Origin: Candidatus Poseidoniales archaeon
GTDB taxonomy: Archaea > Thermoplasmatota > Poseidoniia > Poseidoniales > Thalassarchaeaceae
Length of the DNA: 61,320 nt
Direction: 5' to 3'
Assembly: GCA_003602515.1 (NCBI GenBank)
Contig: QQSB01000062.1
Location: forward strand, 1-61,320
Made by a program: the position numbers and the translations under genes. The notes under the pieces were generated by a model. It did no database searches, was not told the DNA's origin, and saw only the letters and a program-made list of their open reading frames with translations. Of the stretch, positions 1 through 61,320 are shown one piece after another (the stretch's first letter is position 1; every line of letters begins with the position of its first letter).

Positions 1-68
1 GCCAGGATTTGAACCTGGGTCGCGCGCCCCCCAGCCGCGAAGTATAGGCCAATCTAACCTACAGGCCC
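1..68 (-). tRNA. tRNA-Pro(GGG), 3' end outside the window
   Basis: Read on the minus strand from 68, the sequence folds as a tRNA: acceptor strand GGGCCTG, U8-A9, a weak D stem with A14-G15 and GG at 18-19, anticodon loop CTGGGGG with GGG at 34-36, a four-base variable loop, and T stem CCAGG/CCTGG around TTCAAAT. The first base of the 3' acceptor strand (C66, pairing G7) is the last base in view, so the gene is truncated by the window edge and an encoded CCA cannot be checked. Position 31-39 is a G-G mismatch. It lies 48 bases downstream of rpoN on the same strand, so read-through from that operon is possible. Confidence 0.85.
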
Positions 69-116
69 CAATTGGGCTCGATGCGAGCGGGCAATCAGTC
101 AAAGCCCTGACGGACC

Positions 117-323
117 TCATTGCTGTCTATCGATGCTGAACGGAGCGACCTCGTCTATGAGGTCTATGTGGCCGACGAACATACGCCTGCAGCAATATCT
201 CTCGAAGCCCAGGTCGTGTAGTACCTGGCCTGCGTCCTTTCCTTCTTCAACTGCGTCCAGATACTCCTGATACTTGTGAGCAATCACCTTTCCGCAACTC
301 CAACATCTTACTGGGATTAGCAT
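117..323 (-). CDS. rpoN: DNA-directed RNA polymerase subunit N (Rpo10/RpoN)
   Basis: Small zinc-binding subunit of archaeal RNA polymerase, homologous to eukaryotic Rpb10; in this family it helps hold the Rpo3/Rpo11 platform to the large subunits. The 68-residue product has the family signature: MLIPVRCWSCGK at the start with Cys7 and Cys10, and the paired Cys44-Cys45 followed by two Arg in RYCCRR, which together bind one zinc. Length is normal. The start lies 8 bases after the rpsI stop, so it is the last protein gene of the eL18-uL13-uS9-RpoN operon, an arrangement conserved in archaea. The identification is secure. Confidence 0.97.
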   Translation of the reverse strand: MLIPVRCWSCGKVIAHKYQEYLDAVEEGKDAGQVLHDLGFERYCCRRMFVGHIDLIDEVAPFSIDRQQ

Positions 324-331
324 TTTTTCAC

Positions 332-796
332 CTACCTATACGACTTCTGCCACTTCTTTCGAGCACCGCGCCCCATTTGATGCTTGGGCTCCTTTCTGCG
401 TGGATCGTTGACCAGCATCTTCCTCTCGAACCTGACGAACTCGTCCCTGAGCTCCTCGTCATCGCCCTCTGCGCCGTCGTTGTACTTCACCAGGCCACGA
501 GCTATTGCAGTACGGATTGCGTCGACTTGCCCCATCTGCCCGCCTCCCTTGACGTCGATGGAGATGTCCACTCTGTCGATTCTATTCATGGCCTCTGCGA
601 TCCTGATTGGCTCCAGTGCTTTTCTCCTGGCTAGCTCGGGTTCCATGATGTGGATTGGTTGGCCGTTGACCCTGACCCTTCCCTTCCCGGCCTTTATGGT
701 CGCTCTGGCAATGGCAGTCTTTCGCTTGCCGCTAGTGTTTACCACCTTGGGAGTCTTCTTCTTGGCCAATTCACTCGCCTCCCCATCTCGATCCAT
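332..796 (-). CDS. rpsI: 30S ribosomal protein uS9
   Basis: Small-subunit ribosomal protein; its basic C-terminal tail reaches the P-site tRNA. The product shows the uS9 pattern GKRKTAIARA near residue 23, RVRVNGQPIH, the GGGQMGQVDAIRTAIARGL block and the conserved end KKWQKSYR. The coordinates use the ATG at 796, which overlaps the end of rplM by 26 bases. A TTG at 769-767 lies one base past the rplM stop and eight bases behind a GGGGAGG ribosome site, and starting there removes an unusual acidic leader (MDRDGEASE). The TTG may therefore be the true start. Same operon as rplM and rpoN. Confidence 0.95.
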   Translation of the reverse strand: MDRDGEASELAKKKTPKVVNTSGKRKTAIARATIKAGKGRVRVNGQPIHIMEPELARRKALEPIRIAEAMNRIDRVDISIDVKGGGQMGQVDAIRTAIARGLVKYNDGAEGDDEELRDEFVRFERKMLVNDPRRKEPKHQMGRGARKKWQKSYR

Positions 797-1238
797 CGAC
801 TCCCAGATGGGAGCTTATCTCGCCGAGTCTGACGTACTTGTTAGGGGTATTGCGAATGATGTGCTCGGTTGATCCCCACTCGTGCCCCTCTGGTAGCTCT
901 TCTTTGGAGAGGTTCTGCGGGGTTCCTATCATTACTCTGAGGTCCCTTAGCGCCCCCCTGCCGCTGCTATTCTTCTGGTATGGGAGCATCCCTCTCACTG
1001 TCCTCTTGATTATCTTGTCAGGCATCCTTGGGAAGAAAGGCCCCTTCCTTGCATGGTTGAGTTTGTACTTTGCCCTGTAGTCGCTGAGGACCTTGGTCCT
1101 GGGGCCCGAGACTATCGCGTCCTCGGCGTTGATGATGATGACCCTCTGCTGCTTTCCCGACTTCCTGGCTGAGATCATCTCTTTGGCGACCTTGCTGGCT
1201 AGGCGACCTAGTATCTTGTCAGTGGCATCGAAGACCAT
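771..1238 (-). CDS. rplM: 50S ribosomal protein uL13
   Basis: Large-subunit ribosomal protein uL13, about 155 residues. Homology begins at MVFDATDKILGRLASKVA, the typical uL13 opening, followed by VIINAEDAIVSG and the IIKRTVRGMLPYQKNSSGR block. The open frame continues upstream to 1382, but those extra 48 residues overlap rpl18e and do not resemble the family, so the ATG at 1238 is chosen; it lies seven bases after the rpl18e stop with no strong ribosome site in the gap. Second gene of the eL18-uL13-uS9-RpoN operon. Confidence 0.95.
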   Translation of the reverse strand: MVFDATDKILGRLASKVAKEMISARKSGKQQRVIIINAEDAIVSGPRTKVLSDYRAKYKLNHARKGPFFPRMPDKIIKRTVRGMLPYQKNSSGRGALRDLRVMIGTPQNLSKEELPEGHEWGSTEHIIRNTPNKYVRLGEISSHLGVDGSRWGGE

Positions 1239-1245
1239 AGTTGAC

Positions 1246-1611
1246 TCAGACAAGGATTCTAACCCCCTTTCCGTTGGGGTTTTCTTCCATGAGTTCCCTG
1301 ATGCTGAGCGTTCTTCCGCCAGATGCCTCGATCTTGGTTTTGGCACCATCGCTGAAGCTGAATGCCGCGACCGTCTGACCACCGCTGATCTCCCCGCTTC
1401 CCAGGACCTTTCCTGGCACGAGGACGGTCTCCTTCTTTGCGGAGTGTCGGGAGATGTGGCTTAGGTTGGGTTGAGCCCAGTTTTTCCTGCTGGACTCCAG
1501 CCTTGATGCGGTGTCTCTCCAGATAGGGGAGCCCGTTGAACGGCCTTGGTCCTTCAATTCGCCGATGAGGGAAACCAGAGTGGTATTGGTCTTCCTGTCT
1601 GGCTTACTCAT
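1246..1611 (-). CDS. rpl18e: 50S ribosomal protein eL18
   Basis: Archaeal/eukaryotic-type large-subunit protein (eL18, older name L18e), absent from bacteria. The 121-residue product has an N-terminal RKTNTTLVSLIGELKDQG segment, WRDTASRLE, and the C-terminal beta-rich half with VLVPGKVLGSGEI, AFSFSDGAKTKIEASGG and GKGVRILV, all in family order; length is normal. It is the first gene of the leftward ribosomal operon; about 100 bases separate it from the giant surface protein gene upstream, and the operon promoter should lie there or further upstream. Confidence 0.94.
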   Translation of the reverse strand: MSKPDRKTNTTLVSLIGELKDQGRSTGSPIWRDTASRLESSRKNWAQPNLSHISRHSAKKETVLVPGKVLGSGEISGGQTVAAFSFSDGAKTKIEASGGRTLSIRELMEENPNGKGVRILV

Positions 1612-1712
1612 AGCATCCCCTCATGGTTAGGTAGCGCGGCCACCCAAGTCGGTGTTATGAATCCTGCGGGAGCCCCATGGGGCGGCAAAGCAGCACCACT
1701 ATCGCGCCTGTG

Positions 1713-4700
1713 TCATATCCGGAACCCATCGTCTTCCTCGGCATCGTCGATGCCAGCGAACCTGACATTGCCCTCTGCATCGACAAATTGGCCGGCCTTG
1801 ACAGATGGGCCATATAGAGAAGACTCGGCTACTGATGCTCTGTTTAGCAAGCTGTCTCCGAGTGAGCTGTTCATCCTTCCAATCATCGACTGGAAAATTT
1901 GGATGGCCCGGTCCCTCTCCTCGGAGCCGATCTGATGATCCGAGTATCGGGCCTCCTCGAAGATGGAGAAGAACATGTCTAGCTCCTCGGGTGGGACTAT
2001 CCCCCCCAGCATGTTGTTGATGACGTCCTCGAACTCTCTCGTGGTCTCGAAGACCTTCTTCATCGCACCCCTCATTCTGAAGTACTTGATTAGGTCCTTG
2101 TAGCAGGAGAATATGGCCTCGATATAGTTGTTAGAAGCCTTGAGTGACATCAGGGCGTCAGTCAGTATTCCCCGGAGGACCTCTACCTTTCGTCGCTCTC
2201 TATAGTTGTTGTACATCATCGCGCCAACTAGTGTCGCAGTGGAAAGGGAGATCCCGGCGAGAACTAGGACTTGAGTCGTCCAGAGTCCTCCGCTGCTAGC
2301 GGACGGTGGCTCTCCGAGTTTTATCTCGGGAGTGCTGTTCAGCCACTGCTCGACGAAGTATGGCTTGTTCGCATCTGCCGATTCGAAGTGCACCAGTACC
2401 CTCCATTTCCCTCCTGGAGCAGACCATTCTGGGTGCCCTGGGATGAGTTCGCCCGTGTATGGGAATGAGAAGTTCGCAGAACCCCTCTCATTGGTGATGA
2501 ATATCTCGACTCGCTCTGTCTGCCATCCAGACCCGTTCCAGAACTGCCTGTGGAACTCGACCCTCTGGCCCTCCACTGTGAGGTCCAATCGGTCCCTGAG
2601 AATCGCGACCTCTCCGGCGATGATTTCTCCCTCCTGGTATCCAGTCGGGCTCGACCAGTGTTCCTTGAGCAGGATGTCCACCTTGCTTCTGACGAGGACC
2701 TCGATATCCGCGATGGAGCTGTTTAGCACCGGGTTCGGCTCCAGTGCCTCGTAGTCGCACCCACCGGGCACGTACTTCTCTGGTTCGTATGCGACTCTTA
2801 CCGTCCTGAACCCTTCGAGATTATTGCCGCTTGGCTCGACGCCCCTCCTGCTTGGATTGTCTTCAGGGTCGGCTGAGTACCAAACGAACTCCCCCGTCCC
2901 ATCGCTGGTGAAGGCCGTCGCAATTGGCCTGGTGTTTACCTGGGGGTCGAGATAGATGTTGACGCACTTGCCACCGACTGGCTTTCCGTTTGACTGCGAT
3001 AGCTTGGCATTGATGTGGAACGCCTCTTTGAGGTACAGGACGTCGAAGGTTGATCCATTGGGGAAGGTGTAGGTCAGGTAGTCGGACCTGAAGGGACCGA
3101 TTTCGGAGACGTCTATTGTGGAGTTCGAGAATACCGGGAAGAACATCGTCTGTGTCTTGTTCTTGTACCTGTAGCGATCGTTATTCAATGGGTCCCACGA
3201 GTTGTACTCTACCTTCACCTTGGCCATTCCCGCATCCACTCCTGCCAGGGGGCAGTTGATGTCGAAGAAGCCGTTCTCATCTGTTGCCCCGGGTATGCAC
3301 GCCTCTATGCCGGTGTCTCCTGCTCTGAATTTCATTCTGTTTTCAATCGGGTCGAATATCATCGATCCCATCTCGAAGGTAACTCTGATTTGCCTGTTGG
3401 ACAGGTTTCCTCCTAGCTCATCGGTTAGCTGACCGGTGACGAGCATTGGCTTCTCGAGAATCTGGCCGGTTTCAGGATCAATCTCCGATGTGTAGACTAT
3501 CTGCTGATCGACATCCAGTTCGGTATTGCCGATCAGGCTGAAGCCGTCTACCTGGAACTGGAGGACCTTCCTGTAGTGATCGCTATTCATTACGGTCACG
3601 CAGGGATCCCATGCCCCCGATGTGGATAGCATCCCTGAATCAAGGGGTTCGCAGCCCTCGTGAGGGAGGTTCTGCTCGAACCTCAGAATCACGTTAACAG
3701 GACCGAAGCCATCCGGGAGGAAAGAGAAGGGGTCATCCTTCAGCAGCTGAGGGTCTAGGTATTGGCCGTATCCAATTGAGCCCGAGGCAGGGCACTCTAC
3801 GGAGACAATCTGCCTGTGTGTCCTATCTTCGAAGTCGATTCCTTCGAAGATGACCGTTACGTTGCCTCCCAAGTCGTTGCCACCCGGGCTCTGCATCTCT
3901 CCTGCACAGCTATTCAGCACCTGTCCTCCGTCTTTTTCGAATGGGGTCCTGTTGTCATCAGTTACAACAGCGGTGAATTCCCATAAATCACCATTCGATC
4001 TGATGTTTGGACTCGTGCTTTGGACGTTGATATATGTCCTAGAGACGACCCATAGGTTGACCTCTGCATGGCTTCCTTGACGACGTTCGTCGCCGAGGTA
4101 TGTGAATCCGAGGGTGTAGTTCCCGAGATTCTCAATATCCGTCAGATTTACCCTGAAGCGGCCATTGTTGTCTGTGATTGAAATCCCGCTGGACTGGTCT
4201 TCCGACCATGTCCAGTTCACGGGTACCTCACGCACGGGTTGGTATGCGTTGTCTACGAGACGGACCTGGACTGAAGTGTTCTGCCCTCTGTACAACTGGG
4301 GAAGGGAGTTGAGTTCGGAGAATCCAGTTGTGCCGATCACTGAGACGTTTCCATACGCCCCTGTTGCTGCGAGAACCTGATCCTGATCCCCCGTGAAGAA
4401 GTAGTCAGATTGGCTGAAGTCTGCCCTCACCCCGTATGTGCCCGCTTGGTATTGTGACGCCCAAGCAAAGTCGTAGTCGAAGGTCGCTAGACCCTCTTCA
4501 GGCTCGGGTGGCCTATTGAATTGGGTCTCAATGGAGCCGACGAACGCTCCGTTCTGATCGAAGTCGAACTGAAGTGCAACGGTAATCGGTCGCCCGTTAA
4601 CAGAGTAGGCGGGTTCGATGGTTCTGTTCCAAACGTGTCCTCTTACCCTAATTTCCTCTCCGGTGAAGACCTCGGGGACAATCTCGCATCGGACCTCGCT

Positions 4701-7700
4701 GGATGCTACCAGTGGATCGACCGGCCCGCATGGAGGAGAGTCGAAATCTGCTCCATTCTGCAGTGTAATGGTCCAATGGGTCCCATTGGCGGTCAGGAAG
4801 GGGGAAAGCGCCCCCGCAGCAATTCCCGAAAGCGCTTCCGGGGTCCCGTCCCAGAGGATTGGGTATGACTTCCCCAGGCTTGCATCCTCGAACGCGATTC
4901 CTGCGCTTGCTAGAGAGGGGGCATGGAAAAGCGCGCGCCAAGCGCCGAAGGACGAGCCGGTGAACTGGGTCGCATCCCAGAAGTATACGGGTCTGAACGA
5001 GGGTGCGAACATGTCTGCCTCGATGTACATCCTATGCATTGCGCGAATGAAGAATGTGTCAGTCTTGGATTCCTCCAGATGAGCCCATGGCCACTCGTAG
5101 GAGCCATCAGAACAACTACCGAGATCTGGTCTGGCGTATCCTATGAAGCTGTAGTCTCCTACTGGGAGAGTGGTGTTCTTGTACTCATATGGAGATAGGA
5201 CGGAATGGGATCCAACAGGGTTCAGAGGTGTGCATGGGTTCCAAACAATCTCCTCGTACCCACCTGTAGGTATTCCATCCCCGTTGTCAAGAAGGGAGTT
5301 CCACTGAACTTGCTCCCAAACATCCAATGACTGGTTGTATGCAAGAGAAACCCAACCTCCTGAGTCAGCCCTGTACCCATTTCCATATCCATCGTACACT
5401 GTCGGTTCTGTGATGTTCCCGAACTGAGTTCCAGAGTCGCTGATGGTGAAGGAGACAGGCGCGAACGCTAGTCTGTTGTCGAAAATTCCCCTATTATAGT
5501 CCGCTGTGTAGTGGACCTTGAAGTCGAGTTTCAGAGGCTGCTCGTCAGCTCTGAATCTTTGTCCGGCGACGAACCCTATGGTGGTGTTAGCCCTGACTTC
5601 CACTGGGAATCCGGCGTCGCCGATTCCATCTCCGTCGGTATCCGACAGAGTCGAGCTGTAATCGTGGATGAACATCTCTGTGACTTCTGAGTATACCTCA
5701 TAGGTCGAGTTCGGCCCTACGTCGATGTCCTCTGGGAACAGGAATTGTCCTACGATGTACTCTCCATTGGCATTGGTCAGTACGTCTATCGTCTCGATTA
5801 CCGAGGTCCCGTTCTCAGAGTATCTGATGTGTACCTGCACTGGAAGGTCTGGAGCGGGGACGAATCCAGTATCGTCAAGCCAGAAAACCGAGCCGTTGAA
5901 TATCGCCGGTGTTGTCTCGTCCAACCACAGAACTGGTTGAGTGTTCAGAGTGATCCTAGTGGGTATCTTGTCATCATTATCAAGGACGCCATCGTTATCG
6001 GAATCCCAATCGGAACTCAATCCAGAGGCCTCCTCGATCTTGTTTGCCGGAGTTGGCCAATCTCCTGAGGAGGGGTTGTTCCAATCGGCGTCTTCCCTGC
6101 CGTCATTGTCGTCATCTACATCGAAGTAGTCTGGTCCTGTTGAGTTGTTCGTTGGATTGGCTAGGCCGACCCCTCCTCCGAAATCGTCGTGATCCCATGG
6201 GTTCGTAGATTGCACTCCGAACCTCGAGGGCCAAAGCATCACTTCGTCTTCGTCCTTCATGCCGTCGTAGTCGTCGTCGTCATCCAAGTCATCCCTAATG
6301 CCATCGTTGTCGTGATCCCATGGTGCTATCGGGAAGTTCAGGCAGCAGGTGTCATCAATTGGATCGGCCGTACCATTCGTGTCGTTTAGGTTCTGGAGCT
6401 CTAGTGAGTTGGGGATTCCATCTCCATCCCAATCGTCGTCAGCCCAATTCAAAATCCCGTCGTTGTCGTGGTCCCAAGGACTCTGCTCCTCACCCGTGAA
6501 GCATCCTGGGAAAGCCTCCTGGGTTTCATCCAGCAAACCATTGTTGTCATCGTCTGGATCCTCTCCATCGGGTACTCCATCGTTATCGTTATCCACGTCA
6601 TAGTACTGGGGGAATAGGAGTGATTGGCCTAGGACCCCGCGATCCCATACAGCCTGGTAAATCCCATCATCATCCGGGTCGGTGTCTAGCCCGTCGTCGT
6701 CGTTATCCTCGCAGTTGCTACCAGTGAAGTAGTATGGCTCCTCCACGGTAGCGTCGTCATCGAGATCGTCGTTGCTGTCTACTTCGAAATAGTCCCAAAT
6801 TCCATCATTGTCGTCGTCCACGTCAAAGTGATCGTAGACTATGTCCCAGTCATCATCGAGATCGTTTGTGTTGTTGTACATACAATTCGGAGTCCAAGAA
6901 ACCTCGGGCATAGGTTGACCACAGTCGATGTCTGGGTCGACATCATCGTTCAACTCATCAGCAATCTCGTCTGGAAAGAAGTTGCCATTGTTATCGGAAG
7001 TCCATTGGAAGAATTGGAATTGAGTGACGCCGAGGTATGCTATCCAGAGGTCTCTGTTGTGCTTCATGTCTACATAAGTGTAGGCGACTGATGGTGAAGG
7101 GTTACTGGTTGGGTCGAAAGTGAACCAGAAGCAGTTCATGTCACAGCTTCCCAACCCAGTTGGATGATTGGTGCCGTCATACGCTCCGTCATCCCAGTCG
7201 ACATCTGGCCTTGAGCTATATGGGACTGTGAAGGATTGGCCCCCTGACTGTGTTGGAGTCAGGAGGGGCGCCTTGAACGCGTATGCGTATATGTGTCCGC
7301 AGAATCTTTCTTGGGTGGCTGAGAGGATTACTGTACCACAGGAGTTCCCGTCAAGCGTCCCCCCCATCTTGACGTCATCGACGTCCAGGATCCCGTCGTT
7401 CCCCTCGTCCTGGTCCCACCAGTCGGGCATTCCATCGCCATCTTGGTCCACATCGATTCCATTGACCAACGAGTCTCCATCGTCATCGATGTCGAAGAAG
7501 TTGCCACCGTTGTAAGGGCTCCACTTCATCATCAGGAACCAGTACATCTCGGGGATGATGCCACTGATTGTGTCTAGTGAGGTCGGGTCATACCCGTTGT
7601 AGTCCAGCATGAAGCTGTTATCCTCATTGAACGGGTTGAACCCCCATGTGAGATTCCAGTAGTAATTGGGGACTGCCGCATATGCACCGCTGTCCTCGGA

Positions 7701-9623
7701 GCCGTCGATAGCGTCCCCGTCGCTCTGTGGCCAGCTATTACCATAGAAGTTGTCTGTGTTGTCGGTGTCGACCACCCCGCAGTTTCCATCATCGGGATCG
7801 TAGTAGTCATTGATTCCGTCATTGTCGTCATCCCAGTCTTCATCATTCGCCAGTCCATCTCCATCCACGTCGGTATCGATGTCGTTTGTTCCGTCGTCTC
7901 TGTACTTCGATCCGTTTAGTTCGTGGAGGTCGGCATCGTTGTCCAAGTCGCAGTCGGGGTCGATGTCGAGCCAGTCGAGGATCCCGTCCCCGTCGTCGTC
8001 CATGTCCACCCAATTGTTCAGCCCGTCTCCATCCCAGTCATTGAATCCGGTGTAGGAGGTTCGCCATAGCACGCATTTGTCGCTGGGGTTCTGTGGGTTC
8101 GGGTTGGAGACGCTAGCGCAGTCCCAAGTGGCAACCTCTGCCGATGAGTTGAGTGGGTAAGGGTCGTATTCGTTTTCCAGGCCGTCGTCATCTAGGTCCC
8201 ATGGTTGCGAACCGCCCATCAAATTGTCAGGGTTATCGGATCCACCCATGTCGGTATCTAGCCAGTCCCACACCATGTCGTAGTCGGCATCAATGGACCT
8301 GAACCTGTCATCGTCTAGGTCCCCGTCATAGTCTATTTCGCAATCGATCCCAGGGGTCTGGATATCGACAACAGAGCCGTTGAAGACTTCGGTTGGGTAA
8401 TCTCTCTGTCCGTCCCCGTTGGTGTCCAGTTGTATGCATGAGTCTGGGATTCCGTCATTGTCGTCATCGACGTCGTACATGTCTGCAAGGCCGTCATTGT
8501 CATCATCAGTATCTGACGAGTCAGGGGAGCCATCATTGTCGTTGTCTGGATCGAGGAAGTTTGGAATTCCGTCTCCGTCGAGGTCACCATCGACGATTTC
8601 TGTGAATGCCTGCTGTCTCGGGTGCTCGAGGGCGTGGAGAGCTACGTAGTCGAGGCCGTCCACGTATTCGGCGTAGTCCTCCGGGTCCCATCTCTCCCAG
8701 TCGTCCCAGAGAATGTCTGAGTCAGAGGTGATGAGCGCTGTCTGAGTAGAATCCCAAGGATGGATATCGTCTATGTCCAACACCTCATCGTTGTCATCAT
8801 CCAGATCGAAGTAGTCCTGAATGCCATCTGAGTCGAAGTCGCATGGCCAGACGAACTGGTCGATTCTACCGTCGTTGTCATCGTCCTCGTCGTATGATCC
8901 TCTTCCGGAGCCATCGATGTCTTCGTCGGTAATGCCATCGTTGTCGTGGTCCATTGGGTTCTGATCTACCAGGTAGTTGAATCCAACAGCCTGACCGGTC
9001 CAGGGATGAATAGTGGTGGGGTCCACGTGACGATCCGAGGAGACGTTCCATGGGTCGTTTCCTTGGGAGTAGTCCACTGGTCCCTCAAGGATGCCGTCGT
9101 TGTCATCGTCCCAGTCGAACTCGTCTCGGATTCCATCGTTGTCGTGATCCAGTGGGTCTGTTCCGTAGCAACCATCGAATCGCTCTATCAGATCGTTGAT
9201 CCCGTCGTTGTCATCATCCAGATCGTTCAAATCGTCAATGCCATCGTTGTCGTGATCCTCTGTGTTGGTCTCCTCTAAGAAGAAGCCATAGCTCGGATCG
9301 AGGGTCAACGCTGAGGTATCCGAGACCTTCCCGTAAATAGCGGCTGGGTCATTATAGAATGGATCGTGGAATGCTGCCGCTTGGAACGGATTTGTGGCTG
9401 CGGGTTGACTTTGGCTTTCTCCCTGCACTGGACCTCCAAGCTGCTCAAGTTGCTGGTAGGCCGTTCTCTTTGGTGTGTCATCGCTTCTCGTCCTCTCGGG
9501 AGAATCGTCCGAACTGGGCATGATCGAAAGCTGGGTACTAAGGAGCATCAGTGCGATAATCGAAATCGCTGGTATTATTCTCTTGTTTGTGTCTCTCTCT
9601 TTCTTGCTAGTCATGCAAATCAC
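1713..9623 (-). CDS. giant membrane-anchored surface protein with Asp-rich repeats and DUF4129-like tail
   Basis: A 2636-residue exported protein. An N-terminal hydrophobic segment (about residues 16-31, IIPAISIIALMLLSTQ) serves as signal or anchor. Residues about 120-1220 are a field of at least 30 D-x-D-x-D-G motifs such as DHDNDGI and DDDNDGIND, like thrombospondin type 3 calcium-binding repeats. Beta-rich Ig/CNA-B-like segments follow. Near residue 2455 is one transmembrane helix (VLVLAGISLSTATLVGAMMY), then about 170 cytosolic residues. That tail has TTREFEDVI and FEEARYSDH, which recall DUF4129 domains. The start is a GTG at 9623 with GAGG seven bases ahead; an in-frame ATG is at 9614. 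Adhesion, matrix contact or calcium-stiffened stalk are inferences. Confidence 0.85.
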   Translation of the reverse strand: MICMTSKKERDTNKRIIPAISIIALMLLSTQLSIMPSSDDSPERTRSDDTPKRTAYQQLEQLGGPVQGESQSQPAATNPFQAAAFHDPFYNDPAAIYGKVSDTSALTLDPSYGFFLEETNTEDHDNDGIDDLNDLDDDNDGINDLIERFDGCYGTDPLDHDNDGIRDEFDWDDDNDGILEGPVDYSQGNDPWNVSSDRHVDPTTIHPWTGQAVGFNYLVDQNPMDHDNDGITDEDIDGSGRGSYDEDDDNDGRIDQFVWPCDFDSDGIQDYFDLDDDNDEVLDIDDIHPWDSTQTALITSDSDILWDDWERWDPEDYAEYVDGLDYVALHALEHPRQQAFTEIVDGDLDGDGIPNFLDPDNDNDGSPDSSDTDDDNDGLADMYDVDDDNDGIPDSCIQLDTNGDGQRDYPTEVFNGSVVDIQTPGIDCEIDYDGDLDDDRFRSIDADYDMVWDWLDTDMGGSDNPDNLMGGSQPWDLDDDGLENEYDPYPLNSSAEVATWDCASVSNPNPQNPSDKCVLWRTSYTGFNDWDGDGLNNWVDMDDDGDGILDWLDIDPDCDLDNDADLHELNGSKYRDDGTNDIDTDVDGDGLANDEDWDDDNDGINDYYDPDDGNCGVVDTDNTDNFYGNSWPQSDGDAIDGSEDSGAYAAVPNYYWNLTWGFNPFNEDNSFMLDYNGYDPTSLDTISGIIPEMYWFLMMKWSPYNGGNFFDIDDDGDSLVNGIDVDQDGDGMPDWWDQDEGNDGILDVDDVKMGGTLDGNSCGTVILSATQERFCGHIYAYAFKAPLLTPTQSGGQSFTVPYSSRPDVDWDDGAYDGTNHPTGLGSCDMNCFWFTFDPTSNPSPSVAYTYVDMKHNRDLWIAYLGVTQFQFFQWTSDNNGNFFPDEIADELNDDVDPDIDCGQPMPEVSWTPNCMYNNTNDLDDDWDIVYDHFDVDDDNDGIWDYFEVDSNDDLDDDATVEEPYYFTGSNCEDNDDDGLDTDPDDDGIYQAVWDRGVLGQSLLFPQYYDVDNDNDGVPDGEDPDDDNNGLLDETQEAFPGCFTGEEQSPWDHDNDGILNWADDDWDGDGIPNSLELQNLNDTNGTADPIDDTCCLNFPIAPWDHDNDGIRDDLDDDDDYDGMKDEDEVMLWPSRFGVQSTNPWDHDDFGGGVGLANPTNNSTGPDYFDVDDDNDGREDADWNNPSSGDWPTPANKIEEASGLSSDWDSDNDGVLDNDDKIPTRITLNTQPVLWLDETTPAIFNGSVFWLDDTGFVPAPDLPVQVHIRYSENGTSVIETIDVLTNANGEYIVGQFLFPEDIDVGPNSTYEVYSEVTEMFIHDYSSTLSDTDGDGIGDAGFPVEVRANTTIGFVAGQRFRADEQPLKLDFKVHYTADYNRGIFDNRLAFAPVSFTISDSGTQFGNITEPTVYDGYGNGYRADSGGWVSLAYNQSLDVWEQVQWNSLLDNGDGIPTGGYEEIVWNPCTPLNPVGSHSVLSPYEYKNTTLPVGDYSFIGYARPDLGSCSDGSYEWPWAHLEESKTDTFFIRAMHRMYIEADMFAPSFRPVYFWDATQFTGSSFGAWRALFHAPSLASAGIAFEDASLGKSYPILWDGTPEALSGIAAGALSPFLTANGTHWTITLQNGADFDSPPCGPVDPLVASSEVRCEIVPEVFTGEEIRVRGHVWNRTIEPAYSVNGRPITVALQFDFDQNGAFVGSIETQFNRPPEPEEGLATFDYDFAWASQYQAGTYGVRADFSQSDYFFTGDQDQVLAATGAYGNVSVIGTTGFSELNSLPQLYRGQNTSVQVRLVDNAYQPVREVPVNWTWSEDQSSGISITDNNGRFRVNLTDIENLGNYTLGFTYLGDERRQGSHAEVNLWVVSRTYINVQSTSPNIRSNGDLWEFTAVVTDDNRTPFEKDGGQVLNSCAGEMQSPGGNDLGGNVTVIFEGIDFEDRTHRQIVSVECPASGSIGYGQYLDPQLLKDDPFSFLPDGFGPVNVILRFEQNLPHEGCEPLDSGMLSTSGAWDPCVTVMNSDHYRKVLQFQVDGFSLIGNTELDVDQQIVYTSEIDPETGQILEKPMLVTGQLTDELGGNLSNRQIRVTFEMGSMIFDPIENRMKFRAGDTGIEACIPGATDENGFFDINCPLAGVDAGMAKVKVEYNSWDPLNNDRYRYKNKTQTMFFPVFSNSTIDVSEIGPFRSDYLTYTFPNGSTFDVLYLKEAFHINAKLSQSNGKPVGGKCVNIYLDPQVNTRPIATAFTSDGTGEFVWYSADPEDNPSRRGVEPSGNNLEGFRTVRVAYEPEKYVPGGCDYEALEPNPVLNSSIADIEVLVRSKVDILLKEHWSSPTGYQEGEIIAGEVAILRDRLDLTVEGQRVEFHRQFWNGSGWQTERVEIFITNERGSANFSFPYTGELIPGHPEWSAPGGKWRVLVHFESADANKPYFVEQWLNSTPEIKLGEPPSASSGGLWTTQVLVLAGISLSTATLVGAMMYNNYRERRKVEVLRGILTDALMSLKASNNYIEAIFSCYKDLIKYFRMRGAMKKVFETTREFEDVINNMLGGIVPPEELDMFFSIFEEARYSDHQIGSEERDRAIQIFQSMIGRMNSSLGDSLLNRASVAESSLYGPSVKAGQFVDAEGNVRFAGIDDAEEDDGFRI
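5955..9262 (-). repeat. coding repeat field of Asp-rich calcium-binding motifs
   Basis: Within the giant surface gene, short units encoding D-x-D-x-D-G-(I/V)-x-D recur irregularly, mostly 12-40 residues apart and sometimes in tight runs of two to four. On the plus strand this appears as repeated tcgttgtcgtgatc- and tcgtcatc-like words. The units are diverged rather than identical, so they reflect protein repeats and not a recent tandem array. Bias toward GAC/GAT and GGN codons opens long empty frames on the opposite strand. Confidence 0.85.
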
Positions 9624-9731
9624 TGCTTACCCTCGGGTAGGTTCATGGCCCGATTCTACGTGCTTATGAATGGGTTGCATCCTACGGATAGTTCCGTATC
9701 ACAGCGACGTCAATGTATCATCTCGAGACTG

Positions 9732-10163
9732 TCAATCTCTGTGATATGATGAGCCCCTGTTGATTTCGGTGGCCCTGTAGAGTTGCTCCATCAGCAAAGC
9801 AGCAGCCATTTCATGGGTGAAGGTGAGTTGTGAGAGGGAAATGGTTTGGCGGGCTGACCTTTTCAGTTCCTTGCTGAAACCAGCATGAGGGCCCACTGCT
9901 AGATTTGTTGTCTGGCCCTCCAGAATAGCAGTTTTGAGCCAATTTGCCATTTCCTCACTGCTCATTTTAGTTCCTCCCTGATCTAGAAGGACTAGGCGAC
10001 CAGATAGGTTTGAGAGTTCTGATTCGTATTTGTTGCTGTCTGTTGCTTCAGAAAATTGGACTGATATCCCCCTTGATCTGACTCTTTTCTGATACCCACT
10101 GACGATGGCAGCGATGTCCCTATCTTTCGGCATGCTGTCAAGGTGGACAATGACTCTTCCCAT
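9732..10163 (-). CDS. rlmH: 23S rRNA pseudouridine-1915 N3-methyltransferase, RlmH family (SPOUT)
   Basis: SPOUT-class methyltransferase that in bacteria methylates a pseudouridine in helix 69 of 23S rRNA on the assembled ribosome. The C-terminal half carries the knot motifs: LAVGPHAGFS (counterpart of the GGPEG loop), TISLSQLTFTHEMA, MEQLYRATEI and the final SSYHRD, matching the E. coli ending YHRE. The N terminus MGRVIVHLDSMPKDRDI aligns with the family start, so the ATG at 10163 is preferred over a GTG at 10187. Length about 143 residues is close to the usual 155. It stands alone on its strand, divergent from the gene at 10237. RlmH is mainly bacterial with scattered archaeal members, so transfer is plausible. 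Confidence 0.85.
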   Translation of the reverse strand: MGRVIVHLDSMPKDRDIAAIVSGYQKRVRSRGISVQFSEATDSNKYESELSNLSGRLVLLDQGGTKMSSEEMANWLKTAILEGQTTNLAVGPHAGFSKELKRSARQTISLSQLTFTHEMAAALLMEQLYRATEINRGSSYHRD

Positions 10164-10236
10164 GTGGTCTCGTATGGATAGTGGCACTTAGGGCTTCACA
10201 AAGCATCAAGTCATTGGGCACAGGCGTCCACTCAAT

Positions 10237-10554
10237 ATGGCATGGTGGCCTTTCCGGAGAAAGAGGGTTTTCCATAGCGAACCACATATCAAGAGTTCAA
10301 AAATGTGGATCCAGGACCTCAGAGAGTGCTGTGAGGCCAATTTCGATCATAGGGAGAAGGGGCAGGTGGAAGTGGAGGAAATCCGAAACAAATGGATGAA
10401 CGCGCATACTGATGGGGAGGTTGACGAGTCTCTACTCGATGGTCTTGAGAGACGGTACGAGTTGCTAATTTGTGCAGAGGATTCTGAATGGTCCAAAATA
10501 CTAGATAACGAAGATTTTTGGAAGGCTGGCTGGGGTAGCAAGGTGGAGGAGTAA
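10237..10554 (+). CDS. small protein of unknown function
   Basis: A 105-residue, charged, probably cytosolic protein without a family I recognise. It begins MAWWPFRRKR, has a Glu/Lys-rich middle (REKGQVEVEEIRNKW) that could form helices, and three Trp near the end. There is no signal peptide, membrane segment or metal motif. Its stop (TAA, 10552-10554) is one base before the ATG of the next gene, so the two are almost certainly cotranscribed and probably translationally coupled. The short MAWWPFRR opening could associate with membrane, but this is speculative. Confidence 0.6.
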   Translation: MAWWPFRRKRVFHSEPHIKSSKMWIQDLRECCEANFDHREKGQVEVEEIRNKWMNAHTDGEVDESLLDGLERRYELLICAEDSEWSKILDNEDFWKAGWGSKVEE

Positions 10555-10555
10555 G

Positions 10556-11257
10556 ATGTTGCTCTGGATAGTTCTACTATGCGGACTTGGTGGTTATTGC
10601 TACTATCTCAGCAGACTGCAACCCTTTCCAGAAAAGGGCAATAGATTTGCGATGGCCCTCTTTACTGGGGCTCTGATTCTCTGGATTTCAAGTACCAGCC
10701 CAGAAGAATCTGGGAGTGATCTACCGGCAGCGATTTCGGTTTTTCTTGGGGGTGTTTTCGTTGTCACTGGTATCAGGGATATGAGCATCATGAAGACAGA
10801 TGTAATCGTGGCCCCACTTGCCGGGATACTGTTCTGTGTAGGTGGGATTAGCCTACTTTCCTCCAGGTGGGGGGTGGCTACTCAAGTGGAGCAAATCGGT
10901 TCTTTCCTTCTAGCCAGTACGATGGTGACTGTTGAGTTGTATCTTTCCTTCAGGGGCCTGGTAATAGGCGTTCCTGGCATAGCCTGGTCGAAGTCAGGAT
11001 TGAGGCAGATCCACAGAGGCCTAATTCTGGGACCTAATGGTGCAATCGCTCACTTTGAGAGGTCTTGGGACGTAGAGGATCAATGGATAAATTCAATGAG
11101 TTACGCTGCACTTGTTCTAATCCATAGGCATCTTGGAAATCTCGAGGACGAGGAGCAGAGTCTTGCGGAGTTAGAGGAGTTAGGGGGCTGGGAGTCGGTT
11201 GATTCTTCCTGGACTCAAGCGGTAGAAGAGGGGTTATTGGCCTCGGTTCCGATCTGA
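10556..11257 (+). CDS. membrane protein of unknown function, about five transmembrane helices
   Basis: A 233-residue protein whose first two thirds are hydrophobic: likely helices at about residues 2-20, 30-46, 58-74, 82-100 and 118-140. The last 70 residues are soluble and acidic (LGNLEDEEQSLAELEELGGW). I do not recognise a family. It starts one base after the stop of the preceding small gene, suggesting a two-gene unit. The cobalamin adenosyltransferase gene follows after 34 bases on the same strand and could be transcribed with it. Nothing visible links it to B12 transport. Confidence 0.65.
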   Translation: MLLWIVLLCGLGGYCYYLSRLQPFPEKGNRFAMALFTGALILWISSTSPEESGSDLPAAISVFLGGVFVVTGIRDMSIMKTDVIVAPLAGILFCVGGISLLSSRWGVATQVEQIGSFLLASTMVTVELYLSFRGLVIGVPGIAWSKSGLRQIHRGLILGPNGAIAHFERSWDVEDQWINSMSYAALVLIHRHLGNLEDEEQSLAELEELGGWESVDSSWTQAVEEGLLASVPI

Positions 11258-11291
11258 GTACGATTGAAAAGATGTAACTCCTCGGACGTAC

Positions 11292-11909
11292 ATGGTCCGA
11301 ATTAACAGAGTTCACACCGGGTCCGGGGACGGGGGTGAAACTTTCCTTCTAGACGGAAAGAAAGTTGGGAAGGAAAGCCTTCGAGTTGGACTGTTCGGAA
11401 CGATTGATGAGTTGAATTCACAGGTGGGCGTGGTAAGGATGGAGTTCGGAAGAATGCCGGGGGTTACCAGATTCCATCGTCCCGATGAGGCCGACGAGGC
11501 GTTGATGAGGGTGCAACAGGAGCTCTTTGATCTGGGTGGTGAGTGTGCATGCACCCCAGGTAAACTTCCCGAACAAATGGCTCTAGTTGGAATGGAGCAG
11601 TGCGATCGATTGGTGCAGGAGATGGATGATTGGATCGAAGATCTGGCCCCACTGGAGTCATTCATACTGCCAATGGGGTCCGCACCGGTAGCCTTCCTTC
11701 ATGTGGCTAGAACTGTAGCTAGAAGGGCGGAAAGAGAGGCTTGTGGACTTAGGGAAGCGGAAGGAGATGGCTCTGTCAGAGATGAGGTGATATGCTATCT
11801 GAATAGAATCTCAGACTGGCTTTTTGTTATGGGACGATGGATAGCAAAGAACACGGGAGAAATTGAGGTCCTGTGGACACCACTTGGGAAGAGAGAGTCC
11901 AAATCATAG
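11292..11909 (+). CDS. cob(I)alamin adenosyltransferase, PduO type
   Basis: Transfers the 5'-deoxyadenosyl group of ATP to cob(I)alamin or a corrinoid precursor, making coenzyme B12. Family motifs are clear: an N-terminal HTGSGDGGETFLLDGKKV segment with a conserved Lys, then GLFGTIDELNSQVG, and late in the protein RTVARRAEREA and YLNRISDWLFVMGRW, the helix lining the active site. At 205 residues it is a normal stand-alone PduO/ATR protein. Its product is the cofactor of the class II ribonucleotide reductase encoded 4 kb downstream on the same strand. The last six bases overlap the end of the convergent Nudix gene. Confidence 0.93.
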   Translation: MVRINRVHTGSGDGGETFLLDGKKVGKESLRVGLFGTIDELNSQVGVVRMEFGRMPGVTRFHRPDEADEALMRVQQELFDLGGECACTPGKLPEQMALVGMEQCDRLVQEMDDWIEDLAPLESFILPMGSAPVAFLHVARTVARRAEREACGLREAEGDGSVRDEVICYLNRISDWLFVMGRWIAKNTGEIEVLWTPLGKRESKS

Positions 11910-12338
11910 GTTTCGACCTATTGAGCGGAGATGTTCCCGTGCCGAGCGGAGAAGTTCCTTCTCTTGCTCAAAGGTGATCAGATCCTCTGCATCGTCCAGC
12001 TGAAGCCAGAGGTAATTGGTGTGTTCGTGTGAGAGATGGACATCAATTTCATCTGTTTCTGCTAGGTACCAGAAAACCTGCTTAGGAGTCTCTCTACCCC
12101 TCCTAGCATATGTGTACTCGGTCTTTTCACACCATGAGTCATCTATGCTGACTTCCGAGATTCCGGTCTCCTCTGTGAGTTCGCGAAGTGCGGTTGAATG
12201 ATGATCTGAGTCCGCCTTCTCGACATGCCCCTTAGGGAAGCTCCAGTGCCCTTGTGGGTACTGCAGTAGCAAAATGCTGTCGAAGTTTAGCAGGATGAAA
12301 CCGCAAGAGGTCTCGAGTGAACCGGGTCTGCTCTGCAT
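11904..12338 (-). CDS. Nudix hydrolase, Ap4A hydrolase-like
   Basis: Predicted pyrophosphohydrolase of nucleoside diphosphate derivatives, probably dinucleoside polyphosphates: GHWSFPKGHVE followed by RELTEETGI is typical of the Ap4A branch, and the protein is short (144 residues). The Nudix box spans residues about 37-60. It keeps the metal-binding REL-x-EE-x-G core, but the first half is odd: there is one extra residue between Gly37 and the Arg-Glu pair compared with the G-x5-E-x7-RE spacing, and the first Glu is Asp or Ser. The gene faces the DHH phosphoesterase gene across an 86-base divergent gap. Confidence 0.85.
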   Translation of the reverse strand: MQSRPGSLETSCGFILLNFDSILLLQYPQGHWSFPKGHVEKADSDHHSTALRELTEETGISEVSIDDSWCEKTEYTYARRGRETPKQVFWYLAETDEIDVHLSHEHTNYLWLQLDDAEDLITFEQEKELLRSAREHLRSIGRNL

Positions 12339-12424
12339 TATCGAGCATGTTGTGGTTGAGGATGAAAACCTTCCGTGGATATGTTTCTTAATTCCGAAAC
12401 CACCATTGGTGTAGCCATTTGCCC

Positions 12425-13408
12425 ATGGACGTGGCGGAGGGCGTCTTCGATCTGGAAATTAGGCGAATTGTCACTGATAGCGACCTTGATGGTGTTGTTA
12501 CCGGTGCCATTCTTCGTCGATGGTGGACGGATGCAGAGGTCATCTTCGGTCACCCAGGGGAGTTGAGAGCAGGAGTTTTCGACGATATGATTGATCGCTG
12601 GACCGCTATTTGCGATCTTCCGATGCATCGTAATTGTGGCCTGAGTATCGACCACCATCAATCGAATAAACCAGAGGAGGATGTTGGAGGTCCAATGGTA
12701 ATCTGGAGAGAGAGCCCGTCTGCAGCTAGGATTGCGCACGACGTCTTCTCAAAACGAGTTGCCCTCGATGATTTACAGAGTCTGCTAGAATGGGTGGACA
12801 AGCTCGATAGTGGTGCGATTTCGCACGAGGAATATCTATCCGACAACCCGGTCCTATGGCTCAGCAGAGTCATCGACGCTGGAGATGGGGTTGCGATGAA
12901 GGTGCTCGAATTTCTTCAAGTTGGGGTCACTGTCGACCAGATTCTGTCTGATCCGGAAATTTCGGATATCATTATCCATAAAAAAAGAGAGATGGATGAG
13001 CTCATTGCGGCCATTCGAGATGGCATGCTAATTGAGGATAGGATGGCAATCGTAAGACTGGATGGAACTGGGATCCGGTCAAATGGGTACCAAGTTACTG
13101 CTATGGCAGGCGACAAGTGTGATGCTTGCATGGTGATTCACGGGGAATTGGGTGCAACGTTTGGCGAAGGGAGTAATTATCCCGTCTCGGCATCATTCTA
13201 CACCAATTCGTTCCTTCACCGAAGTGGTGGAATATACGACTTGACAGCGTTAGCAACTCGTTTCGATCCAGACGGAGGAGGGCATGCAAATGCGTGCGGA
13301 TGCCGCATAAAGCCAATCGAGGACCAAGAGATTGAAGATAGAGAGGTTTCGAAAGAAGATGTATCAAGAAACATTGCAGCCTGGCTTCAGATGTGGTCTG
13401 AGCGTTAG
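12425..13408 (+). CDS. DHH-family phosphoesterase (RecJ-like)
   Basis: Manganese-dependent phosphoesterase of the DHH superfamily, which includes RecJ nucleases, oligoribonucleases and exopolyphosphatases. Motif I TDSDLDG is at residues 17-23, the name-giving DHH lies in SIDHHQS near residue 76, and the C-terminal DHHA1 substrate-binding loop reads GGGHANACGCR near residue 284. No OB fold or long RecJ extension is seen, so a small oligonucleotide or nucleotide phosphodiesterase is more likely than a processive nuclease. The frame can be extended to a TTG at 12419, but the ATG at 12425 is preferred. The exact substrate cannot be read from sequence. Confidence 0.85.
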   Translation: MDVAEGVFDLEIRRIVTDSDLDGVVTGAILRRWWTDAEVIFGHPGELRAGVFDDMIDRWTAICDLPMHRNCGLSIDHHQSNKPEEDVGGPMVIWRESPSAARIAHDVFSKRVALDDLQSLLEWVDKLDSGAISHEEYLSDNPVLWLSRVIDAGDGVAMKVLEFLQVGVTVDQILSDPEISDIIIHKKREMDELIAAIRDGMLIEDRMAIVRLDGTGIRSNGYQVTAMAGDKCDACMVIHGELGATFGEGSNYPVSASFYTNSFLHRSGGIYDLTALATRFDPDGGGHANACGCRIKPIEDQEIEDREVSKEDVSRNIAAWLQMWSER

Positions 13409-13424
13409 TAGGTATGCGAGTTTG

Positions 13425-14075
13425 TCATGCCTTTTTCCATACTGCTCGGTATCGTTTTCCTTCCGTCTCAGGGATGAACGCAGAGTGTTTCTCGATCTCT
13501 TCCAGACCCTCACCTATCTGATTGAGGAAATCCCAAGTCAGTGGCCAAGGAGGTCCGCTAACCTCTATGTCAGATTCTTCCACTAGCCTCCCTATGCAGA
13601 CCAGAGACCCTCCACTTGCTAGCAAGGGTGCTAGATTTGGGGATGCTCTTTTCCTGATCTCCTCAGGGATTGCCTGCAGAATGTGCACTTCCACCACTAA
13701 GTCGAACATGCCGAGCCAGTCTTGTTTGGGATTCAGCAAGTCGCCGACAGCCCAATCAATATCAGTATCTTGATGCAAATGTCGAGACCACTCTACAGCT
13801 TCCTCGGAGATATCGAAAGCGGTTACTGACCATCCATTTTTCCATAGAAAGGAGGCATCCTCGCCCAATCCCGAACCGACGACTAGAGCTCTGCCTGATG
13901 CTTCATTCTCGTTTGACCACTCTACCAAGAATGGGTGCGGTTCCTTCCAATCCCAAGGAATCTGCTCCCTATCTCTTTTTGAGTGCCGATAAAGGTCCTC
14001 GAACCAGGATAGGGGTTGCTCTAAGGACTCAGCTTTTCTTACCATTTCAAGCATTCTTTCTCGGACTTCGTCCAT
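13425..14075 (-). CDS. class I SAM-dependent methyltransferase, thiopurine-methyltransferase-like
   Basis: A 216-residue Rossmann-fold methyltransferase. Motif I, which holds S-adenosylmethionine, is ALVVGSGLGEDASFL around residue 63; VTAFDISEEAVEWSR follows as motif II with its acidic residue, then DWAVGDLLNP and a FDLVVEVHILQAIP motif IV region. The overall pattern and the N-terminal W-x-W (PWDWKEPHPFL) resemble TPMT-like small-molecule methyltransferases. The acceptor is unknown. It is convergent with the DHH gene (16-base gap) and lies ten bases downstream of icd on the same strand, so it may be cotranscribed with icd. Confidence 0.8.
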   Translation of the reverse strand: MDEVRERMLEMVRKAESLEQPLSWFEDLYRHSKRDREQIPWDWKEPHPFLVEWSNENEASGRALVVGSGLGEDASFLWKNGWSVTAFDISEEAVEWSRHLHQDTDIDWAVGDLLNPKQDWLGMFDLVVEVHILQAIPEEIRKRASPNLAPLLASGGSLVCIGRLVEESDIEVSGPPWPLTWDFLNQIGEGLEEIEKHSAFIPETEGKRYRAVWKKA

Positions 14076-14085
14076 TTTACCAAGC

Positions 14086-15315
14086 CTACATGTGGGAGAC
14101 TACTGCGTTTCCGAAATCTGAGCATGAAAGGAGAGTCGCGTCATCCATCAGTCTCTCGAAGTCATAAGTTACCGTCTTTGAGGAAATCGCCCCCTCCATT
14201 CCCTGGACAATAAGATCTGCCGCTTCGGCCCACCCCATGTGCCTAAGCATCATCTCTGCTGATAGGATTAGGCTTCCTGGATTGACCTTGTCCTGGCCTG
14301 TGTACTTGGGTGCAGTTCCATGGGTTGCCTCGAAGATTGCGATTCCTGTATCGTAGTTGATATTGGCACCTGGGGCGATTCCAATTCCTCCGACTTGAGC
14401 CGCTAGTGCATCTGAGATATAGTCGCCATTGAGGTTCATGGTAGCAAGTACGCCATATTCCCTTGGCCGAGTTAGAACCTGCTGAAGCATTGCGTCTGCT
14501 ATCACATCCTTCACAGTAATCGTGGTTCCAGTATTGGGGTTGTCGAATGTGCACCATGGCCCGCCATCGATCTCTGTGGCTCCGAACTCATCCTTTGCTA
14601 GCAGGTATCCCCAGTCTCGGAAACCTCCTTCTGTAAATTTCATTATGTTGCCTTTGTGGACCAGGGTAACCGAGTCCTGGTCGTTATCTACAGCGTATTT
14701 TATCGCCGCCCTAACAATTCTATCTGTCCCCTCTTTGCTGATGGGCTTGATTCCTAGTCCTGCAGTGTCCGGGAATCTGATTTTGTCTACTCCCATTTCC
14801 TTCTGAAGGAAATCTATCACCTTTCGAACTTCTTCGCTACCTGCCTCCCACTCTATTCCGGCATAGACGTCTTCGCTGTTCTCTCTGAAAATTATCATAT
14901 CCACGGCACCCGGATCCCTGACTGGGCTGGGAGTCCCCTGGAACCATCGAACAGGCCTAACACATGCAAATAGATCCAATTGCTGTCTTAGAGCAACGTT
15001 GAGACTTCTAATTCCACCGCCCACCGGAGTAGTGAGTGGCCCTTTGATTGAGATGAGCCCGTCCCTCATTGCTTGCTTGGTTTCTTCCGGCAACCACTCT
15101 CCTGTCGCATCAAATGCCTTCTGTCCAGCTAGCACTTCCGACCAACTAATTCTCCTCTCGCTCGCATAGGACTTTTGGACTGCACTGTCGACCACATTTA
15201 TCATCACCGGAGTTATATCAATACCAATACCATCTCCTTCTATGTAGTGAATTTCGGGGTTGTTTGGGACTGTCAATTGCCCGTTCGAAATTGAAATTCG
15301 TTCGCTATCAGACAT
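14086..15315 (-). CDS. icd: NADP-dependent isocitrate dehydrogenase, bacterial type
   Basis: Oxidatively decarboxylates isocitrate to 2-oxoglutarate in the TCA cycle. The sequence closely follows E. coli Icd: [35 protein letters not shown] (with the Ser that AceK phosphorylates in E. coli), [46 protein letters not shown] and [17 protein letters not shown]. Lys-Tyr after HGTAP and Tyr/Arg in VTYDFERLM are the residues that select NADP in the E. coli enzyme. Length is about 410. The ATG at 15315 is preferred; a GTG at 15327 is in frame. The close bacterial resemblance suggests transfer. The gene is divergent from osmC across about 30 bases. Confidence 0.96.
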
Positions 15316-15346
15316 GTCTCTCGCCACTCCGACCCGAGAGGCATAG

Positions 15347-15781
15347 ATGAAGCCAACCCTTCAAGGGGATGGGTTGTGTCGAGAGGGTATGAACGGCGAA
15401 GTGGTTTGGACTGAAGAGGAAGGATATGTCGGAACCACAGGCAGAGGGAAGAGGTTCGGAATTTATGGAACTGATACTCCTAGTCCCATGGAAATGGTTC
15501 TGCATGGCCATGCTGCCTGTTCTCTGATTGACGTAATCGACGGGTTGAAGCATAGAAAGGAAAATGTTGATTTCATCAAGGTGGAGATTGAAGCTGATAG
15601 GGCAGACGAGACCCCCAAGGTTTTCACATCGGTAAGAATGCAATACATAGTCAAGGGTGATGTTCCGGAAACCCTCGTAAAGCGGCTTATCGAAAGCAGC
15701 CATGAAAGACACTGTAGTGTCGGCATCATGATTACTCGTTCGGGTGCCAGCCTAGAGTGGGATCTGGAAATGCAATCATAG
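15347..15781 (+). CDS. OsmC/YhfA-family protein
   Basis: Small alpha/beta protein of the OsmC fold. The two conserved cysteines are present: one in [12 protein letters not shown], on the central helix, and one in [12 protein letters not shown]. In Ohr/OsmC members this pair reduces organic hydroperoxides; in the YhfA branch the function is unclear. The short [12 protein letters not shown] stretch before the first Cys fits the YhfA/OsmC branch rather than Ohr. Length 144. The start at 15347 follows a GAGAGG site by about six bases; a later ATG at 15389 is possible. T-rich sequence just past the stop may end transcription. Confidence 0.85.
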
Positions 15782-15794
15782 AAGAACAGGCAAG

Positions 15795-15833
15795 ATTTTT
15801 CACGGTTTCAAAAAATGGAACTGTCATTTTTTT
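15795..15833 (+). terminator. probable T-tract terminator after osmC
   Basis: Fourteen bases past the osmC stop an ATTTTT run, an AAAAAAT run and a seven-T run (15827-15833) occur in 40 bases, in an otherwise GC-balanced region. Archaeal RNA polymerase terminates at T-rich non-template tracts, so this is the likely end of the osmC transcript. The A and T runs could also pair as a weak hairpin. Confidence 0.45.
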
Positions 15834-15873
15834 CATCAAAATAGCCATCTCTATGGTGACTTCGATACTAAGC

Positions 15874-15881
15874 ATTAAACA
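15874..15881 (+). promoter_or_regulatory. candidate TATA element for nrdJ
   Basis: An ATTAAAC stretch (in AGCATTAAACACC) is the best TATA-like element upstream of the ribonucleotide reductase gene. Initiation about 25 bases downstream would fall near 15900, giving a leader of about 57 bases that starts just before the hairpin at 15904-15945. The match is weak and is based on position only. Confidence 0.35.
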
Positions 15882-15903
15882 CCCCCCATTCGGAAGCGCA
15901 ACT

Positions 15904-15945
15904 CCCTTGTACATACGGGACCATTCCCGACTGGTACAATATGGG
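15904..15945 (+). promoter_or_regulatory. stem-loop or dyad in the nrdJ leader
   Basis: Nested complementary arms occur just before the nrdJ ribosome site: CCC with GGG (15904-15906, 15943-15945), TTGTAC with GTACAA (15907-15912, 15934-15939), and CGGGA with TCCCG (15916-15920, 15925-15929) around the loop CCAT. The outer end runs into the GGGAGGT ribosome site at 15943-15949, so folding would partly hide that site; as DNA it could equally be an operator. No known riboswitch consensus was recognised. Confidence 0.5.
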
Positions 15946-15957
15946 AGGTAATGAAGA

Positions 15958-18900
15958 ATGCAGACGAAAATTAAGTCCTCAGGAGATGGCTCTGACGTAG
16001 AGAAGGGGTTAGTCGTTGAGCGTAGATTCACGTCTGCAGACCAAGATCCATTCGAGTCATTCGACTGGATTGACATGGACGTCGAGATCAGGAATCCTGA
16101 CGGTTCCATGGCTGACTCGATAGAGGGGGTGAAGTTGCCCTCGGGGTTCTCAGGAATCCCTGGGAAGGTTTGCGCTCAGAAGTATCTGCGCAAGGCAGGT
16201 GTTCCGAAGCACCTTCGAAACGTTCCTGAAGATGGAATTCCCATCTGGCTACAGCGAAGTGAGCCAGATCACGAGCGGTTGCAGTCAATCGATGCTGCTG
16301 AAAGAATGGGTGGTGAGACTGATGGAAGGCAACTCTTCCGTCGACTCGCAGGGACCTGGACCTACTGGGGCTGGAAGTACGGCTACTTCGCAAGCGAGGC
16401 AGATGCCCGTGCGTACTTCGATGAGATGTGCTATCTGATTGCTAGTCAGAGATCAGCACCAAACAGCCCCCAGTGGTTCAACACAGGCCTACACTGGGCC
16501 TATGGAATTGAAGGTCCGCCACAGGGTCACAGTTTTGTCGATCCGGAGACGGGTGAAGTCGGGCTATCCACTAGCGCATACGAGCATCCCCAACCCCATG
16601 CTTGCTTCATTCAGTCCGTCTCAGATTCTCTCGTCGGCGGTACTGATTCAATAATGGGACTTTGGAATCGTGAGGCACTTCTTTTCAAGTATGGTTCTGG
16701 GACCGGTTCTAACTTCTCCAACATCAGGGGGGCAGGTGAACCACTCTCCGGCGGCGGTACCTCGAGTGGTTTGCTGTCATTCCTAAAGATAGGGGACAGG
16801 GCTGCAGGCGCGATAAAATCGGGTGGAACTACAAGAAGAGCTGCGAAGATGGTTACCTTGGACCTAGATCATCCCGACATCGAAGAGTACATCGATTGGA
16901 AGCCAACGGAGGAGGAGAAGGTTTCCGCCCTGGTAATCGGTAGTGCAATTCTGCAAAAGCATGCAGATTCGATAATGGAGTCAATTTGGTCATTTGGGGA
17001 TGACGAAGGCAGATTCAGCCAAAAAACAAACCCTGGACTGAAGAAGGCGATGGTCCGTGCCATAAACGATAGTGTTCCACAGGCTCATATTCAGAGAATA
17101 CTAGACCTAGCCGAGCAGGGCTGGAAGGGTTTGGAGTTTGATTCCCTAGACACGGACTGGCAGGGAGAGGCCTATGCCACTGTTTCAGGGCAGAACAGCA
17201 ACAACTCAGTTAGGGTCCCCAACTCATTCATGGATGCGGTAAAGTCTGGTGGAGAATGGAGCCTCTACTTCAGAACAGAGAGAGAGGCTGCAGCAGATGA
17301 GGATAGGGACCCAATGCCCTACAAGACTCTGGATGCGGGAGCATTGTGGGATAAGGTCGCATACACAGCCTGGGCGTGTGCCGATCCTGGCGTCCAATTC
17401 GACACTACGATCAACGAATGGCACACGTGTCCAGAGGCTGGGAAAATCAACGGATCAAATCCCTGTTCGGAATACATGTTCTTGGATGACACTGCGTGCA
17501 ATCTGGCCAGCATCAACCTTCTTCACTACTACGATCTAGACACTCACAAGTTTCAGATCGAGGACTTCAAGCACAGCGTCAGACTCTGGACCACTACGCT
17601 GGAGATTAGCGTCCTCATGGCACAGTTCCCATCTGAGTCGATTGCAAAGGGGTCATATGACTACAGGACGCTTGGTCTTGGATACTGCAATATCGGATCG
17701 CTACTGATGCACATGGGGATCCCCTATGATGATGAGCGGGCTTACGCCATTTGTGGAGCGTTGACCTCGATAATGTGTGGCGAGAGCTACGCCACTAGCG
17801 CGGAGATGGCATCCGTACTCGGGCCATTCCCCGACTACGAGAGGAATGCGGAGCACATGCTCAAGGTAATGCGCAACCACAGGAGGGCCGCATACGATGC
17901 ACCCGAGTCTGAGTACGAGGGCCTGACGGTCCCACCAATGGGGATCAATTCGAAGAAGTGTCCCAAGGATCTCTTAGACGCAGCCAGGAGCTGCTGGGAC
18001 CGGGCCCTGATGGATGGCGAGGAGTATGGGTTCAGGAACGCCCAGACCACTGTGATAGCTCCGACTGGGACAATAGGACTGGTGATGGGTGCAGACACCA
18101 CAGGTGTAGAGCCCCAGTTCTCGCTCGTACAGTACAAGACGCTCGCCGGTGGAGGATCTCTGAGAATCATCAACCACGGAGTCCCCAATGCCCTTAGCAG
18201 GCTAGGTTATTCTGAGAGCGATGCTCTCGCTATTGAGGAGTATATCATGGGAACCAAGAGGCTTGGTGACTGTCCTAGTATGCCTATTCAGAGATTGAAG
18301 GAAGCCGGATTCGATGACGCTCTTCTCACATCGATCGAAGGGAAGCTAGGGGACGTCTTCGACTTGAGGTCTGCCTTCGCCCCATCCATCCTTGGCGAGG
18401 AGTTCTGCGTAGGAAAGCTCGGAATGACGAAGGCCCAATTTGGAGACTCGTTCTTCGATACCCTAGGATTCATCGGACTCAGCGGACAGGAGATTGACTC
18501 TGCGAATGACCACATCTTCGGATACAACACGATAGAGGGGGCACCGGGTCTGAAGGACGAGCACCTCGCTGTTTTCGACTGTGCGACCCCCTGCGGTAAG
18601 TACGGTAAGAGATCGATCGCCTGGGATGCGCATGTCAAGATGATGGCAGCGGCCCAGCCCTTCATCTCCGGAGCGATCTCGAAGACCATCAACATGCCTT
18701 CTGATGCTTCGATAGAGGACGTTAGGGAAGCCTACAACCTCAGTCACGCCACTATGAACAAGGCCTGTGCTGTTTACAGAGACGGTAGCAAGCTGTCACA
18801 GCCGCTGATGAGCCAACTAGTTGACTCAATGGATCTTGAGGAAGGGGAAGGGGAAGAGTCAGTCGTTGAGAAGATGGTGCAGGAGGCCGCCAGTGCCCTA

Positions 18901-19593
18901 CCTCTACCGGAGCCAGTGGCCATGCCAGTCGCAAAGGCGCTTGTCGAGAACTATATCGCCTCCAAGAGGCCTCTCCCACACAGGAAGAGGGGAGCGAACT
19001 TCAAGGCTAGAGTAGGTGGTCACAGCGTACGTCTTATCACCGGGGAATACGAAGACGGGAAGCTCGGTGAGATCTTCCTGCTGACCTCAAAGGAAGGCGC
19101 CGCTTGGAGGGCGCTCCTGTCTCAGTTCGCGATCGCGGTGTCAATCGGGTTGCAGCACGGGGTACCCATAGATGCCTTCGTGAAGTCATTCACCTTCACT
19201 AAGTTCGAGCCCAGCGGGATGATAGAGGGTGGCAGCGGACGAGTGAAGATGTCCTCGAGCATCATCGACTGGGTCTTCCGCGAGCTAGCGATCGAGTATG
19301 CTGGCAGGAACGATCTTGCTCATGTCCCTCTGGAGGAAGAAGATCTGGACCCGTTCTCAATCAGCAGGCCCGAGGTGACCGAGCAGGGACTGGCCCGCAG
19401 CCAGGGCGAGAGACGAGAGGTCCAGATGACCTTAGAGGCCGCTGTTGGTGATGTGGATTCGAGGACGAGGCAGGCTGCGAAGGAGAGGGGCTTCACTGGG
19501 GACATCTGTGACGATTGTGGCGGTAGTCAGATGGTCAGGAACGGGACTTGCCTCAAGTGCAACGAATGTGGCTCCACCACTGGCTGCTCTTGA
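15958..19593 (+). CDS. nrdJ: adenosylcobalamin-dependent (class II) ribonucleotide reductase
   Basis: Reduces ribonucleotides to deoxyribonucleotides using a thiyl radical generated from coenzyme B12; it needs no oxygen and no separate radical subunit. The 1211-residue product has FIQSVSDSLVGG, KYGSGTGSNFSNIRG, the catalytic finger-loop NPCSE with Cys503, and APTGTIGLVMGADTTG. The C-terminal CDDCGG...CLKCNECG cluster is the zinc-binding, thioredoxin-reactive tail of the long B12-dependent form. No intein interrupts it. GGGAGGTAA lies 8-15 bases ahead of the ATG. The cofactor-adenosylating enzyme is encoded at 11292. The gene ends convergently with tfb, 63 bases apart. Confidence 0.96.
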   Translation: MQTKIKSSGDGSDVEKGLVVERRFTSADQDPFESFDWIDMDVEIRNPDGSMADSIEGVKLPSGFSGIPGKVCAQKYLRKAGVPKHLRNVPEDGIPIWLQRSEPDHERLQSIDAAERMGGETDGRQLFRRLAGTWTYWGWKYGYFASEADARAYFDEMCYLIASQRSAPNSPQWFNTGLHWAYGIEGPPQGHSFVDPETGEVGLSTSAYEHPQPHACFIQSVSDSLVGGTDSIMGLWNREALLFKYGSGTGSNFSNIRGAGEPLSGGGTSSGLLSFLKIGDRAAGAIKSGGTTRRAAKMVTLDLDHPDIEEYIDWKPTEEEKVSALVIGSAILQKHADSIMESIWSFGDDEGRFSQKTNPGLKKAMVRAINDSVPQAHIQRILDLAEQGWKGLEFDSLDTDWQGEAYATVSGQNSNNSVRVPNSFMDAVKSGGEWSLYFRTEREAAADEDRDPMPYKTLDAGALWDKVAYTAWACADPGVQFDTTINEWHTCPEAGKINGSNPCSEYMFLDDTACNLASINLLHYYDLDTHKFQIEDFKHSVRLWTTTLEISVLMAQFPSESIAKGSYDYRTLGLGYCNIGSLLMHMGIPYDDERAYAICGALTSIMCGESYATSAEMASVLGPFPDYERNAEHMLKVMRNHRRAAYDAPESEYEGLTVPPMGINSKKCPKDLLDAARSCWDRALMDGEEYGFRNAQTTVIAPTGTIGLVMGADTTGVEPQFSLVQYKTLAGGGSLRIINHGVPNALSRLGYSESDALAIEEYIMGTKRLGDCPSMPIQRLKEAGFDDALLTSIEGKLGDVFDLRSAFAPSILGEEFCVGKLGMTKAQFGDSFFDTLGFIGLSGQEIDSANDHIFGYNTIEGAPGLKDEHLAVFDCATPCGKYGKRSIAWDAHVKMMAAAQPFISGAISKTINMPSDASIEDVREAYNLSHATMNKACAVYRDGSKLSQPLMSQLVDSMDLEEGEGEESVVEKMVQEAASALPLPEPVAMPVAKALVENYIASKRPLPHRKRGANFKARVGGHSVRLITGEYEDGKLGEIFLLTSKEGAAWRALLSQFAIAVSIGLQHGVPIDAFVKSFTFTKFEPSGMIEGGSGRVKMSSSIIDWVFRELAIEYAGRNDLAHVPLEEEDLDPFSISRPEVTEQGLARSQGERREVQMTLEAAVGDVDSRTRQAAKERGFTGDICDDCGGSQMVRNGTCLKCNECGSTTGCS

Positions 19594-19656
19594 TTTGTTA
19601 CCCTATCTACCCTGGTGAGTCAGGAGTGATCACTGATTGTCTCTCAGCCAATGATT

Positions 19657-20583
19657 TCAGATCTCAAGTTCGATGTTGAGGTTCTGGATTAGCTCCTTGT
19701 ACCTGTTCCTGATTGTTACCTCGGTCACGCCAGCCACCTCGGCAACCTCTCTTTGGGTCCTTCTCTTTCCACAAAGCACGCTTGCGATGTAGATAATCGA
19801 TGCGGCAATTCCGGTTGGACCGCGCCCACTGGTCAATTCCTTCTCCTGTGCAGCAGCTATTAGCTCGTAGGCCTTAGCCTGAACCTCTGCATCTAGATCT
19901 AGGCCAGAGCAGAACCTCGGGATGTAATCCTCCGGCTTGGTTGGAGGTATCTTCATCCTGAGTTCACGGACCATGAAACGGTAGGTCCGGCCGATCTCCT
20001 TGCGACCGGTTCTGCTTGCCTCACCTATCTCGTCTAGAGTTCTTGGATTCTCGCATATCCTGCATGCAGCGTAGAGGCTAGCAGCAGCTACGCCCTCTAT
20101 TGAACGACCGCGGATCAGGCGTGCGTCGACTGCCTTTCCATAGGTGACTGCGGCGGTTTCTCTAATCGTCTTGGGGAGTTCCAATCGGCTAGCCATTCTG
20201 TCGAGCTCTGCTAGGGCCATGGCCTTATTTCGCTCTGTTGCGTTGCTGACTCGGGATCTCTTCTGCCACTTCCTCATCCTGTAGAACTGGCTCCTGTATC
20301 TGCTAGAAATCGACTTTCCAGAGTAGTCCTTGTTCTGCCAGTCGATGTCTGTGGAAAGCCCCTTATCATGCAGCATAACAGTCATCGGTGCGCCGGTTCT
20401 TGCGCGCTGATCGCCTTGCTCGGGACTGAAGACACGCCACTCAGCGCCCTGATCAATCACCTTGTCCTCAAGAACGAGCCCGCAGTCTTCACAGACAACT
20501 TCTCCCCTGGATTCATCTTTCTTCAGATTTCGGCTTCCACATTCATCGCACTTCACGGTATCTTCAACAAGGTAATTTGACAT
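19657..20583 (-). CDS. tfb: transcription initiation factor IIB (TFB)
   Basis: Archaeal general transcription factor that binds the TBP-TATA complex and the BRE and recruits RNA polymerase. The N-terminal zinc ribbon has Cys12, Cys15, Cys31 and Cys34 (CDEC...CEDC), followed by the B-reader region ([10 protein letters not shown]) and two cyclin-like repeats, about residues 115-205 and 215-305. The second ends with a helix-turn-helix, [20 protein letters not shown], which reads the BRE. Length 308 is typical. The start is 30 bases downstream of a TTTAATA element, with GGTGAGG just before the ATG, so the leader is very short. Many archaea carry several TFBs; whether this is the main one cannot be told. 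Confidence 0.97.
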
Positions 20584-20670
20584 TCATCCTCACCCCCCTT
20601 TTAGCAAAAAGGTATTAAATTCGCGAAAGACATCTTATTTAAGGTTATTATTTTGTTAAACTAGCACAAG
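20584..20670. promoter_or_regulatory. divergent promoters of tfb and the aconitase-like gene
   Basis: An AT-rich gap with two TATA-like elements. On the minus strand TTTAATA (plus 20613-20619) stands 30 bases before the tfb ATG. On the plus strand CTTATTTAAGG (20634-20644) would start RNA near 20668, just before a 21-codon reading frame at 20671. The two elements are about 20 bases apart, so the polymerase complexes could interfere with each other. Confidence 0.5.
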
Positions 20671-20736
20671 ATGAGCAGAAAGAAATTGAAACTCATTGAG
20701 AATCGTGAAATAAGAATCTGCTTTGGGGGCAAGTGA
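20671..20736 (+). CDS. possible 21-codon leader peptide upstream of the aconitase-like gene
   Basis: ATG at 20671, stop TGA at 20734-20736, coding a basic peptide that begins MSRKKLKLIENREIR and ends CFGGK. The ATG is a few bases beyond the start site expected from the TATA element at 20634-20644, so it would be the first codon of a leaderless mRNA. Its stop overlaps the GAGGGG ribosome site of the downstream gene and lies eight bases before that gene's ATG. A chance frame of this length is common, so the case rests on position alone. It is too short to classify. Confidence 0.3.
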   Translation: MSRKKLKLIENREIRICFGGK

Positions 20737-20744
20737 GGGGTAGA

Positions 20745-22739
20745 ATGTCGGAAGGATTGTGGCCGCCAAAGGATATCAGTCTGAGTCCTGGAAAGAGGGT
20801 TCTATTCCTGACAAAGGACCTTGATTTGATTCGGAAGCAACTCTACGATGGATTGGATCTCAGGATGGAAAACTTATCTGTTGACGATCTTCTAGACGAC
20901 ATCAACACCGATGTGATGACCCCGGCATGGGTCTGTTTTGATCATGAGCCAGCAATGATTGCTGAGAATGCATATGCTGGATTGATGCATGAAGGGAGCA
21001 GAGTCTTCCAGCCTCGTGCTTTGATTGATGGCGGGTTCGAAGTAATTGTATCAGGACACAGGAAGGGGACCGGGTCCAGTAGAGAAACCGCGCCACAATG
21101 TGAGAGATGGTCAGGAATCAGAATTGTGATCGCTGCTTCTTTTGCTCCCATTCACGAGAGGAACAATCTGAATCTAGGTCAGTTAATGGGCGATCATTCG
21201 ATGCTAATCAGGCTCCAGAACGACGAGAGCATCCCCCTGTCCGAGTTCACTGAGAAGTACGATCCGGTAAGTAGTCTGATACTCGAGAATGGGGGGATAC
21301 TTCCCTTTGCTAAGAGGTTAAAGGAGGGTGTAGTGGAATTACCTGAATTCAGTACACAAGAGCGCCCCATGACTATGATCGAGAAGTTGGTCTCTAACAA
21401 GCTCCTAGGAACGAATGGAAAGAAGAGGTTCGTCAAGCCTGGAGACGCAGTACTAGCTCAAGTCGATGGGGGATACTCCCATGAGTTCACAACAGCTCAG
21501 GTCCACACGTTCCTGTCAGACGAGTATGGCGAGGATTACGAAATTCCTAGTCCCTCCAAATTTGCCGTTTTTGAGGACCATCTGCTATATGCTACCGGTG
21601 TACCTAGATTCGGAAAATTCACTGACAAGATCCAGACTCTGAGAGATATGCAGAACTCTTTCCAAGAGCATACTGGAGTGCGGGACTACTCAGCGAAAGA
21701 TGGGGTTAGTCCGGGTATATGTCATCAAGTAGCTCGTGAGGAATTCATAGATGTAGGCGATTTCATCCAGGCCACAGATTCGCATACTTGTATGGGAGGA
21801 GCATCAAATTCGCTAGCATATGGGGTAGGTTCGACTGAGTATGCTAATCTGATTCATAATCAATTTGCATTTGTCAATGTCCCCGAGAGTATTCGCTTCG
21901 AATTAATCGGGGAGCTTGATCCAGGTTGCACTGCAAAGGATGTGATTCTGCATATACTGTGGCGATTTGCTGCGGAATCAGAGACCTTGGACATGAGTAT
22001 GGAATTCGGTGGGGAGGGTTTAGCGAGCCTTTCCATGGATGAGAGGGCAACTCTTTGCAATATGGCTACCGAATGTAGCGCTAAGACTGGGATTTGTGAA
22101 GCTGACGAAATTACCGTAGACTGGTTGATTTCTCGTAGAGAAGATCTCGATGCTGCATCAATTAGACGAGATTTTGTTTTACCAGATTTCGGAGCTGTGT
22201 ATGGAGGGGGGGTTCACGAAATTGATCTATCTCAGATTAGGCCAATGGTTGCTCATCCGGGTAGCCCCGACGAGGGAGTTCCCTCAGATCCAACAAATGG
22301 TGCCTACATTGACGATATCGGGGATGTTGCAATCGATATTGCCTATGCTGGTTCGTGCACAGCAGGCAAGGATGACGATTTCTCGTACTACGCTATGGTT
22401 TGCGAAGCTGCACTAGATTCGGGACTCGTTGTTTCGGATAGTGTAGATTGCTATATCCAGTTCGGATCAAAGTCTGTGAAGGAGCTGTCAATGACCATGG
22501 GGTGGACTGAAACTTTCGAGAGAGCGGGTGTGAAACTAATAGATCCAGGATGTGGAGCTTGCATAGGAGCAGGGCCAGGGGTGAGTGATGATCCCGAACA
22601 GGTTACTGTCTCGGCGATAAATAGGAATTTCCAGGGCCGTTCAGGCCCGGGAAAGCTGTACCTCGCAAGTCCTCTGACAGTAATGACCAGTGCCTTCACT
22701 GGGAAAATAACTGCATGGCATCCTGAGGTTTTCCTCTGA
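20745..22739 (+). CDS. aconitase-family hydratase with N-terminal swivel domain
   Basis: A 4Fe-4S hydro-lyase of the aconitase/isopropylmalate isomerase superfamily. The swivel domain comes first (about residues 1-150), with the substrate loop GHRKGTGSSRETAP near residue 103; in AcnA the swivel is C-terminal and in LeuC/LeuD it is a separate protein. The iron-sulfur domains follow, with ATDSHTCMGG near 344, the cluster Cys in AGSCTAG near 536 and the Cys pair in PGCGACIG near 602, so all three cluster ligands are present. The order resembles AcnB without its HEAT domain. Aconitate hydratase, isopropylmalate or homoaconitate chemistry are all possible. GAGGGG precedes the ATG at 20745; a GTG at 20733 is less likely. 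Confidence 0.8.
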   Translation: MSEGLWPPKDISLSPGKRVLFLTKDLDLIRKQLYDGLDLRMENLSVDDLLDDINTDVMTPAWVCFDHEPAMIAENAYAGLMHEGSRVFQPRALIDGGFEVIVSGHRKGTGSSRETAPQCERWSGIRIVIAASFAPIHERNNLNLGQLMGDHSMLIRLQNDESIPLSEFTEKYDPVSSLILENGGILPFAKRLKEGVVELPEFSTQERPMTMIEKLVSNKLLGTNGKKRFVKPGDAVLAQVDGGYSHEFTTAQVHTFLSDEYGEDYEIPSPSKFAVFEDHLLYATGVPRFGKFTDKIQTLRDMQNSFQEHTGVRDYSAKDGVSPGICHQVAREEFIDVGDFIQATDSHTCMGGASNSLAYGVGSTEYANLIHNQFAFVNVPESIRFELIGELDPGCTAKDVILHILWRFAAESETLDMSMEFGGEGLASLSMDERATLCNMATECSAKTGICEADEITVDWLISRREDLDAASIRRDFVLPDFGAVYGGGVHEIDLSQIRPMVAHPGSPDEGVPSDPTNGAYIDDIGDVAIDIAYAGSCTAGKDDDFSYYAMVCEAALDSGLVVSDSVDCYIQFGSKSVKELSMTMGWTETFERAGVKLIDPGCGACIGAGPGVSDDPEQVTVSAINRNFQGRSGPGKLYLASPLTVMTSAFTGKITAWHPEVFL

Positions 22740-22857
22740 AACGAGTGACTACGCCTAGAGCTTGGGGCATTGTTCAATAGCGGTCTCGTGGCGGCCATAG
22801 GCTACCTTGCAAGCCCCTAGTCATTCGGACAAGGGAGGACTTGGTGGTGGTGGATGA

Positions 22858-24942
22858 ATGGACCCTGCAGAAAGACTCTCTAGCAAACAAAAGCAGATTT
22901 CAATTAGCGAGTTCTTCGAGAAGAACAAACATTTCCTGGGATTCGATACCCTTCAGAGATCTATCATCACAGCAGTAAAGGAATCAGTGGATAACTCTCT
23001 AGATGCTTGTGAGGAGGCAAGGATACTCCCTGAGATAAATGTGGAAATAAACAGAATGAAGGGAGACCGCCTGAGGCTGATTACGCAAGATAATGGTCCA
23101 GGAATACCCAGGGAGGACATCGAGAATGTATTTGGAAAGTTTCTACTTGGATCGAGGTTCCATGCAATCAGACAAACCAGAGGTCAGCAAGGAATTGGTA
23201 TCACTGGAGTCGTGATGTATAGTCAATTGACTGCGGGTTCGAAGACAAAGGTGGTGTCCAAGATTGCCAAGGACTCATCTGCGGTTTTCGTTGAATTAGG
23301 TATTGACACAAGGAGGAATCGAGCAATAAAATCAGGCGAAACCAGGGATACATGGTTGGATGAGAAAACAAAGGAGAGCATTTCTCATGGATTAAGGGTA
23401 GAGTGCGAAATGAGAGCAAAGTACCAGAGAGGGAGGCAGTCTGTTCACCAGTACCTTCGGATGACTTCAATTGTAAATCCTCATGCAAGTATCTCTCTGG
23501 TGGTCCGAGATAGAGATGGGAGTATTATCGAAGAGGGCGCCTGGCAAAGGACTACTGAGAGGTTGCCACGTGAAGTTAGCGAGATACGCCCCCATCCACA
23601 TGGAATACAGCTGGGATCTCTTCAGAGGATGTTGAAAGAGTCTGAAGAGAGGAAAATGACTTCTTTTCTCAGACACAATTTCTCTGGAGTGAGTATGAGG
23701 GCAGCGCGGGAAATCCTTGCAGCAGCGGGATTGGACGAAGGAAGGAGTCCAAAGCGGATATCGTCAGACGATGCACAGGGAATGGTATCGGCCTTCAGGA
23801 AAGTCAAACTACTATCCCCACCAACTGATTGTCTTTCTCCAATAGAGGACTTGCTGATCAAAAAGGGACTGTCGAAAGCCATAGACTCTCGTTTCGCATC
23901 GACCATCACTAGGGGTCCCAAGGTTACCCAAGGGAACCCATTTCAAATTGAAGTTGGGTTAGTGTTTGGAGGGAATCTTAGTGCAGACGGGCCAATAGAA
24001 GTTCTACGGTTCGCAAATAGAGTCCCCTTGATGTATCAACAGGGAGGTTGTCTCCTAACAAAGGGCCTCGAGGCCGTCGATTGGAAGAGGTACGGGTTGG
24101 ATCATCCTGGGGGGAAGGGCATTCCCAAGGGTCCTGCGGCGGTCCTAATCCACCTTGCATCAACAAATGTGCAATTCACTAGCGAGGCAAAGGAGGCTGT
24201 TTCAGATAATGAAGAGGTTTTCGAGGAGATTAGACTAGCCATGCTAGAGGTTGGCAGAGGTCTGAAAGGTCATCTGAAGAAGAGTTCGCAGAGGAAGAAG
24301 GCCAGAGAGAAGTTCGAGCTCATTAACATAATTCTCCCGGAAATTTCGAAGAAGTCTTCGGAATTACTATCGAGAGAGGAGCCGGATTTAGCCCCAATAA
24401 TTACGAAGATAATGGATGCTGTATTCTGTGAGGAGGAGTTAGGTTGGGATGCTGAGAGGAAGATTGCCACTTGCTCAATTACAATTTACAACTATACGGC
24501 CAGAGCAAGGGCGTATACGATACTAGCCAAATGGCCTGAAAGTGAGGAGACGTCGATAGTAGAAAACGCCCTTGGAGGAAAAAAACAGGCGAATGGTCTC
24601 TGGGCTTGGAGGCTGGACACACTAAATCCTGGCTCTGCTACGACAATTCACTTCGGTGTCTCAGGCCTTAGAAAGGGAGAATGGAGTGATGCGGAGATTT
24701 TCTACAGAGGCAACGGGGAAGTTATCGGAGCGACCAAGATCGACGAGAAGCTGCTTGAGGAATTAAGGAAATCAGAGGCACTAGAGGCTGCAGAATCAGA
24801 GTTCCAGAATCCTGTAGAGCCGATTTCTCAACTTAAGGAAAGAGCGGAACAGAGTGAGGTTTCGCAACCCTTGTCTCTGGAGGGCGGGCAGACAAGCCTG
24901 TTTGGTAACTTCTCAACTAATGATGCGGAGGAAGTTGAATGA
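22858..24942 (+). CDS. top6B: DNA topoisomerase VI subunit B
   Basis: ATPase subunit of the type IIB topoisomerase that relaxes and decatenates DNA. The GHKL (Bergerat) ATP site is complete: VKESVDNSLDA with the catalytic Glu-Asn pair, TQDNGPGIP, and the FGKFLLGSRFH...GQQGIGITG lid region. The H2TH and transducer domains fill the middle, including PHPHGIQLG and a QGGCLLTK stretch near the switch Lys. The 694 residues end with an acidic linker, QTSLFGNF. The last four bases (ATGA) overlap the start of the subunit A gene, so the two subunits are translationally coupled. Confidence 0.96.
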   Translation: MDPAERLSSKQKQISISEFFEKNKHFLGFDTLQRSIITAVKESVDNSLDACEEARILPEINVEINRMKGDRLRLITQDNGPGIPREDIENVFGKFLLGSRFHAIRQTRGQQGIGITGVVMYSQLTAGSKTKVVSKIAKDSSAVFVELGIDTRRNRAIKSGETRDTWLDEKTKESISHGLRVECEMRAKYQRGRQSVHQYLRMTSIVNPHASISLVVRDRDGSIIEEGAWQRTTERLPREVSEIRPHPHGIQLGSLQRMLKESEERKMTSFLRHNFSGVSMRAAREILAAAGLDEGRSPKRISSDDAQGMVSAFRKVKLLSPPTDCLSPIEDLLIKKGLSKAIDSRFASTITRGPKVTQGNPFQIEVGLVFGGNLSADGPIEVLRFANRVPLMYQQGGCLLTKGLEAVDWKRYGLDHPGGKGIPKGPAAVLIHLASTNVQFTSEAKEAVSDNEEVFEEIRLAMLEVGRGLKGHLKKSSQRKKAREKFELINIILPEISKKSSELLSREEPDLAPIITKIMDAVFCEEELGWDAERKIATCSITIYNYTARARAYTILAKWPESEETSIVENALGGKKQANGLWAWRLDTLNPGSATTIHFGVSGLRKGEWSDAEIFYRGNGEVIGATKIDEKLLEELRKSEALEAAESEFQNPVEPISQLKERAEQSEVSQPLSLEGGQTSLFGNFSTNDAEEVE

Positions 24943-26045
24943 CGATTGATAGACAGAAGACGAAGGAGGAGGTGGTCGATGCATTGCATGGGGTCGCCTC
25001 AGAGATGCATGACAAGATGTTGAAGGGGAACCCCCCGACAATGACCCTTCCTGTGAGATCGAAGTCGAACATCGGATTCGACAAGAATCTGGGAGTGTAC
25101 AAGTATGGCAAGAAGAAGACGATTAGGGATGCAACCTCCCTAGGTTCGGCCCGACAACTGCTGAGGGCCCTACACATCACAGAATTCGTGGAAGGTATGA
25201 TTTCCGATGGAAAGACGTCCACACTTAGGGAGATGTACTACATCTCTGAGGGATGGGGGCACGGAAAGTTCTCGAGTCAGAATGAGAGCAATGGCGTCTC
25301 AGAAGACTTGGAAATTGTTACTAAATGCCTGAGAGAGGACTTCGGGCTTAGACCCGAAGAGGACGGAGCTCGAATAATTGGCAACGTGACCTTCGAAGAG
25401 AGGAATCGCAAAGGTGACTGGATGAGGATTAACTGTCGTGACGATGTTGGCGATTCCGGTTACGGAGTGCCATACAACGTGGAGTCTGAGAAGTTACGTA
25501 TGATCGACGAGGACATAGACTTCGTCATGGCAATTGAGACGGGCGGGATGTTCGACAGGCTCGTGGAGAATGGTTTCGATGAGGAGGCAAGATGCGCGTT
25601 AGTTCATCTGAAGGGACAACCAGCTAGATCGACTAGGAGGATAATGAGGAGGATGAGCGATCAGTGGAACAAGCCGATTATGGTATTCGCAGATTGCGAT
25701 CCATGGTCATTTAGGATTTATGCAAGCATAGCTTATGGGGCGATAAAAACGGCCCATATCTCTGAGTACTTGGCGACGAAGGAAGCGACCTATCTGGGAA
25801 TCACCGCAGATGATATCCTGGCCTATGACCTCCCAAGCGACGATTTGACTAAGCAAGATCTGAATGCTTTGAATGCAGAGCTCAGTGATCCCAGGTTTGC
25901 AACAGGTTGGTGGCAGGAGCAGATCCAGTTGATGCAGGAGATTGGTAAGAAGGCAGAGCAGCAGTCTCTTGCCAAGTACGGTCTAGACTTCGTTACTGAC
26001 ACCTACTTGCCGGAAAAGCTAGGGGCACTGGGCTTCACATACTGA
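24939..26045 (+). CDS. top6A: DNA topoisomerase VI subunit A (Spo11-like)
   Basis: DNA-cleaving subunit of topoisomerase VI, homologous to eukaryotic Spo11. The 5Y-CAP domain has LREMYYISEGWG with Tyr100-Tyr101, one of which forms the phosphotyrosine link to DNA. The Toprim domain has the metal-binding Glu in IETGGMFDRL near residue 199 and the Asp pair in FADCDPWSFRIY near residue 252. Length 368 is normal. It overlaps top6B by four bases and is the second half of a two-gene operon; the next gene starts 18 bases later on the same strand. Confidence 0.96.
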   Translation: MTIDRQKTKEEVVDALHGVASEMHDKMLKGNPPTMTLPVRSKSNIGFDKNLGVYKYGKKKTIRDATSLGSARQLLRALHITEFVEGMISDGKTSTLREMYYISEGWGHGKFSSQNESNGVSEDLEIVTKCLREDFGLRPEEDGARIIGNVTFEERNRKGDWMRINCRDDVGDSGYGVPYNVESEKLRMIDEDIDFVMAIETGGMFDRLVENGFDEEARCALVHLKGQPARSTRRIMRRMSDQWNKPIMVFADCDPWSFRIYASIAYGAIKTAHISEYLATKEATYLGITADDILAYDLPSDDLTKQDLNALNAELSDPRFATGWWQEQIQLMQEIGKKAEQQSLAKYGLDFVTDTYLPEKLGALGFTY

Positions 26046-26063
26046 AACAACCCTGATAGATGA

Positions 26064-26810
26064 ATGGCTGGAGGCGGGGTTGTGTCTGCAGCAAGGAGGA
26101 GATGGGCGCGTATTACAACCGCGTCATCTGCGTTCCTCCTCCTGATAGCGGCAGTTTCTCTATGGCAGGTATCACCTGAATTACTCGATTCATACGATCC
26201 TGAGTCAAACAATCTTGTAAAATTGGGACCAGGGGAGTCGGTCACTTTCAGGATAGAGGAGTCAGCGATGGTTTCCGCTCTGAGGGTATCTGATGGTGGT
26301 ACTCCAGATTCCGATCTCACTCTATTGGACGATCAGGGTTCCGAAGTGGAAGGAAGGGGGCCGGGCTTGAGGGATACTAACCGACTGGGTTCGAACGAGA
26401 GCACGGTCTACTCCCCGGTAAGGGTTTTCGAGAGCCTGGATGGCAACTACACACTGCAGAACCACGGTGATAGTGACCTTTGGCTAGTCGATGACGAGGG
26501 CTCTGCAAACAAATTACTTGGAAACATCTGGATGTATCTTTTCTACATTGGGTGCTGCATCGGTTCTCCCATCGGACTGGTTGGGGTGGTTCTAGCCATC
26601 ATGGTGTGGACGGACAAAAGAAAGATGCCTGATCAATTCGTGATTATCGACAATGGAAGCGTGATTTTGGACGATATCCAGAATGAGGGTTCGATTATTG
26701 GGGACTCTGGAGTGGCTCCAAATCCATTCACAGTGACTGAGGTTCAGACCTCAGAAATGCCCAAAGAGGAATCCGGCGATGAAACTTGGAAGCGGTGGGA
26801 TGAAGGTTGA
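26064..26810 (+). CDS. membrane protein, two helices flanking an exported domain
   Basis: A 248-residue protein of unknown function. A helix at about residues 18-38 (SSAFLLLIAAVSLW) follows a basic start; a roughly 110-residue beta-rich domain (GESVTFRIEESAMVSALRVSD, an arrangement like pre-peptidase C-terminal domains) should lie outside; a second helix at about 158-180 begins with a Cys pair (YIGCCIGSPIGLVGVV); an acidic tail of about 65 residues is cytosolic. It is 18 bases after top6A, possibly by read-through only. The protein at 55913 has the same layout. Confidence 0.65.
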   Translation: MAGGGVVSAARRRWARITTASSAFLLLIAAVSLWQVSPELLDSYDPESNNLVKLGPGESVTFRIEESAMVSALRVSDGGTPDSDLTLLDDQGSEVEGRGPGLRDTNRLGSNESTVYSPVRVFESLDGNYTLQNHGDSDLWLVDDEGSANKLLGNIWMYLFYIGCCIGSPIGLVGVVLAIMVWTDKRKMPDQFVIIDNGSVILDDIQNEGSIIGDSGVAPNPFTVTEVQTSEMPKEESGDETWKRWDEG

Positions 26811-26887
26811 ATGGAATGCAAGCTTTCGTCATTAGCATCTAGATTGGGTTTTTAGAGGATGTTGACTACCCAACCTTGAGTTGGTAA

Positions 26888-27622
26888 GTGGTGGTAGGAT
26901 TCGATGAGTCCCTCAGTATCTTAGAAAATCCAACAAGGAGGTCCATCCTAAGGCACTTGGTCAAAGAGCCCCACTACCCGCTTCAACTCTCTGAATTACT
27001 CGATGTAAGCCAACAGGCGGTAGTCAAACATCTGAAAGTCCTGGAGGAGGCTGGGTTCGTAGATTCTGAAATGAAGAAATCGGACAAAGGGGGGCCTCCG
27101 AAGAAGGTTTACCGAGTTAATCAGTCATTTTCAATTCGATTGGACTTGGGGCCAGATTTGTTTAGGGCAGAGCATAGAAAGATGCCCAAGGGTATGCGAT
27201 TATCGGGAAGCCTTCCAAGTGATCTAGAGAACGTGGTTGGGAGGATAGGAACAAGGAAGAACATCCCACTGGTAGACGCAATGGGTATTCTGTCAGAGTT
27301 GGATGCAGCTTTGGAGAGCGTGGACAGGCAGAGGGACTCCATAATTGCGCTACATCAGCAGGTAATGCACAAAGTATCCTCCAGTGTTGATGAGAGTTTC
27401 GAGTCATACGAGGAGAGACAGCTCGCACACGCGATGATGAGGCATCCACGGCGCCCCTTGGACCTAGACGCATTCTCACAGGGAATGCGTATCCAGTCAA
27501 TGCACGCTGAGAAGATGATGGATACCCTTAGAGATCGTCTTATGAGGGATTTCGCTACTAGTTCGGGAACCTTCGTTGCTGGAAGTGAGTCGATGCCTCT
27601 GCCTTGGTGGATGGCCAAGTAA
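26888..27622 (+). CDS. ArsR-type winged-helix transcription regulator
   Basis: A 244-residue DNA-binding protein. Residues about 8-75 form an ArsR-like winged helix: LENPTRRSILRHL, then the recognition helix in QLSELLDVSQQAVVKHLKVL, and the wing ending GGPPKKVYRVNQ. No metal-binding ArsR cysteines are seen. The C-terminal 160 residues are helical (SELDAALESVDRQRDSII) and may dimerise or bind a ligand. The start is one of two adjacent GTG codons at 26888 and 26891. It ends one base before the stop of the convergent giant surface gene. Its targets are not evident. Confidence 0.8.
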   Translation: MVVGFDESLSILENPTRRSILRHLVKEPHYPLQLSELLDVSQQAVVKHLKVLEEAGFVDSEMKKSDKGGPPKKVYRVNQSFSIRLDLGPDLFRAEHRKMPKGMRLSGSLPSDLENVVGRIGTRKNIPLVDAMGILSELDAALESVDRQRDSIIALHQQVMHKVSSSVDESFESYEERQLAHAMMRHPRRPLDLDAFSQGMRIQSMHAEKMMDTLRDRLMRDFATSSGTFVAGSESMPLPWWMAK

Positions 27623-27623
27623 A

Positions 27624-30600
27624 TCAGAAGACGATGTCGTCGTCGTCAGACCCGGGGAGAAGGCTGCTCAGTTCAGAGAACCTTGCTAGGGCCTCCACTC
27701 TTCTGCCCCAAATGACGTAGCCTGCAACTCCGAAGAGGGAGAAGGTTGCTCCGATGATTATTGTTGGGACTGCATACCTGACGACTAGTTCCCTTCCGAC
27801 ATCGAGTGATCCCAAAGGCGATTTCATGTTCCCAATCCTCTCGATGTTGTTGTTCTCATCGGTCTCTACGATGTTGTTATCCGGGTCCACTACCACCACA
27901 ATGTCGTGATTCCCTGGCTCGACCATGTACAGCAGGGTAATTGGATCAGACAAGTCGGTATCCGACTGGCCGATGGGCATGATGGCATTGACAATCTGCC
28001 TGTACACGATATTCTCTTCTTTGCATCCGTTCCTCTTGATGTCCGACTCTGACTGGTCCTTGCACAGGATTATGTTAACATCGGTGGCATGGGCGTTACC
28101 CCTGTTTGTGATGAAAACGTTGATCGAGAGCATTTCCCCGATAGCGGCCTCCTTTACTGGAGCAACTACGCTCTCAAGGACTAGGTCTGGGGCTCTAAGT
28201 CTCATCTCGAGAATCTGTTCGTTGGTATCGCAATCCGGAGGGAGGTTGTCTGGGATACCATCTGAATTGCTATCCATAGTACAGGAGTCAGTCCAAACTT
28301 CTGTCTCATCGAAGTCCCCGCCTTGGTCGGAGGACCCATGCATAGATAGCGTCTTGATTCCCAAGTTTCTATCAGTCAGTGAAGCGTCAGGGGCGACTGT
28401 GACGATTACCACCAGCTGCAGCGTAGTGTACGGTTGCATCATTGGGAGAGTTACTGTGTTAGCAGCAGTAACATAGCAGTAATCCGGACCTTCCCCCTGT
28501 GACAACTGTTGAGTTATTTGGTTCTCTTCTTCCACGGTAAGTTCCACACATGGCTTCTCCAATGGAAATTCGGTACCGAATCCTTCCAGTAGGGCGTAAT
28601 CGATTTCCCAGGTACTCAGGGAACCAAGGCCTGGTCTTACTGACCAGGCAGTTGTTACATCGTCATAGGTGTGGTTGTGTATCGTCGGTTGGTCCTCGAC
28701 ATTACCGAAATTGGATACGTTCAGTGTGTATCTGACGATTCTACTTGGAGCAGTTGTCTTAATCTTGCTCTCAACCGTTGGATCCAGCGAGATTTGCATA
28801 TCATGGAATTCTATTATAGTGGCTCTAATTACTATCTGGTCTTGGACCTTAGTTCCCTCACACGGGTCCTCGGTGCATGGGAATGGCTCCTCGCTCAGTA
28901 CGTTGAACGTGATTGTGTACTCTCCTGCTAGAGTCTGCACAGGGACATTGATGAAAATTGGGACCGTCTGAGCCTCATCCCTATTCAATTCCTCGAACAG
29001 TATCCTGGGGATATCCATATCCCATACATGTGCCCCGCCTTGGCTATCTACAATTGACTCAATGGTGATATCGTACCTGTCCTGACCATTCCCCAGATTG
29101 GAAACTGTTGTGTTCATCTGATATGATTGTCCTGGGTAAAGGTCGACGATAGTGTCTGGGACACTCGACTCGAGTTCGTACCTCTGGACCACATTCGTCA
29201 GAATCAGGACGGAGTCTCGTACCTTTGGAGTGCCGTCCAGATGAGCTCGTACGGTGATTGATTCCCCTATCCCTGCGGTTGCATTGAATGGGGAGCACAT
29301 CTCTGCACTGACGGTGTAGGTGGTTCCGACCTGGGCCCAGTAAATGTCCTGATCTGATGAGGATGGGCTGCCTGGCCACTCAGAGAAGTCCAGGTCTACT
29401 GTCCAATGATCGAATCTCCAGGAGTTGAGGTCAGCATCTGCAGGCCTTTCCATCGGGGCGCCCGGAGTTGTGAACACGATGTGCCCAGGAGTGAAGTATT
29501 TGTTCACTTGAATTGGGAAACTAGCGCATTCTCCCGGTAGAACGTACAACTTCGTATCGCCGATATCGAAGACAATGTTCCCTGTGGTCCTGATTGAGAC
29601 ATTTATCCACAGTTCTAGAACGTCAAACGTCCCTCTATCGACAGATAAGACCGGTTCACCTGTGGACCAGCCCTTCAGATAGATTGCGAATGTTCCTGGG
29701 TCCTGGGTCTCGGGGACACTGACCTTGAGATTTCTAGTCACGGACTGTCCGGGATCAAGGGAAATACGGAGCGGGAAGTCTATTCCCCATCCGAATGGCA
29801 ATGCCCACTCATTCTGACCCTCCAAAGTAGCTGGGTCGTAGAATGCGAATGTGTCATACACGTTTCCGGTGTTCTTGATTGAGATCGAGAATACAGCTGA
29901 CTTGCCTTGCTCGACGTCTACTTGGAAGTGGCTAGTATCTAGTTCGATTCCATGAACTACATCCATCAAAGTCAGAAGGGTGAGTTTGTTTCGAATTGCA
30001 GGATCCTTTGCAGAAGTCGCAATTATGCTTATTTGAGCCAATTCGTCGTCCTTAGCTTGGTAAATCGTCGGAGTTCTGACTCGCAGATATAGTGGATCGA
30101 TGGCTCCGCCATCTAGGAAAACAGGAGTGGAGTCAAATATCGGGGTATTATTGGTCATGTAGAAAAGAGTGGCTGTCCAATTATTTGGAATCCCCTCCAT
30201 GGTTACAGTGAACGTGTCCCTAACCAGCTCGGCCGGCCCAGGAGTCGGGTTCGCGATTGTGATGTTGAAGGTTGTAAGTTCGCCGGGTTGGATAGTGTGG
30301 TAGAACGTCTCAGCGTCTGTGGGACATTCGTATGGGTACCCCTCTATGTTTGCATTTGTTTTGATTTTGTCATCACAGGCTAGCGACAGATCGACCAGCC
30401 CGGTGAGTACGTGAACATAGCATAGAGTCCACTTGTTTGCATTGGAGCCCTCCCAGTCGCATCTCTTGTCGGACCAGCCAATGTGCGCACCGCTACCGAG
30501 ATCATTTGCAAACGCAGGAGGCATGCCCCTGTCGAGATTGAAATCTGGGAATAGGTGGTGTCCGTCAGCAGTATTGCATTCTGGCTGACACATCGCTGGA

Positions 30601-32894
30601 CCGAGTTTGTCAGAGGTCCAATTTGTGACTTCCCTGACCTCCCATGGATCAAGAATTGCCGATGCTGCTGAGTTTAACGGGAATCCTTGCGGATACTTTT
30701 CGTTAGTATGGTTCAGTCGGGCATACATGATTGTCTCCTGCCACTCTGTAAAACTATAGTCGATCCAAGAAAGATGGACGTTGTCGAATGAATCTGTCAG
30801 GATTTGCGGGGCTACCGAGCTAGGTGCAAATGGGTATTCCTCGGACGCACCCTCGCATTGCTCGGGGGTCGAAATTGCACTCGAAGCAATCTGTTTTATT
30901 CCATAGGCAGGAAGTCCTTCTGGGACCCCGTCCCACTCTGCTGCCCCTCTTAATCGGAGTCTGGTATAGTATATCTCGTAGGCTCCCTCGATGTCGATTC
31001 CCCCTGTGGCACCTTCGCAACCTGGGTACAGTCTACCGTCCTGCCAAGCTAGGTGCGTGTTGCCCGAGTTATCGAGTGCAATGGAGGGGTGGAGGCTATA
31101 TGCTGGGTTGTTGGTAATCTGGGTGTCATTCACGACTACCAAATGCCCGTATCCCTGCTCGTCTTCCGAGGGTCCTAGATCTTCGACGTAGTACCCATTC
31201 TGGTTTGCCTCGGTCCCGGGGTCTCCTCTGCTCCAGCCAGGCCACGGGTTCTCCAGCAGGGAGTGAGGGTCTAGGATTGACATGTAGATCTCACGTGAGT
31301 TGTTCGTAGCTAGGTAAACCATGGCCTCGACCATGATCTCTAGTTCTGAAGAAGAGCCGGCGGTGGTTGGGAACTGATACATCTGCCCCTCAGCAGTGGT
31401 GGTTCGAGTAGTTGCACCGTTGCATGTTCTGGTATTGAGTCCCGAACCCACAGGGCACTGTGCCATATCCAGCATGTAGCTACCAACAGCCGTATCAGAA
31501 CCAGCCCAGAGCGGGTAAGGCTTGGTCTGGGCCAAAACACATGCGTCATGTGCCTGATTGATGCTCGATGTGTCGTCGTTGTCCATTGGGGTTCCACCAT
31601 ATGGGCCCTCGTCGGAAATCGGTATTACCACTCGAGTGGCATTGTCATTCCAACGATGGTCAAGGGTGGTAGGGGGGTTTGCTGCTAGTCCTTGTCTGCC
31701 CTGAATGTCTCTGTATGAGAGGCATGCCCAGGTAGCCGCTGGGCCCCAGAACTCGCTGTAGTAACCTCCATCGGCTGGGAGGTTAGTAGCCTGATTGTTG
31801 TAGACGACCTCTGTCAGCTCCCTGATTCCACCCGAGGAGTCTCCCGGGCCTAGTGGGGTGTTTCTGGGGCCTTGGCTTCCAGAGCCCCCTGTCTGATAGG
31901 CATCTGCACAGTTTCCGCTTGTTGCAGCAGCCGGCCAATTGCCACTCAGCGCATAGAGTGTCTCATACACGCTCATGTTCGCGCTGACAAGCATTGGTTT
32001 CAGACCTATGAAATACCCTCCACTGGCGAAGTTTCCTCCGTAGAATACTGCACACATGTCTGCCCATTCTGCGTTCATCGAACCCGAGGTGTCTATTGGG
32101 ACGACCATCTCAACTTGTCCGCCTCTGGTGTCGTCCCAGACAATCTGTACGAAGTCGTTGATGTCGACAGCTATGTCTGGATGGCCCTTCTGGCCAAGAA
32201 TAGGAGTCAGCAGCGTACTGTCAATCTCAACAATAACCACTCGAGCTACTTGGTCTACTGATAGCATCTTGTAGTAGATCTGTGACTGCTGGTAGTACAG
32301 CTCCAGCGGCTCGAATGAGTCCTCCCATACGATATGGGGATTATTCTCTGAGTCTACGTCAATGGCTGGCCAATCCCGATTCTGTGGATTATTTGCTACT
32401 TCGAAGTCGTTTGGTACTACGGACAGAGTTGAATCTAGTGATGCGTCTCCGTTCTGATCGTCCAGCGATGGGTCGAGAAGGGTGTACATGATCTTGTACT
32501 GCCCTGCCCTATCAGTCCAAACAACGTGAACCATGTCATCACTGTCAACAGTGACGTCTGGATGCCAAGCCCGGTGTGCTCCCGGGTCAGAAATTTGGGT
32601 CTCAGAGATCAGAGTTTCTCCTCTTGGGTCTAGCATCTTGTAATACAGGTGGTTTGTGTTCCGGCTCCAGACAACATGCACGTTTCCTTCTGAGTCGGCA
32701 TCCATGGCCATCATCCTGTCGTTGTGAACGCCGCTCTGAACAACTTCTATTGGATCTGTGACGACAATGTCACTGGCACTGGCAGGAGCCGAGAATGAGG
32801 CTAGGAGGCTGAGCAGCATCAGCATGACAATGGTCGCGCCACTCCTCTTGCTCGAAATTCCTTCCTTTTCGAAGGAACGGACGTACTGCATCAT
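27624..32894 (-). CDS. giant exported protein with propeller repeats, von Willebrand A-like region and CARDB-like domains
   Basis: A 1756-residue surface protein. The signal segment is at residues about 20-40 (MLMLLSLLASFSAPASAS). Repeats of the form HPDVTVDSDDMVHVVWTD recur in residues 50-260 and again about 600-750, resembling beta-propeller blades. Between them lies a von Willebrand A-like region with the MIDAS motif PIDTSGSMN near residue 268. Several NEW3/CARDB-like beta domains follow (STFNITIANPT-type edges, FITNRGNAHATDVNI). One helix near the C terminus (PTIIIGATFSLFGVAGYVIW) is followed by about 25 residues ending SDDDDIVF. Extracellular binding or matrix scaffolding is inferred. 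A TTTAGATTAA element lies 26 bases ahead, suggesting a leaderless mRNA. Confidence 0.85.
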   Translation of the reverse strand: MMQYVRSFEKEGISSKRSGATIVMLMLLSLLASFSAPASASDIVVTDPIEVVQSGVHNDRMMAMDADSEGNVHVVWSRNTNHLYYKMLDPRGETLISETQISDPGAHRAWHPDVTVDSDDMVHVVWTDRAGQYKIMYTLLDPSLDDQNGDASLDSTLSVVPNDFEVANNPQNRDWPAIDVDSENNPHIVWEDSFEPLELYYQQSQIYYKMLSVDQVARVVIVEIDSTLLTPILGQKGHPDIAVDINDFVQIVWDDTRGGQVEMVVPIDTSGSMNAEWADMCAVFYGGNFASGGYFIGLKPMLVSANMSVYETLYALSGNWPAAATSGNCADAYQTGGSGSQGPRNTPLGPGDSSGGIRELTEVVYNNQATNLPADGGYYSEFWGPAATWACLSYRDIQGRQGLAANPPTTLDHRWNDNATRVVIPISDEGPYGGTPMDNDDTSSINQAHDACVLAQTKPYPLWAGSDTAVGSYMLDMAQCPVGSGLNTRTCNGATTRTTTAEGQMYQFPTTAGSSSELEIMVEAMVYLATNNSREIYMSILDPHSLLENPWPGWSRGDPGTEANQNGYYVEDLGPSEDEQGYGHLVVVNDTQITNNPAYSLHPSIALDNSGNTHLAWQDGRLYPGCEGATGGIDIEGAYEIYYTRLRLRGAAEWDGVPEGLPAYGIKQIASSAISTPEQCEGASEEYPFAPSSVAPQILTDSFDNVHLSWIDYSFTEWQETIMYARLNHTNEKYPQGFPLNSAASAILDPWEVREVTNWTSDKLGPAMCQPECNTADGHHLFPDFNLDRGMPPAFANDLGSGAHIGWSDKRCDWEGSNANKWTLCYVHVLTGLVDLSLACDDKIKTNANIEGYPYECPTDAETFYHTIQPGELTTFNITIANPTPGPAELVRDTFTVTMEGIPNNWTATLFYMTNNTPIFDSTPVFLDGGAIDPLYLRVRTPTIYQAKDDELAQISIIATSAKDPAIRNKLTLLTLMDVVHGIELDTSHFQVDVEQGKSAVFSISIKNTGNVYDTFAFYDPATLEGQNEWALPFGWGIDFPLRISLDPGQSVTRNLKVSVPETQDPGTFAIYLKGWSTGEPVLSVDRGTFDVLELWINVSIRTTGNIVFDIGDTKLYVLPGECASFPIQVNKYFTPGHIVFTTPGAPMERPADADLNSWRFDHWTVDLDFSEWPGSPSSSDQDIYWAQVGTTYTVSAEMCSPFNATAGIGESITVRAHLDGTPKVRDSVLILTNVVQRYELESSVPDTIVDLYPGQSYQMNTTVSNLGNGQDRYDITIESIVDSQGGAHVWDMDIPRILFEELNRDEAQTVPIFINVPVQTLAGEYTITFNVLSEEPFPCTEDPCEGTKVQDQIVIRATIIEFHDMQISLDPTVESKIKTTAPSRIVRYTLNVSNFGNVEDQPTIHNHTYDDVTTAWSVRPGLGSLSTWEIDYALLEGFGTEFPLEKPCVELTVEEENQITQQLSQGEGPDYCYVTAANTVTLPMMQPYTTLQLVVIVTVAPDASLTDRNLGIKTLSMHGSSDQGGDFDETEVWTDSCTMDSNSDGIPDNLPPDCDTNEQILEMRLRAPDLVLESVVAPVKEAAIGEMLSINVFITNRGNAHATDVNIILCKDQSESDIKRNGCKEENIVYRQIVNAIMPIGQSDTDLSDPITLLYMVEPGNHDIVVVVDPDNNIVETDENNNIERIGNMKSPLGSLDVGRELVVRYAVPTIIIGATFSLFGVAGYVIWGRRVEALARFSELSSLLPGSDDDDIVF

Positions 32895-32916
32895 TTTCTT
32901 TCGAATTTCTCGAATA

Positions 32917-32927
32917 CTTAATCTAAA
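32917..32927 (-). promoter_or_regulatory. TATA element of the giant propeller/VWA gene
   Basis: On the minus strand TTTAGATTAAG, preceded by GGGG, is centred about 26-28 bases before the ATG at 32894. That is the distance from TATA box to start site in archaea, so transcription should begin at or next to the start codon. No ribosome site is seen before the ATG, which fits a leaderless message. Confidence 0.5.
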
Positions 32928-32969
32928 CCCCTTATGGTCACTTTTACGTCTTCCCGGGTGTCTCGAGGA

Positions 32970-33596
32970 TTACGCCCATTCCAGAGGGTCGAAGTCCTTT
33001 CCAAAGCCGCCAGTCTCGTCTGTATCGATTTCAGATTGCCTGGTTTGGGACTGTCTCGATGCTCGACCGGATTTCTTCCCTTCCCAATCGTCAACTGGTC
33101 CTGGCTTGCCCTTTCCGTTTCCGAACCCGTACTTGATTTGGTGGATCAATGAGAGCTTCGTCAACCAGACCTTTCTCATGCTTTGCATGAATTCATTCTG
33201 TGTAAGTCCGTCTAGCCAAACTGGCCTTGAAAGATTGAATGCCTGCAGAGGCCCGGCCACTCCATCTTTGCTTTTACCAACATGGAGAACCCAATCAAGA
33301 TCTGAAGAAGTCATTCTGATTCTGGTTTCATGGAGCCATTCCTCCCAATCCTCTGAGACCTCGTTTGCCATTTCTCGCATTGATTCCTGCTGTCCTTCGT
33401 CTACTCTTGTGATAGAATAGACCAATACCAGATTCCTGTTCTTTGGGATTACGATATTGAAAAGATGGCCCTGTTTTGTGGGGGGGTATCGAACGTGGAG
33501 GTGGATTATCGCTTGGGGATCTTTGACCTCTCTGGCTTCTAGCCTCTCTCCTTCCAACCATGATCGGATTGAGTCGGCCGCCTCGCTGTGGTTCAC
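32970..33596 (-). CDS. conserved archaeal protein of unknown function
   Basis: A 208-residue soluble protein. The first 150 residues look like a compact alpha/beta domain (RSWLEGERLEAREV, HLHVRYPPTKQGHLFNIVIP, LVLVYSITRVDEGQ), reminiscent of small archaeal proteins such as the DUF2299 group, but I cannot confirm that. The C-terminal 50 residues are low complexity and charged (GKKSGRASRQSQTRQ). The start is a GTG at 33596. It lies on the same strand as, and 24 bases downstream of, the acyltransferase gene, so it may be the last gene of that unit. No catalytic motif is evident. Confidence 0.55.
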   Translation of the reverse strand: MNHSEAADSIRSWLEGERLEAREVKDPQAIIHLHVRYPPTKQGHLFNIVIPKNRNLVLVYSITRVDEGQQESMREMANEVSEDWEEWLHETRIRMTSSDLDWVLHVGKSKDGVAGPLQAFNLSRPVWLDGLTQNEFMQSMRKVWLTKLSLIHQIKYGFGNGKGKPGPVDDWEGKKSGRASRQSQTRQSEIDTDETGGFGKDFDPLEWA

Positions 33597-33620
33597 GAAT
33601 GTTGCAAGAAGCGGTCCTAT

Positions 33621-35108
33621 TTAGAGCAAGTTGAGATTGGTACTCACATCGTCAATCAATCGGATTAGTCTATTTCCCTGTTCAGATGCCGCCAGTCTTG
33701 CGCTTTTGACAGAGTTGGAGAAATCGTTCCAGTAATCATAACCAAGCAGGAAGACTAAGTTTGAAGCATGGATAAGGATGAGGATGGACGATGCTAGTAC
33801 TAGATTGATTGGAAATGAATCCACAGTTGGGGATACTAGAACCATGGAAGTTACAATTGCAATGGGAATCCAGAATATTACTGGCGAAAACATCCCAGCT
33901 AGGAAGTGGTAAGTGGTCCTAGCATCTATTCCCTCGTCTGTCCTATCCCCCATGTACCATGCGAAGAACGCCTGAACACCGGTCGATGGGATCGTGACTG
34001 GGGCTGAGAGTACCATCAGAAGAATCCCCGCTAAGCCCCTGAGCCACATTCTGCTGGTCTTCAGACTAGTCCCTTCCATCGAGCGCCCGTCCAGACCGTG
34101 GTCGTGTAGTATCTTTGCAGCCTCTATGGAAGGGTCCAGCAAGCTCTCAGGCGGTACTGTATCTGCAAGCGAGTCTCGAACGGCCCTTGCTGCTAGGACT
34201 TCTTCCTTGAATGACTCGAGTGGTTTGTTGGCCAGATTCGCTTTGATGTGCCCAATCAGGTGCCAAGCACGGTATGTTTCCCAATCCGGAGCGTCTGGAG
34301 TGACCTCAGAAAGCGAGGAGAATAGCCTATCACGTAGTTCGTGTACCTGTTCTGATGGGGGTTCGACCCATTCTCCCGATGACAGGCGCTCTGCTGCGTC
34401 GGGAACTTCTGGGGCATCGACCGGGATAGGTTCCTGGAACTCAACAAAGGCATCGGTCCTGAACCAATAGTGACATCTGAAGTGAAGTCCTATGGGCTGA
34501 AGAGCTGGGGGGGAAAGGCCTCTGTGTTGTGCTATGGAAGCTGCGTTTAATGCGAATCTCATAGGTCCAGTCTTGAATCTGTGGAGTCTGGAGTCCTGAT
34601 GGGACTTGCCCTCCGGCATTACTAGGGCATTGTGTCCTGATGCGATGCAATTAGTCATTGTCAAAAGCGTCCTATCATTGATTTTTCTCGCATACTCCTC
34701 ATCCGAGACCCCGTTATCTATCTCTGACTTCCTGATCACAGGCTGAGAGCCCATCCTCCTTGAGAACCAGCCTATAAGTGGCATTGTCATCAAGTCATGT
34801 CTGCCCATTGAGATGACTCTGCGATCCTGGGAATGCACCATTGTCGAGGGGTCGACCAAGCCGTTCAGATGGATGGCTGACAGAACCCTGCCACCCTCGA
34901 ATTCGGGAAGTTTGTCGTAGTGACTACTTCTGAAGATGTACCTCAAGCCAATACCAATCATCAGGAGAATGATCCTCCAGAAGATTGGGTTCCCAGGGTG
35001 CCTTCCCGTATGGTCCCAAGGTAGTCGGTCGAGTTTTTTTGTTCTGAGTTTCATTGCTGCACTGGACAGTTCAGGTTCGATGTTGGGTGCGCCCTGCATA
35101 TCCGACAC
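33621..35108 (-). CDS. PlsC-like glycerolipid acyltransferase with C-terminal membrane segments
   Basis: Predicted acyltransferase of the LPLAT/PlsC superfamily, which moves fatty acyl groups onto glycerol phosphates in bacteria and eukaryotes. The catalytic H-x4-D motif is HLNGLVD near residue 80, and the substrate-binding block is VMPEGKSHQD near residue 165. The chain is long (495 residues): after the catalytic domain come a soluble stretch and three or four helices (GILLMVLSAPVTIP, MFSPVIFWIPIAIVTSM, ASSILILIHASNLVFLL). Archaeal membranes are usually ether-linked, so an acyltransferase is notable. The start is a GTG at 35108 with an ATG three codons later. Confidence 0.85.
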   Translation of the reverse strand: MSDMQGAPNIEPELSSAAMKLRTKKLDRLPWDHTGRHPGNPIFWRIILLMIGIGLRYIFRSSHYDKLPEFEGGRVLSAIHLNGLVDPSTMVHSQDRRVISMGRHDLMTMPLIGWFSRRMGSQPVIRKSEIDNGVSDEEYARKINDRTLLTMTNCIASGHNALVMPEGKSHQDSRLHRFKTGPMRFALNAASIAQHRGLSPPALQPIGLHFRCHYWFRTDAFVEFQEPIPVDAPEVPDAAERLSSGEWVEPPSEQVHELRDRLFSSLSEVTPDAPDWETYRAWHLIGHIKANLANKPLESFKEEVLAARAVRDSLADTVPPESLLDPSIEAAKILHDHGLDGRSMEGTSLKTSRMWLRGLAGILLMVLSAPVTIPSTGVQAFFAWYMGDRTDEGIDARTTYHFLAGMFSPVIFWIPIAIVTSMVLVSPTVDSFPINLVLASSILILIHASNLVFLLGYDYWNDFSNSVKSARLAASEQGNRLIRLIDDVSTNLNLL

Positions 35109-35150
35109 GAGATTCCGAGTAGGTTTGAGGTCTTGATTATTGAGAGTGAT

Positions 35151-35573
35151 TCAATCCAATAATTCTTTGATAGAAGTAGCTAATCTTTCTGCTTCCTCGT
35201 GGTCCAAAGGTGAAGACTTGAAGGGGAATGTTAGGCCACTGCCATCGTTCATTTTGGGGATGATGTGGAAATGCACATGGAAAACGCTCTGGAATGCATT
35301 TGGTCCGTTGTTCTGAATAATGTTGAATTCTTCTGCCCCGGTGGCCCTCAATATCGCTCTTGAGATCCTAGGGAGCACTCTCCCCAATGCCTCTGATGAC
35401 TCATCACTCAACTTGTCAAGCGTCCTAGTCTCTTCCTTCGGAACTACTAGAGTGTGACCCGGACTGAATGGGTTGATATCTAGAAAGGCGAAAACCAAAT
35501 CGTCCTCGTATACCTTGTGACAGGGGATCTCTCCGGCGATAATCATTGAGAATATGCTTTTGTCGCCACCCAT
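35151..35573 (-). CDS. HIT-family nucleotide-binding hydrolase (Hint-like)
   Basis: Histidine-triad protein; Hint relatives hydrolyse adenosine phosphoramidates and AMP-lysine. The triad HVHFHIIP is at residues 99-103, preceded by NIIQNNGPNAFQSVFH. The N terminus, SIFSMIIAGEIPCHKVYED, and the LDINPFSPGHTLVVPK block match the Hint branch. Length 140 is normal. Its ATG is four bases after the stop of the FAD enzyme gene on the same strand, so the two form an operon. The physiological substrate is unknown. Confidence 0.93.
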   Translation of the reverse strand: MGGDKSIFSMIIAGEIPCHKVYEDDLVFAFLDINPFSPGHTLVVPKEETRTLDKLSDESSEALGRVLPRISRAILRATGAEEFNIIQNNGPNAFQSVFHVHFHIIPKMNDGSGLTFPFKSSPLDHEEAERLATSIKELLD

Positions 35574-35577
35574 CTAA

Positions 35578-37017
35578 TCACCCAGAGATGACGATGGATT
35601 CCGCTACCGAGGCCAATCCATGCAATCTGAGGGCCTCAACCATCTCGGTGTTCATGACTTTCGAAGTATCAGTAAGTCGGATTCCAGAATCCTTGATGTT
35701 GTTGATTTCAGCTAGCGCTGCGTCCTTAGAGGACGATCCTATCGAGATTGCAGAAGATAGTTTGGAGGCGAAATTAGCTACTGTCATCCCTTCTCCTTCC
35801 CTGATTGAGGTGATTATGTTTGATACATCCTGTACGGCCTGGTCTATTTGGTCCGAACCCCCGAAGTGATTTGCTGGGGCCCATGAAGCGGCGTGCACTC
35901 CTGCCGCTTTTCCAGACACTAAGTCGTCCAGCAGGATGTTTCCAGGTAGTGGGTATTCACCATGCATTCCAGTGTTGGCACTCCTTCCAGCAGCATACAG
36001 GCCTGTATGCCAAAGACTGGTGGATGAATCTCCTGTATTTTGTTCCTGGAAGATGACCCTGCCCTCGTTATCGCACGGAGCACCGCCCGTAGTGTATGCC
36101 ACACCGGGAGACAGAGGGACTACGTCTCTTGTGATGTCCAGTCCGAGTCTGTCCCTGATTCGCGATGATGTTTGAGAGAACCAGGACTTTGCTTCTGGGT
36201 CCATTCCTCTCAAATCGAGTACGCAGGTCTCCCCTTCTAGAGCCTCCTCTGGTCCGATGTCGTCCCCATTTTCTCTCCTTATCCTGCCCCCTGAACCCAG
36301 TACGTCTATTGGGATATGGATTCCGCAGTCTCTGATTGTTAGTGGGTGCCTAGGAGTTTTTCCCATCCCCCTAAGTTCGATACCAGCAGATAATGCAAGG
36401 GCTGATCCGGTTCCCGAACCCTCGCTCGGGTTTGACCACAGTCCTTGGTGCCCCTCGGTTGCGAGTATGACGGCCTTTGTCTGAAATGGTTCGATTTCTC
36501 CTGTAGAGATGTTCAGGGTGACTAGTCCTCTGACTTGATTATTGTCAGAAACAATAGAGAGAGGTAAATAGTCCGAATTCCGCTGAATACCTCGCTTGAT
36601 AGCCTGTTCCTCTAGAATCCTAGTAACCTCTCTTGAGGTTGAGTCTCCACAGCCCGTAAGACGTGGCACTTGGTGCCCGGGAGCAGGGGCTGCATGAGGT
36701 AGGCCTCCCTCCCTGCGCCTGAGGGCAAGCCCCCATCTTTCCAACTCAGCAAGCGTTGAGACTCCTTCATTACAAGTCCTAGAAACTACGGATTCGTTAC
36801 AAAATTCACCACCCGCAGCGAGCGTGTCGTCCATGTGGGATTGTGAGTTTAATTCGTCAATCGAAGCAGCGAGACCGGCTACTGGAGGGGAGCCGGATCC
36901 TGATCCGACTCCGAGTTCGTCTATCATCAATGGGACCACCCCCGCGTCTGAGCAGGCTATCGCTGCGCGAAGCGCCGCTGGGCCCGAACCGATAACCACA
37001 ACTTCTCTGGACTCCAT
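35578..37017 (-). CDS. FAD-dependent oxidoreductase of the succinate dehydrogenase/fumarate reductase/NadB superfamily, divergent
   Basis: A 479-residue flavoprotein. The FAD site begins at residue 7 (VVVIGSGPAALRAA), with AVILATEGHQG and the C-terminal GLYAAGRSANTGMHGEYPL as further superfamily marks. The capping-domain block VPLSPGVAYTTGGAPCDNEGRV matches the PVxHYxxGG region. The Arg normally found in the G-A-N-R-L-x-G-N active-site segment of SdhA/FrdA/NadB is replaced: the segment reads GEYPLPGNILLDD. A different substrate is therefore likely. No iron-sulfur or membrane partner is nearby, so it is not a standard complex II. It is cotranscribed with the HIT gene. Confidence 0.75.
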   Translation of the reverse strand: MESREVVVIGSGPAALRAAIACSDAGVVPLMIDELGVGSGSGSPPVAGLAASIDELNSQSHMDDTLAAGGEFCNESVVSRTCNEGVSTLAELERWGLALRRREGGLPHAAPAPGHQVPRLTGCGDSTSREVTRILEEQAIKRGIQRNSDYLPLSIVSDNNQVRGLVTLNISTGEIEPFQTKAVILATEGHQGLWSNPSEGSGTGSALALSAGIELRGMGKTPRHPLTIRDCGIHIPIDVLGSGGRIRRENGDDIGPEEALEGETCVLDLRGMDPEAKSWFSQTSSRIRDRLGLDITRDVVPLSPGVAYTTGGAPCDNEGRVIFQEQNTGDSSTSLWHTGLYAAGRSANTGMHGEYPLPGNILLDDLVSGKAAGVHAASWAPANHFGGSDQIDQAVQDVSNIITSIREGEGMTVANFASKLSSAISIGSSSKDAALAEINNIKDSGIRLTDTSKVMNTEMVEALRLHGLASVAESIVISG

Positions 37018-37081
37018 CTTTCAATCTCGCCAGAGGTCCCAATCACAAGAACGTGACGCTTTATCGACGTCCTACGTGACG

Positions 37082-38620
37082 TCAATCCACTACGGAAATT
37101 GCGATTCTTCTAACGGCGACTGCTGCATCCAACATCTTTTCAGTTGCTCCTTCTGGATTGAATCCTGATGAAAGAGTGGTCTGAACCACGAATGATGAGA
37201 CCGTCTCTCCGTTTGGTCCTCTTAGATTGACTTGTATCGGTTTAGAACCCGTTGCTCCCTGTGGCCATGCTAGGCCTATCCACAATACCAGAGAGTTGTC
37301 TATTAGCCTTCCCAGTACATCGACGATGTCGTTGCCTTCTTCTCCAATCTTAGCTGGTTTCTTGGGCTGTCTCGAGACTGGAGGGTTCAGCCTGAGGGTC
37401 TGGTGATGGGGTTCCCCATCGGCTGCGATGATGTCGACTTCAACCTGGCAAGATTTTCGCGAATGGTTGTGAATCATTACGAACAAATCGCCCTGTCCTT
37501 GCGAGCACCTTGGGGGAATGTCCAGATCTAGCCTCCATGGGTTCTCGATTAGTGAAGAGTGCCCTCTTAGTGCTGCATCCTCGAGTCGGTCGATCAGCCT
37601 GAACAGGCCTGGTTGCCATGCTCTTGTATGTGCCATTAGTCTTCGAAGAGTACGGTAGCAGAACTTCGATTGATCGTCATTCAAGTCGTCTATTGCAGCC
37701 ACTCGAAAAACTCGCTTGGATTCGGAAACCAATCTATCGTTGTCCAGTAGACCGAGGTGGTTTAGATGGAGGACGCGCAGAAGGTGTTCAACCGCTGATT
37801 CCGGAGTCTGGTTAGAGCGTACTTTATTCTCTAGTTCGATTAGCCAATCATCCCATGCTCCAGCGGTCTCAGGATCCAAATGAGCCACTACCAAATCTGA
37901 GAGGACTCTATTCAATGTGCTCTGGTGGAGTGTTGGGGCATGCATGGAAAGAAGTGGGAAATCCTCGTCAGTCATAGGTATCCTGCGCTCCAGTTGAAGA
38001 GTATTGATGATAGAAATGGAACCCAGGAAAATAGCCAGCCCGTAGAGTATCGATGCCAATATGTTCCCCGTCTCGAAGTTATCAACCGAATTGAGTGCCC
38101 CCATGGCAAGAGCCGCGCAAAGAATCCGTGTCCTTTCCCTCAGAGTTCTCTCGTGCAGAGTATTCAGGATCCGCTCTACTCCGGGGTATGCCTCCATTGA
38201 ACGGTTACTGCCTATTTTCAACTGAAGTCTGTCTCTCGCAGACATCTGCGCAAAGGAAGCTGCTAACAGGGTCGGAAAGAAGAGGGTCGCTTGGATTGCG
38301 AAGAGTGCGACTCCGGCCAATAGGTATTCTTCACTCCAACCAGAGGCAAATATAATTGTAGCAAGTATGGCAAGCACTGAGACAAGTGTCCTTGCTCGTC
38401 TGCTCCCCCTGATTGTGGAGATTCTGGTCCACAGTACTCGTTGAGAGTCTCTAATCCGGACTCTTCGATTCAACGCATTTTCTGATGTCTGGCCAAAGGT
38501 GGTATCTTCGCCATACGGGTTGGGGAGGTCCGAGGAGTTGCTCGCCACGGTCTCTCGAGGGGCTTTCTCTGCTTGATGGCATCGGATAACAGAATGGAAA
38601 AACAAGTTTTTCCGGGGCAC
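37082..38620 (-). CDS. membrane protein of unknown function
   Basis: A 512-residue protein. After a hydrophilic start come two pairs of helices: about residues 78-94 and 97-115 (TLVSVLAILATIIFASGW, LLAGVALFAIQATLFFP), and about 165-180 and 187-205 (ILASILYGLAIFLGSISII). The remaining 300 residues are soluble, first helical (LDDWLIELENKVRSNQ-like) and then beta-rich (DLFVMIHNHSRKSCQVEVDI). I recognise no family. The GTG at 38620 gives the longest frame; a GTG about 24 codons later after CGAGAG is another candidate. It begins 30 bases from tRNA-Arg on the other strand. Confidence 0.55.
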   Translation of the reverse strand: MPRKNLFFHSVIRCHQAEKAPRETVASNSSDLPNPYGEDTTFGQTSENALNRRVRIRDSQRVLWTRISTIRGSRRARTLVSVLAILATIIFASGWSEEYLLAGVALFAIQATLFFPTLLAASFAQMSARDRLQLKIGSNRSMEAYPGVERILNTLHERTLRERTRILCAALAMGALNSVDNFETGNILASILYGLAIFLGSISIINTLQLERRIPMTDEDFPLLSMHAPTLHQSTLNRVLSDLVVAHLDPETAGAWDDWLIELENKVRSNQTPESAVEHLLRVLHLNHLGLLDNDRLVSESKRVFRVAAIDDLNDDQSKFCYRTLRRLMAHTRAWQPGLFRLIDRLEDAALRGHSSLIENPWRLDLDIPPRCSQGQGDLFVMIHNHSRKSCQVEVDIIAADGEPHHQTLRLNPPVSRQPKKPAKIGEEGNDIVDVLGRLIDNSLVLWIGLAWPQGATGSKPIQVNLRGPNGETVSSFVVQTTLSSGFNPEGATEKMLDAAVAVRRIAISVVD

Positions 38621-38650
38621 ATTTCTTCAAGAGGTCGTGCTCGCGGGAGC

Positions 38651-38728
38651 GGGCGTGTAGCATAGCCTGGATAATGCACCGGCCTCCTAAGCCGGGGACC
38701 GCGGGTTCGAATCCTGCCGCGCCCGCCA
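38651..38728 (+). tRNA. tRNA-Arg(CCT)
   Basis: Complete cloverleaf: acceptor GGGCGTG with CGCGCCC, D stem GCAT/ATGC, anticodon stem CCGGC/GCCGG around CTCCTAA with anticodon CCT (reads AGG), and T stem GCGGG/CCTGC around TTCGAAT. Discriminator G73 and CCA are encoded. No intron. The next base begins the stop codon of the convergent RFC-like gene, so the two gene ends abut. Confidence 0.96.
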
Positions 38729-39865
38729 TCACGAAATCGACAAACCATGATGCTTGCCTGCACTTGCCGTTCGATGCAGGAACCTCTCGAAATGAATCCT
38801 CGGGTATGTGGAGCGCTGCAACCCCACATCGCACTCAGATAGCGCGTCTAGCATCTCCTCTCTGAGTGTTTGTGGTACGCTTAGCCTCCTGCCGACGATG
38901 ACGTCGTGGATCTGTGATATCAGATCGGTCGCATCAAGACCGTGGTTGTTCATGAGGTCATCCACCTCTGCCATCGCTCCAGAGAGGGTTTTCCTATTCC
39001 TGCCTCCACGATTTTCCCACTTCCACTCTACTACCTTGCCCCTGATTGCCAACTCCACGAGTCTCCTACCTGCTTGGAGAGTTGATGCCTGTACCATCTT
39101 GTGAACCGAAGACCTATCCGAAACGAGGTCTCTGATGTCAAGCATCTCGAGAGTGAAGATTGCCTTCTTCAGATTGCCGTCCGAGATATATGCGATATCT
39201 GCCAACACTCCATCAGCGGGTTCGCAGCCGTTCCTCTCTGCAATCTCAGAAAGTGTTGTTGTGATAATTTCTCTTCCAGTAGAGGGGATACGGATCATCT
39301 GGCTTCGAGAGCGGAGTGCATCTATTATCCTCGATGGGGCTCGAGCAATCAGTACAAACCTTGAGGCGGCTCCCACCGTTTCCATCATCCTTCTGAGGTA
39401 TGCCTGGCGAATATGGCCCAAGTAGTCCGCATCCTCAATAACGATTAATCGGCTAATTGGGATAGTGCCGATCTTGACCTCGCCCTCCGAGCCGGCCGGA
39501 GCAACCTCTTCGGAATCGGAAATAGAAATGCCCCTATCGAATGCGTCTAGGCTGGTCCTACCTGCAAGTGTATCCTTCTCGGAACCGCTTGGCCTTAGGA
39601 ACTCCTCGAACGTAGCCATGGCTCCTCTCTGCCTAGCGAGGTCGCGCGCTTGCAAGATGTGTGTCGTAGACTTCCACCCCGGACCGAGGATCTGCCTCGC
39701 GAAGAGTCGCCAACATGCCGTCTTTCCGACCCCGGCCGGACCGGTAATCAGCAGGTGGGGCGGATCGACAGAGGTGCTCGTGGACAGTAAAGTCTGTTTC
39801 ACAGCCTCAGGCACCGCTAGCTCTTCGAACCTTGATGGTGCCTCTGTCACGAGCCAACTCGCCAT
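38729..39865 (-). CDS. replication factor C-like AAA+ clamp-loader ATPase, atypical
   Basis: AAA+ protein related to clamp-loader subunits. Walker A is GPAGVGKT at residues 42-49. Walker B reads LIVIEDAD near residue 143, where RFC and DnaX proteins have DEAD. The sensor-1/Arg-finger region reads RSRSQMIRIP where RFC small subunits have the S-R-C motif. The C-terminal helical collar follows (FTLEMLDIRD, ISQIHDVIVGR). At 378 residues it is close to RFC small-subunit size (about 320) with an insert near residues 85-125. It may be a second small subunit of this archaeon's clamp loader. No other clamp-loader gene is in view. Confidence 0.75.
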   Translation of the reverse strand: MASWLVTEAPSRFEELAVPEAVKQTLLSTSTSVDPPHLLITGPAGVGKTACWRLFARQILGPGWKSTTHILQARDLARQRGAMATFEEFLRPSGSEKDTLAGRTSLDAFDRGISISDSEEVAPAGSEGEVKIGTIPISRLIVIEDADYLGHIRQAYLRRMMETVGAASRFVLIARAPSRIIDALRSRSQMIRIPSTGREIITTTLSEIAERNGCEPADGVLADIAYISDGNLKKAIFTLEMLDIRDLVSDRSSVHKMVQASTLQAGRRLVELAIRGKVVEWKWENRGGRNRKTLSGAMAEVDDLMNNHGLDATDLISQIHDVIVGRRLSVPQTLREEMLDALSECDVGLQRSTYPRIHFERFLHRTASAGKHHGLSIS

Positions 39866-39904
39866 GGACGTATGGGAGAGAGGGAGGACTTGAACTCAAC
39901 GATG

Positions 39905-40168
39905 CTACTCTGCCTTGAGAACCTTGACCATGCCGTCCTTTCGAGGCTTGACGAAAATTCGATATCCACACTTATGGCAGGACTTTCCGGTCGAGCCGGC
40001 CTCGGCCCATGCCATGAATCCGCAGTTAACGCACTTGTAGCGAATCTCCAGGGGGTCCATGGGGGCGTTGCAATGGCTGCATTGCTGCTCTGAAGTAGGG
40101 TTATACTCCCTCTTATCGGTCCTGTTGCAGTTCCTGCACTTGTATAGGATCTTCTTATCGGCCTTCAT
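39905..40168 (-). CDS. RNA polymerase subunit P-like protein with an extra zinc ribbon
   Basis: An 87-residue protein with two Cys4 units. Residues 44-87 look like Rpo12/RpoP (Rpb12): YKCVNCG with Cys46/Cys49, CHKCGYRIFVKPR with Cys64/Cys67, and the basic end VKVLKAE. The first half adds another ribbon, Cys11/Cys14 and Cys30/Cys33 (YKCRNC...CSHC). RpoP is normally about 45-50 residues, so either this is a fused form or translation starts at Met37 (40060), which gives a normal-length RpoP; neither start has a clear ribosome site. It lies between the RFC-like and guaAA genes on the same strand. Confidence 0.7.
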   Translation of the reverse strand: MKADKKILYKCRNCNRTDKREYNPTSEQQCSHCNAPMDPLEIRYKCVNCGFMAWAEAGSTGKSCHKCGYRIFVKPRKDGMVKVLKAE

Positions 40169-40210
40169 TGCTATCGAACCGGCGACCTACCGGGCCTTCT
40201 TCAACCTGTC

Positions 40211-40801
40211 CTATGCTGATTTGGCAGATTTGCATATCCTAACGAAGTTCTCAAAGATGTTCGAGCCGAACTCTGTATCATTGACCTCTGGATGGAACTG
40301 GAGGCCGAATCTGTCCAGATCCTCGTTCTGCATTGCTTGTACCTGGCATGACTCGCTGTGTGCGATTTCCACAAACCCCGGTGGGGTAATGGTAACCTCG
40401 TCGTTATGGCTCTCCCACACCGTCTGTTCTGATGGAGTCCCCCTGAATAGGGGGCCACCATCGCCCACTAGGGAAATGATTGCAGCGCCGAATTCAGGTT
40501 TGGGGGCTTCGCCTGCATCGCCACCATAGTGGCGTGCCATGAACTGATGACCTGCGCAGATTCCCAGAATGGGGATGTCCAGTGAGAGATAATCAGCGCA
40601 ATTCCCGAGTTCCCCCGTAAGCCCGACACGGGCAGCCCCCCCTGACAATATCAGACCGTCTAATTCCCTGAGTTCCTCTAATGGTGTGTTGTTTGGAAGA
40701 ATCTGTGTTTCTACGCCCAGGTACCGTAGCATTCTCCACTCTCTGTGTGTCCATTGGCCTCCGTTATCGATCACATCGATGACTGCCTGGTCGGCTCCCA
40801 T
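40211..40801 (-). CDS. guaAA: GMP synthase, glutamine amidotransferase subunit A
   Basis: Class I glutamine amidotransferase that supplies ammonia to the separate synthetase subunit for XMP to GMP conversion; archaea often split GuaA this way. The N terminus VIDVIDNGGQWTHREWRML is typical of the archaeal subunit. The nucleophile Cys82 is in LGICAGHQFMA, and the His170-Glu172 pair is in LQFHPEV. Length 196 is normal. The synthetase subunit gene is not in this window. The ATG at 40801 lies 79 bases from tRNA-Asp, which is on the other strand. Confidence 0.95.
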   Translation of the reverse strand: MGADQAVIDVIDNGGQWTHREWRMLRYLGVETQILPNNTPLEELRELDGLILSGGAARVGLTGELGNCADYLSLDIPILGICAGHQFMARHYGGDAGEAPKPEFGAAIISLVGDGGPLFRGTPSEQTVWESHNDEVTITPPGFVEIAHSESCQVQAMQNEDLDRFGLQFHPEVNDTEFGSNIFENFVRICKSAKSA

Positions 40802-40880
40802 GCAGGGCCTGGGTGCGGCTGGGCCATCAATAATGCCCCCTCAAACCTTGAAAAAGGAAGGCTATCTCGGTGGAGAGCCG

Positions 40881-40956
40881 GCCCCGATGGTGTAGTGGCC
40901 TATCATGCAGCCCTGTCGAGGCTGCGACCCGGGTTCAAATCCCGGTCGGGGCGCCA
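40881..40956 (+). tRNA. tRNA-Asp(GTC)
   Basis: Complete cloverleaf: acceptor GCCCCGA with TCGGGGC, U8-G9, D stem GTGT, anticodon stem CAGCC/GGCTG around loop CTGTCGA with anticodon GTC, and T stem CCGGG/CCCGG around TTCAAAT. Discriminator G73 and CCA are encoded. No intron. The stop codon of the convergent Trm5-like gene begins two bases later. Confidence 0.96.
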
Positions 40957-40957
40957 A

Positions 40958-42136
40958 CTATTCATCGATAGGTGTAATCCAAGAGTGGAATGAGCATAGC
41001 CTTAGTTTGCTGCTATAGTCACTCTTGATGCGAAGAGTTGTGGCCGGGAATCCCTCCGGGGGGTCAGGTAGAATCGTTCGAATGGAGTGGTTGGCCTCCT
41101 CTATTCCATTTTCAGGAGCAATCACCCTCCCCCTGATCATCGATACATTCTTTCGATTGAGCAGGGGTACCAGGGAGGATAGCATCTCTATTGTCCTATG
41201 AGGGAGATTAACGATCAGCAGATCCCATCGGCCAGTCAGCTCTGGGTTTTCGCAAAGCTTGGTTGCATCGGCGACTCCGATAATTCGATCATCGAAGACC
41301 CTGGATATTGGACTTGGTTCCTTTGGGTAACTCCGACCATCCCATCTACGGAGATTATCCATGAGCAGTTCCACGGCGTCAGTATTCAAGTCGGAAGCTA
41401 GTATTTCTCCAACGAGGCCTGGCTCTGAGAGAAGTGTGGAAAGAGCGGGTCCGACACCGCAGAACGGATCGCATACCCTAAGTGGCCTCCCGAGTGATTG
41501 GCGCAAATCCTTAGCTAGGGACAGGGTTTCTAGCCTCTCAGCCTGAAGCTTCGTAGAGAAGTATGCCCTGTTGGGGTCGCAAGCGATCGATCGGCCTGAC
41601 TCCCGAACCAGAACACGAGTTCTACAGAGCGAATCAGGGATTTCATCAGTGATTATCTCGCCATCAAGCCTAGCACCAATTGGAGTAAGCTTACGAATTC
41701 TCAATTCACCCTGCACACCTTCGTCTTTTAGAATCAGGCGAATGTGAGGGTGCGACAGGAGTTTTGCCTCTGCGATATGGCGTGTGAAAGTCTCCAATTC
41801 ATCCTCAATCCTAACAACCATCATGTCTGAAATGAATTCATGAGATGAGGGCCAAGCATCTCCATACTCCTTAATCTCCTCTCTGTCAACGAGTGAAGAG
41901 AGATGGTTCCACCAGTCGGAGTCTATCTTGGAGTCGGGCAATCCATCGACGAGAGTCACCTCGTAAACATCCAGGGGGGCTGGGATTTCGATTGGCGCTC
42001 CCGGATCTAATGGAATCAGCCTGTGATCATCTTCTTGAGAGAAAACCCTCATTCCCCCGGCTAACCAATCCCTTTCTCGGAGAATCGCTAGAGAGTCCTC
42101 CACATCGCGATTTGGGACCCTTAGGTGGCGCATCAC
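40958..42136 (-). CDS. trm5: Trm5-family tRNA (guanine-37 N1)-methyltransferase
   Basis: Class I SAM methyltransferase of the Trm5/TYW2 family; Trm5 makes m1G37, which prevents frameshifting, or acts early in wyosine synthesis. The N-terminal recognition domain is followed by a ferredoxin-like stretch (ETFTRHIAEAKLL, QGELRIRKLTPIG). The Rossmann domain has YFSTKLQAERLETL, motif I RVCDPFCGVGPALS, EILASDLNTDAVELL, and the family's NLPHR motif near residue 305. Length 392 is within range. The GTG at 42136 or the ATG next to it starts the frame. TYW2, an aminocarboxypropyl transferase relative, is an alternative. Confidence 0.85.
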   Translation of the reverse strand: MMRHLRVPNRDVEDSLAILRERDWLAGGMRVFSQEDDHRLIPLDPGAPIEIPAPLDVYEVTLVDGLPDSKIDSDWWNHLSSLVDREEIKEYGDAWPSSHEFISDMMVVRIEDELETFTRHIAEAKLLSHPHIRLILKDEGVQGELRIRKLTPIGARLDGEIITDEIPDSLCRTRVLVRESGRSIACDPNRAYFSTKLQAERLETLSLAKDLRQSLGRPLRVCDPFCGVGPALSTLLSEPGLVGEILASDLNTDAVELLMDNLRRWDGRSYPKEPSPISRVFDDRIIGVADATKLCENPELTGRWDLLIVNLPHRTIEMLSSLVPLLNRKNVSMIRGRVIAPENGIEEANHSIRTILPDPPEGFPATTLRIKSDYSSKLRLCSFHSWITPIDE

Positions 42137-42187
42137 GTTGATGGGCCGGAGGCATCATCGCTTCACAATGACGGAGGCTGATGATCA

Positions 42188-42706
42188 GTGATTCGGAGCA
42201 TTCTGATATCCCCTATCGGACGGTACCTTCGAACAAGGAGGCTATTCAGAGCGGCGAAAGAGATGTCCCAGGTGAAGTCCAAGAGGCTGATGGTGATCGG
42301 TGACCCATGCAGCGGGAACTACTTCCAGTTCATGTCCAGCATGTTTCCAAACTGTGAGCATGGTGACGTGACGGTGGACCTATACGGATGCGATTCCTGC
42401 AACAGAATGGACATTAACGACATGTCTGCCTGGGAGGAATACGAGGATGACTCCTTCGTAGTAATGGAAACAGGGGTTCTCGGGTTCTCCAAGGATGTGG
42501 AAGCGGTTATACAACAGATCAAGAGGATCTCTGGAGGAGACTTCCTCTCTGCAGGAGGCAACCGAGGTTTCCTGTGGGTGAAGTACCTGTACAAGACTTA
42601 CAGCAAGGATCTGATTCACTCCATGGACCCATTCGACTCGAGAAAGGACGAGTACTTCTCAGGCATCAAGTTGGGGCGAAAGGGGTCGTTTAGGCTGAAG
42701 TTCTGA
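42188..42706 (+). CDS. protein of unknown function, possible methyltransferase remnant
   Basis: A 172-residue protein. From residue 33 the pattern KRLMVIGDPCSGNYFQFMSS, DVTVDLYGCDSC, FVVMETGVLGF suggests a small Rossmann-type domain like a truncated class I methyltransferase with a degenerate SAM loop (GDPCSG rather than GxGxG). I cannot assign it. The first 25 residues are basic and may not be translated, since an ATG at 42263 has AAGAG just ahead; the GTG at 42188 is the longest choice. It precedes dph5 by 24 bases and is probably cotranscribed with it. Confidence 0.55.
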   Translation: MIRSILISPIGRYLRTRRLFRAAKEMSQVKSKRLMVIGDPCSGNYFQFMSSMFPNCEHGDVTVDLYGCDSCNRMDINDMSAWEEYEDDSFVVMETGVLGFSKDVEAVIQQIKRISGGDFLSAGGNRGFLWVKYLYKTYSKDLIHSMDPFDSRKDEYFSGIKLGRKGSFRLKF

Positions 42707-42730
42707 ACGTAATCAGATTGATGAGCGTCG

Positions 42731-43567
42731 GTGGATGAGGGGAGGAGGATGGCAACCGAGGACATTTCCCCCGGGCTGTGGCTGATTGGAATCGGGCCGG
42801 GCGATTTGGGGCATATGACAGAGAGAGCAAAGAGCATTGCAAAGGGATGTAGCAAGAGGTATCTCGAGGGTTACACCGCTGTTCTTCCAAAGGATCAGGA
42901 GGATCTATTGGAGGCAGAGGTGGGTACTTGGGAGAGGCTGATGAGACCGTCCGTCGAGGACCCGGGGGGCCTACTGGACGAGGCTCGGGATAAGCCGGTG
43001 GCACTGATGGTCGTGGGCGATCCGATGCAGGCGACCACTCACATCGATCTAGAGGCTAGATGCATGGAGCAAGGCGTCAGTTTCGAAGTAGTTCCGGGTA
43101 TGTCCGCGACGTCGCTGGCAGTATCGCTATCAGGTTTGCAATCCTACAAATTCGGAAGACAGGTGACCATTCCTTACCCATATGGCCAGTATCTAGCAAC
43201 CTCGCCGCTGGAGATGATTAATGCGAATCGCAATAGTGGTCTGCATACCCTGGTTCTACTCGATCTGGATCCTACTGGAATGGGCTTCGATCTGCCTACT
43301 CCGATGAGTCCGGAACAGGCGGTATCGGTTCTCGAAAGGATGTCGAAAAGGTCACAGGAGAGCGAGGCTAGGGAAGGGATCGATGCAGATGTAAGAGAAT
43401 GGGAGGGGATTCTTCTGAGCGATATTGGCACGAGCAGCCAGCGAGTTTCTTCTGGTTCCCTGGACGAGCTCTCTGCAATAGAGGGTGGTTATGTGCACAC
43501 ATTTGTGATCCCCTCGAATATGAGTGACAACGAGAAGGAAGCATTCTGCAGAAGGAAAGAGTCCTAG
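42731..43567 (+). CDS. dph5: diphthine synthase
   Basis: SAM-dependent methyltransferase that trimethylates the modified histidine of translation elongation factor 2 on the way to diphthamide. The TIM-like tetrapyrrole-methylase fold shows LWLIGIGPGDLGHMTERA, YLEGYTA, VALMVVGDPMQATTH, the FEVVPGMSATSLAVSLSGL block and HTLVLLDLDP, in family order and spacing. Length 278 is normal. The GTG at 42731 gives the longest frame; the ATG at 42749, directly behind GGGGAGGAGG, also fits the family N terminus. eEF2/aEF2 itself is not encoded here. Confidence 0.92.
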   Translation: MDEGRRMATEDISPGLWLIGIGPGDLGHMTERAKSIAKGCSKRYLEGYTAVLPKDQEDLLEAEVGTWERLMRPSVEDPGGLLDEARDKPVALMVVGDPMQATTHIDLEARCMEQGVSFEVVPGMSATSLAVSLSGLQSYKFGRQVTIPYPYGQYLATSPLEMINANRNSGLHTLVLLDLDPTGMGFDLPTPMSPEQAVSVLERMSKRSQESEAREGIDADVREWEGILLSDIGTSSQRVSSGSLDELSAIEGGYVHTFVIPSNMSDNEKEAFCRRKES

Positions 43568-43616
43568 GTGGCCCGACGAACTCAAGGCTTAGCCTCGTGT
43601 CCGAAGGCTCGATAGC

Positions 43617-45323
43617 ATGGCCAAGCCACCTGCAGAAGTTCGTTTCCCGGGTGACAAGAATCGCAGGAAGAGACTGAGGGTAAGAGGGATAAAACAGGCA
43701 TCAAAGGAAATCCAGAAAAGGCTTGAGAAGAACCTGGATGCGCTGCTCGACAACCCAGAGGGTTTCCTGCCTGAGATAGTGGGGGAGTTGGGCAAGGTCT
43801 CGCTCTTCGGTTCGAAGGACCCAATGGCACTCACCCTGAGGGAGTTGGAGGGAGTCTCATCGAAGAGGAACGATGTCAGATGGCTCAAGAAGCGGATGGG
43901 GAAGAGGAGCGGGGGCGACGTCGCTCGCTCTCTAGCTGGAAGCCTAGTGGCCGCTTCTGAGGAGGACTTGAGCACCGTTTCAGTGTTCAAGAGCGATGTC
44001 TATGGGAATGCCAGTTACCTGAAGAGGGGAAGCGGTAGACCCGGGCACCTCGTTGGAATTCAGAACTTCAATCACCCCAGGCTTAGGCTTCTGGTGTGGG
44101 ATGACCATGCCAAGGCAGGGCAATACTTCTTCTCCTGGGACGGTGGCTTCGTCTTCACCGGCTTCGAAGCGAGTCCTCCTCCGGAATGGGTGAGTTGGAC
44201 TCTCGAAAATACCTCAGTGGATCTCCAAGGAGATATGTGCAAGTGGTCCGTTGGCCTTAGCGAAGAGATCGTAGACTCCTGCACTAACACTCCCGAGGGA
44301 TGGCTCAAGTTAGACTTCTCGGACGGTACGACGGTTGGCCTTTCCCAGTCTGCCCTCGCTAAGACGGACGAGCCTCTGGCTCGAAGCATAGCGGTCTCGA
44401 TGATGCCGCCAAACAAGCTGGGAGATGTCTGTGAGGCCTCTTGGATGTGGAGCCCGGAGGGCTGGCCGGATGACAGGCCTCTCCCCGAACAAGGAATGGA
44501 GAGGGTAGGGGAGGTCCTCGGCACATGGCTAAAGATGTCCTTGGAAGACAATGTCGTTTCTCGCGCATGTAGGGCAAGTATACTGAACTCAATTTCAGAT
44601 GGTTTCGTCGTCGGAAACAACTGGTTCGCAGAGGAGGACAGGCCCGGATTCCTCGAGCACATGGGAGGGACCGAGGACGAGCGTAGGGCATTGTCCTACG
44701 TACTCGACGCCGTCGATGGCGGTCTGCATGTGAGGTCAGACGGGGTGGTCCTCGACCTAGAGGACCGGGTGATTAGGTTCGAGGAGTCGTCCTGCCACCC
44801 AGTACTGGTCTCGCTCTGGGATGACTATGGAATGTCCATCCTGAGTGAGATGTACAGCTTGGCTGGAGAAGAGGCCGAGAAGGTCCACTCCCGACAGCTG
44901 AAGAGGAAGCAGGGGTTCGGTGCATTCCTACGCGAACTGAACGATTCGCTTAGCACGGCGATGAGACTCGACAGGCTGCCGTGGGATAGCGATGACCTGC
45001 CTGATCCGCTTTCATTCGCAGACCGTCTAGTCAGGAAGGCTGCGGATGATGGCGTGGCCTCGACCGTTTCGATGGCCAGGAAAGGCAGGGGGTTGGAGTC
45101 GGCGATGGGTTGGGCGTGGCTGGTGGTGCATGAAAGGACAGAGTCCGATGCATGGAGGTTCGATGAGGAGAGTCGCGACAAGGGCGGCGACTGGGTGCCC
45201 GCTCTGACAGCTGTCTGGGATGCGGCCAAAGCGCTACTCCTAGAGGACGACATGGAGTCGAAAGCCGACTATCGCTCGTCTATGGAGTGGCTGGCGGAGG
45301 CCAGTGGTTCTGGACCCATCTGA
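43617..45323 (+). CDS. large soluble protein of unknown function
   Basis: A 568-residue protein without recognisable motifs. It begins with a highly basic segment (DKNRRKRLRVRGIKQASKEIQKRL), suggesting nucleic acid or ribosome contact, and continues with mixed alpha/beta sequence rich in Trp and acidic residues. There is no signal peptide or membrane helix. Cys residues are few and not arranged as metal sites. It begins 49 bases after dph5 and is read in the same direction. Codon use is GC-rich like its neighbours, so there is no sign of recent transfer. Confidence 0.7.
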   Translation: MAKPPAEVRFPGDKNRRKRLRVRGIKQASKEIQKRLEKNLDALLDNPEGFLPEIVGELGKVSLFGSKDPMALTLRELEGVSSKRNDVRWLKKRMGKRSGGDVARSLAGSLVAASEEDLSTVSVFKSDVYGNASYLKRGSGRPGHLVGIQNFNHPRLRLLVWDDHAKAGQYFFSWDGGFVFTGFEASPPPEWVSWTLENTSVDLQGDMCKWSVGLSEEIVDSCTNTPEGWLKLDFSDGTTVGLSQSALAKTDEPLARSIAVSMMPPNKLGDVCEASWMWSPEGWPDDRPLPEQGMERVGEVLGTWLKMSLEDNVVSRACRASILNSISDGFVVGNNWFAEEDRPGFLEHMGGTEDERRALSYVLDAVDGGLHVRSDGVVLDLEDRVIRFEESSCHPVLVSLWDDYGMSILSEMYSLAGEEAEKVHSRQLKRKQGFGAFLRELNDSLSTAMRLDRLPWDSDDLPDPLSFADRLVRKAADDGVASTVSMARKGRGLESAMGWAWLVVHERTESDAWRFDEESRDKGGDWVPALTAVWDAAKALLLEDDMESKADYRSSMEWLAEASGSGPI

Positions 45324-45389
45324 TAGAGCGAGGCATCGGATTGACTGATAGCATGAAGGTTCATTTTCCGCCGAGTGCGGCATTCAGCC

Positions 45390-45758
45390 ATGGAAGACCC
45401 GTACGAATGGATGATGGAACCGAAGAAGTGGCTTATTCTTACGCTGCTAGCCCACACTGGGCTTGGCATCATAGCCAATGCAAACGCGCATGAAGGTGAC
45501 CTAGACGAGATTCTAGCCACCCTCGGCTTCATGTCGCTGATCTCTGTTTTCCTAGCTTATGCTGCGTTCATGACCGAGGGTCGTGAGCAGGCGAGGCTGG
45601 CGGCTGTGATTTGCGGACCGGTGTTTGTCTGGTTCATCGTCTGCATGGCTCTAGGGCTTGAGTTCATGTCCAGCACGTTCACCATCCAGGAGATTGCCCC
45701 GGCCCTGATGATCTGGGGCGTACCGGCTTTGGTAGGCATATTGAACTGGAATAATTGA
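45390..45758 (+). CDS. small membrane protein, four helices
   Basis: About 122 residues from the ATG at 45390 (MEDPYEWMMEPKKW); a GTG at 45375 is in frame but adds an unlikely leader. Four hydrophobic segments fill the protein: ILTLLAHTGLGIIANA, ILATLGFMSLISVFLAYAAF, LAAVICGPVFVWFIVCMAL and IAPALMIWGVPALVGILNW. No family is recognised and no charged residue stands out inside the helices. It ends four bases before the vsr start, so it is probably cotranscribed with vsr. Confidence 0.6.
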   Translation: MEDPYEWMMEPKKWLILTLLAHTGLGIIANANAHEGDLDEILATLGFMSLISVFLAYAAFMTEGREQARLAAVICGPVFVWFIVCMALGLEFMSSTFTIQEIAPALMIWGVPALVGILNWNN

Positions 45759-45762
45759 TTCC

Positions 45763-46191
45763 ATGGCACTAGAGGTTCCTCCTGCATCCTCGCACGCCGT
45801 TCACAATGTGATGGTCGCTAACAAGTCTACCAATACTAAGCCCGAATTAATCGTTCGAAGGCTCCTACGAGATGCAGGTTTTCCGGGTTACCGTCTCCAT
45901 TGGAGGATTGATGGAGACGGGGGCAGGTACATCTGCAGGCCCGACATATCGTTCCCTGGGAGGAAGCTGGCAATCTTCGTCCACGGCTGCTTCTGGCATA
46001 GGTGTCCGAAGTGTGACCTTGATCTTCCCAAATCGAACGTCGACTATTGGAGCCAGAAGTTCGAGAATAACGTCGAAAGGGACAGGAAAAAGGAGGCTTC
46101 TCTGCAGGAGATGGGATGGAGGGTCCATACGATTTGGGAGTGTGAGTTGGACGATGGTGCTTCCCAGGTTGTAGAGATACTGAACAATTAG
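45763..46191 (+). CDS. vsr: Vsr-type very short patch repair endonuclease
   Basis: Endonuclease family that nicks beside T:G mismatches arising from 5-methylcytosine deamination. Motifs match in order: NKSTNTKPELIVRRLLRDAGF, CRPDISFPGRKLAIFVHGCFW with the catalytic Asp and the H-G-C-F-W-H centre, NNVERDRKK, and GWRVHTIWECEL. The zinc region reads HRCPKC rather than the HHHHC of E. coli Vsr, a variant I associate with archaeal and some bacterial homologues. Translation may begin at Met17 (45811). No cytosine methyltransferase gene is in the window. Same strand as the ubiB gene, 15 bases ahead of it. Confidence 0.9.
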   Translation: MALEVPPASSHAVHNVMVANKSTNTKPELIVRRLLRDAGFPGYRLHWRIDGDGGRYICRPDISFPGRKLAIFVHGCFWHRCPKCDLDLPKSNVDYWSQKFENNVERDRKKEASLQEMGWRVHTIWECELDDGASQVVEILNN

Positions 46192-46206
46192 GAAACAGGA
46201 TTTGAA

Positions 46207-47451
46207 ATGGGTGACGGTCCGGCTCAACACGTGAGAGCCCTAACATTCCTCAAATTTCTGCGTGAAATAAGGAAGGACGGGCCAGCTGATCTCGATTGGA
46301 TTCAGAAACAGGGCTTGCTAGCTGTAAAGTTGACTCAGATATTCGCCCTTAGGCCAGATATGCTCAGTATCGAAAAGTGCATGCAGCTTCAGAAGATGTA
46401 CAGGAATGCCGCTACAATCCCCAGCGAGGACGTACTCGAGATACTCAAACAGAAGGCTCCTGAGTCTTTTCATGCGTCCATCTCATGGTTTGATGAGGAG
46501 CCACTAGCAGCCGCTTCGGTTGGCCAGGTTCACAGAGCCAGGTTGACCGGTGGGGAGGAGGTTGTGGTCAAGGTGGTCAAGTCTGATCACAAAAAGAGGT
46601 TCCAAAAAGATGTGAGCAGGATGGTGAGGATGATGAGAGTAGCTATCGCACTCTCTCCCAAGCTGCGTAGGGTTGGCAATCCAATCGCTCTTTTGAGACA
46701 CGTAGAGGACTACACAACTCGGGAGCTGGATTTGCGCAACGAAATCAGTGGCGGGAGGGAGCTGATGGAAATCAGAGATGGTCTCGTGGATGATTTCCCC
46801 ATGCCTCGGCTAAAGTTCCCGAAGTACTTTCCCGAGTTGTCAAACGAGCACGTGCTCGTTTCTGAATTCGTTACTGGAAAGACCCTGGAAGAGCGAATAT
46901 TGGACGAAGACCTGCCTTGGGAATATCTAATCGAGTTATTCAGAATCCACGGAGCATACATGTTTGGGATTGGGACTTTCCATGGCGATCTCCATCCCGG
47001 TAACTGCTTGATTGATGATGACGGAGATTACGTTTTCATAGACAATGGTGCCATTTGCCAGGCCCCTCGTGGGGTTAGCCTCCCCCTGTTTGAGTTCTTT
47101 GAGGGGCTCTCAAAAAATCAGTTGGATGAAGCATTCGAGGCTCTGCTAGGATTGGCCGAAGAGAGGCCGTCTGAGGACAGAGTAGTCCGATTCAAAACAC
47201 GCATGTCGGAGATCTATCAGGGATTTGGGGAGAAGAGCGTTGGTGAGCAGAGTCTTACTGACCTGATGATGAAGACGGTAAGGACGGCCGTCGAAGATGC
47301 TGGTGCTGACTTCGGAGAGGAGGCCTTTCCCATCATTCGATCCCTGATGTACATGGATGGGTTGGTAATCAGGACTCATCCAGAAGTCAAGTTGATTGCT
47401 GAGATGGGCCCGTCCCTGGTTGAGTTCAGGGAAGGCCTGAGCATGGAGTGA
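46207..47451 (+). CDS. ABC1/UbiB/ADCK-family atypical kinase
   Basis: UbiB-like protein of the family that supports isoprenoid-quinone synthesis and lipid handling in bacteria and mitochondria. The Ala-rich loop AAASVGQVHRA and the catalytic FHGDLHPGNCLIDDDGDYVFIDNGA segment are clear. The family KxGQ motif is altered: it reads K41-L-T43-Q44, with Thr for Gly, in LLAVKLTQIFALRPD. There is no evident C-terminal membrane helix. Length 414. Two bases separate its stop from the crtI ATG, so it heads the tight crtI-ABA4-DoxX-Rieske block. A role in isoprenoid metabolism is inferred from both family and position. Confidence 0.88.
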   Translation: MGDGPAQHVRALTFLKFLREIRKDGPADLDWIQKQGLLAVKLTQIFALRPDMLSIEKCMQLQKMYRNAATIPSEDVLEILKQKAPESFHASISWFDEEPLAAASVGQVHRARLTGGEEVVVKVVKSDHKKRFQKDVSRMVRMMRVAIALSPKLRRVGNPIALLRHVEDYTTRELDLRNEISGGRELMEIRDGLVDDFPMPRLKFPKYFPELSNEHVLVSEFVTGKTLEERILDEDLPWEYLIELFRIHGAYMFGIGTFHGDLHPGNCLIDDDGDYVFIDNGAICQAPRGVSLPLFEFFEGLSKNQLDEAFEALLGLAEERPSEDRVVRFKTRMSEIYQGFGEKSVGEQSLTDLMMKTVRTAVEDAGADFGEEAFPIIRSLMYMDGLVIRTHPEVKLIAEMGPSLVEFREGLSME

Positions 47452-47453
47452 GT

Positions 47454-49013
47454 ATGATGGAAAACCATAGTGACGTCCTAATTGTTGGTGCGGGACCAGG
47501 TGGTCTTGCTTGTGCAATGCTCCTTGCGAAGGCAGGAGTCAAGGTTACGATCCTGGAGAAGTCGGACGGAGTAGGGGGCAGGACTAGGGTCTTCGAGAAG
47601 GATGGCTACAAGTACGACAATGGGCCTACTTTCTTCCATTACCCCGAGATCGCCGAGGAGATATTCCAGGCAATAGGCAAGGATGCCCACGAGGAGCTAG
47701 GTCTTATTCCACTAAACCCGAACTATCGACTAGTTTTCGGAGCGGGTGGGAGTCTGAATGCGACTACAGATTTGGAGGATATGGTTGCCCAGATCACAGA
47801 TCTCTGCGGAGTAAAGAACGCAGACGGTTTCAGGAGGTACGTCGAGGACAATAGAACCAAGATGGAACTATCAAAAAATTGTCTGAATGCTCCTTGGAAG
47901 AGCCCTCTGGACTTGGTTAGCAAGAGGGCTCTGAGGGTAGCTAGAGTACTGAGGCCATGGAGATCAGTGGCCTCGGACCTAGCGAGGATGTTTCCTGACG
48001 AGCGGATGCAGTTGGCGATGTCTTTCCAGACGAAGTATCTGGGGATGAGTCCGTTCCATGCACCAAGCCTGTTCACCATACTAGCATATCTGGAGTACGA
48101 GCACGGAGTATTCCATGCCGAGGGGGGGCTGGGTACAATCACGAACAGGATGGGCGAGATTGCTAGAGAGATGGGTGTTGAGATTCGCCTGAACGAGCCG
48201 GTGAGCGAGTTCATTTTCGAAGGTAAGACCGTAGTGGGCGCCAAGACAGAACAAGGAGAATACTCAGCAGATCGGTACGTGATGAACGTTGACTTCGCCA
48301 CGGGAATGAAGGGGCTAGTTCCAGACGAGCTGCGTAGGAAGTGGTCGGACAAGAAGCTAGACCAGAAATCATACTCGTGCTCGACCTACATGCTTTACCT
48401 AGGGATCGACAAGCTGTACGATACCCCTCATCATCAGATTTACGCTGCCAAGGACTACCAGAAGAACCTGAGAGAGGTCACCCAGAACAAGGTCACTTGG
48501 GACGACCCCTCTGTTTACGTCCAGAACGCTTGCGTGACAGATAGCACAATGGCACCTGAGGGGCATTCCACTATCTACGTCCTAGTCCCTGTTAGCAACA
48601 GCCACGATGGTATCGACTGGGAGGAAATCAAGCATGATTACATGGATGTAATTCTGAGACAGATGGAGAACCTGGGATTCACGGACCTGAAGAGGCACAT
48701 CGTCTCCCAGACGATAGTTACGCCAGACGACTGGGCATCACGGGACATATACAAGGGAGCCGTTTTCAATCTGGCTCATGGCCTTGATCAGATGCTCTGG
48801 AGAAGGCCCCAGAACAAGTTCGAGGAGTTGGAGAAACTGTATCTCGTTGGTGGTGGGACTCATCCCGGAAGCGGTCTTCCAACCATCTTGGAAAGCGGGA
48901 GGATCTCCGCCAAGATGATTTGTGCCGACTTGGGGATAGATCCGGACTGGAACGGCGAAGATACGTGGTTCGAGGACATCAGAAGGCCAAAACTAAATTT
49001 GACTACGAATTAA
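47454..49013 (+). CDS. phytoene desaturase-like (CrtI-type) oxidoreductase
   Basis: FAD-dependent amine-oxidase-fold enzyme of the CrtI/CrtN/CrtD/CrtISO group, which desaturates or isomerises carotenoids. The N-terminal dinucleotide motif LIVGAGPGGLACAMLLAKAG is followed by ILEKSDGVGGRTRVFEKDG, and the C-terminal CrtI signature is LVGGGTHPGSGLPTILESGR. Length about 519 is typical. The ATG at 47454 has GGAG nearby; a second ATG follows at once. Which step it catalyses (phytoene desaturation, isomerisation or a later oxidation) cannot be read from sequence, and no crtB, crtY or retinal-forming gene is in this window. Middle gene of the ubiB-to-Rieske block. Confidence 0.88.
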   Translation: MMENHSDVLIVGAGPGGLACAMLLAKAGVKVTILEKSDGVGGRTRVFEKDGYKYDNGPTFFHYPEIAEEIFQAIGKDAHEELGLIPLNPNYRLVFGAGGSLNATTDLEDMVAQITDLCGVKNADGFRRYVEDNRTKMELSKNCLNAPWKSPLDLVSKRALRVARVLRPWRSVASDLARMFPDERMQLAMSFQTKYLGMSPFHAPSLFTILAYLEYEHGVFHAEGGLGTITNRMGEIAREMGVEIRLNEPVSEFIFEGKTVVGAKTEQGEYSADRYVMNVDFATGMKGLVPDELRRKWSDKKLDQKSYSCSTYMLYLGIDKLYDTPHHQIYAAKDYQKNLREVTQNKVTWDDPSVYVQNACVTDSTMAPEGHSTIYVLVPVSNSHDGIDWEEIKHDYMDVILRQMENLGFTDLKRHIVSQTIVTPDDWASRDIYKGAVFNLAHGLDQMLWRRPQNKFEELEKLYLVGGGTHPGSGLPTILESGRISAKMICADLGIDPDWNGEDTWFEDIRRPKLNLTTN

Positions 49014-49022
49014 GGTGGAAAT

Positions 49023-49460
49023 ATGGATTTGTACGACCTGGCTTTCTTCCTATCGACGATGTGGGTTGGCCCCTTCTGGTTCGCAATGCTATTCTACCCT
49101 GATCACGAGAAGACCCACAGCGCCCTGAGTGGCCCGTGGTTCTTCTTGGGCCCAATCATCATCTGGTGGGTGCTGATGGCATCGAACCCGCAGGCTCTGA
49201 TCGACTTCGGCATGGACTCCATGGACCCAAGCAGTATGCTTGCCGGTCTCGCAGACTTGCTGGCAACGAGGGGCGGGGCTGCAGCAGCATGGGCCCACTT
49301 CGTAGCAGGTGACATTGTTGTAACTAGATGGATGTGGAAGAGATGCTTGGAAAGGGAGACCGAACGATGGGTTTCTGCGGTGTCAGTTTTCTTCGGCGTC
49401 ATGCTTATGCCGGTCGGAGTAGCGGTCCACTTGGCCCTTGTTCGTGAAAATGCGGACTGA
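49023..49460 (+). CDS. ABA4-like membrane protein (DUF4281)
   Basis: A 145-residue protein with four helices at about residues 5-24, 34-52, 78-102 and 117-138. The segment AWAHFVAGDIVVTRWMWKRC matches the signature of plant ABA4/DUF4281 proteins (W-x-H-x3-x-D-x3-x-R-W), and the opening FFLSTMWVGPFWFAMLFYP matches their first helix, including the conserved Pro. ABA4 is needed for neoxanthin formation from violaxanthin in plants; the bacterial and archaeal members are not characterised to my knowledge. It begins nine bases after crtI and overlaps the DoxX gene by 11 bases. A carotenoid-related role is inferred. Confidence 0.75.
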   Translation: MDLYDLAFFLSTMWVGPFWFAMLFYPDHEKTHSALSGPWFFLGPIIIWWVLMASNPQALIDFGMDSMDPSSMLAGLADLLATRGGAAAAWAHFVAGDIVVTRWMWKRCLERETERWVSAVSVFFGVMLMPVGVAVHLALVRENAD

Positions 49461-49881
49461 TCTGATGGAGGGGTGGCTAGAGAATCTAGTGGCCATCCCA
49501 TATGGTATCTGGATAGCCTGGGTGGGGGTGCAACACTTCCGAGATCCCGCGTGGTTCGAGCCGATAGTCCCAGGAATACTCGGGAATGCTAGGTTCTGGG
49601 TACTTGCCAGCGGGGCGTTCGAAATTTTACTCGGCCTCGGCGTCGCTTTGCCATGGTTCAGAAGGGAGGCTGCCTTCGGGATCACCCTGATGCTTCTTGT
49701 TCTGTACTGGGCAAACCTGAACATGTGGATTAACGATATCCCCCTGAGCGGGAAAACGTACGAGTCTCACTGGCACGCACTGAGAGGAGTGGGTCAGGTG
49801 GCTCTGATTCTCATCTCGCTCTGGTTGGGTGGTTGGGAGAGCAGCCAGAGAATGGTAGAGTGGTTTCGAGCGAGGGGCTAG
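49450..49881 (+). CDS. DoxX-like membrane protein
   Basis: About 143 residues with four predicted helices (IPYGIWIAWVGVQHF, FWVLASGAFEILLGLGVALPWF, AAFGITLMLLVLYWANLNMW, VGQVALILISLWLGG). The first helix followed by R-D-P-x-W-F and the G-A-x-E-I-L-L-G-L-G pattern of helix two are typical of the DoxX/DoxD superfamily, whose members include thiosulfate:quinone oxidoreductase subunits and many unassigned redox-associated proteins. The ATG at 49450 overlaps the end of the ABA4-like gene by 11 bases, so coupled translation is likely. The exact function is unknown. Confidence 0.7.
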   Translation: MRTDLMEGWLENLVAIPYGIWIAWVGVQHFRDPAWFEPIVPGILGNARFWVLASGAFEILLGLGVALPWFRREAAFGITLMLLVLYWANLNMWINDIPLSGKTYESHWHALRGVGQVALILISLWLGGWESSQRMVEWFRARG

Positions 49882-49884
49882 GTT

Positions 49885-50241
49885 ATGGAATGGAAGAATG
49901 CTATAGCGATCAAGAAGATGAAGTCCGGGAAGACCAAGATGGTCAATTTTGGACTGAAGTCGGTTATGGTGGCCCGCGTTGGAGACGACTTCTTCGCCAC
50001 GGAGGGGCTTTGCAGACACATGCGATGGCCTCTAGCCTGGGGAGGGAAGATTTCTGACGGCTGTGTTCGATGCCCGCTGCATCAGACGACACACAAACTG
50101 GACGATGGCAGTCTGGTTGAATGGGCGCCATTCCCGCTTTTCCCGCCATATGGCAAGTTAGTGGGCAAGATGTCCAAGAAGAAGGACCTGCCAGTTTACG
50201 AAACCAGGGTTGTAGGCGAGTACCTTCAGGTCAGGATTTGA
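49885..50241 (+). CDS. Rieske-type [2Fe-2S] protein
   Basis: A 118-residue soluble Rieske protein. The cluster motif C-x-H-x17-C-x2-H is Cys43, His45, Cys63 and His66 (LCRHMRWPLAW...CVRCPLH). There is no membrane helix and no disulfide Cys pair of the cytochrome bc1 type, so it resembles the ferredoxins of Rieske oxygenases or small electron carriers. It starts three bases after the DoxX gene and ends the block of four coupled genes from crtI. Electron supply to an oxygen-dependent isoprenoid modification is a reasonable inference. Its last 16 bases overlap the end of the convergent phosphatase gene. Confidence 0.88.
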   Translation: MEWKNAIAIKKMKSGKTKMVNFGLKSVMVARVGDDFFATEGLCRHMRWPLAWGGKISDGCVRCPLHQTTHKLDDGSLVEWAPFPLFPPYGKLVGKMSKKKDLPVYETRVVGEYLQVRI

Positions 50242-51002
50242 TTGATCCTCTCCACTTCTTCGACCCTGCCAGTCTGGAGGTCGTATGCTGAGATCCTTGG
50301 TCTATGGAACGGGTCCTTGAGGACTATCCCAGTATCAAGAAGGACTGCCGAGGGGCGGTCGTCTTCCAACAGGACCGGGTGCCTCCAAATCCCCTCTTCG
50401 GGTGGATCCACATCGAAGTTTGAGAGCATCTGCACAGGGGTGTGTCCTGCAATAATCTGTCTTTTTGGGTCCAAGGGGACAGTGGCTAGGAATATCTCTC
50501 TGGATTTTAGTCTGTCTTCGTCCGTTTGCTCGTCGAGGGGTGTGTCTGCCCTGTATCCCGAATGAGATATCCGGAACCTGTCCAGTATGACTTCCGTCGG
50601 AAGGTCGTCGGTGTAATTCAGCCAGAGCCTTGCGTTCTCCCACTTCTCCTGTTCCCTGCTTCCCATGGAATCAAGAGTGGCCCTGCCTCCTACTCTTTCG
50701 ATCCAGAAATCCTCACGGTGGGGATTCTCTCCAAGGGCGATGGACATCAGAAGCTCATGGTTGCCCTTTATTGAGAAGACGCGATCACTCTCTCTGACTA
50801 TAGTGAGGACTCCGTGGCTATCCGGTCCCCTGTCGATCAAATCGCCGACACAAATCACCATGTCTCGCCCCGTCAGGTCGAGTTTGTTCAGAAGAATCTC
50901 AAACTCTTCCCTGTAACCATGGACATCACCGACCGCCCATACCGAGGACCCGTCGTCCAGTGCCTCTTGGAGAGCCTTCTCTAGGGCTGGATCCCTGTGC
51001 AT
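50226..51002 (-). CDS. calcineurin-like metallophosphoesterase, bacteriophage-type PPP phosphatase
   Basis: Predicted protein or nucleotide phosphatase with two metals. The motifs are complete: GDVHG at residues 25-29, GDLIDRGPDS at 53-62, GNHE at 80-83, a later His in RISHSGYR and the final GHTPVQ near residue 185. These match the lambda-phosphatase/PrpE/ApaH branch, so the substrate could be phosphoprotein or a diadenosine polyphosphate. Length 258 is normal. It starts nine bases after the stop of the four-helix membrane gene on the same strand and is probably cotranscribed with it and the membrane-anchored regulator upstream. Confidence 0.88.
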   Translation of the reverse strand: MHRDPALEKALQEALDDGSSVWAVGDVHGYREEFEILLNKLDLTGRDMVICVGDLIDRGPDSHGVLTIVRESDRVFSIKGNHELLMSIALGENPHREDFWIERVGGRATLDSMGSREQEKWENARLWLNYTDDLPTEVILDRFRISHSGYRADTPLDEQTDEDRLKSREIFLATVPLDPKRQIIAGHTPVQMLSNFDVDPPEEGIWRHPVLLEDDRPSAVLLDTGIVLKDPFHRPRISAYDLQTGRVEEVERINQILT

Positions 51003-51011
51003 GAGGTTATC

Positions 51012-51431
51012 CTACTCCTCTTCGTTCGACCCGCTCGGAGTCATTGGCACCAGCATGGCAGCGATTAGCAGCACCGGGATGAGGATGAATATGGCTCCGA
51101 TGAAGTCTCCCGGGGAGGCTCCCGGCCTGGGAATTGAAGGCTCTATCAGCATCCCTACGATGAACATCGATGCCATCAGCGCAGCTATTCGCATATTGCT
51201 CGTAGTGAATAGCCCGGTTCCGCTTCGTACCTGAGTCAACGTGAGAATGATTAGTGCTACTATCAAAAACATCAGCGAGAGTGTTGTGAATGGGTTTCCT
51301 CCCTGTGGGCCTCTTCCCTCCTCAAGAGAGGCCTCCATTGACATCAGGACGTGCAGAGAGATTGCTAGGATCGCTACTGCTAGGAAGGCAATCATAGTCA
51401 TTCTTGCATCGCTAGTTTTTCCCTGAGACAT
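51012..51431 (-). CDS. small membrane protein, four helices
   Basis: A 139-residue protein with helices at about residues 10-30, 45-65, 78-96 and 108-130 (MIAFLAVAILAISLHVL, LSLMFLIVALIILTLTQV, IAALMASMFIVGMLIEP, IFILIPVLLIAAMLVP), and a short acidic tail (GSNEEE). No family recognised. Its ATG overlaps the stop of the upstream regulator gene by one base (TGATG), so the two are translated together, suggesting that this protein partners the membrane-anchored winged-helix protein. Confidence 0.6.
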   Translation of the reverse strand: MSQGKTSDARMTMIAFLAVAILAISLHVLMSMEASLEEGRGPQGGNPFTTLSLMFLIVALIILTLTQVRSGTGLFTTSNMRIAALMASMFIVGMLIEPSIPRPGASPGDFIGAIFILIPVLLIAAMLVPMTPSGSNEEE

Positions 51432-51901
51432 CAGATTCCCTCCTCGGCTAGTTCTACTCGCTTACCCATTCCGTCCCTAATCCTCCTAATGTGGCCTTCT
51501 GCCTCCATCCGTGACAGGAGCCTGCTTGCCTTGGAATCGGTGAATCCGGTCTCTCTGACTAGTTCGGCCTGCCACATCGAACCATTGCTTGACGATAGTA
51601 TGCCGACCACCTTTTGCTGGTCTGCCGAAAGCATCCTAGGTGTGCTCTGGGTATCCCTGCTTTCAGTGGCCGGTTGTCTGCGCGGGTCGTTCAGCCACAT
51701 CAGCGATACACCGATGATTACGCCGACACTGGTGAGGAAGAGCGAGTAAATCACGTAGGAAGCGAAGTATCCGGATGAGTTGGATTCGAAGGTGAACGGA
51801 ACCGCGATTAGAAGGATCAGCATGAACCCGCCTAGTGCAAGAGTGATCCTAGCCACTCTGTCCATCGCGGGTTCCTGGCCCTCCGCGGACGTCCCATCCA
51901 T
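51431..51901 (-). CDS. membrane-anchored winged-helix regulator
   Basis: A 156-residue protein with two N-terminal helices (about residues 18-37 and 46-66: LGGFMLILLIAVPF, VIYSLFLTSVGVIIGVSLMW), a flexible linker, and a C-terminal winged helix (residues about 90-155): LSADQQKVVGILSSS, MWQAELVRETGFTDSKASRLLSRMEAEGHIRR, and a wing ending MGKRVELAEEG. The fold is MarR/LrpA-like, and the domain should face the cytosol. A membrane-tethered transcription factor is therefore proposed. It is the first gene of a three-gene unit with the four-helix protein and the PPP phosphatase. Confidence 0.75.
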   Translation of the reverse strand: MDGTSAEGQEPAMDRVARITLALGGFMLILLIAVPFTFESNSSGYFASYVIYSLFLTSVGVIIGVSLMWLNDPRRQPATESRDTQSTPRMLSADQQKVVGILSSSNGSMWQAELVRETGFTDSKASRLLSRMEAEGHIRRIRDGMGKRVELAEEGI

Positions 51902-51982
51902 GTATTGTCCGCTACTGACGTAGATGTGAATGTTGGGCGGCTCGGTGTGTTAGGTCCACCAAGCCGCTGTTTTTTTCGGTGA

Positions 51983-53092
51983 TTACTCGGAATGACAGTA
52001 CTGCCTATCCTCGTACCATGTTCCGCCGCTAGCCTCGCACTCCTCTTGGTTATCGGGGGACTCCTCTTCGTCGCCCCTGTCTTCATCCGATGAGTCATCA
52101 TCTCTTTCTCGATCCTCATCCGGTTCGCTCCACTCGCAATAGAATACGCCTTCGCCACGGTCTGTGGCCTCTGTCCAGACGCCCATCCTAGACTCGCACA
52201 TCTCTTGGGTGATTTCCATTGGAGGGGGTGCGTCGTGCTTTTCACGATCCTCGCACCTGTCAACCATCTTGCAGAATGCGTTACCCATTCTTCCTCGGAA
52301 TCCCTTCCTCATGTCATGGTCTCTGTCGCATCTACTTTCGTCTGCGCAATCCCTGTGGTGCTCTGCTCGAGAGATCATGTGCCTTAGAGCAGCCCGTATT
52401 GTCTCTGAGTCGGCTGAGCAATCCTCGCTATCGATGCAGAAGACGATTGCCTCCTGTGCGGCAATGAGCTGAGTGGTCTTCTCCTCTGCGAACTCCATCC
52501 TCTCTGTCTCTTCCCAGTCCTTCCTCTCGTCCCAGTCCTTGTATTTCTCATCGCCACAGTCGTAGTGGTAGACTCCATTTTCTTCCCTTATGCAGATCTG
52601 CTCGTCATCGGTCTTGTCGGCCTTGACAGCATCGTCCACGGAGTCTGTTCCGTCTACCTTGGCCTGCATCCCGTCAACGGCCCATGTTAGCTTCTCGATC
52701 ATCTCGGATAGCGAGTCGGCGTCTGCCGTGCAGTCAGTGCTGTCTAGGCAGAACTGGAAGGCTGCGATTAGGTTGGAGTCGATGTCGATCCTCTGCTCAA
52801 GATGCTCGGTCCTGTCCTCCATCCTATCGTTCATCCGACTCTTCATTGCCTTCCTGATGTGCTTACCGAGCGGCTTGCCATCGGTTTCCTTGGCCTCCCA
52901 TGTGTCCTCTCCGGTCACATCGTCGACAGCTCCCTCGAAGGGGTCCACCTCAGCGTACACCGGTGCAGCGTAGTCCTCTAGGGTCGCTGCCACGGATGCC
53001 CCGGCTAGCAGTGACACCACTGCGAGTGCGACGATGCCCATCGTGACTTTCTGCCTATTCTGCTCTGTCCTCTTGCTCTTTCCTGGCTCCAT
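51983..53092 (-). CDS. exported acidic Cys-rich protein with two kinds of duplicated module
   Basis: A 369-residue protein with an N-terminal hydrophobic segment at about residues 16-36 (TMGIVALAVVSLLAGASVAA), so exported or anchored. The rest is strongly acidic. Two related modules with an F-C-(L/I)-D-S-x-D-C pattern occur: FQFCLDSTDCTADADSLSEM near residue 112 and VFCIDSEDCSADSETIRAAL near 222. The C terminus has two short repeats of the type C-E-x-x-x-G-x-W...Y-C (CESRMGVWTEAT and CEASGGTWYED), as if forming small disulfide loops. No enzyme motif. Calcium binding is possible. Upstream GGTGA precedes the ATG closely. Confidence 0.7.
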   Translation of the reverse strand: MEPGKSKRTEQNRQKVTMGIVALAVVSLLAGASVAATLEDYAAPVYAEVDPFEGAVDDVTGEDTWEAKETDGKPLGKHIRKAMKSRMNDRMEDRTEHLEQRIDIDSNLIAAFQFCLDSTDCTADADSLSEMIEKLTWAVDGMQAKVDGTDSVDDAVKADKTDDEQICIREENGVYHYDCGDEKYKDWDERKDWEETERMEFAEEKTTQLIAAQEAIVFCIDSEDCSADSETIRAALRHMISRAEHHRDCADESRCDRDHDMRKGFRGRMGNAFCKMVDRCEDREKHDAPPPMEITQEMCESRMGVWTEATDRGEGVFYCEWSEPDEDRERDDDSSDEDRGDEEESPDNQEECEASGGTWYEDRQYCHSE

Positions 53093-53199
53093 TTCCTGTT
53101 CACCTTAGAGTTCCAGTAGATGCAAAACCATATCATAATCTGGCCCAAATGCTCGGTATTCCGCGCAAAAAGTCACAAAAGGTGTCCAATGGGTTCTGA

Positions 53200-53670
53200 C
53201 TATTCCATCGTGTTAGTGGGTACTGGGCCATACGCGTTGTCGTGGGCCTGTCCGTCCTCGACCATCCAGACAATCCAAAGAATAAATCCGATGCATGGGA
53301 TAATCAAGATGAGGAGCATCCAGCCACTCTTCCCGGTGTCGTGCATTCTCCTGACCGAGACGGCGATGGTGGGGATAATCATTGCAACAATACCAACTAA
53401 GGCGATTAGGGAAGGCAAGAGTGCGAGTTCTCCGGCGTCAATTAGGATAATCCCGCCAATAATTGCAAAGATCTGTAAGACGGTTGCAATGACGAAATAT
53501 CCCAGGTATGACCACCAGTATTCTGATCTTGATGCCCTTCCAGAGAAGGTTGCGTACTTGTTCCTGAACACTGTCGTTAGTGCGTCCATGAAACCCATCA
53601 TCTGCTGTGGTCTTGGGCTGAATGCTGGTGCTCCGAATTGTTGTGCCTGTGGCTGTCCCTCTTGTTCCAT
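53200..53670 (-). CDS. DUF805 membrane protein
   Basis: A 156-residue protein of the DUF805 family. A Gln/Pro-rich cytosolic start is followed by FSGRASRSEYWWSYLGYFV (the family opening), three to four helices (VIATVLQIFAIIGGIILID, IALVGIVAMIIPTIAVSV, MLLILIIPCIGFILWIVWM) and the signature RRMHDTGKSGW between helices. The C-terminal NAYGP motif is also typical. Function is unknown in this family. It stands alone between the Cys-rich gene and the aminotransferase gene, 39 bases from the latter's stop. Confidence 0.85.
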   Translation of the reverse strand: MEQEGQPQAQQFGAPAFSPRPQQMMGFMDALTTVFRNKYATFSGRASRSEYWWSYLGYFVIATVLQIFAIIGGIILIDAGELALLPSLIALVGIVAMIIPTIAVSVRRMHDTGKSGWMLLILIIPCIGFILWIVWMVEDGQAHDNAYGPVPTNTME

Positions 53671-53709
53671 GACAAACCTTGAGTCACAGTATGCATAAGT
53701 GTTGTTACG

Positions 53710-54966
53710 TCAATTCTCTGAAAGACACAATTCAATCTTGGAGAGGGTCTCATCGACGTCCTCTTCGTTCAGAACCATCGGGGGCTTGATCTTGATTACG
53801 TTGTGGAATGGACCGTCCGTGCTCAGAAGAACGCCCTTCTCCCTCATTGAATCGACGATCGCTGATGCCTCCTTCCGTGCGGGTTCAAGAGTAGCTCGGT
53901 CTCTGACCATCTCGATCCCTAGAAAGAGGCCTCTTCCTCGTATGTCTCCAATCAGTTCGTGGGACTCCCCGAGGGACTCCAGTCCGAATCTGAATCGGTC
54001 CCCCAGCTCGCTCGCCCTCTCCATTAGCCGATCTCCCTCGATGACGTCCATGACGGCCATGCCAATCGCACATGAGACCGGGTTCCCTCCGAACGTGCTG
54101 AAGAACTCCATATCGCCGAACGAAGAGGCTATCTCGGGAGTGGTGAAGACCGCTGCCATCGGGTGACCATTACCGATTGGCTTCCCCATTACCACGATGT
54201 CGGGGGTGACGCCGCTCTCCTCGAAGGCCCACATGTGAGAGCCGACCCTCCCGAAACCGACTTGCACCTCGTCGGCAATCAGCAGCCCGCCAACTCCCCT
54301 GATGGAGGAGGCAGCTTCCCCGAGGTAACCGTCTGGGAGGGGGACCTGCCCTGCGCACGAAAGCATCGACTCGATCAAGAGTCCAGCTACCGGGCCGGCT
54401 TCTGAGATGCCCGCCCTGACTTCCTCGTTGAACTCCGAATCGGGTCTGCGGTAGGAGTCAGGGATGGGCAGGACATGGACCCATGGCTCTGGCTCGCCCT
54501 TTCCCCCGGGACCTCTGAACTTGTAGGGGCTCAAGTCGATCAGCATCCCGGTGTGCCCGTGGTATGCCCCCTCGATTACGGCCATGTCGTGGTTCCCAGT
54601 ATGGGCCCTCGCGAGGCGAACTGCAAGCTCGTTGGCCTCTGAGCCAGAGTTTACCATGAAGCCGATGCTGAGAGCGTCGGGGAGCGTGCTCGCGAGCCTC
54701 GAAAGGTACTCCGTCAGGCCAGGGTACACGTATCGGCTGTTCGTGTTCAGCACAGCCATCTGCCTCTGGCCGGCCTCGACCACGTGAGGATTGCAGTGAC
54801 CGACATGAGAGACGTTGTTCACCAGGTCGAGGTACCTGGTGCCATCCGAAGCGTGGAGGTACTGCATCTGACCCCTCACTATGTGCAGCGGCGTACCGTG
54901 TGCAATGGACAGTGCGTGGCTAATATGCCTGTTTCTTGCTTCCAGGAGTGCTTCTAGATTTTGCAT
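53710..54966 (-). CDS. class III PLP-dependent aminotransferase
   Basis: A 418-residue fold-type I aminotransferase of class III, the group that includes ornithine aminotransferase, AGXT2 and phospholyases of the ethanolamine phosphate type. Seen are SGSEANELAVRLARAHTG (cofactor phosphate), EGAYHGHTG, the Asp-x-x-Gln pair in IADEVQVGFGR, the PLP Lys in VVMGKPIGNGHPM near residue 261, and FSTFGGNPVSCA. The HNGTPLHIVRG-like start and the Y-R-R-P-D segment resemble AGXT2/phospholyase members more than ornithine aminotransferase, but the substrate cannot be fixed. It is divergent from the DDAH gene, which points to an arginine-derived amine donor. Confidence 0.85.
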   Translation of the reverse strand: MQNLEALLEARNRHISHALSIAHGTPLHIVRGQMQYLHASDGTRYLDLVNNVSHVGHCNPHVVEAGQRQMAVLNTNSRYVYPGLTEYLSRLASTLPDALSIGFMVNSGSEANELAVRLARAHTGNHDMAVIEGAYHGHTGMLIDLSPYKFRGPGGKGEPEPWVHVLPIPDSYRRPDSEFNEEVRAGISEAGPVAGLLIESMLSCAGQVPLPDGYLGEAASSIRGVGGLLIADEVQVGFGRVGSHMWAFEESGVTPDIVVMGKPIGNGHPMAAVFTTPEIASSFGDMEFFSTFGGNPVSCAIGMAVMDVIEGDRLMERASELGDRFRFGLESLGESHELIGDIRGRGLFLGIEMVRDRATLEPARKEASAIVDSMREKGVLLSTDGPFHNVIKIKPPMVLNEEDVDETLSKIELCLSEN

Positions 54967-54998
54967 CGAACGCTCCCTTGCGATTTTCTACAAGCATG

Positions 54999-55020
54999 GA
55001 CCGTCCATAATGGATGGGTC
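54999..55020. promoter_or_regulatory. imperfect dyad between the aminotransferase and DDAH genes
   Basis: GACC (54999-55002) matches GGTC (55017-55020) as inverted arms, and the inner arms TCCAT (55004-55008) and ATGGA (55010-55014) flank a single A. One and two unpaired bases separate inner and outer arms. It lies 33 bases from the aminotransferase ATG and 67 bases from the DDAH ATG, so one bound regulator could control both. Confidence 0.4.
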
Positions 55021-55086
55021 AGTGATTACCGGATTCAGGAAAACTGCTTCCGGTCTCCTAATCGTTATGAACGGATATGCCGGGGG

Positions 55087-55884
55087 ATGTTCGTGCCGGG
55101 AACCTTCGATCGAGCAAGAGGGCGGGCTCTGACCCGCGAGGTGCCTCCTAATTACGCAGATGCGGTTTCCAACTACTTCACCACTAGAGAGCCTAATTAC
55201 GAGGCCGCCAAGGGAGCCCAAGAGGCGTATTTCGCAGCCCTCAGGGCCCATGGATCAGAGGTCGTCGTCCTACCTCCTCTGGAAGGTTTCCCAGACTGCA
55301 GCTTCACAGAAGACACGGCTGTGATTCTCGATGACTGTGCGGTGATCCCCAATCTCGGTCATCCCAGCAGAGATGGCGAGCAAGACTCCATCGCCGAGTT
55401 CCTCGCAGATGATTTCGAGATTCACAGGATGCCTGCCGGCGCGACTCTGGATGGTGGTGATGTCGTCTTCTACGATGACCGGTTCCTAGTAGGTGTCTCG
55501 ACCAGGACGAACCGGAAGGGGGCCGATTTCCTGTCTGAGCACGCTAGGAAAGTTGGCATGGACGTACAGCTATTCGACGTACCGGAGAGCACGCTTCACC
55601 TGACCACAGTTTGCTCTAGCCCGAGGACTGGGACGATGGTGGCAGCAGAGGGGCATCTGACAGAAAAAGAGTTGGCGTTCGCGGAGGAGGTGATTTGGCT
55701 CCCCAAGGAAGAGAGCTATGCAGCAAACACCATTGCATACGGAGACCGTATCATCATGGCTGATGGTTACAAGAAGTCAAGACAGCTGATGATGGATGCT
55801 GGCTTCTCGATAACGAATATCGACATGACCGAGTTCAGGGAGGTCGATGCGAGTCTGACCTGCCTCTCGGTATTCATAGGTTAA
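55087..55884 (+). CDS. dimethylargininase-like guanidino hydrolase (DDAH family)
   Basis: Member of the pentein amidinotransferase/hydrolase fold; DDAH converts N(G),N(G)-dimethyl-arginine to citrulline and dimethylamine. The order of motifs fits: FDRARGRALTREVP, EDTAVI, the TLDGGDVVFYDD segment, VSTRTNRKG, His171 in STLHLTTV, YAANTI and the nucleophile Cys259 in SLTCLSVF near the end, matching the His162/Cys249 pair of the Pseudomonas enzyme in place. The frame opens at 54961, but the extra 42 residues are unlike the family, so the ATG at 55087 after CCGGGGG is chosen. Divergent from a class III aminotransferase. A related hydrolase substrate such as arginine is possible. Confidence 0.85.
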   Translation: MFVPGTFDRARGRALTREVPPNYADAVSNYFTTREPNYEAAKGAQEAYFAALRAHGSEVVVLPPLEGFPDCSFTEDTAVILDDCAVIPNLGHPSRDGEQDSIAEFLADDFEIHRMPAGATLDGGDVVFYDDRFLVGVSTRTNRKGADFLSEHARKVGMDVQLFDVPESTLHLTTVCSSPRTGTMVAAEGHLTEKELAFAEEVIWLPKEESYAANTIAYGDRIIMADGYKKSRQLMMDAGFSITNIDMTEFREVDASLTCLSVFIG

Positions 55885-55912
55885 TTTGAAACCCGGGGCG
55901 ATATGCAAAGCC

Positions 55913-56665
55913 ATGCACACACTTGCGAAGGTAATGCTTGCCCTCGGTGGAGTCGTTTTCTTGCTGGGGGTCGTCATGGTTTTTATTGCGGGCACAGCAA
56001 TAGATGCCGCAGGGTCAGAATGGGCCGCAGAGAATTCGCAGGGAACCTCTTTAGTAATTAATGACGATGACAGCAAGGGAGACCTCGGATTCTCGTTCTG
56101 GGTGAAGGGAGACTACAGGGATGCCGATGGAGATGGGTCCTGGGACCACTGCGATGGTATCGAGATTACAATCACTGAGAAGCCAGATACCAGTTCGTGG
56201 GATGAGGGACTAGATGGCGATTTCTACTTCCAAGCTAGTACCGATGGCAGTGCGACATGCAATGTTGAAGATGGCGCCGAGGACGGGAGAGCTGGTTTCG
56301 CCAAAGTTGGCCGGGCCTGCTTGGCATGTTACAGAGGAGAAATGGAGTTCGAGTCCAACCAACCGGTGTGGGTGACAGATGACGACAATGTCCTTGAGGA
56401 CGTGTTTGGCGGCATCTTCGCAGGCTTAGGAGGAGGATCTTGTTTATGCTGTGGAGGCTTTACCCTGTTTCTCGGTTTGATACTCGCCCTGACCATGAAA
56501 GAAGAGGTGCCCACTACTTACCAGGTCGATGCTGAAGGGCGTGTGATACAGATCCAAGGCGGCCATGCGACCCCCAGTCCTGATTCCATCGCAGCTGGAA
56601 GCGAGGGCTCTGAGGAGGAGTCTTCGACAGTAACTGAAGAGTGGTACAAGCAGACCGAGAAATGA
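55913..56665 (+). CDS. membrane protein, two helices flanking an exported domain
   Basis: About 250 residues from the ATG at 55913 (MHTLAKVMLALGG); the frame extends to a TTG at 55886. A helix at about residues 5-30 (VVFLLGVVMVFIAG) precedes an acidic domain of about 130 residues with four Cys (DHCDG, ATCNV, ACLACYRG), then a helix beginning SCLCCGGFTLFLGLIL and an acidic Ser-rich cytosolic tail. The Cys are suited to disulfides outside the cell. The layout is the same as the protein at 26064, with a Cys pair at the start of the second helix. Function unknown. Confidence 0.65.
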   Translation: MHTLAKVMLALGGVVFLLGVVMVFIAGTAIDAAGSEWAAENSQGTSLVINDDDSKGDLGFSFWVKGDYRDADGDGSWDHCDGIEITITEKPDTSSWDEGLDGDFYFQASTDGSATCNVEDGAEDGRAGFAKVGRACLACYRGEMEFESNQPVWVTDDDNVLEDVFGGIFAGLGGGSCLCCGGFTLFLGLILALTMKEEVPTTYQVDAEGRVIQIQGGHATPSPDSIAAGSEGSEEESSTVTEEWYKQTEK

Positions 56666-56709
56666 GTCGGTTCGTATCTGTTTCTGACACCCCTCACCGA
56701 ATCCATTAA

Positions 56710-56730
56710 CAATGACTCTCAGAGTCATTG
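56710..56730. promoter_or_regulatory. perfect 10-bp inverted repeat before the terminal surface-protein operon
   Basis: CAATGACTCT (56710-56719) and AGAGTCATTG (56721-56730) are exact inverted arms around one C, five bases before the ATG at 56735. A CATTAACA stretch at 56704-56711 could serve as the TATA element, placing the start site within or right after the dyad. An operator for a repressor is the simplest reading; a hairpin ending the upstream transcript is the alternative. Confidence 0.55.
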
Positions 56731-56734
56731 CGCT

Positions 56735-59700
56735 ATGGCTGAGCGGCACGCTAAGACTCACTCACGGTACGAGTGGCCGGTCTCGGCGATTATCCTATCC
56801 GTCCTGTTCATGGTTCAGGCATTCGCGCCGGTAGCGGTTTCCGATGCCGGGTTCGATGAAATGACGATCTGCCAAGACTCCCCCTCGACCCTCGGTGGCA
56901 TTTGTGACGATAGGACCGATGGCAATGACGGAACGACTGACGTCACCGACTGGGTCGAAGGCATGTTCCACTTCAACATGACAAGTCCCACTGAGATACA
57001 ATTCCAAGCATCATGGGCAATCAGGGAGTGGGACAAGTCAGGAATGGGCCTTTTCAACTCGGCCTCCATGGCCAATGCCCTTCAGTCTGACAACATAATG
57101 GCGAACGATGGTCTGCCAGCGGATGTCCTGAGATCAGCCTTCGACGAAAACACCGACCCTAGTGACGTGAGTTCCCCTACCATTCAGGAGTCGCTGCTAT
57201 CAGAGATAGACGGTTCGATCTCAAGTTTCTTGTCGAACTGGGGCGGTTCTTCGACCCCTGATACCACTTGGTCGGACAGGATCTTCATCCCCGATGACTC
57301 GGGGTCGATATCTGGAGTGGACTGTGAGCTAGACCCCTTGCTTGATAGCGATGGGAACGCATTCGAACCGCCGATTTGTATCTCGACCAACGTTAACATC
57401 ACGCTCCCGATTTCCAGCACCTACGGACTCAACGGAGTGAGTGCATCGAATCTTGATACAGCGCTGGAGGGCCTGCTGGTGATGGGTTCTCAGATCACAA
57501 CTAATTTCGATGTGAGGGTTAATCCGGGTCACAAGGGGACTTATTCAATCCAACCGCCGTCTTACGCCACGGTCGTTGATGCCGGTGGTTGGGTCGGAGA
57601 GGAGATTGATGAGGTCGCAGATGATGGTTCGACCTACAAATCCGGATTTTGGAGCGTGGATAATCGCGTAAATCCCAGTGGGGTTCTACAAGCCGATTTG
57701 GATATGAAGATGGGATACAGGGATACCGATGGAACGGATGTCGTGGAGGTAAGCCCATTGGACAAGAGCCTGGATCTCAGAGTCTCGGTGGATCTTTCTG
57801 ATGAGAGTAACTCGTTCATCGAGGTCGTCGCAGGAATTTACCAAATCCAGTCCAGCTCCCTGAATAGTTGGGGCGTTCCCCCGCTGATGCCAGCCAATAA
57901 GGCCACCATCCCCGTAATCACTTCAGATGGAATCCGCATGGCATATCACACGGGTCTGATGGATCTGGAGGACTTGTCAAGCAATATTCCGGTCTCGGGT
58001 ATCGGGCAGGCCCTTGCTAGCTCCAAAGAGGGTTTGAACGTAGCAATGGGAGACTTCACCTGGACTTCGGTGACTCAGGCTCCGTTAGATCCTGGTGGGC
58101 TAAACCACACCCATGGATTCGGTTGCTCTAGAGGAGTGTATTACTGCATGGAAGGAGCTGTGGCCATGGATGATAGTTACCCAGTATACATGCGCTCAGT
58201 CAGCCACACCTTCCCCCTAAGCCTCGCAGATCTCCTTGGTGGCAATCTAGGAGACTCAGGCTTCATGAACTCAGTTTCTGGGGATGACCTTGGTAAGCTT
58301 CTGAACTCCGGTTTGCAGTTCTCAACTGTGCTTAGTGACGATGCGATGGAGTCTTTCGTCGGGGACCTCCTCCCCAATGGCGTAAGTGCGGACCTGACGA
58401 TGACGATTGTACTCCCCACATGGGCTACTACGATGTCGGGAGGGGATTCCATCGTCCTGACATACAGGTCGTCTGGGAACCATGACGGGAGCATAGGAAT
58501 AACAGGATCCGAGTCCTTCTCATGGGATCATGCAATTTGCAAAAATACGGCGAACGAGTTTTGCTTTGACAACACTCCTGACGTGGTTTGCCCTTCGACT
58601 TCGAAAAGTTGCGGCTATGTCGAAGTAGATCTGGACCTAGCAGATGTGTCCTTCGCAAGTCTCCCGGTTACCAAAGGCGTGTCAGTGGAGTTCGCTCTAT
58701 CCGTTGATCTCACCATCCACAGAATCGCTGTTCCGGACTCCCTATTCGATTCTCTGAACTCAGGATCTACCAACTTGAATCTTGATGTGCTGCCATCCGA
58801 TCTCTTGCGGGCCTTGCTCGAAATCGGGTCAAGGGGCGATCCTCTAGAACTGGAGTTCGCCCTTTGCGACAACGGGAAGAGTTACTGCGAGCAAAGGATG
58901 CCCTTTTCTTCTCACAACTCCACAGGTCTCCCGGCCTATGCAAATAGTCTTGAGAGGGATATCGAGTATCTGATCAGGGATGCTTCGAAGGAGTTGATGG
59001 ATGAAGAGGGCAACGGAGTCGGGAATGTGGATATGTCTGGTCTTTCGGTCGATATCCAATTCCCTTACAGTATGCTCACTGACAGTGATGATTCTATCGA
59101 TGATGAGAGGGGAATCGTTCTCAGTGTGGATATCCCGAGTGTCAGGATTACAGCTGGGATGGCCAACTCCTGGTTGGAGATGATCGACATCCTAAGGGGT
59201 GGTGAAGGTGATTTGGAGCTCGCAATCGAGGCAACGGAACCCGGGAGTGCCCTTGTTGCTCCCTTCCTCTCTCCCATGGTTTCAGCAATGAGTGGCCTTA
59301 CTGATGCCCTATCCAACAGCATGGTGAGTGCAGAGGGGGTCAGGACCCCGGATGCTATCTCTATCGATGCCCCGACATCTAAGCTATCGAATATAGGATC
59401 CAGCGAGTTGGGACTCAGTTTGTACGGGTTTGTCACAGTGACGATGCCACTTGGCGTAATGTTGGAGGATCTGTCGTCCAGCAAGGGTAGGTTGACTTCA
59501 GACATCGACAATGTTTCGAAGCGGCAGGTCATCACCTACGAAATAGCACCGGGCATAAATGATGACCGCATGGAGTTCACCGCCCTCCTTTCACCGATGT
59601 GGATAATTTCGCAGATTCAGTTTTACCTGATTGGGCTGCTTCTTCTCTCACTCTGGAGAGTCAGGAGGAGGATGACGCGAAGGAAGCGGAAGAGGAGAGC

Positions 59701-59830
59701 CGCGGCACTCGAGGCACTCGAGGAGTCAGTCGCATCTCCGATGGGTTATGTGCCCCCTCAACCGACCGTTGAGGTTTTGCAAGTGACTGACAACGGCATC
59801 GTGATCAAGAGAAGGCTGGTAGCCACTTAG
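56735..59830 (+). CDS. large membrane-anchored surface protein of unknown function
   Basis: A 1031-residue exported protein. The signal segment is at about residues 15-35 (VSAIILSVLFMVQAFAPVAVS). About 930 beta-rich residues follow with many Ser, Asp and Thr and several Cys pairs (CKNTANEFC, CPSTSKSCGY, CDNGKSYCEQ), then a helix near residue 960 (MWIISQIQFYLIGLLLLSLW), a basic cytosolic stop (RVRRRMTRRKRKRR) and a 50-residue tail. No known domain was recognised, and no Asp-rich repeat field of the first giant protein's type. It is followed after nine bases by the M28 peptidase lipoprotein gene and is led by a perfect inverted repeat. Confidence 0.75.
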   Translation: MAERHAKTHSRYEWPVSAIILSVLFMVQAFAPVAVSDAGFDEMTICQDSPSTLGGICDDRTDGNDGTTDVTDWVEGMFHFNMTSPTEIQFQASWAIREWDKSGMGLFNSASMANALQSDNIMANDGLPADVLRSAFDENTDPSDVSSPTIQESLLSEIDGSISSFLSNWGGSSTPDTTWSDRIFIPDDSGSISGVDCELDPLLDSDGNAFEPPICISTNVNITLPISSTYGLNGVSASNLDTALEGLLVMGSQITTNFDVRVNPGHKGTYSIQPPSYATVVDAGGWVGEEIDEVADDGSTYKSGFWSVDNRVNPSGVLQADLDMKMGYRDTDGTDVVEVSPLDKSLDLRVSVDLSDESNSFIEVVAGIYQIQSSSLNSWGVPPLMPANKATIPVITSDGIRMAYHTGLMDLEDLSSNIPVSGIGQALASSKEGLNVAMGDFTWTSVTQAPLDPGGLNHTHGFGCSRGVYYCMEGAVAMDDSYPVYMRSVSHTFPLSLADLLGGNLGDSGFMNSVSGDDLGKLLNSGLQFSTVLSDDAMESFVGDLLPNGVSADLTMTIVLPTWATTMSGGDSIVLTYRSSGNHDGSIGITGSESFSWDHAICKNTANEFCFDNTPDVVCPSTSKSCGYVEVDLDLADVSFASLPVTKGVSVEFALSVDLTIHRIAVPDSLFDSLNSGSTNLNLDVLPSDLLRALLEIGSRGDPLELEFALCDNGKSYCEQRMPFSSHNSTGLPAYANSLERDIEYLIRDASKELMDEEGNGVGNVDMSGLSVDIQFPYSMLTDSDDSIDDERGIVLSVDIPSVRITAGMANSWLEMIDILRGGEGDLELAIEATEPGSALVAPFLSPMVSAMSGLTDALSNSMVSAEGVRTPDAISIDAPTSKLSNIGSSELGLSLYGFVTVTMPLGVMLEDLSSSKGRLTSDIDNVSKRQVITYEIAPGINDDRMEFTALLSPMWIISQIQFYLIGLLLLSLWRVRRRMTRRKRKRRAAALEALEESVASPMGYVPPQPTVEVLQVTDNGIVIKRRLVAT

Positions 59831-59839
59831 TGAGGTCGC

Positions 59840-61320
59840 ATGAGAGCCTTGCTGATGGTTTTCGTCATGCTCTCCGCGCCTCTAAGCGGATGCTTGGGGA
59901 GTAGTGATTCCGAACTGACATCTGATGATCTGGAGGTTTTCCCAGGAACGTTAGTCTCGGGTGTTTTCCAGGATGTGACGTTGGAGGCTGGTCAAAGAAT
60001 GTCTGTCTTCGTCCCCTACCTGGTTAGGGACCCAATTACTGGTTTCGTTCAGAACTCAACCGTAGTGGACATCGACAAGGGGGATTCCTTCACCCTCGAC
60101 TTGCTGGCCCCACCTAGGAATTCCCTGGTCGTGATGCTCTTAGGAGAGCAGGGCAGGGTAAATTGGCCCGTCAGAGCCGCTAACGAATCTTGGGGTTCCT
60201 GGTTGGAGAGGGGAGGTCAAGATGGAGGTGGAAGACTCGCAGTAAGCAGAGCGAGTGCCAATACAACACTGGATGCCCTAAACTCCAGCTACGAGACCGG
60301 TGGTCCCGTCTTTGTCAAGACCTTGCTCTCGGAGAGGGCGTCTTCAGTCCCTGTGGGTGAAGGGGGCGCGCACTCCTCAGGACTAGTCCATGGGAGAGAT
60401 GTCTACGAGACGCTGTTCGAAATGACCGATCCCGCTAACTCGCTTGATCCGGTCGATGGAAAGGCCGGTTACTGGGACAGATGGGCCGGCCAGGGCAATG
60501 CCGCATACGAGGATGCGGCTCAGTACCTCATTTCCGAGCTTTCATCCTTCGGTCTCGAGGTGATAGCTCATCGTTTCGAGTTCACTGACATCCTAGGCAA
60601 CCAGAACCCCGAGTCGTACAACGTATGCGCCTACAAGCGGGGTAGCGTCTTCACGGACGAATGGCTTGTCTTCGGAGCCCACTTCGACGTAGCGCCACCT
60701 GTCAACATGGTCTTGCTCGACCCGCATGTGACAGGTCAGAGGACCTATGGCACTCGTGTAGGCGCATATGACAACTCCGCGGGAACTTCCATGGTACTGG
60801 AAACCGCTCGAGCTCTCGCCGACTTCGAGACCAGGAGGACGATGGTTTTCTGCCTCTGGTCCGGTGAAGAGGGGGGGAAGAGAGGATCGGATTACTGGAC
60901 CGACTACTACGTCAAGGAGGATAACCCAGATGTCACGGTTACCAACTACATCAATCTCGATATGGCTGGGGTGAACTGGCCCGGTGGAGGGGGTGCGCCC
61001 CATGGGGACCCGGACCCCCAGATTGACGAGGACGGTTATCCCAAGGACTCCGAGGTGTGGCCCATGCGAGTCTACATCGGACCTGGGCCGAACCACGACA
61101 GTCTCGACCAGCCGGGAATGGTGGGGCTATCCAATTGGATTGGCTCGGATGCATTGGGCCTAGAGGAGCAAATGGGTACACTGGTGGGGGATGGTTACTC
61201 GGCAGATACGTGGAAGACGGACGTGTGGTTAGACATGGACAGGCCCGAGATAATAGTCTACGAGGACACCACTGCGCGAAGCGACCATGCTAGCTTCCAA
61301 GACAACCTCGGCACGGTCAC
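59840..61320 (+). CDS. M28-family zinc metallopeptidase, predicted lipoprotein, 3' end outside the window
   Basis: The frame is open from the ATG at 59840 to the window end (493 codons visible, no stop). The N terminus MRALLMVFVMLSAPLSGC is a signal peptide with a lipobox-like L-S-G-C ending at Cys18, which suggests a lipid-anchored protein. The M28 zinc ligands appear in order: His-Asp in FGAHFDVAPP, Asp in GAYDNSAGTSMVLE, Glu-Glu in WSGEEGGKRGSDYW, Asp in INLDMAG and His in ARSDHASFQDN. M28 enzymes are exopeptidases that release amino acids from peptides. GAGGT precedes the ATG by five bases. It is the second gene of the operon beginning at 56735. Confidence 0.9.
   Translation, partial: MRALLMVFVMLSAPLSGCLGSSDSELTSDDLEVFPGTLVSGVFQDVTLEAGQRMSVFVPYLVRDPITGFVQNSTVVDIDKGDSFTLDLLAPPRNSLVVMLLGEQGRVNWPVRAANESWGSWLERGGQDGGGRLAVSRASANTTLDALNSSYETGGPVFVKTLLSERASSVPVGEGGAHSSGLVHGRDVYETLFEMTDPANSLDPVDGKAGYWDRWAGQGNAAYEDAAQYLISELSSFGLEVIAHRFEFTDILGNQNPESYNVCAYKRGSVFTDEWLVFGAHFDVAPPVNMVLLDPHVTGQRTYGTRVGAYDNSAGTSMVLETARALADFETRRTMVFCLWSGEEGGKRGSDYWTDYYVKEDNPDVTVTNYINLDMAGVNWPGGGGAPHGDPDPQIDEDGYPKDSEVWPMRVYIGPGPNHDSLDQPGMVGLSNWIGSDALGLEEQMGTLVGDGYSADTWKTDVWLDMDRPEIIVYEDTTARSDHASFQDNLGTV

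Follow-up and report, generated by a model that had tools for sequence, protein, structure and literature searches.

The window, the whole 61,320-nucleotide stretch of DNA that was analysed, encodes a giant protein of 2636 residues (Table 1), which together with its orthologs is referred to here as type A. A first-pass annotation made from the letters had reported this chain at 1713–9623; these coordinates were exact, the gene lies on the minus strand, and the opposite (plus) strand of the same interval is interrupted by many stops. The annotation had described a field of at least 30 D-x-D-x-D-G motifs followed by Ig-like domains, one membrane helix and a cytosolic tail resembling DUF4129, and this domain order was borne out. 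Ig-like sequence after the repeats was recovered as a Big_1 match at residues 1782–1831 (E 3.5e-7), though its 30.7 bits lie under the cut-off of 34.9. MG4 and related Ig-like models gave further matches below cut-off at ~1780–1850, and the Pfam scan found no family match over most of the stretch from ~1230 to 2440.

Table 1. Features of the gene for the window protein and its neighbours, with positions in the window
Feature	Residues	Positions	Strand	Basis or remark
Whole gene	2636 aa	1713–9623	minus	GTG start, stop included
N-terminal hydrophobic segment	16–34	9522–9578	minus	Hydropathy; putative Sec-type signal or anchor
Asp-rich calcium-type repeat field	~121–1220	5964–9263	minus	Calcium binding inferred
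Ig-like/beta-rich ectodomain	~1230–2440	2304–5936	minus	Big_1 and MG4-like matches below cut-off, ~1780–1850
Single transmembrane helix, then YRERRK	2452–2470	2214–2270	minus	Hydropathy scan and tail model
DUF4129 domain, motifs TREFE and FEEARYS		1896–2072	minus	Profile matches
Conserved C-terminal motif KAGxFx4Gx4AGx9F	2609–2634	1722–1799	minus	Comparison of A tails
Upstream neighbour, SPOUT methyltransferase		9732–10187	minus	Neighbour scan
Downstream neighbour, ribosomal protein L18e		1246–1611	minus	
Ribosomal protein L13, after L18e		771–1238		
Ribosomal protein S9, after L13		332–796		

Only two segments of the chain, at about residues 16–34 and 2452–2470, pass a 19-residue hydropathy scan, a pattern that points to a single membrane pass, a large exterior part and an interior tail of ~165 residues. 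The second of these is the one membrane helix expected before the tail. Because it is followed by YRERRK, the tail is predicted from the positive-inside rule to lie on the cytosolic side.

In total, 35 D-x-D-x-D-G motifs were counted, 34 of them within the first 1290 residues, where Asp accounts for 21.8% of the sequence; 2000 shuffles of that segment gave a mean of 1.13 motifs and a maximum of 7. When DxDxD with G, D, E or N as the next residue was taken as a loop, merging gave 33 in tandem. The commonest steps between them were 11 residues (six times) and 13 residues (five times), together 11 of the 32 steps, and the remaining 21 range from 9 to 127 residues. Runs of DxDxDG loops with steps of 11 and 13 residues, which may wrap calcium, are shared with TSP3 repeat proteins. 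However, the window protein has no match to the Pfam models TSP_3 or TSP3_bac at E ≤ 10, and its repeats are position-specific and interrupted by inserts.

To assess conservation, the window protein was compared with eight far orthologs in 40-residue blocks. Identity reached at least 0.70 in 9 of the 28 blocks of residues 121–1240 (0.70–0.84) and in none of the 38 blocks elsewhere, although the abundance of Asp inflates chance identity in the field. The field blocks at 281–320 and 761–920 are poorly kept (0.26–0.37), the membrane-helix block reached 0.28 and the four tail blocks 0.36–0.58. Residues between the loops are also fixed, for example ERFDGC and LWP.R....STNPWDHDD, so that each repeat has its own identity. 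On this pattern of conservation the field is position-specific, with inserts between repeats, and is no generic stalk.

The AlphaFold model of the field (residues 85–1240) had a mean pLDDT of 30.8, and a PDB sequence search with the window's own field returned nothing at E ≤ 0.01. A profile of the field family found 22 PDB chains at E ≤ 1. Of these, 19 belong to the cupredoxins (amicyanin, plastocyanin, a copper nitrite reductase and another blue copper protein); the remaining three either scored weakly (E 0.033 and above) or are clearly not related. The cupredoxin matches arise from an insert of the family that the window protein does not have. This insert, located at the equivalent of window residues ~281–350, is present in 43 of 66 full-length named orthologs (e.g. 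L188, L198 and L171) and absent from the window protein and the other 23. Cupredoxin_1 and Copper-bind scored over cut-off in three of five insert-bearing orthologs scanned, and a complete H..C..H..M copper pattern remains in 12 of the 43 inserts. From these sequences the insert looks like a blue-copper domain that was gained, decayed and lost.

The window protein scored below the 24.8-bit cut-off of DUF4129 (Pfam PF13559) as a whole protein (15.3 bits, E 0.021), as the tail alone (20.1 bits, E 6.5e-4) and in a genome search (22 bits, E 2e-4). Despite this, the assignment can be made because the tails of its orthologs match. The first set comprised the window tail and 11 other A tails, and all 12 matched DUF4129 at E ≤ 1 (best 1.3e-9); in a second set of ten named loci every A tail matched at E ≤ 8e-4, six of them over the cut-off. 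A profile built from nine non-A tails, each of which matches DUF4129 itself, recovered the window tail in its genome with 93.1 bits (E 1e-26) and matched the A profile with 99.8% probability. Sensitive profile comparison therefore did find the proposed relation, and by this measure the tail is a genuine DUF4129 domain, located C-terminally after the last membrane helix.

Identity of the window tail to 11 relatives across both families that carry A (f1 and f2) is 43–72%. All eight positions of the C-terminal motif are invariant in 12 of 12 A tails and seven of these in 45 of 45, and the motif was not seen in the tails read of the paralog B or of the outgroup family f3. A structure model of the tail (mean pLDDT 67.2) consists of a long helix through the membrane and four helices, with the motif modelled at low confidence as a beta hairpin. 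Against solved chains the tail profile gave no match better than E 0.25. VIA-align matches, several HEPN-type bundles among them, reached at most Z 8.5, within the range of common helical bundles, and since bundles below about Z 13 are possibly meaningless in this program, no structural relation is claimed for the tail.

A relative is encoded in 256 of 296 candidate stretches of the genome collection, the best 80 of the 256 being the named loci; where the tail is closest, the locus carries the label Marine Group II, Poseidoniales or Ca. Thalassarchaeaceae. The organism of the window is assigned to Ca. Thalassarchaeaceae (Marine Group II). In 66 of the 80 the A frame measures 2576–2794 residues, and 14 are shorter. 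A tail match is present in 115 of 118 genomes of the class. Of the 97 genomes sampled from f1 and f2, 85 have the A-type tail (E below 1e-30) and 84 hold two or more tail matches, the second being B-type among the matches listed (about E 1e-11 to 1e-18). The 12 genomes without A include three marked as 90–91% complete (G020, G032 and G049), and a few real losses are therefore possible. The gene neighbourhood is also kept. Of the named loci whose flank is long enough, 51 of 64 have the SPOUT gene upstream on the same strand, no more than 1.5 kb away (0 of 1 in the second family). Downstream, under the same limits, 72 of 76 such loci have L18e, and 71 of 76 have L13 and likewise S9 (5/5, 5/5 and 4/5 in the second family). 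DUF4350, MoxR and DUF58 are not among the neighbours of the window gene.

Across the phylum the tail was matched in 69 of 146 genomes, and 15 tail loci were fetched from other Thermoplasmatota. A full row of giant, DUF4350, MoxR and DUF58 genes is present in six of the 15 (L234, L235, L236, L237, L242 and L247). In L246 the row is present but the contig ends after MoxR, and in L238 and L245 a short tail protein accompanies MoxR and DUF58. Four loci (L233, L239, L241 and L244) hold the tail gene without a cluster, only DUF58 is shown at L240, and only 0.8 kb of downstream sequence is available at L243. A home-made transglutaminase profile matched none of the nine operon-linked outside tail proteins, and among the 14 outside loci with a tail protein only L239 had a transglutaminase match. 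L239 (6067–13134, minus), L243 (844–8337, minus) and L244 (898–11055, plus) encode further giant DUF4129-type proteins, one with a transglutaminase and 30 DxDxDG motifs and two with 18–19 such motifs and weak tail scores.

In f3, a tail gene heads five of the six DUF58 clusters read (L090, L119, L120, L121 and L122) and is followed by DUF4350, MoxR, DUF58 and a small membrane gene; in the sixth (L118) a run of N precedes the DUF58 cluster. Cluster genes were identified by Pfam for L090 and for the DUF4350 protein of L119. One of the five cluster heads, at L090, is the transglutaminase giant L081. It had been supposed that DUF4129 usually sits beside bacterial transglutaminase-like membrane proteins. 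A protein combining the two domains does exist in the window genome, but the best-supported context of the tail is the MoxR/DUF58/DUF4350 cluster and not a transglutaminase alone.

The window genome itself (G000) has two strong MoxR matches and two DUF58 matches, and its two DUF58 clusters are both unlinked from its tail genes. One consists of DUF4350-like, MoxR and DUF58 genes, the other (the set of L104 and L106) of DUF4350-like and DUF58 genes with no MoxR between them. The DUF4350-like genes beside both DUF58 genes were assigned by homology. One of the two proteins matches Pfam DUF4350 (PF14258) below cut-off; the L104 protein has no match to that model itself, and its L106 ortholog does. 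DUF58 has exactly two matches in 58 of 60 class genomes, with four in G060 and one in G072; a control search also detected it in Haloferax volcanii. As A's own gene is unlinked, its connection to these genes rests on homology and co-occurrence.

The A profile was closest to the operon-linked, transglutaminase-free giants of other lineages: seven of these scored 76–115 bits, against 67–83 for five B paralogs, 56–69 for six operon-linked f3 giants of ~2000 residues and 26–59 for three transglutaminase giants. The unlinked L233 tail reached 98 bits, yet has no cluster. A tail tree, unrooted and with long branches, contains a split (91/88 support) that places A with six of the nine operon-linked outside tails and three unlabelled rows, and the other three operon-linked tails, the f3 tails, B and the transglutaminase types on the other side. 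Pairing A with one of the DUF58 sets by trees was abandoned, as the branching was inconsistent and one DUF58 row, L122, proved to be a wrong ORF (branch 3.92).

A single Transglut_core match was present in the window genome, in the same frame as a DUF4129 match over cut-off. This protein, B, is a chain of 2986 residues with TSP3_bac-like repeats (22.4 bits, cut-off 25), Transglut_core over cut-off at 922–1039, an Ig-like region, one membrane helix and DUF4129. The transglutaminase partner that had been sought elsewhere in the genome was thus found and, given that repeats, Transglut_core, helix and DUF4129 share one chain, is by domain content a paralog built on the same plan as the window protein. 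We take the transglutaminase positions compared to be the catalytic Cys, His and acidic residue. In all five B proteins read (L005 (P0003) and L054–L057) the Cys is kept, the position two before the conserved Trp holds Thr or Ser where outgroup L081 has His, and the third, acidic position is variable. With its catalytic His replaced, B is probably no active transglutaminase and may be a pseudoenzyme. In G000 the genes for A and B are on separate contigs; in G002, a genome in one contig, some 670 kb separate them. Among f3 giants, TSP3_bac reached 265 bits in L081 and had no match in L079, and weak transglutaminase scores were obtained for the ~2000-residue L079 (E 0.076) and L085 (E 0.0052). 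Directly upstream of B in the three genomes with that flank read is a protein of 970–986 residues (L086 1985–4936, minus; L087 11065–14022, plus; L091 8766–11675, plus), and the one scanned gave only weak Ig-like matches, below cut-off.

The possibility that A is itself a degenerate transglutaminase was rejected, as the window protein had no Transglut_core match at E ≤ 10 and the home-made transglutaminase profile gave −0.4 bits (E 1.3). TgpA-type proteins, which we take to end in DUF4129, offer a further comparison. TgpA of Pseudomonas aeruginosa, for which the available text names DUF3488 and TG domains (PMC3507681), shares an outside domain and a membrane anchor with the window protein. The latter differs in its giant ectodomain and in lacking both a transglutaminase domain and the multi-helix TgpA_N part; no TgpA_N/DUF3488 match was found, and there is only one hydrophobic segment at each end.

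With moderate confidence, the window protein is proposed to be the surface-exposed, DUF4129-tailed subunit of an archaeal DUF4129–DUF4350–MoxR–DUF58 membrane machine. In this proposal the chain would be exported via its N-terminal signal, the repeat field, folded around calcium, would form a stiff and specific ectodomain carried by the Ig-like domains, and the one helix would anchor the chain in the membrane. On the inner side, DUF58/DUF4350 would be the docking site of the DUF4129 bundle and of the A-specific C-terminal motif. The MoxR ring and the vWA-like DUF58 would act as NorQ does with NorD, the ring spending ATP to assemble, remodel or export the complex or its cargo, and the tail would by analogy be the point at which the machine grips its surface subunit. 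DUF58 is presumably the vWA family of the arCOG01314 system. In the source texts available, the NorQ ring is modelled as plugged by the NorD vWA domain, with NorD MIDAS residues needed for the target (PMC9976466), and DUF58 is associated with vWA proteins (PMC12067865).

Makarova and colleagues predicted a secretion or membrane-remodelling complex from DUF4350, MoxR, vWA and Ig/S-layer genes (PMC5898192). This arCOG01314 system shares with the clusters of A's relatives the DUF4350 and MoxR genes and a large Ig-like surface protein, and has a vWA protein where DUF58 stands here. According to its Table 1, the great majority of the Thermoplasmata covered lack arCOG01314, and the portion of the description available mentions neither a DUF4129 tail nor a calcium field (PMC5898192); in the present case the surface gene is unlinked. 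In the Bifidobacterium PFNA operon (pkb2, fn3, MoxR ATPase, duf58 and tgm), MoxR and DUF58 likewise accompany a large beta-domain surface protein and a transglutaminase-like protein. However, the FN3 protein is separate and secreted, a kinase is present, and no calcium field is described in the available text (PMC8430577).

The proposal draws on the DUF4129 identity of the tail, on the nine of 15 outside loci with a full or partial cluster, on the five of six f3 clusters headed by a tail gene, on the profile scores and the tree split that group A with operon-linked tails, on the two DUF58 matches of nearly every class genome and the two or more tail matches in most f1 and f2 genomes, and on the presence of both DUF58 clusters in the window genome. 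Against it stand A's unlinked gene, with ribosomal-side neighbours kept in two families, the absence of MoxR from the L104/L106 set, the three of nine operon-linked outside tails that fall with the f3 tails across the split from A, the high-scoring but clusterless L233 tail among four clusterless outside loci, and the transglutaminase giant L081 that also heads such a cluster. The unlinked gene would also suit a free-standing, calcium-stabilised adhesin or stalk for particle attachment, its DUF4129 tail a leftover anchor belonging to no machine. Thrombospondin genes in Marine Group II have already been interpreted as adhesion genes, in the text available (PMC6461757), and CglD and MtsD, two gliding/cohesion models, give B and the outgroup transglutaminase giant scores far under their cut-offs. 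Yet the tail is kept in both families with its invariant extra motif, which makes a leftover anchor unlikely; two DUF58 genes persist in nearly every class genome, and the window protein itself has no NCBIfam match at E ≤ 1. An adhesin without a machine is consequently regarded as unlikely.

The first-pass annotation had suggested that the chain could signal, as a stalk outside joined to a domain inside. The join itself holds, with outside part and DUF4129 tail in one chain, but the same join occurs in other DUF4129-tail proteins and the repeat field is no generic stalk. A receptor in which outside binding of calcium or a ligand alters the DUF4129 bundle would fit the single-pass union of a large conserved ectodomain and a conserved, predicted-cytosolic bundle. 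In Pfam at E ≤ 1, however, the window tail matches only DUF4129, hence no kinase, receiver or other known output domain, and to our knowledge no signalling role of DUF4129 is known. Confidence in the tail model is middling, and its structural matches fall among common helical bundles; such a receptor appears very improbable. A distinctly doubtful variant combines signalling with the machine as a calcium-gated transmembrane coupler: the thousand-residue calcium field would be linked mechanically through one helix and the DUF4129 bundle to the MoxR/DUF58 ATPase, such that the state of the outer field would govern ATP-driven remodelling and be governed by it in turn, in an integrin-like, inside-out manner. 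Least expected is a role for the window protein as substrate or structural partner of B, with B cross-linking it on the cell surface. A and B do co-occur in most sampled genomes, their tails are homologous and the Transglut_core of B is over cut-off, but all five B proteins read have Thr or Ser at the catalytic His and the two genes lie far apart or on different contigs, leaving little chance of such a role.

According to the text available, no planktonic archaea of the ocean surface are more abundant than Marine Group II (PMC6461757), and A is widely kept among them. The function of the DUF4350–MoxR machine is only predicted in the available account (PMC5898192); tying A to the DUF4350–MoxR–DUF58 cluster would supply this machine with a definite surface subunit, a pair of paralogs and a candidate docking tail. 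The parts and the machine are already known or predicted. Among the titles and abstract openings listed for DUF4129, MoxR/DUF58, TSP3 and Marine Group II, in a literature collection with few subscription papers, none names this giant protein. Within that literature, the new elements are the size and conservation of a calcium-type field on a DUF4129 subunit, a gene unlinked from the cluster in a genome that retains both DUF58 sets, a C-terminal motif specific to A, and the pair of paralogs A and B. The window also encodes a further large surface protein of 1756 residues (27627–32894, minus strand), with a CARDB match over cut-off.
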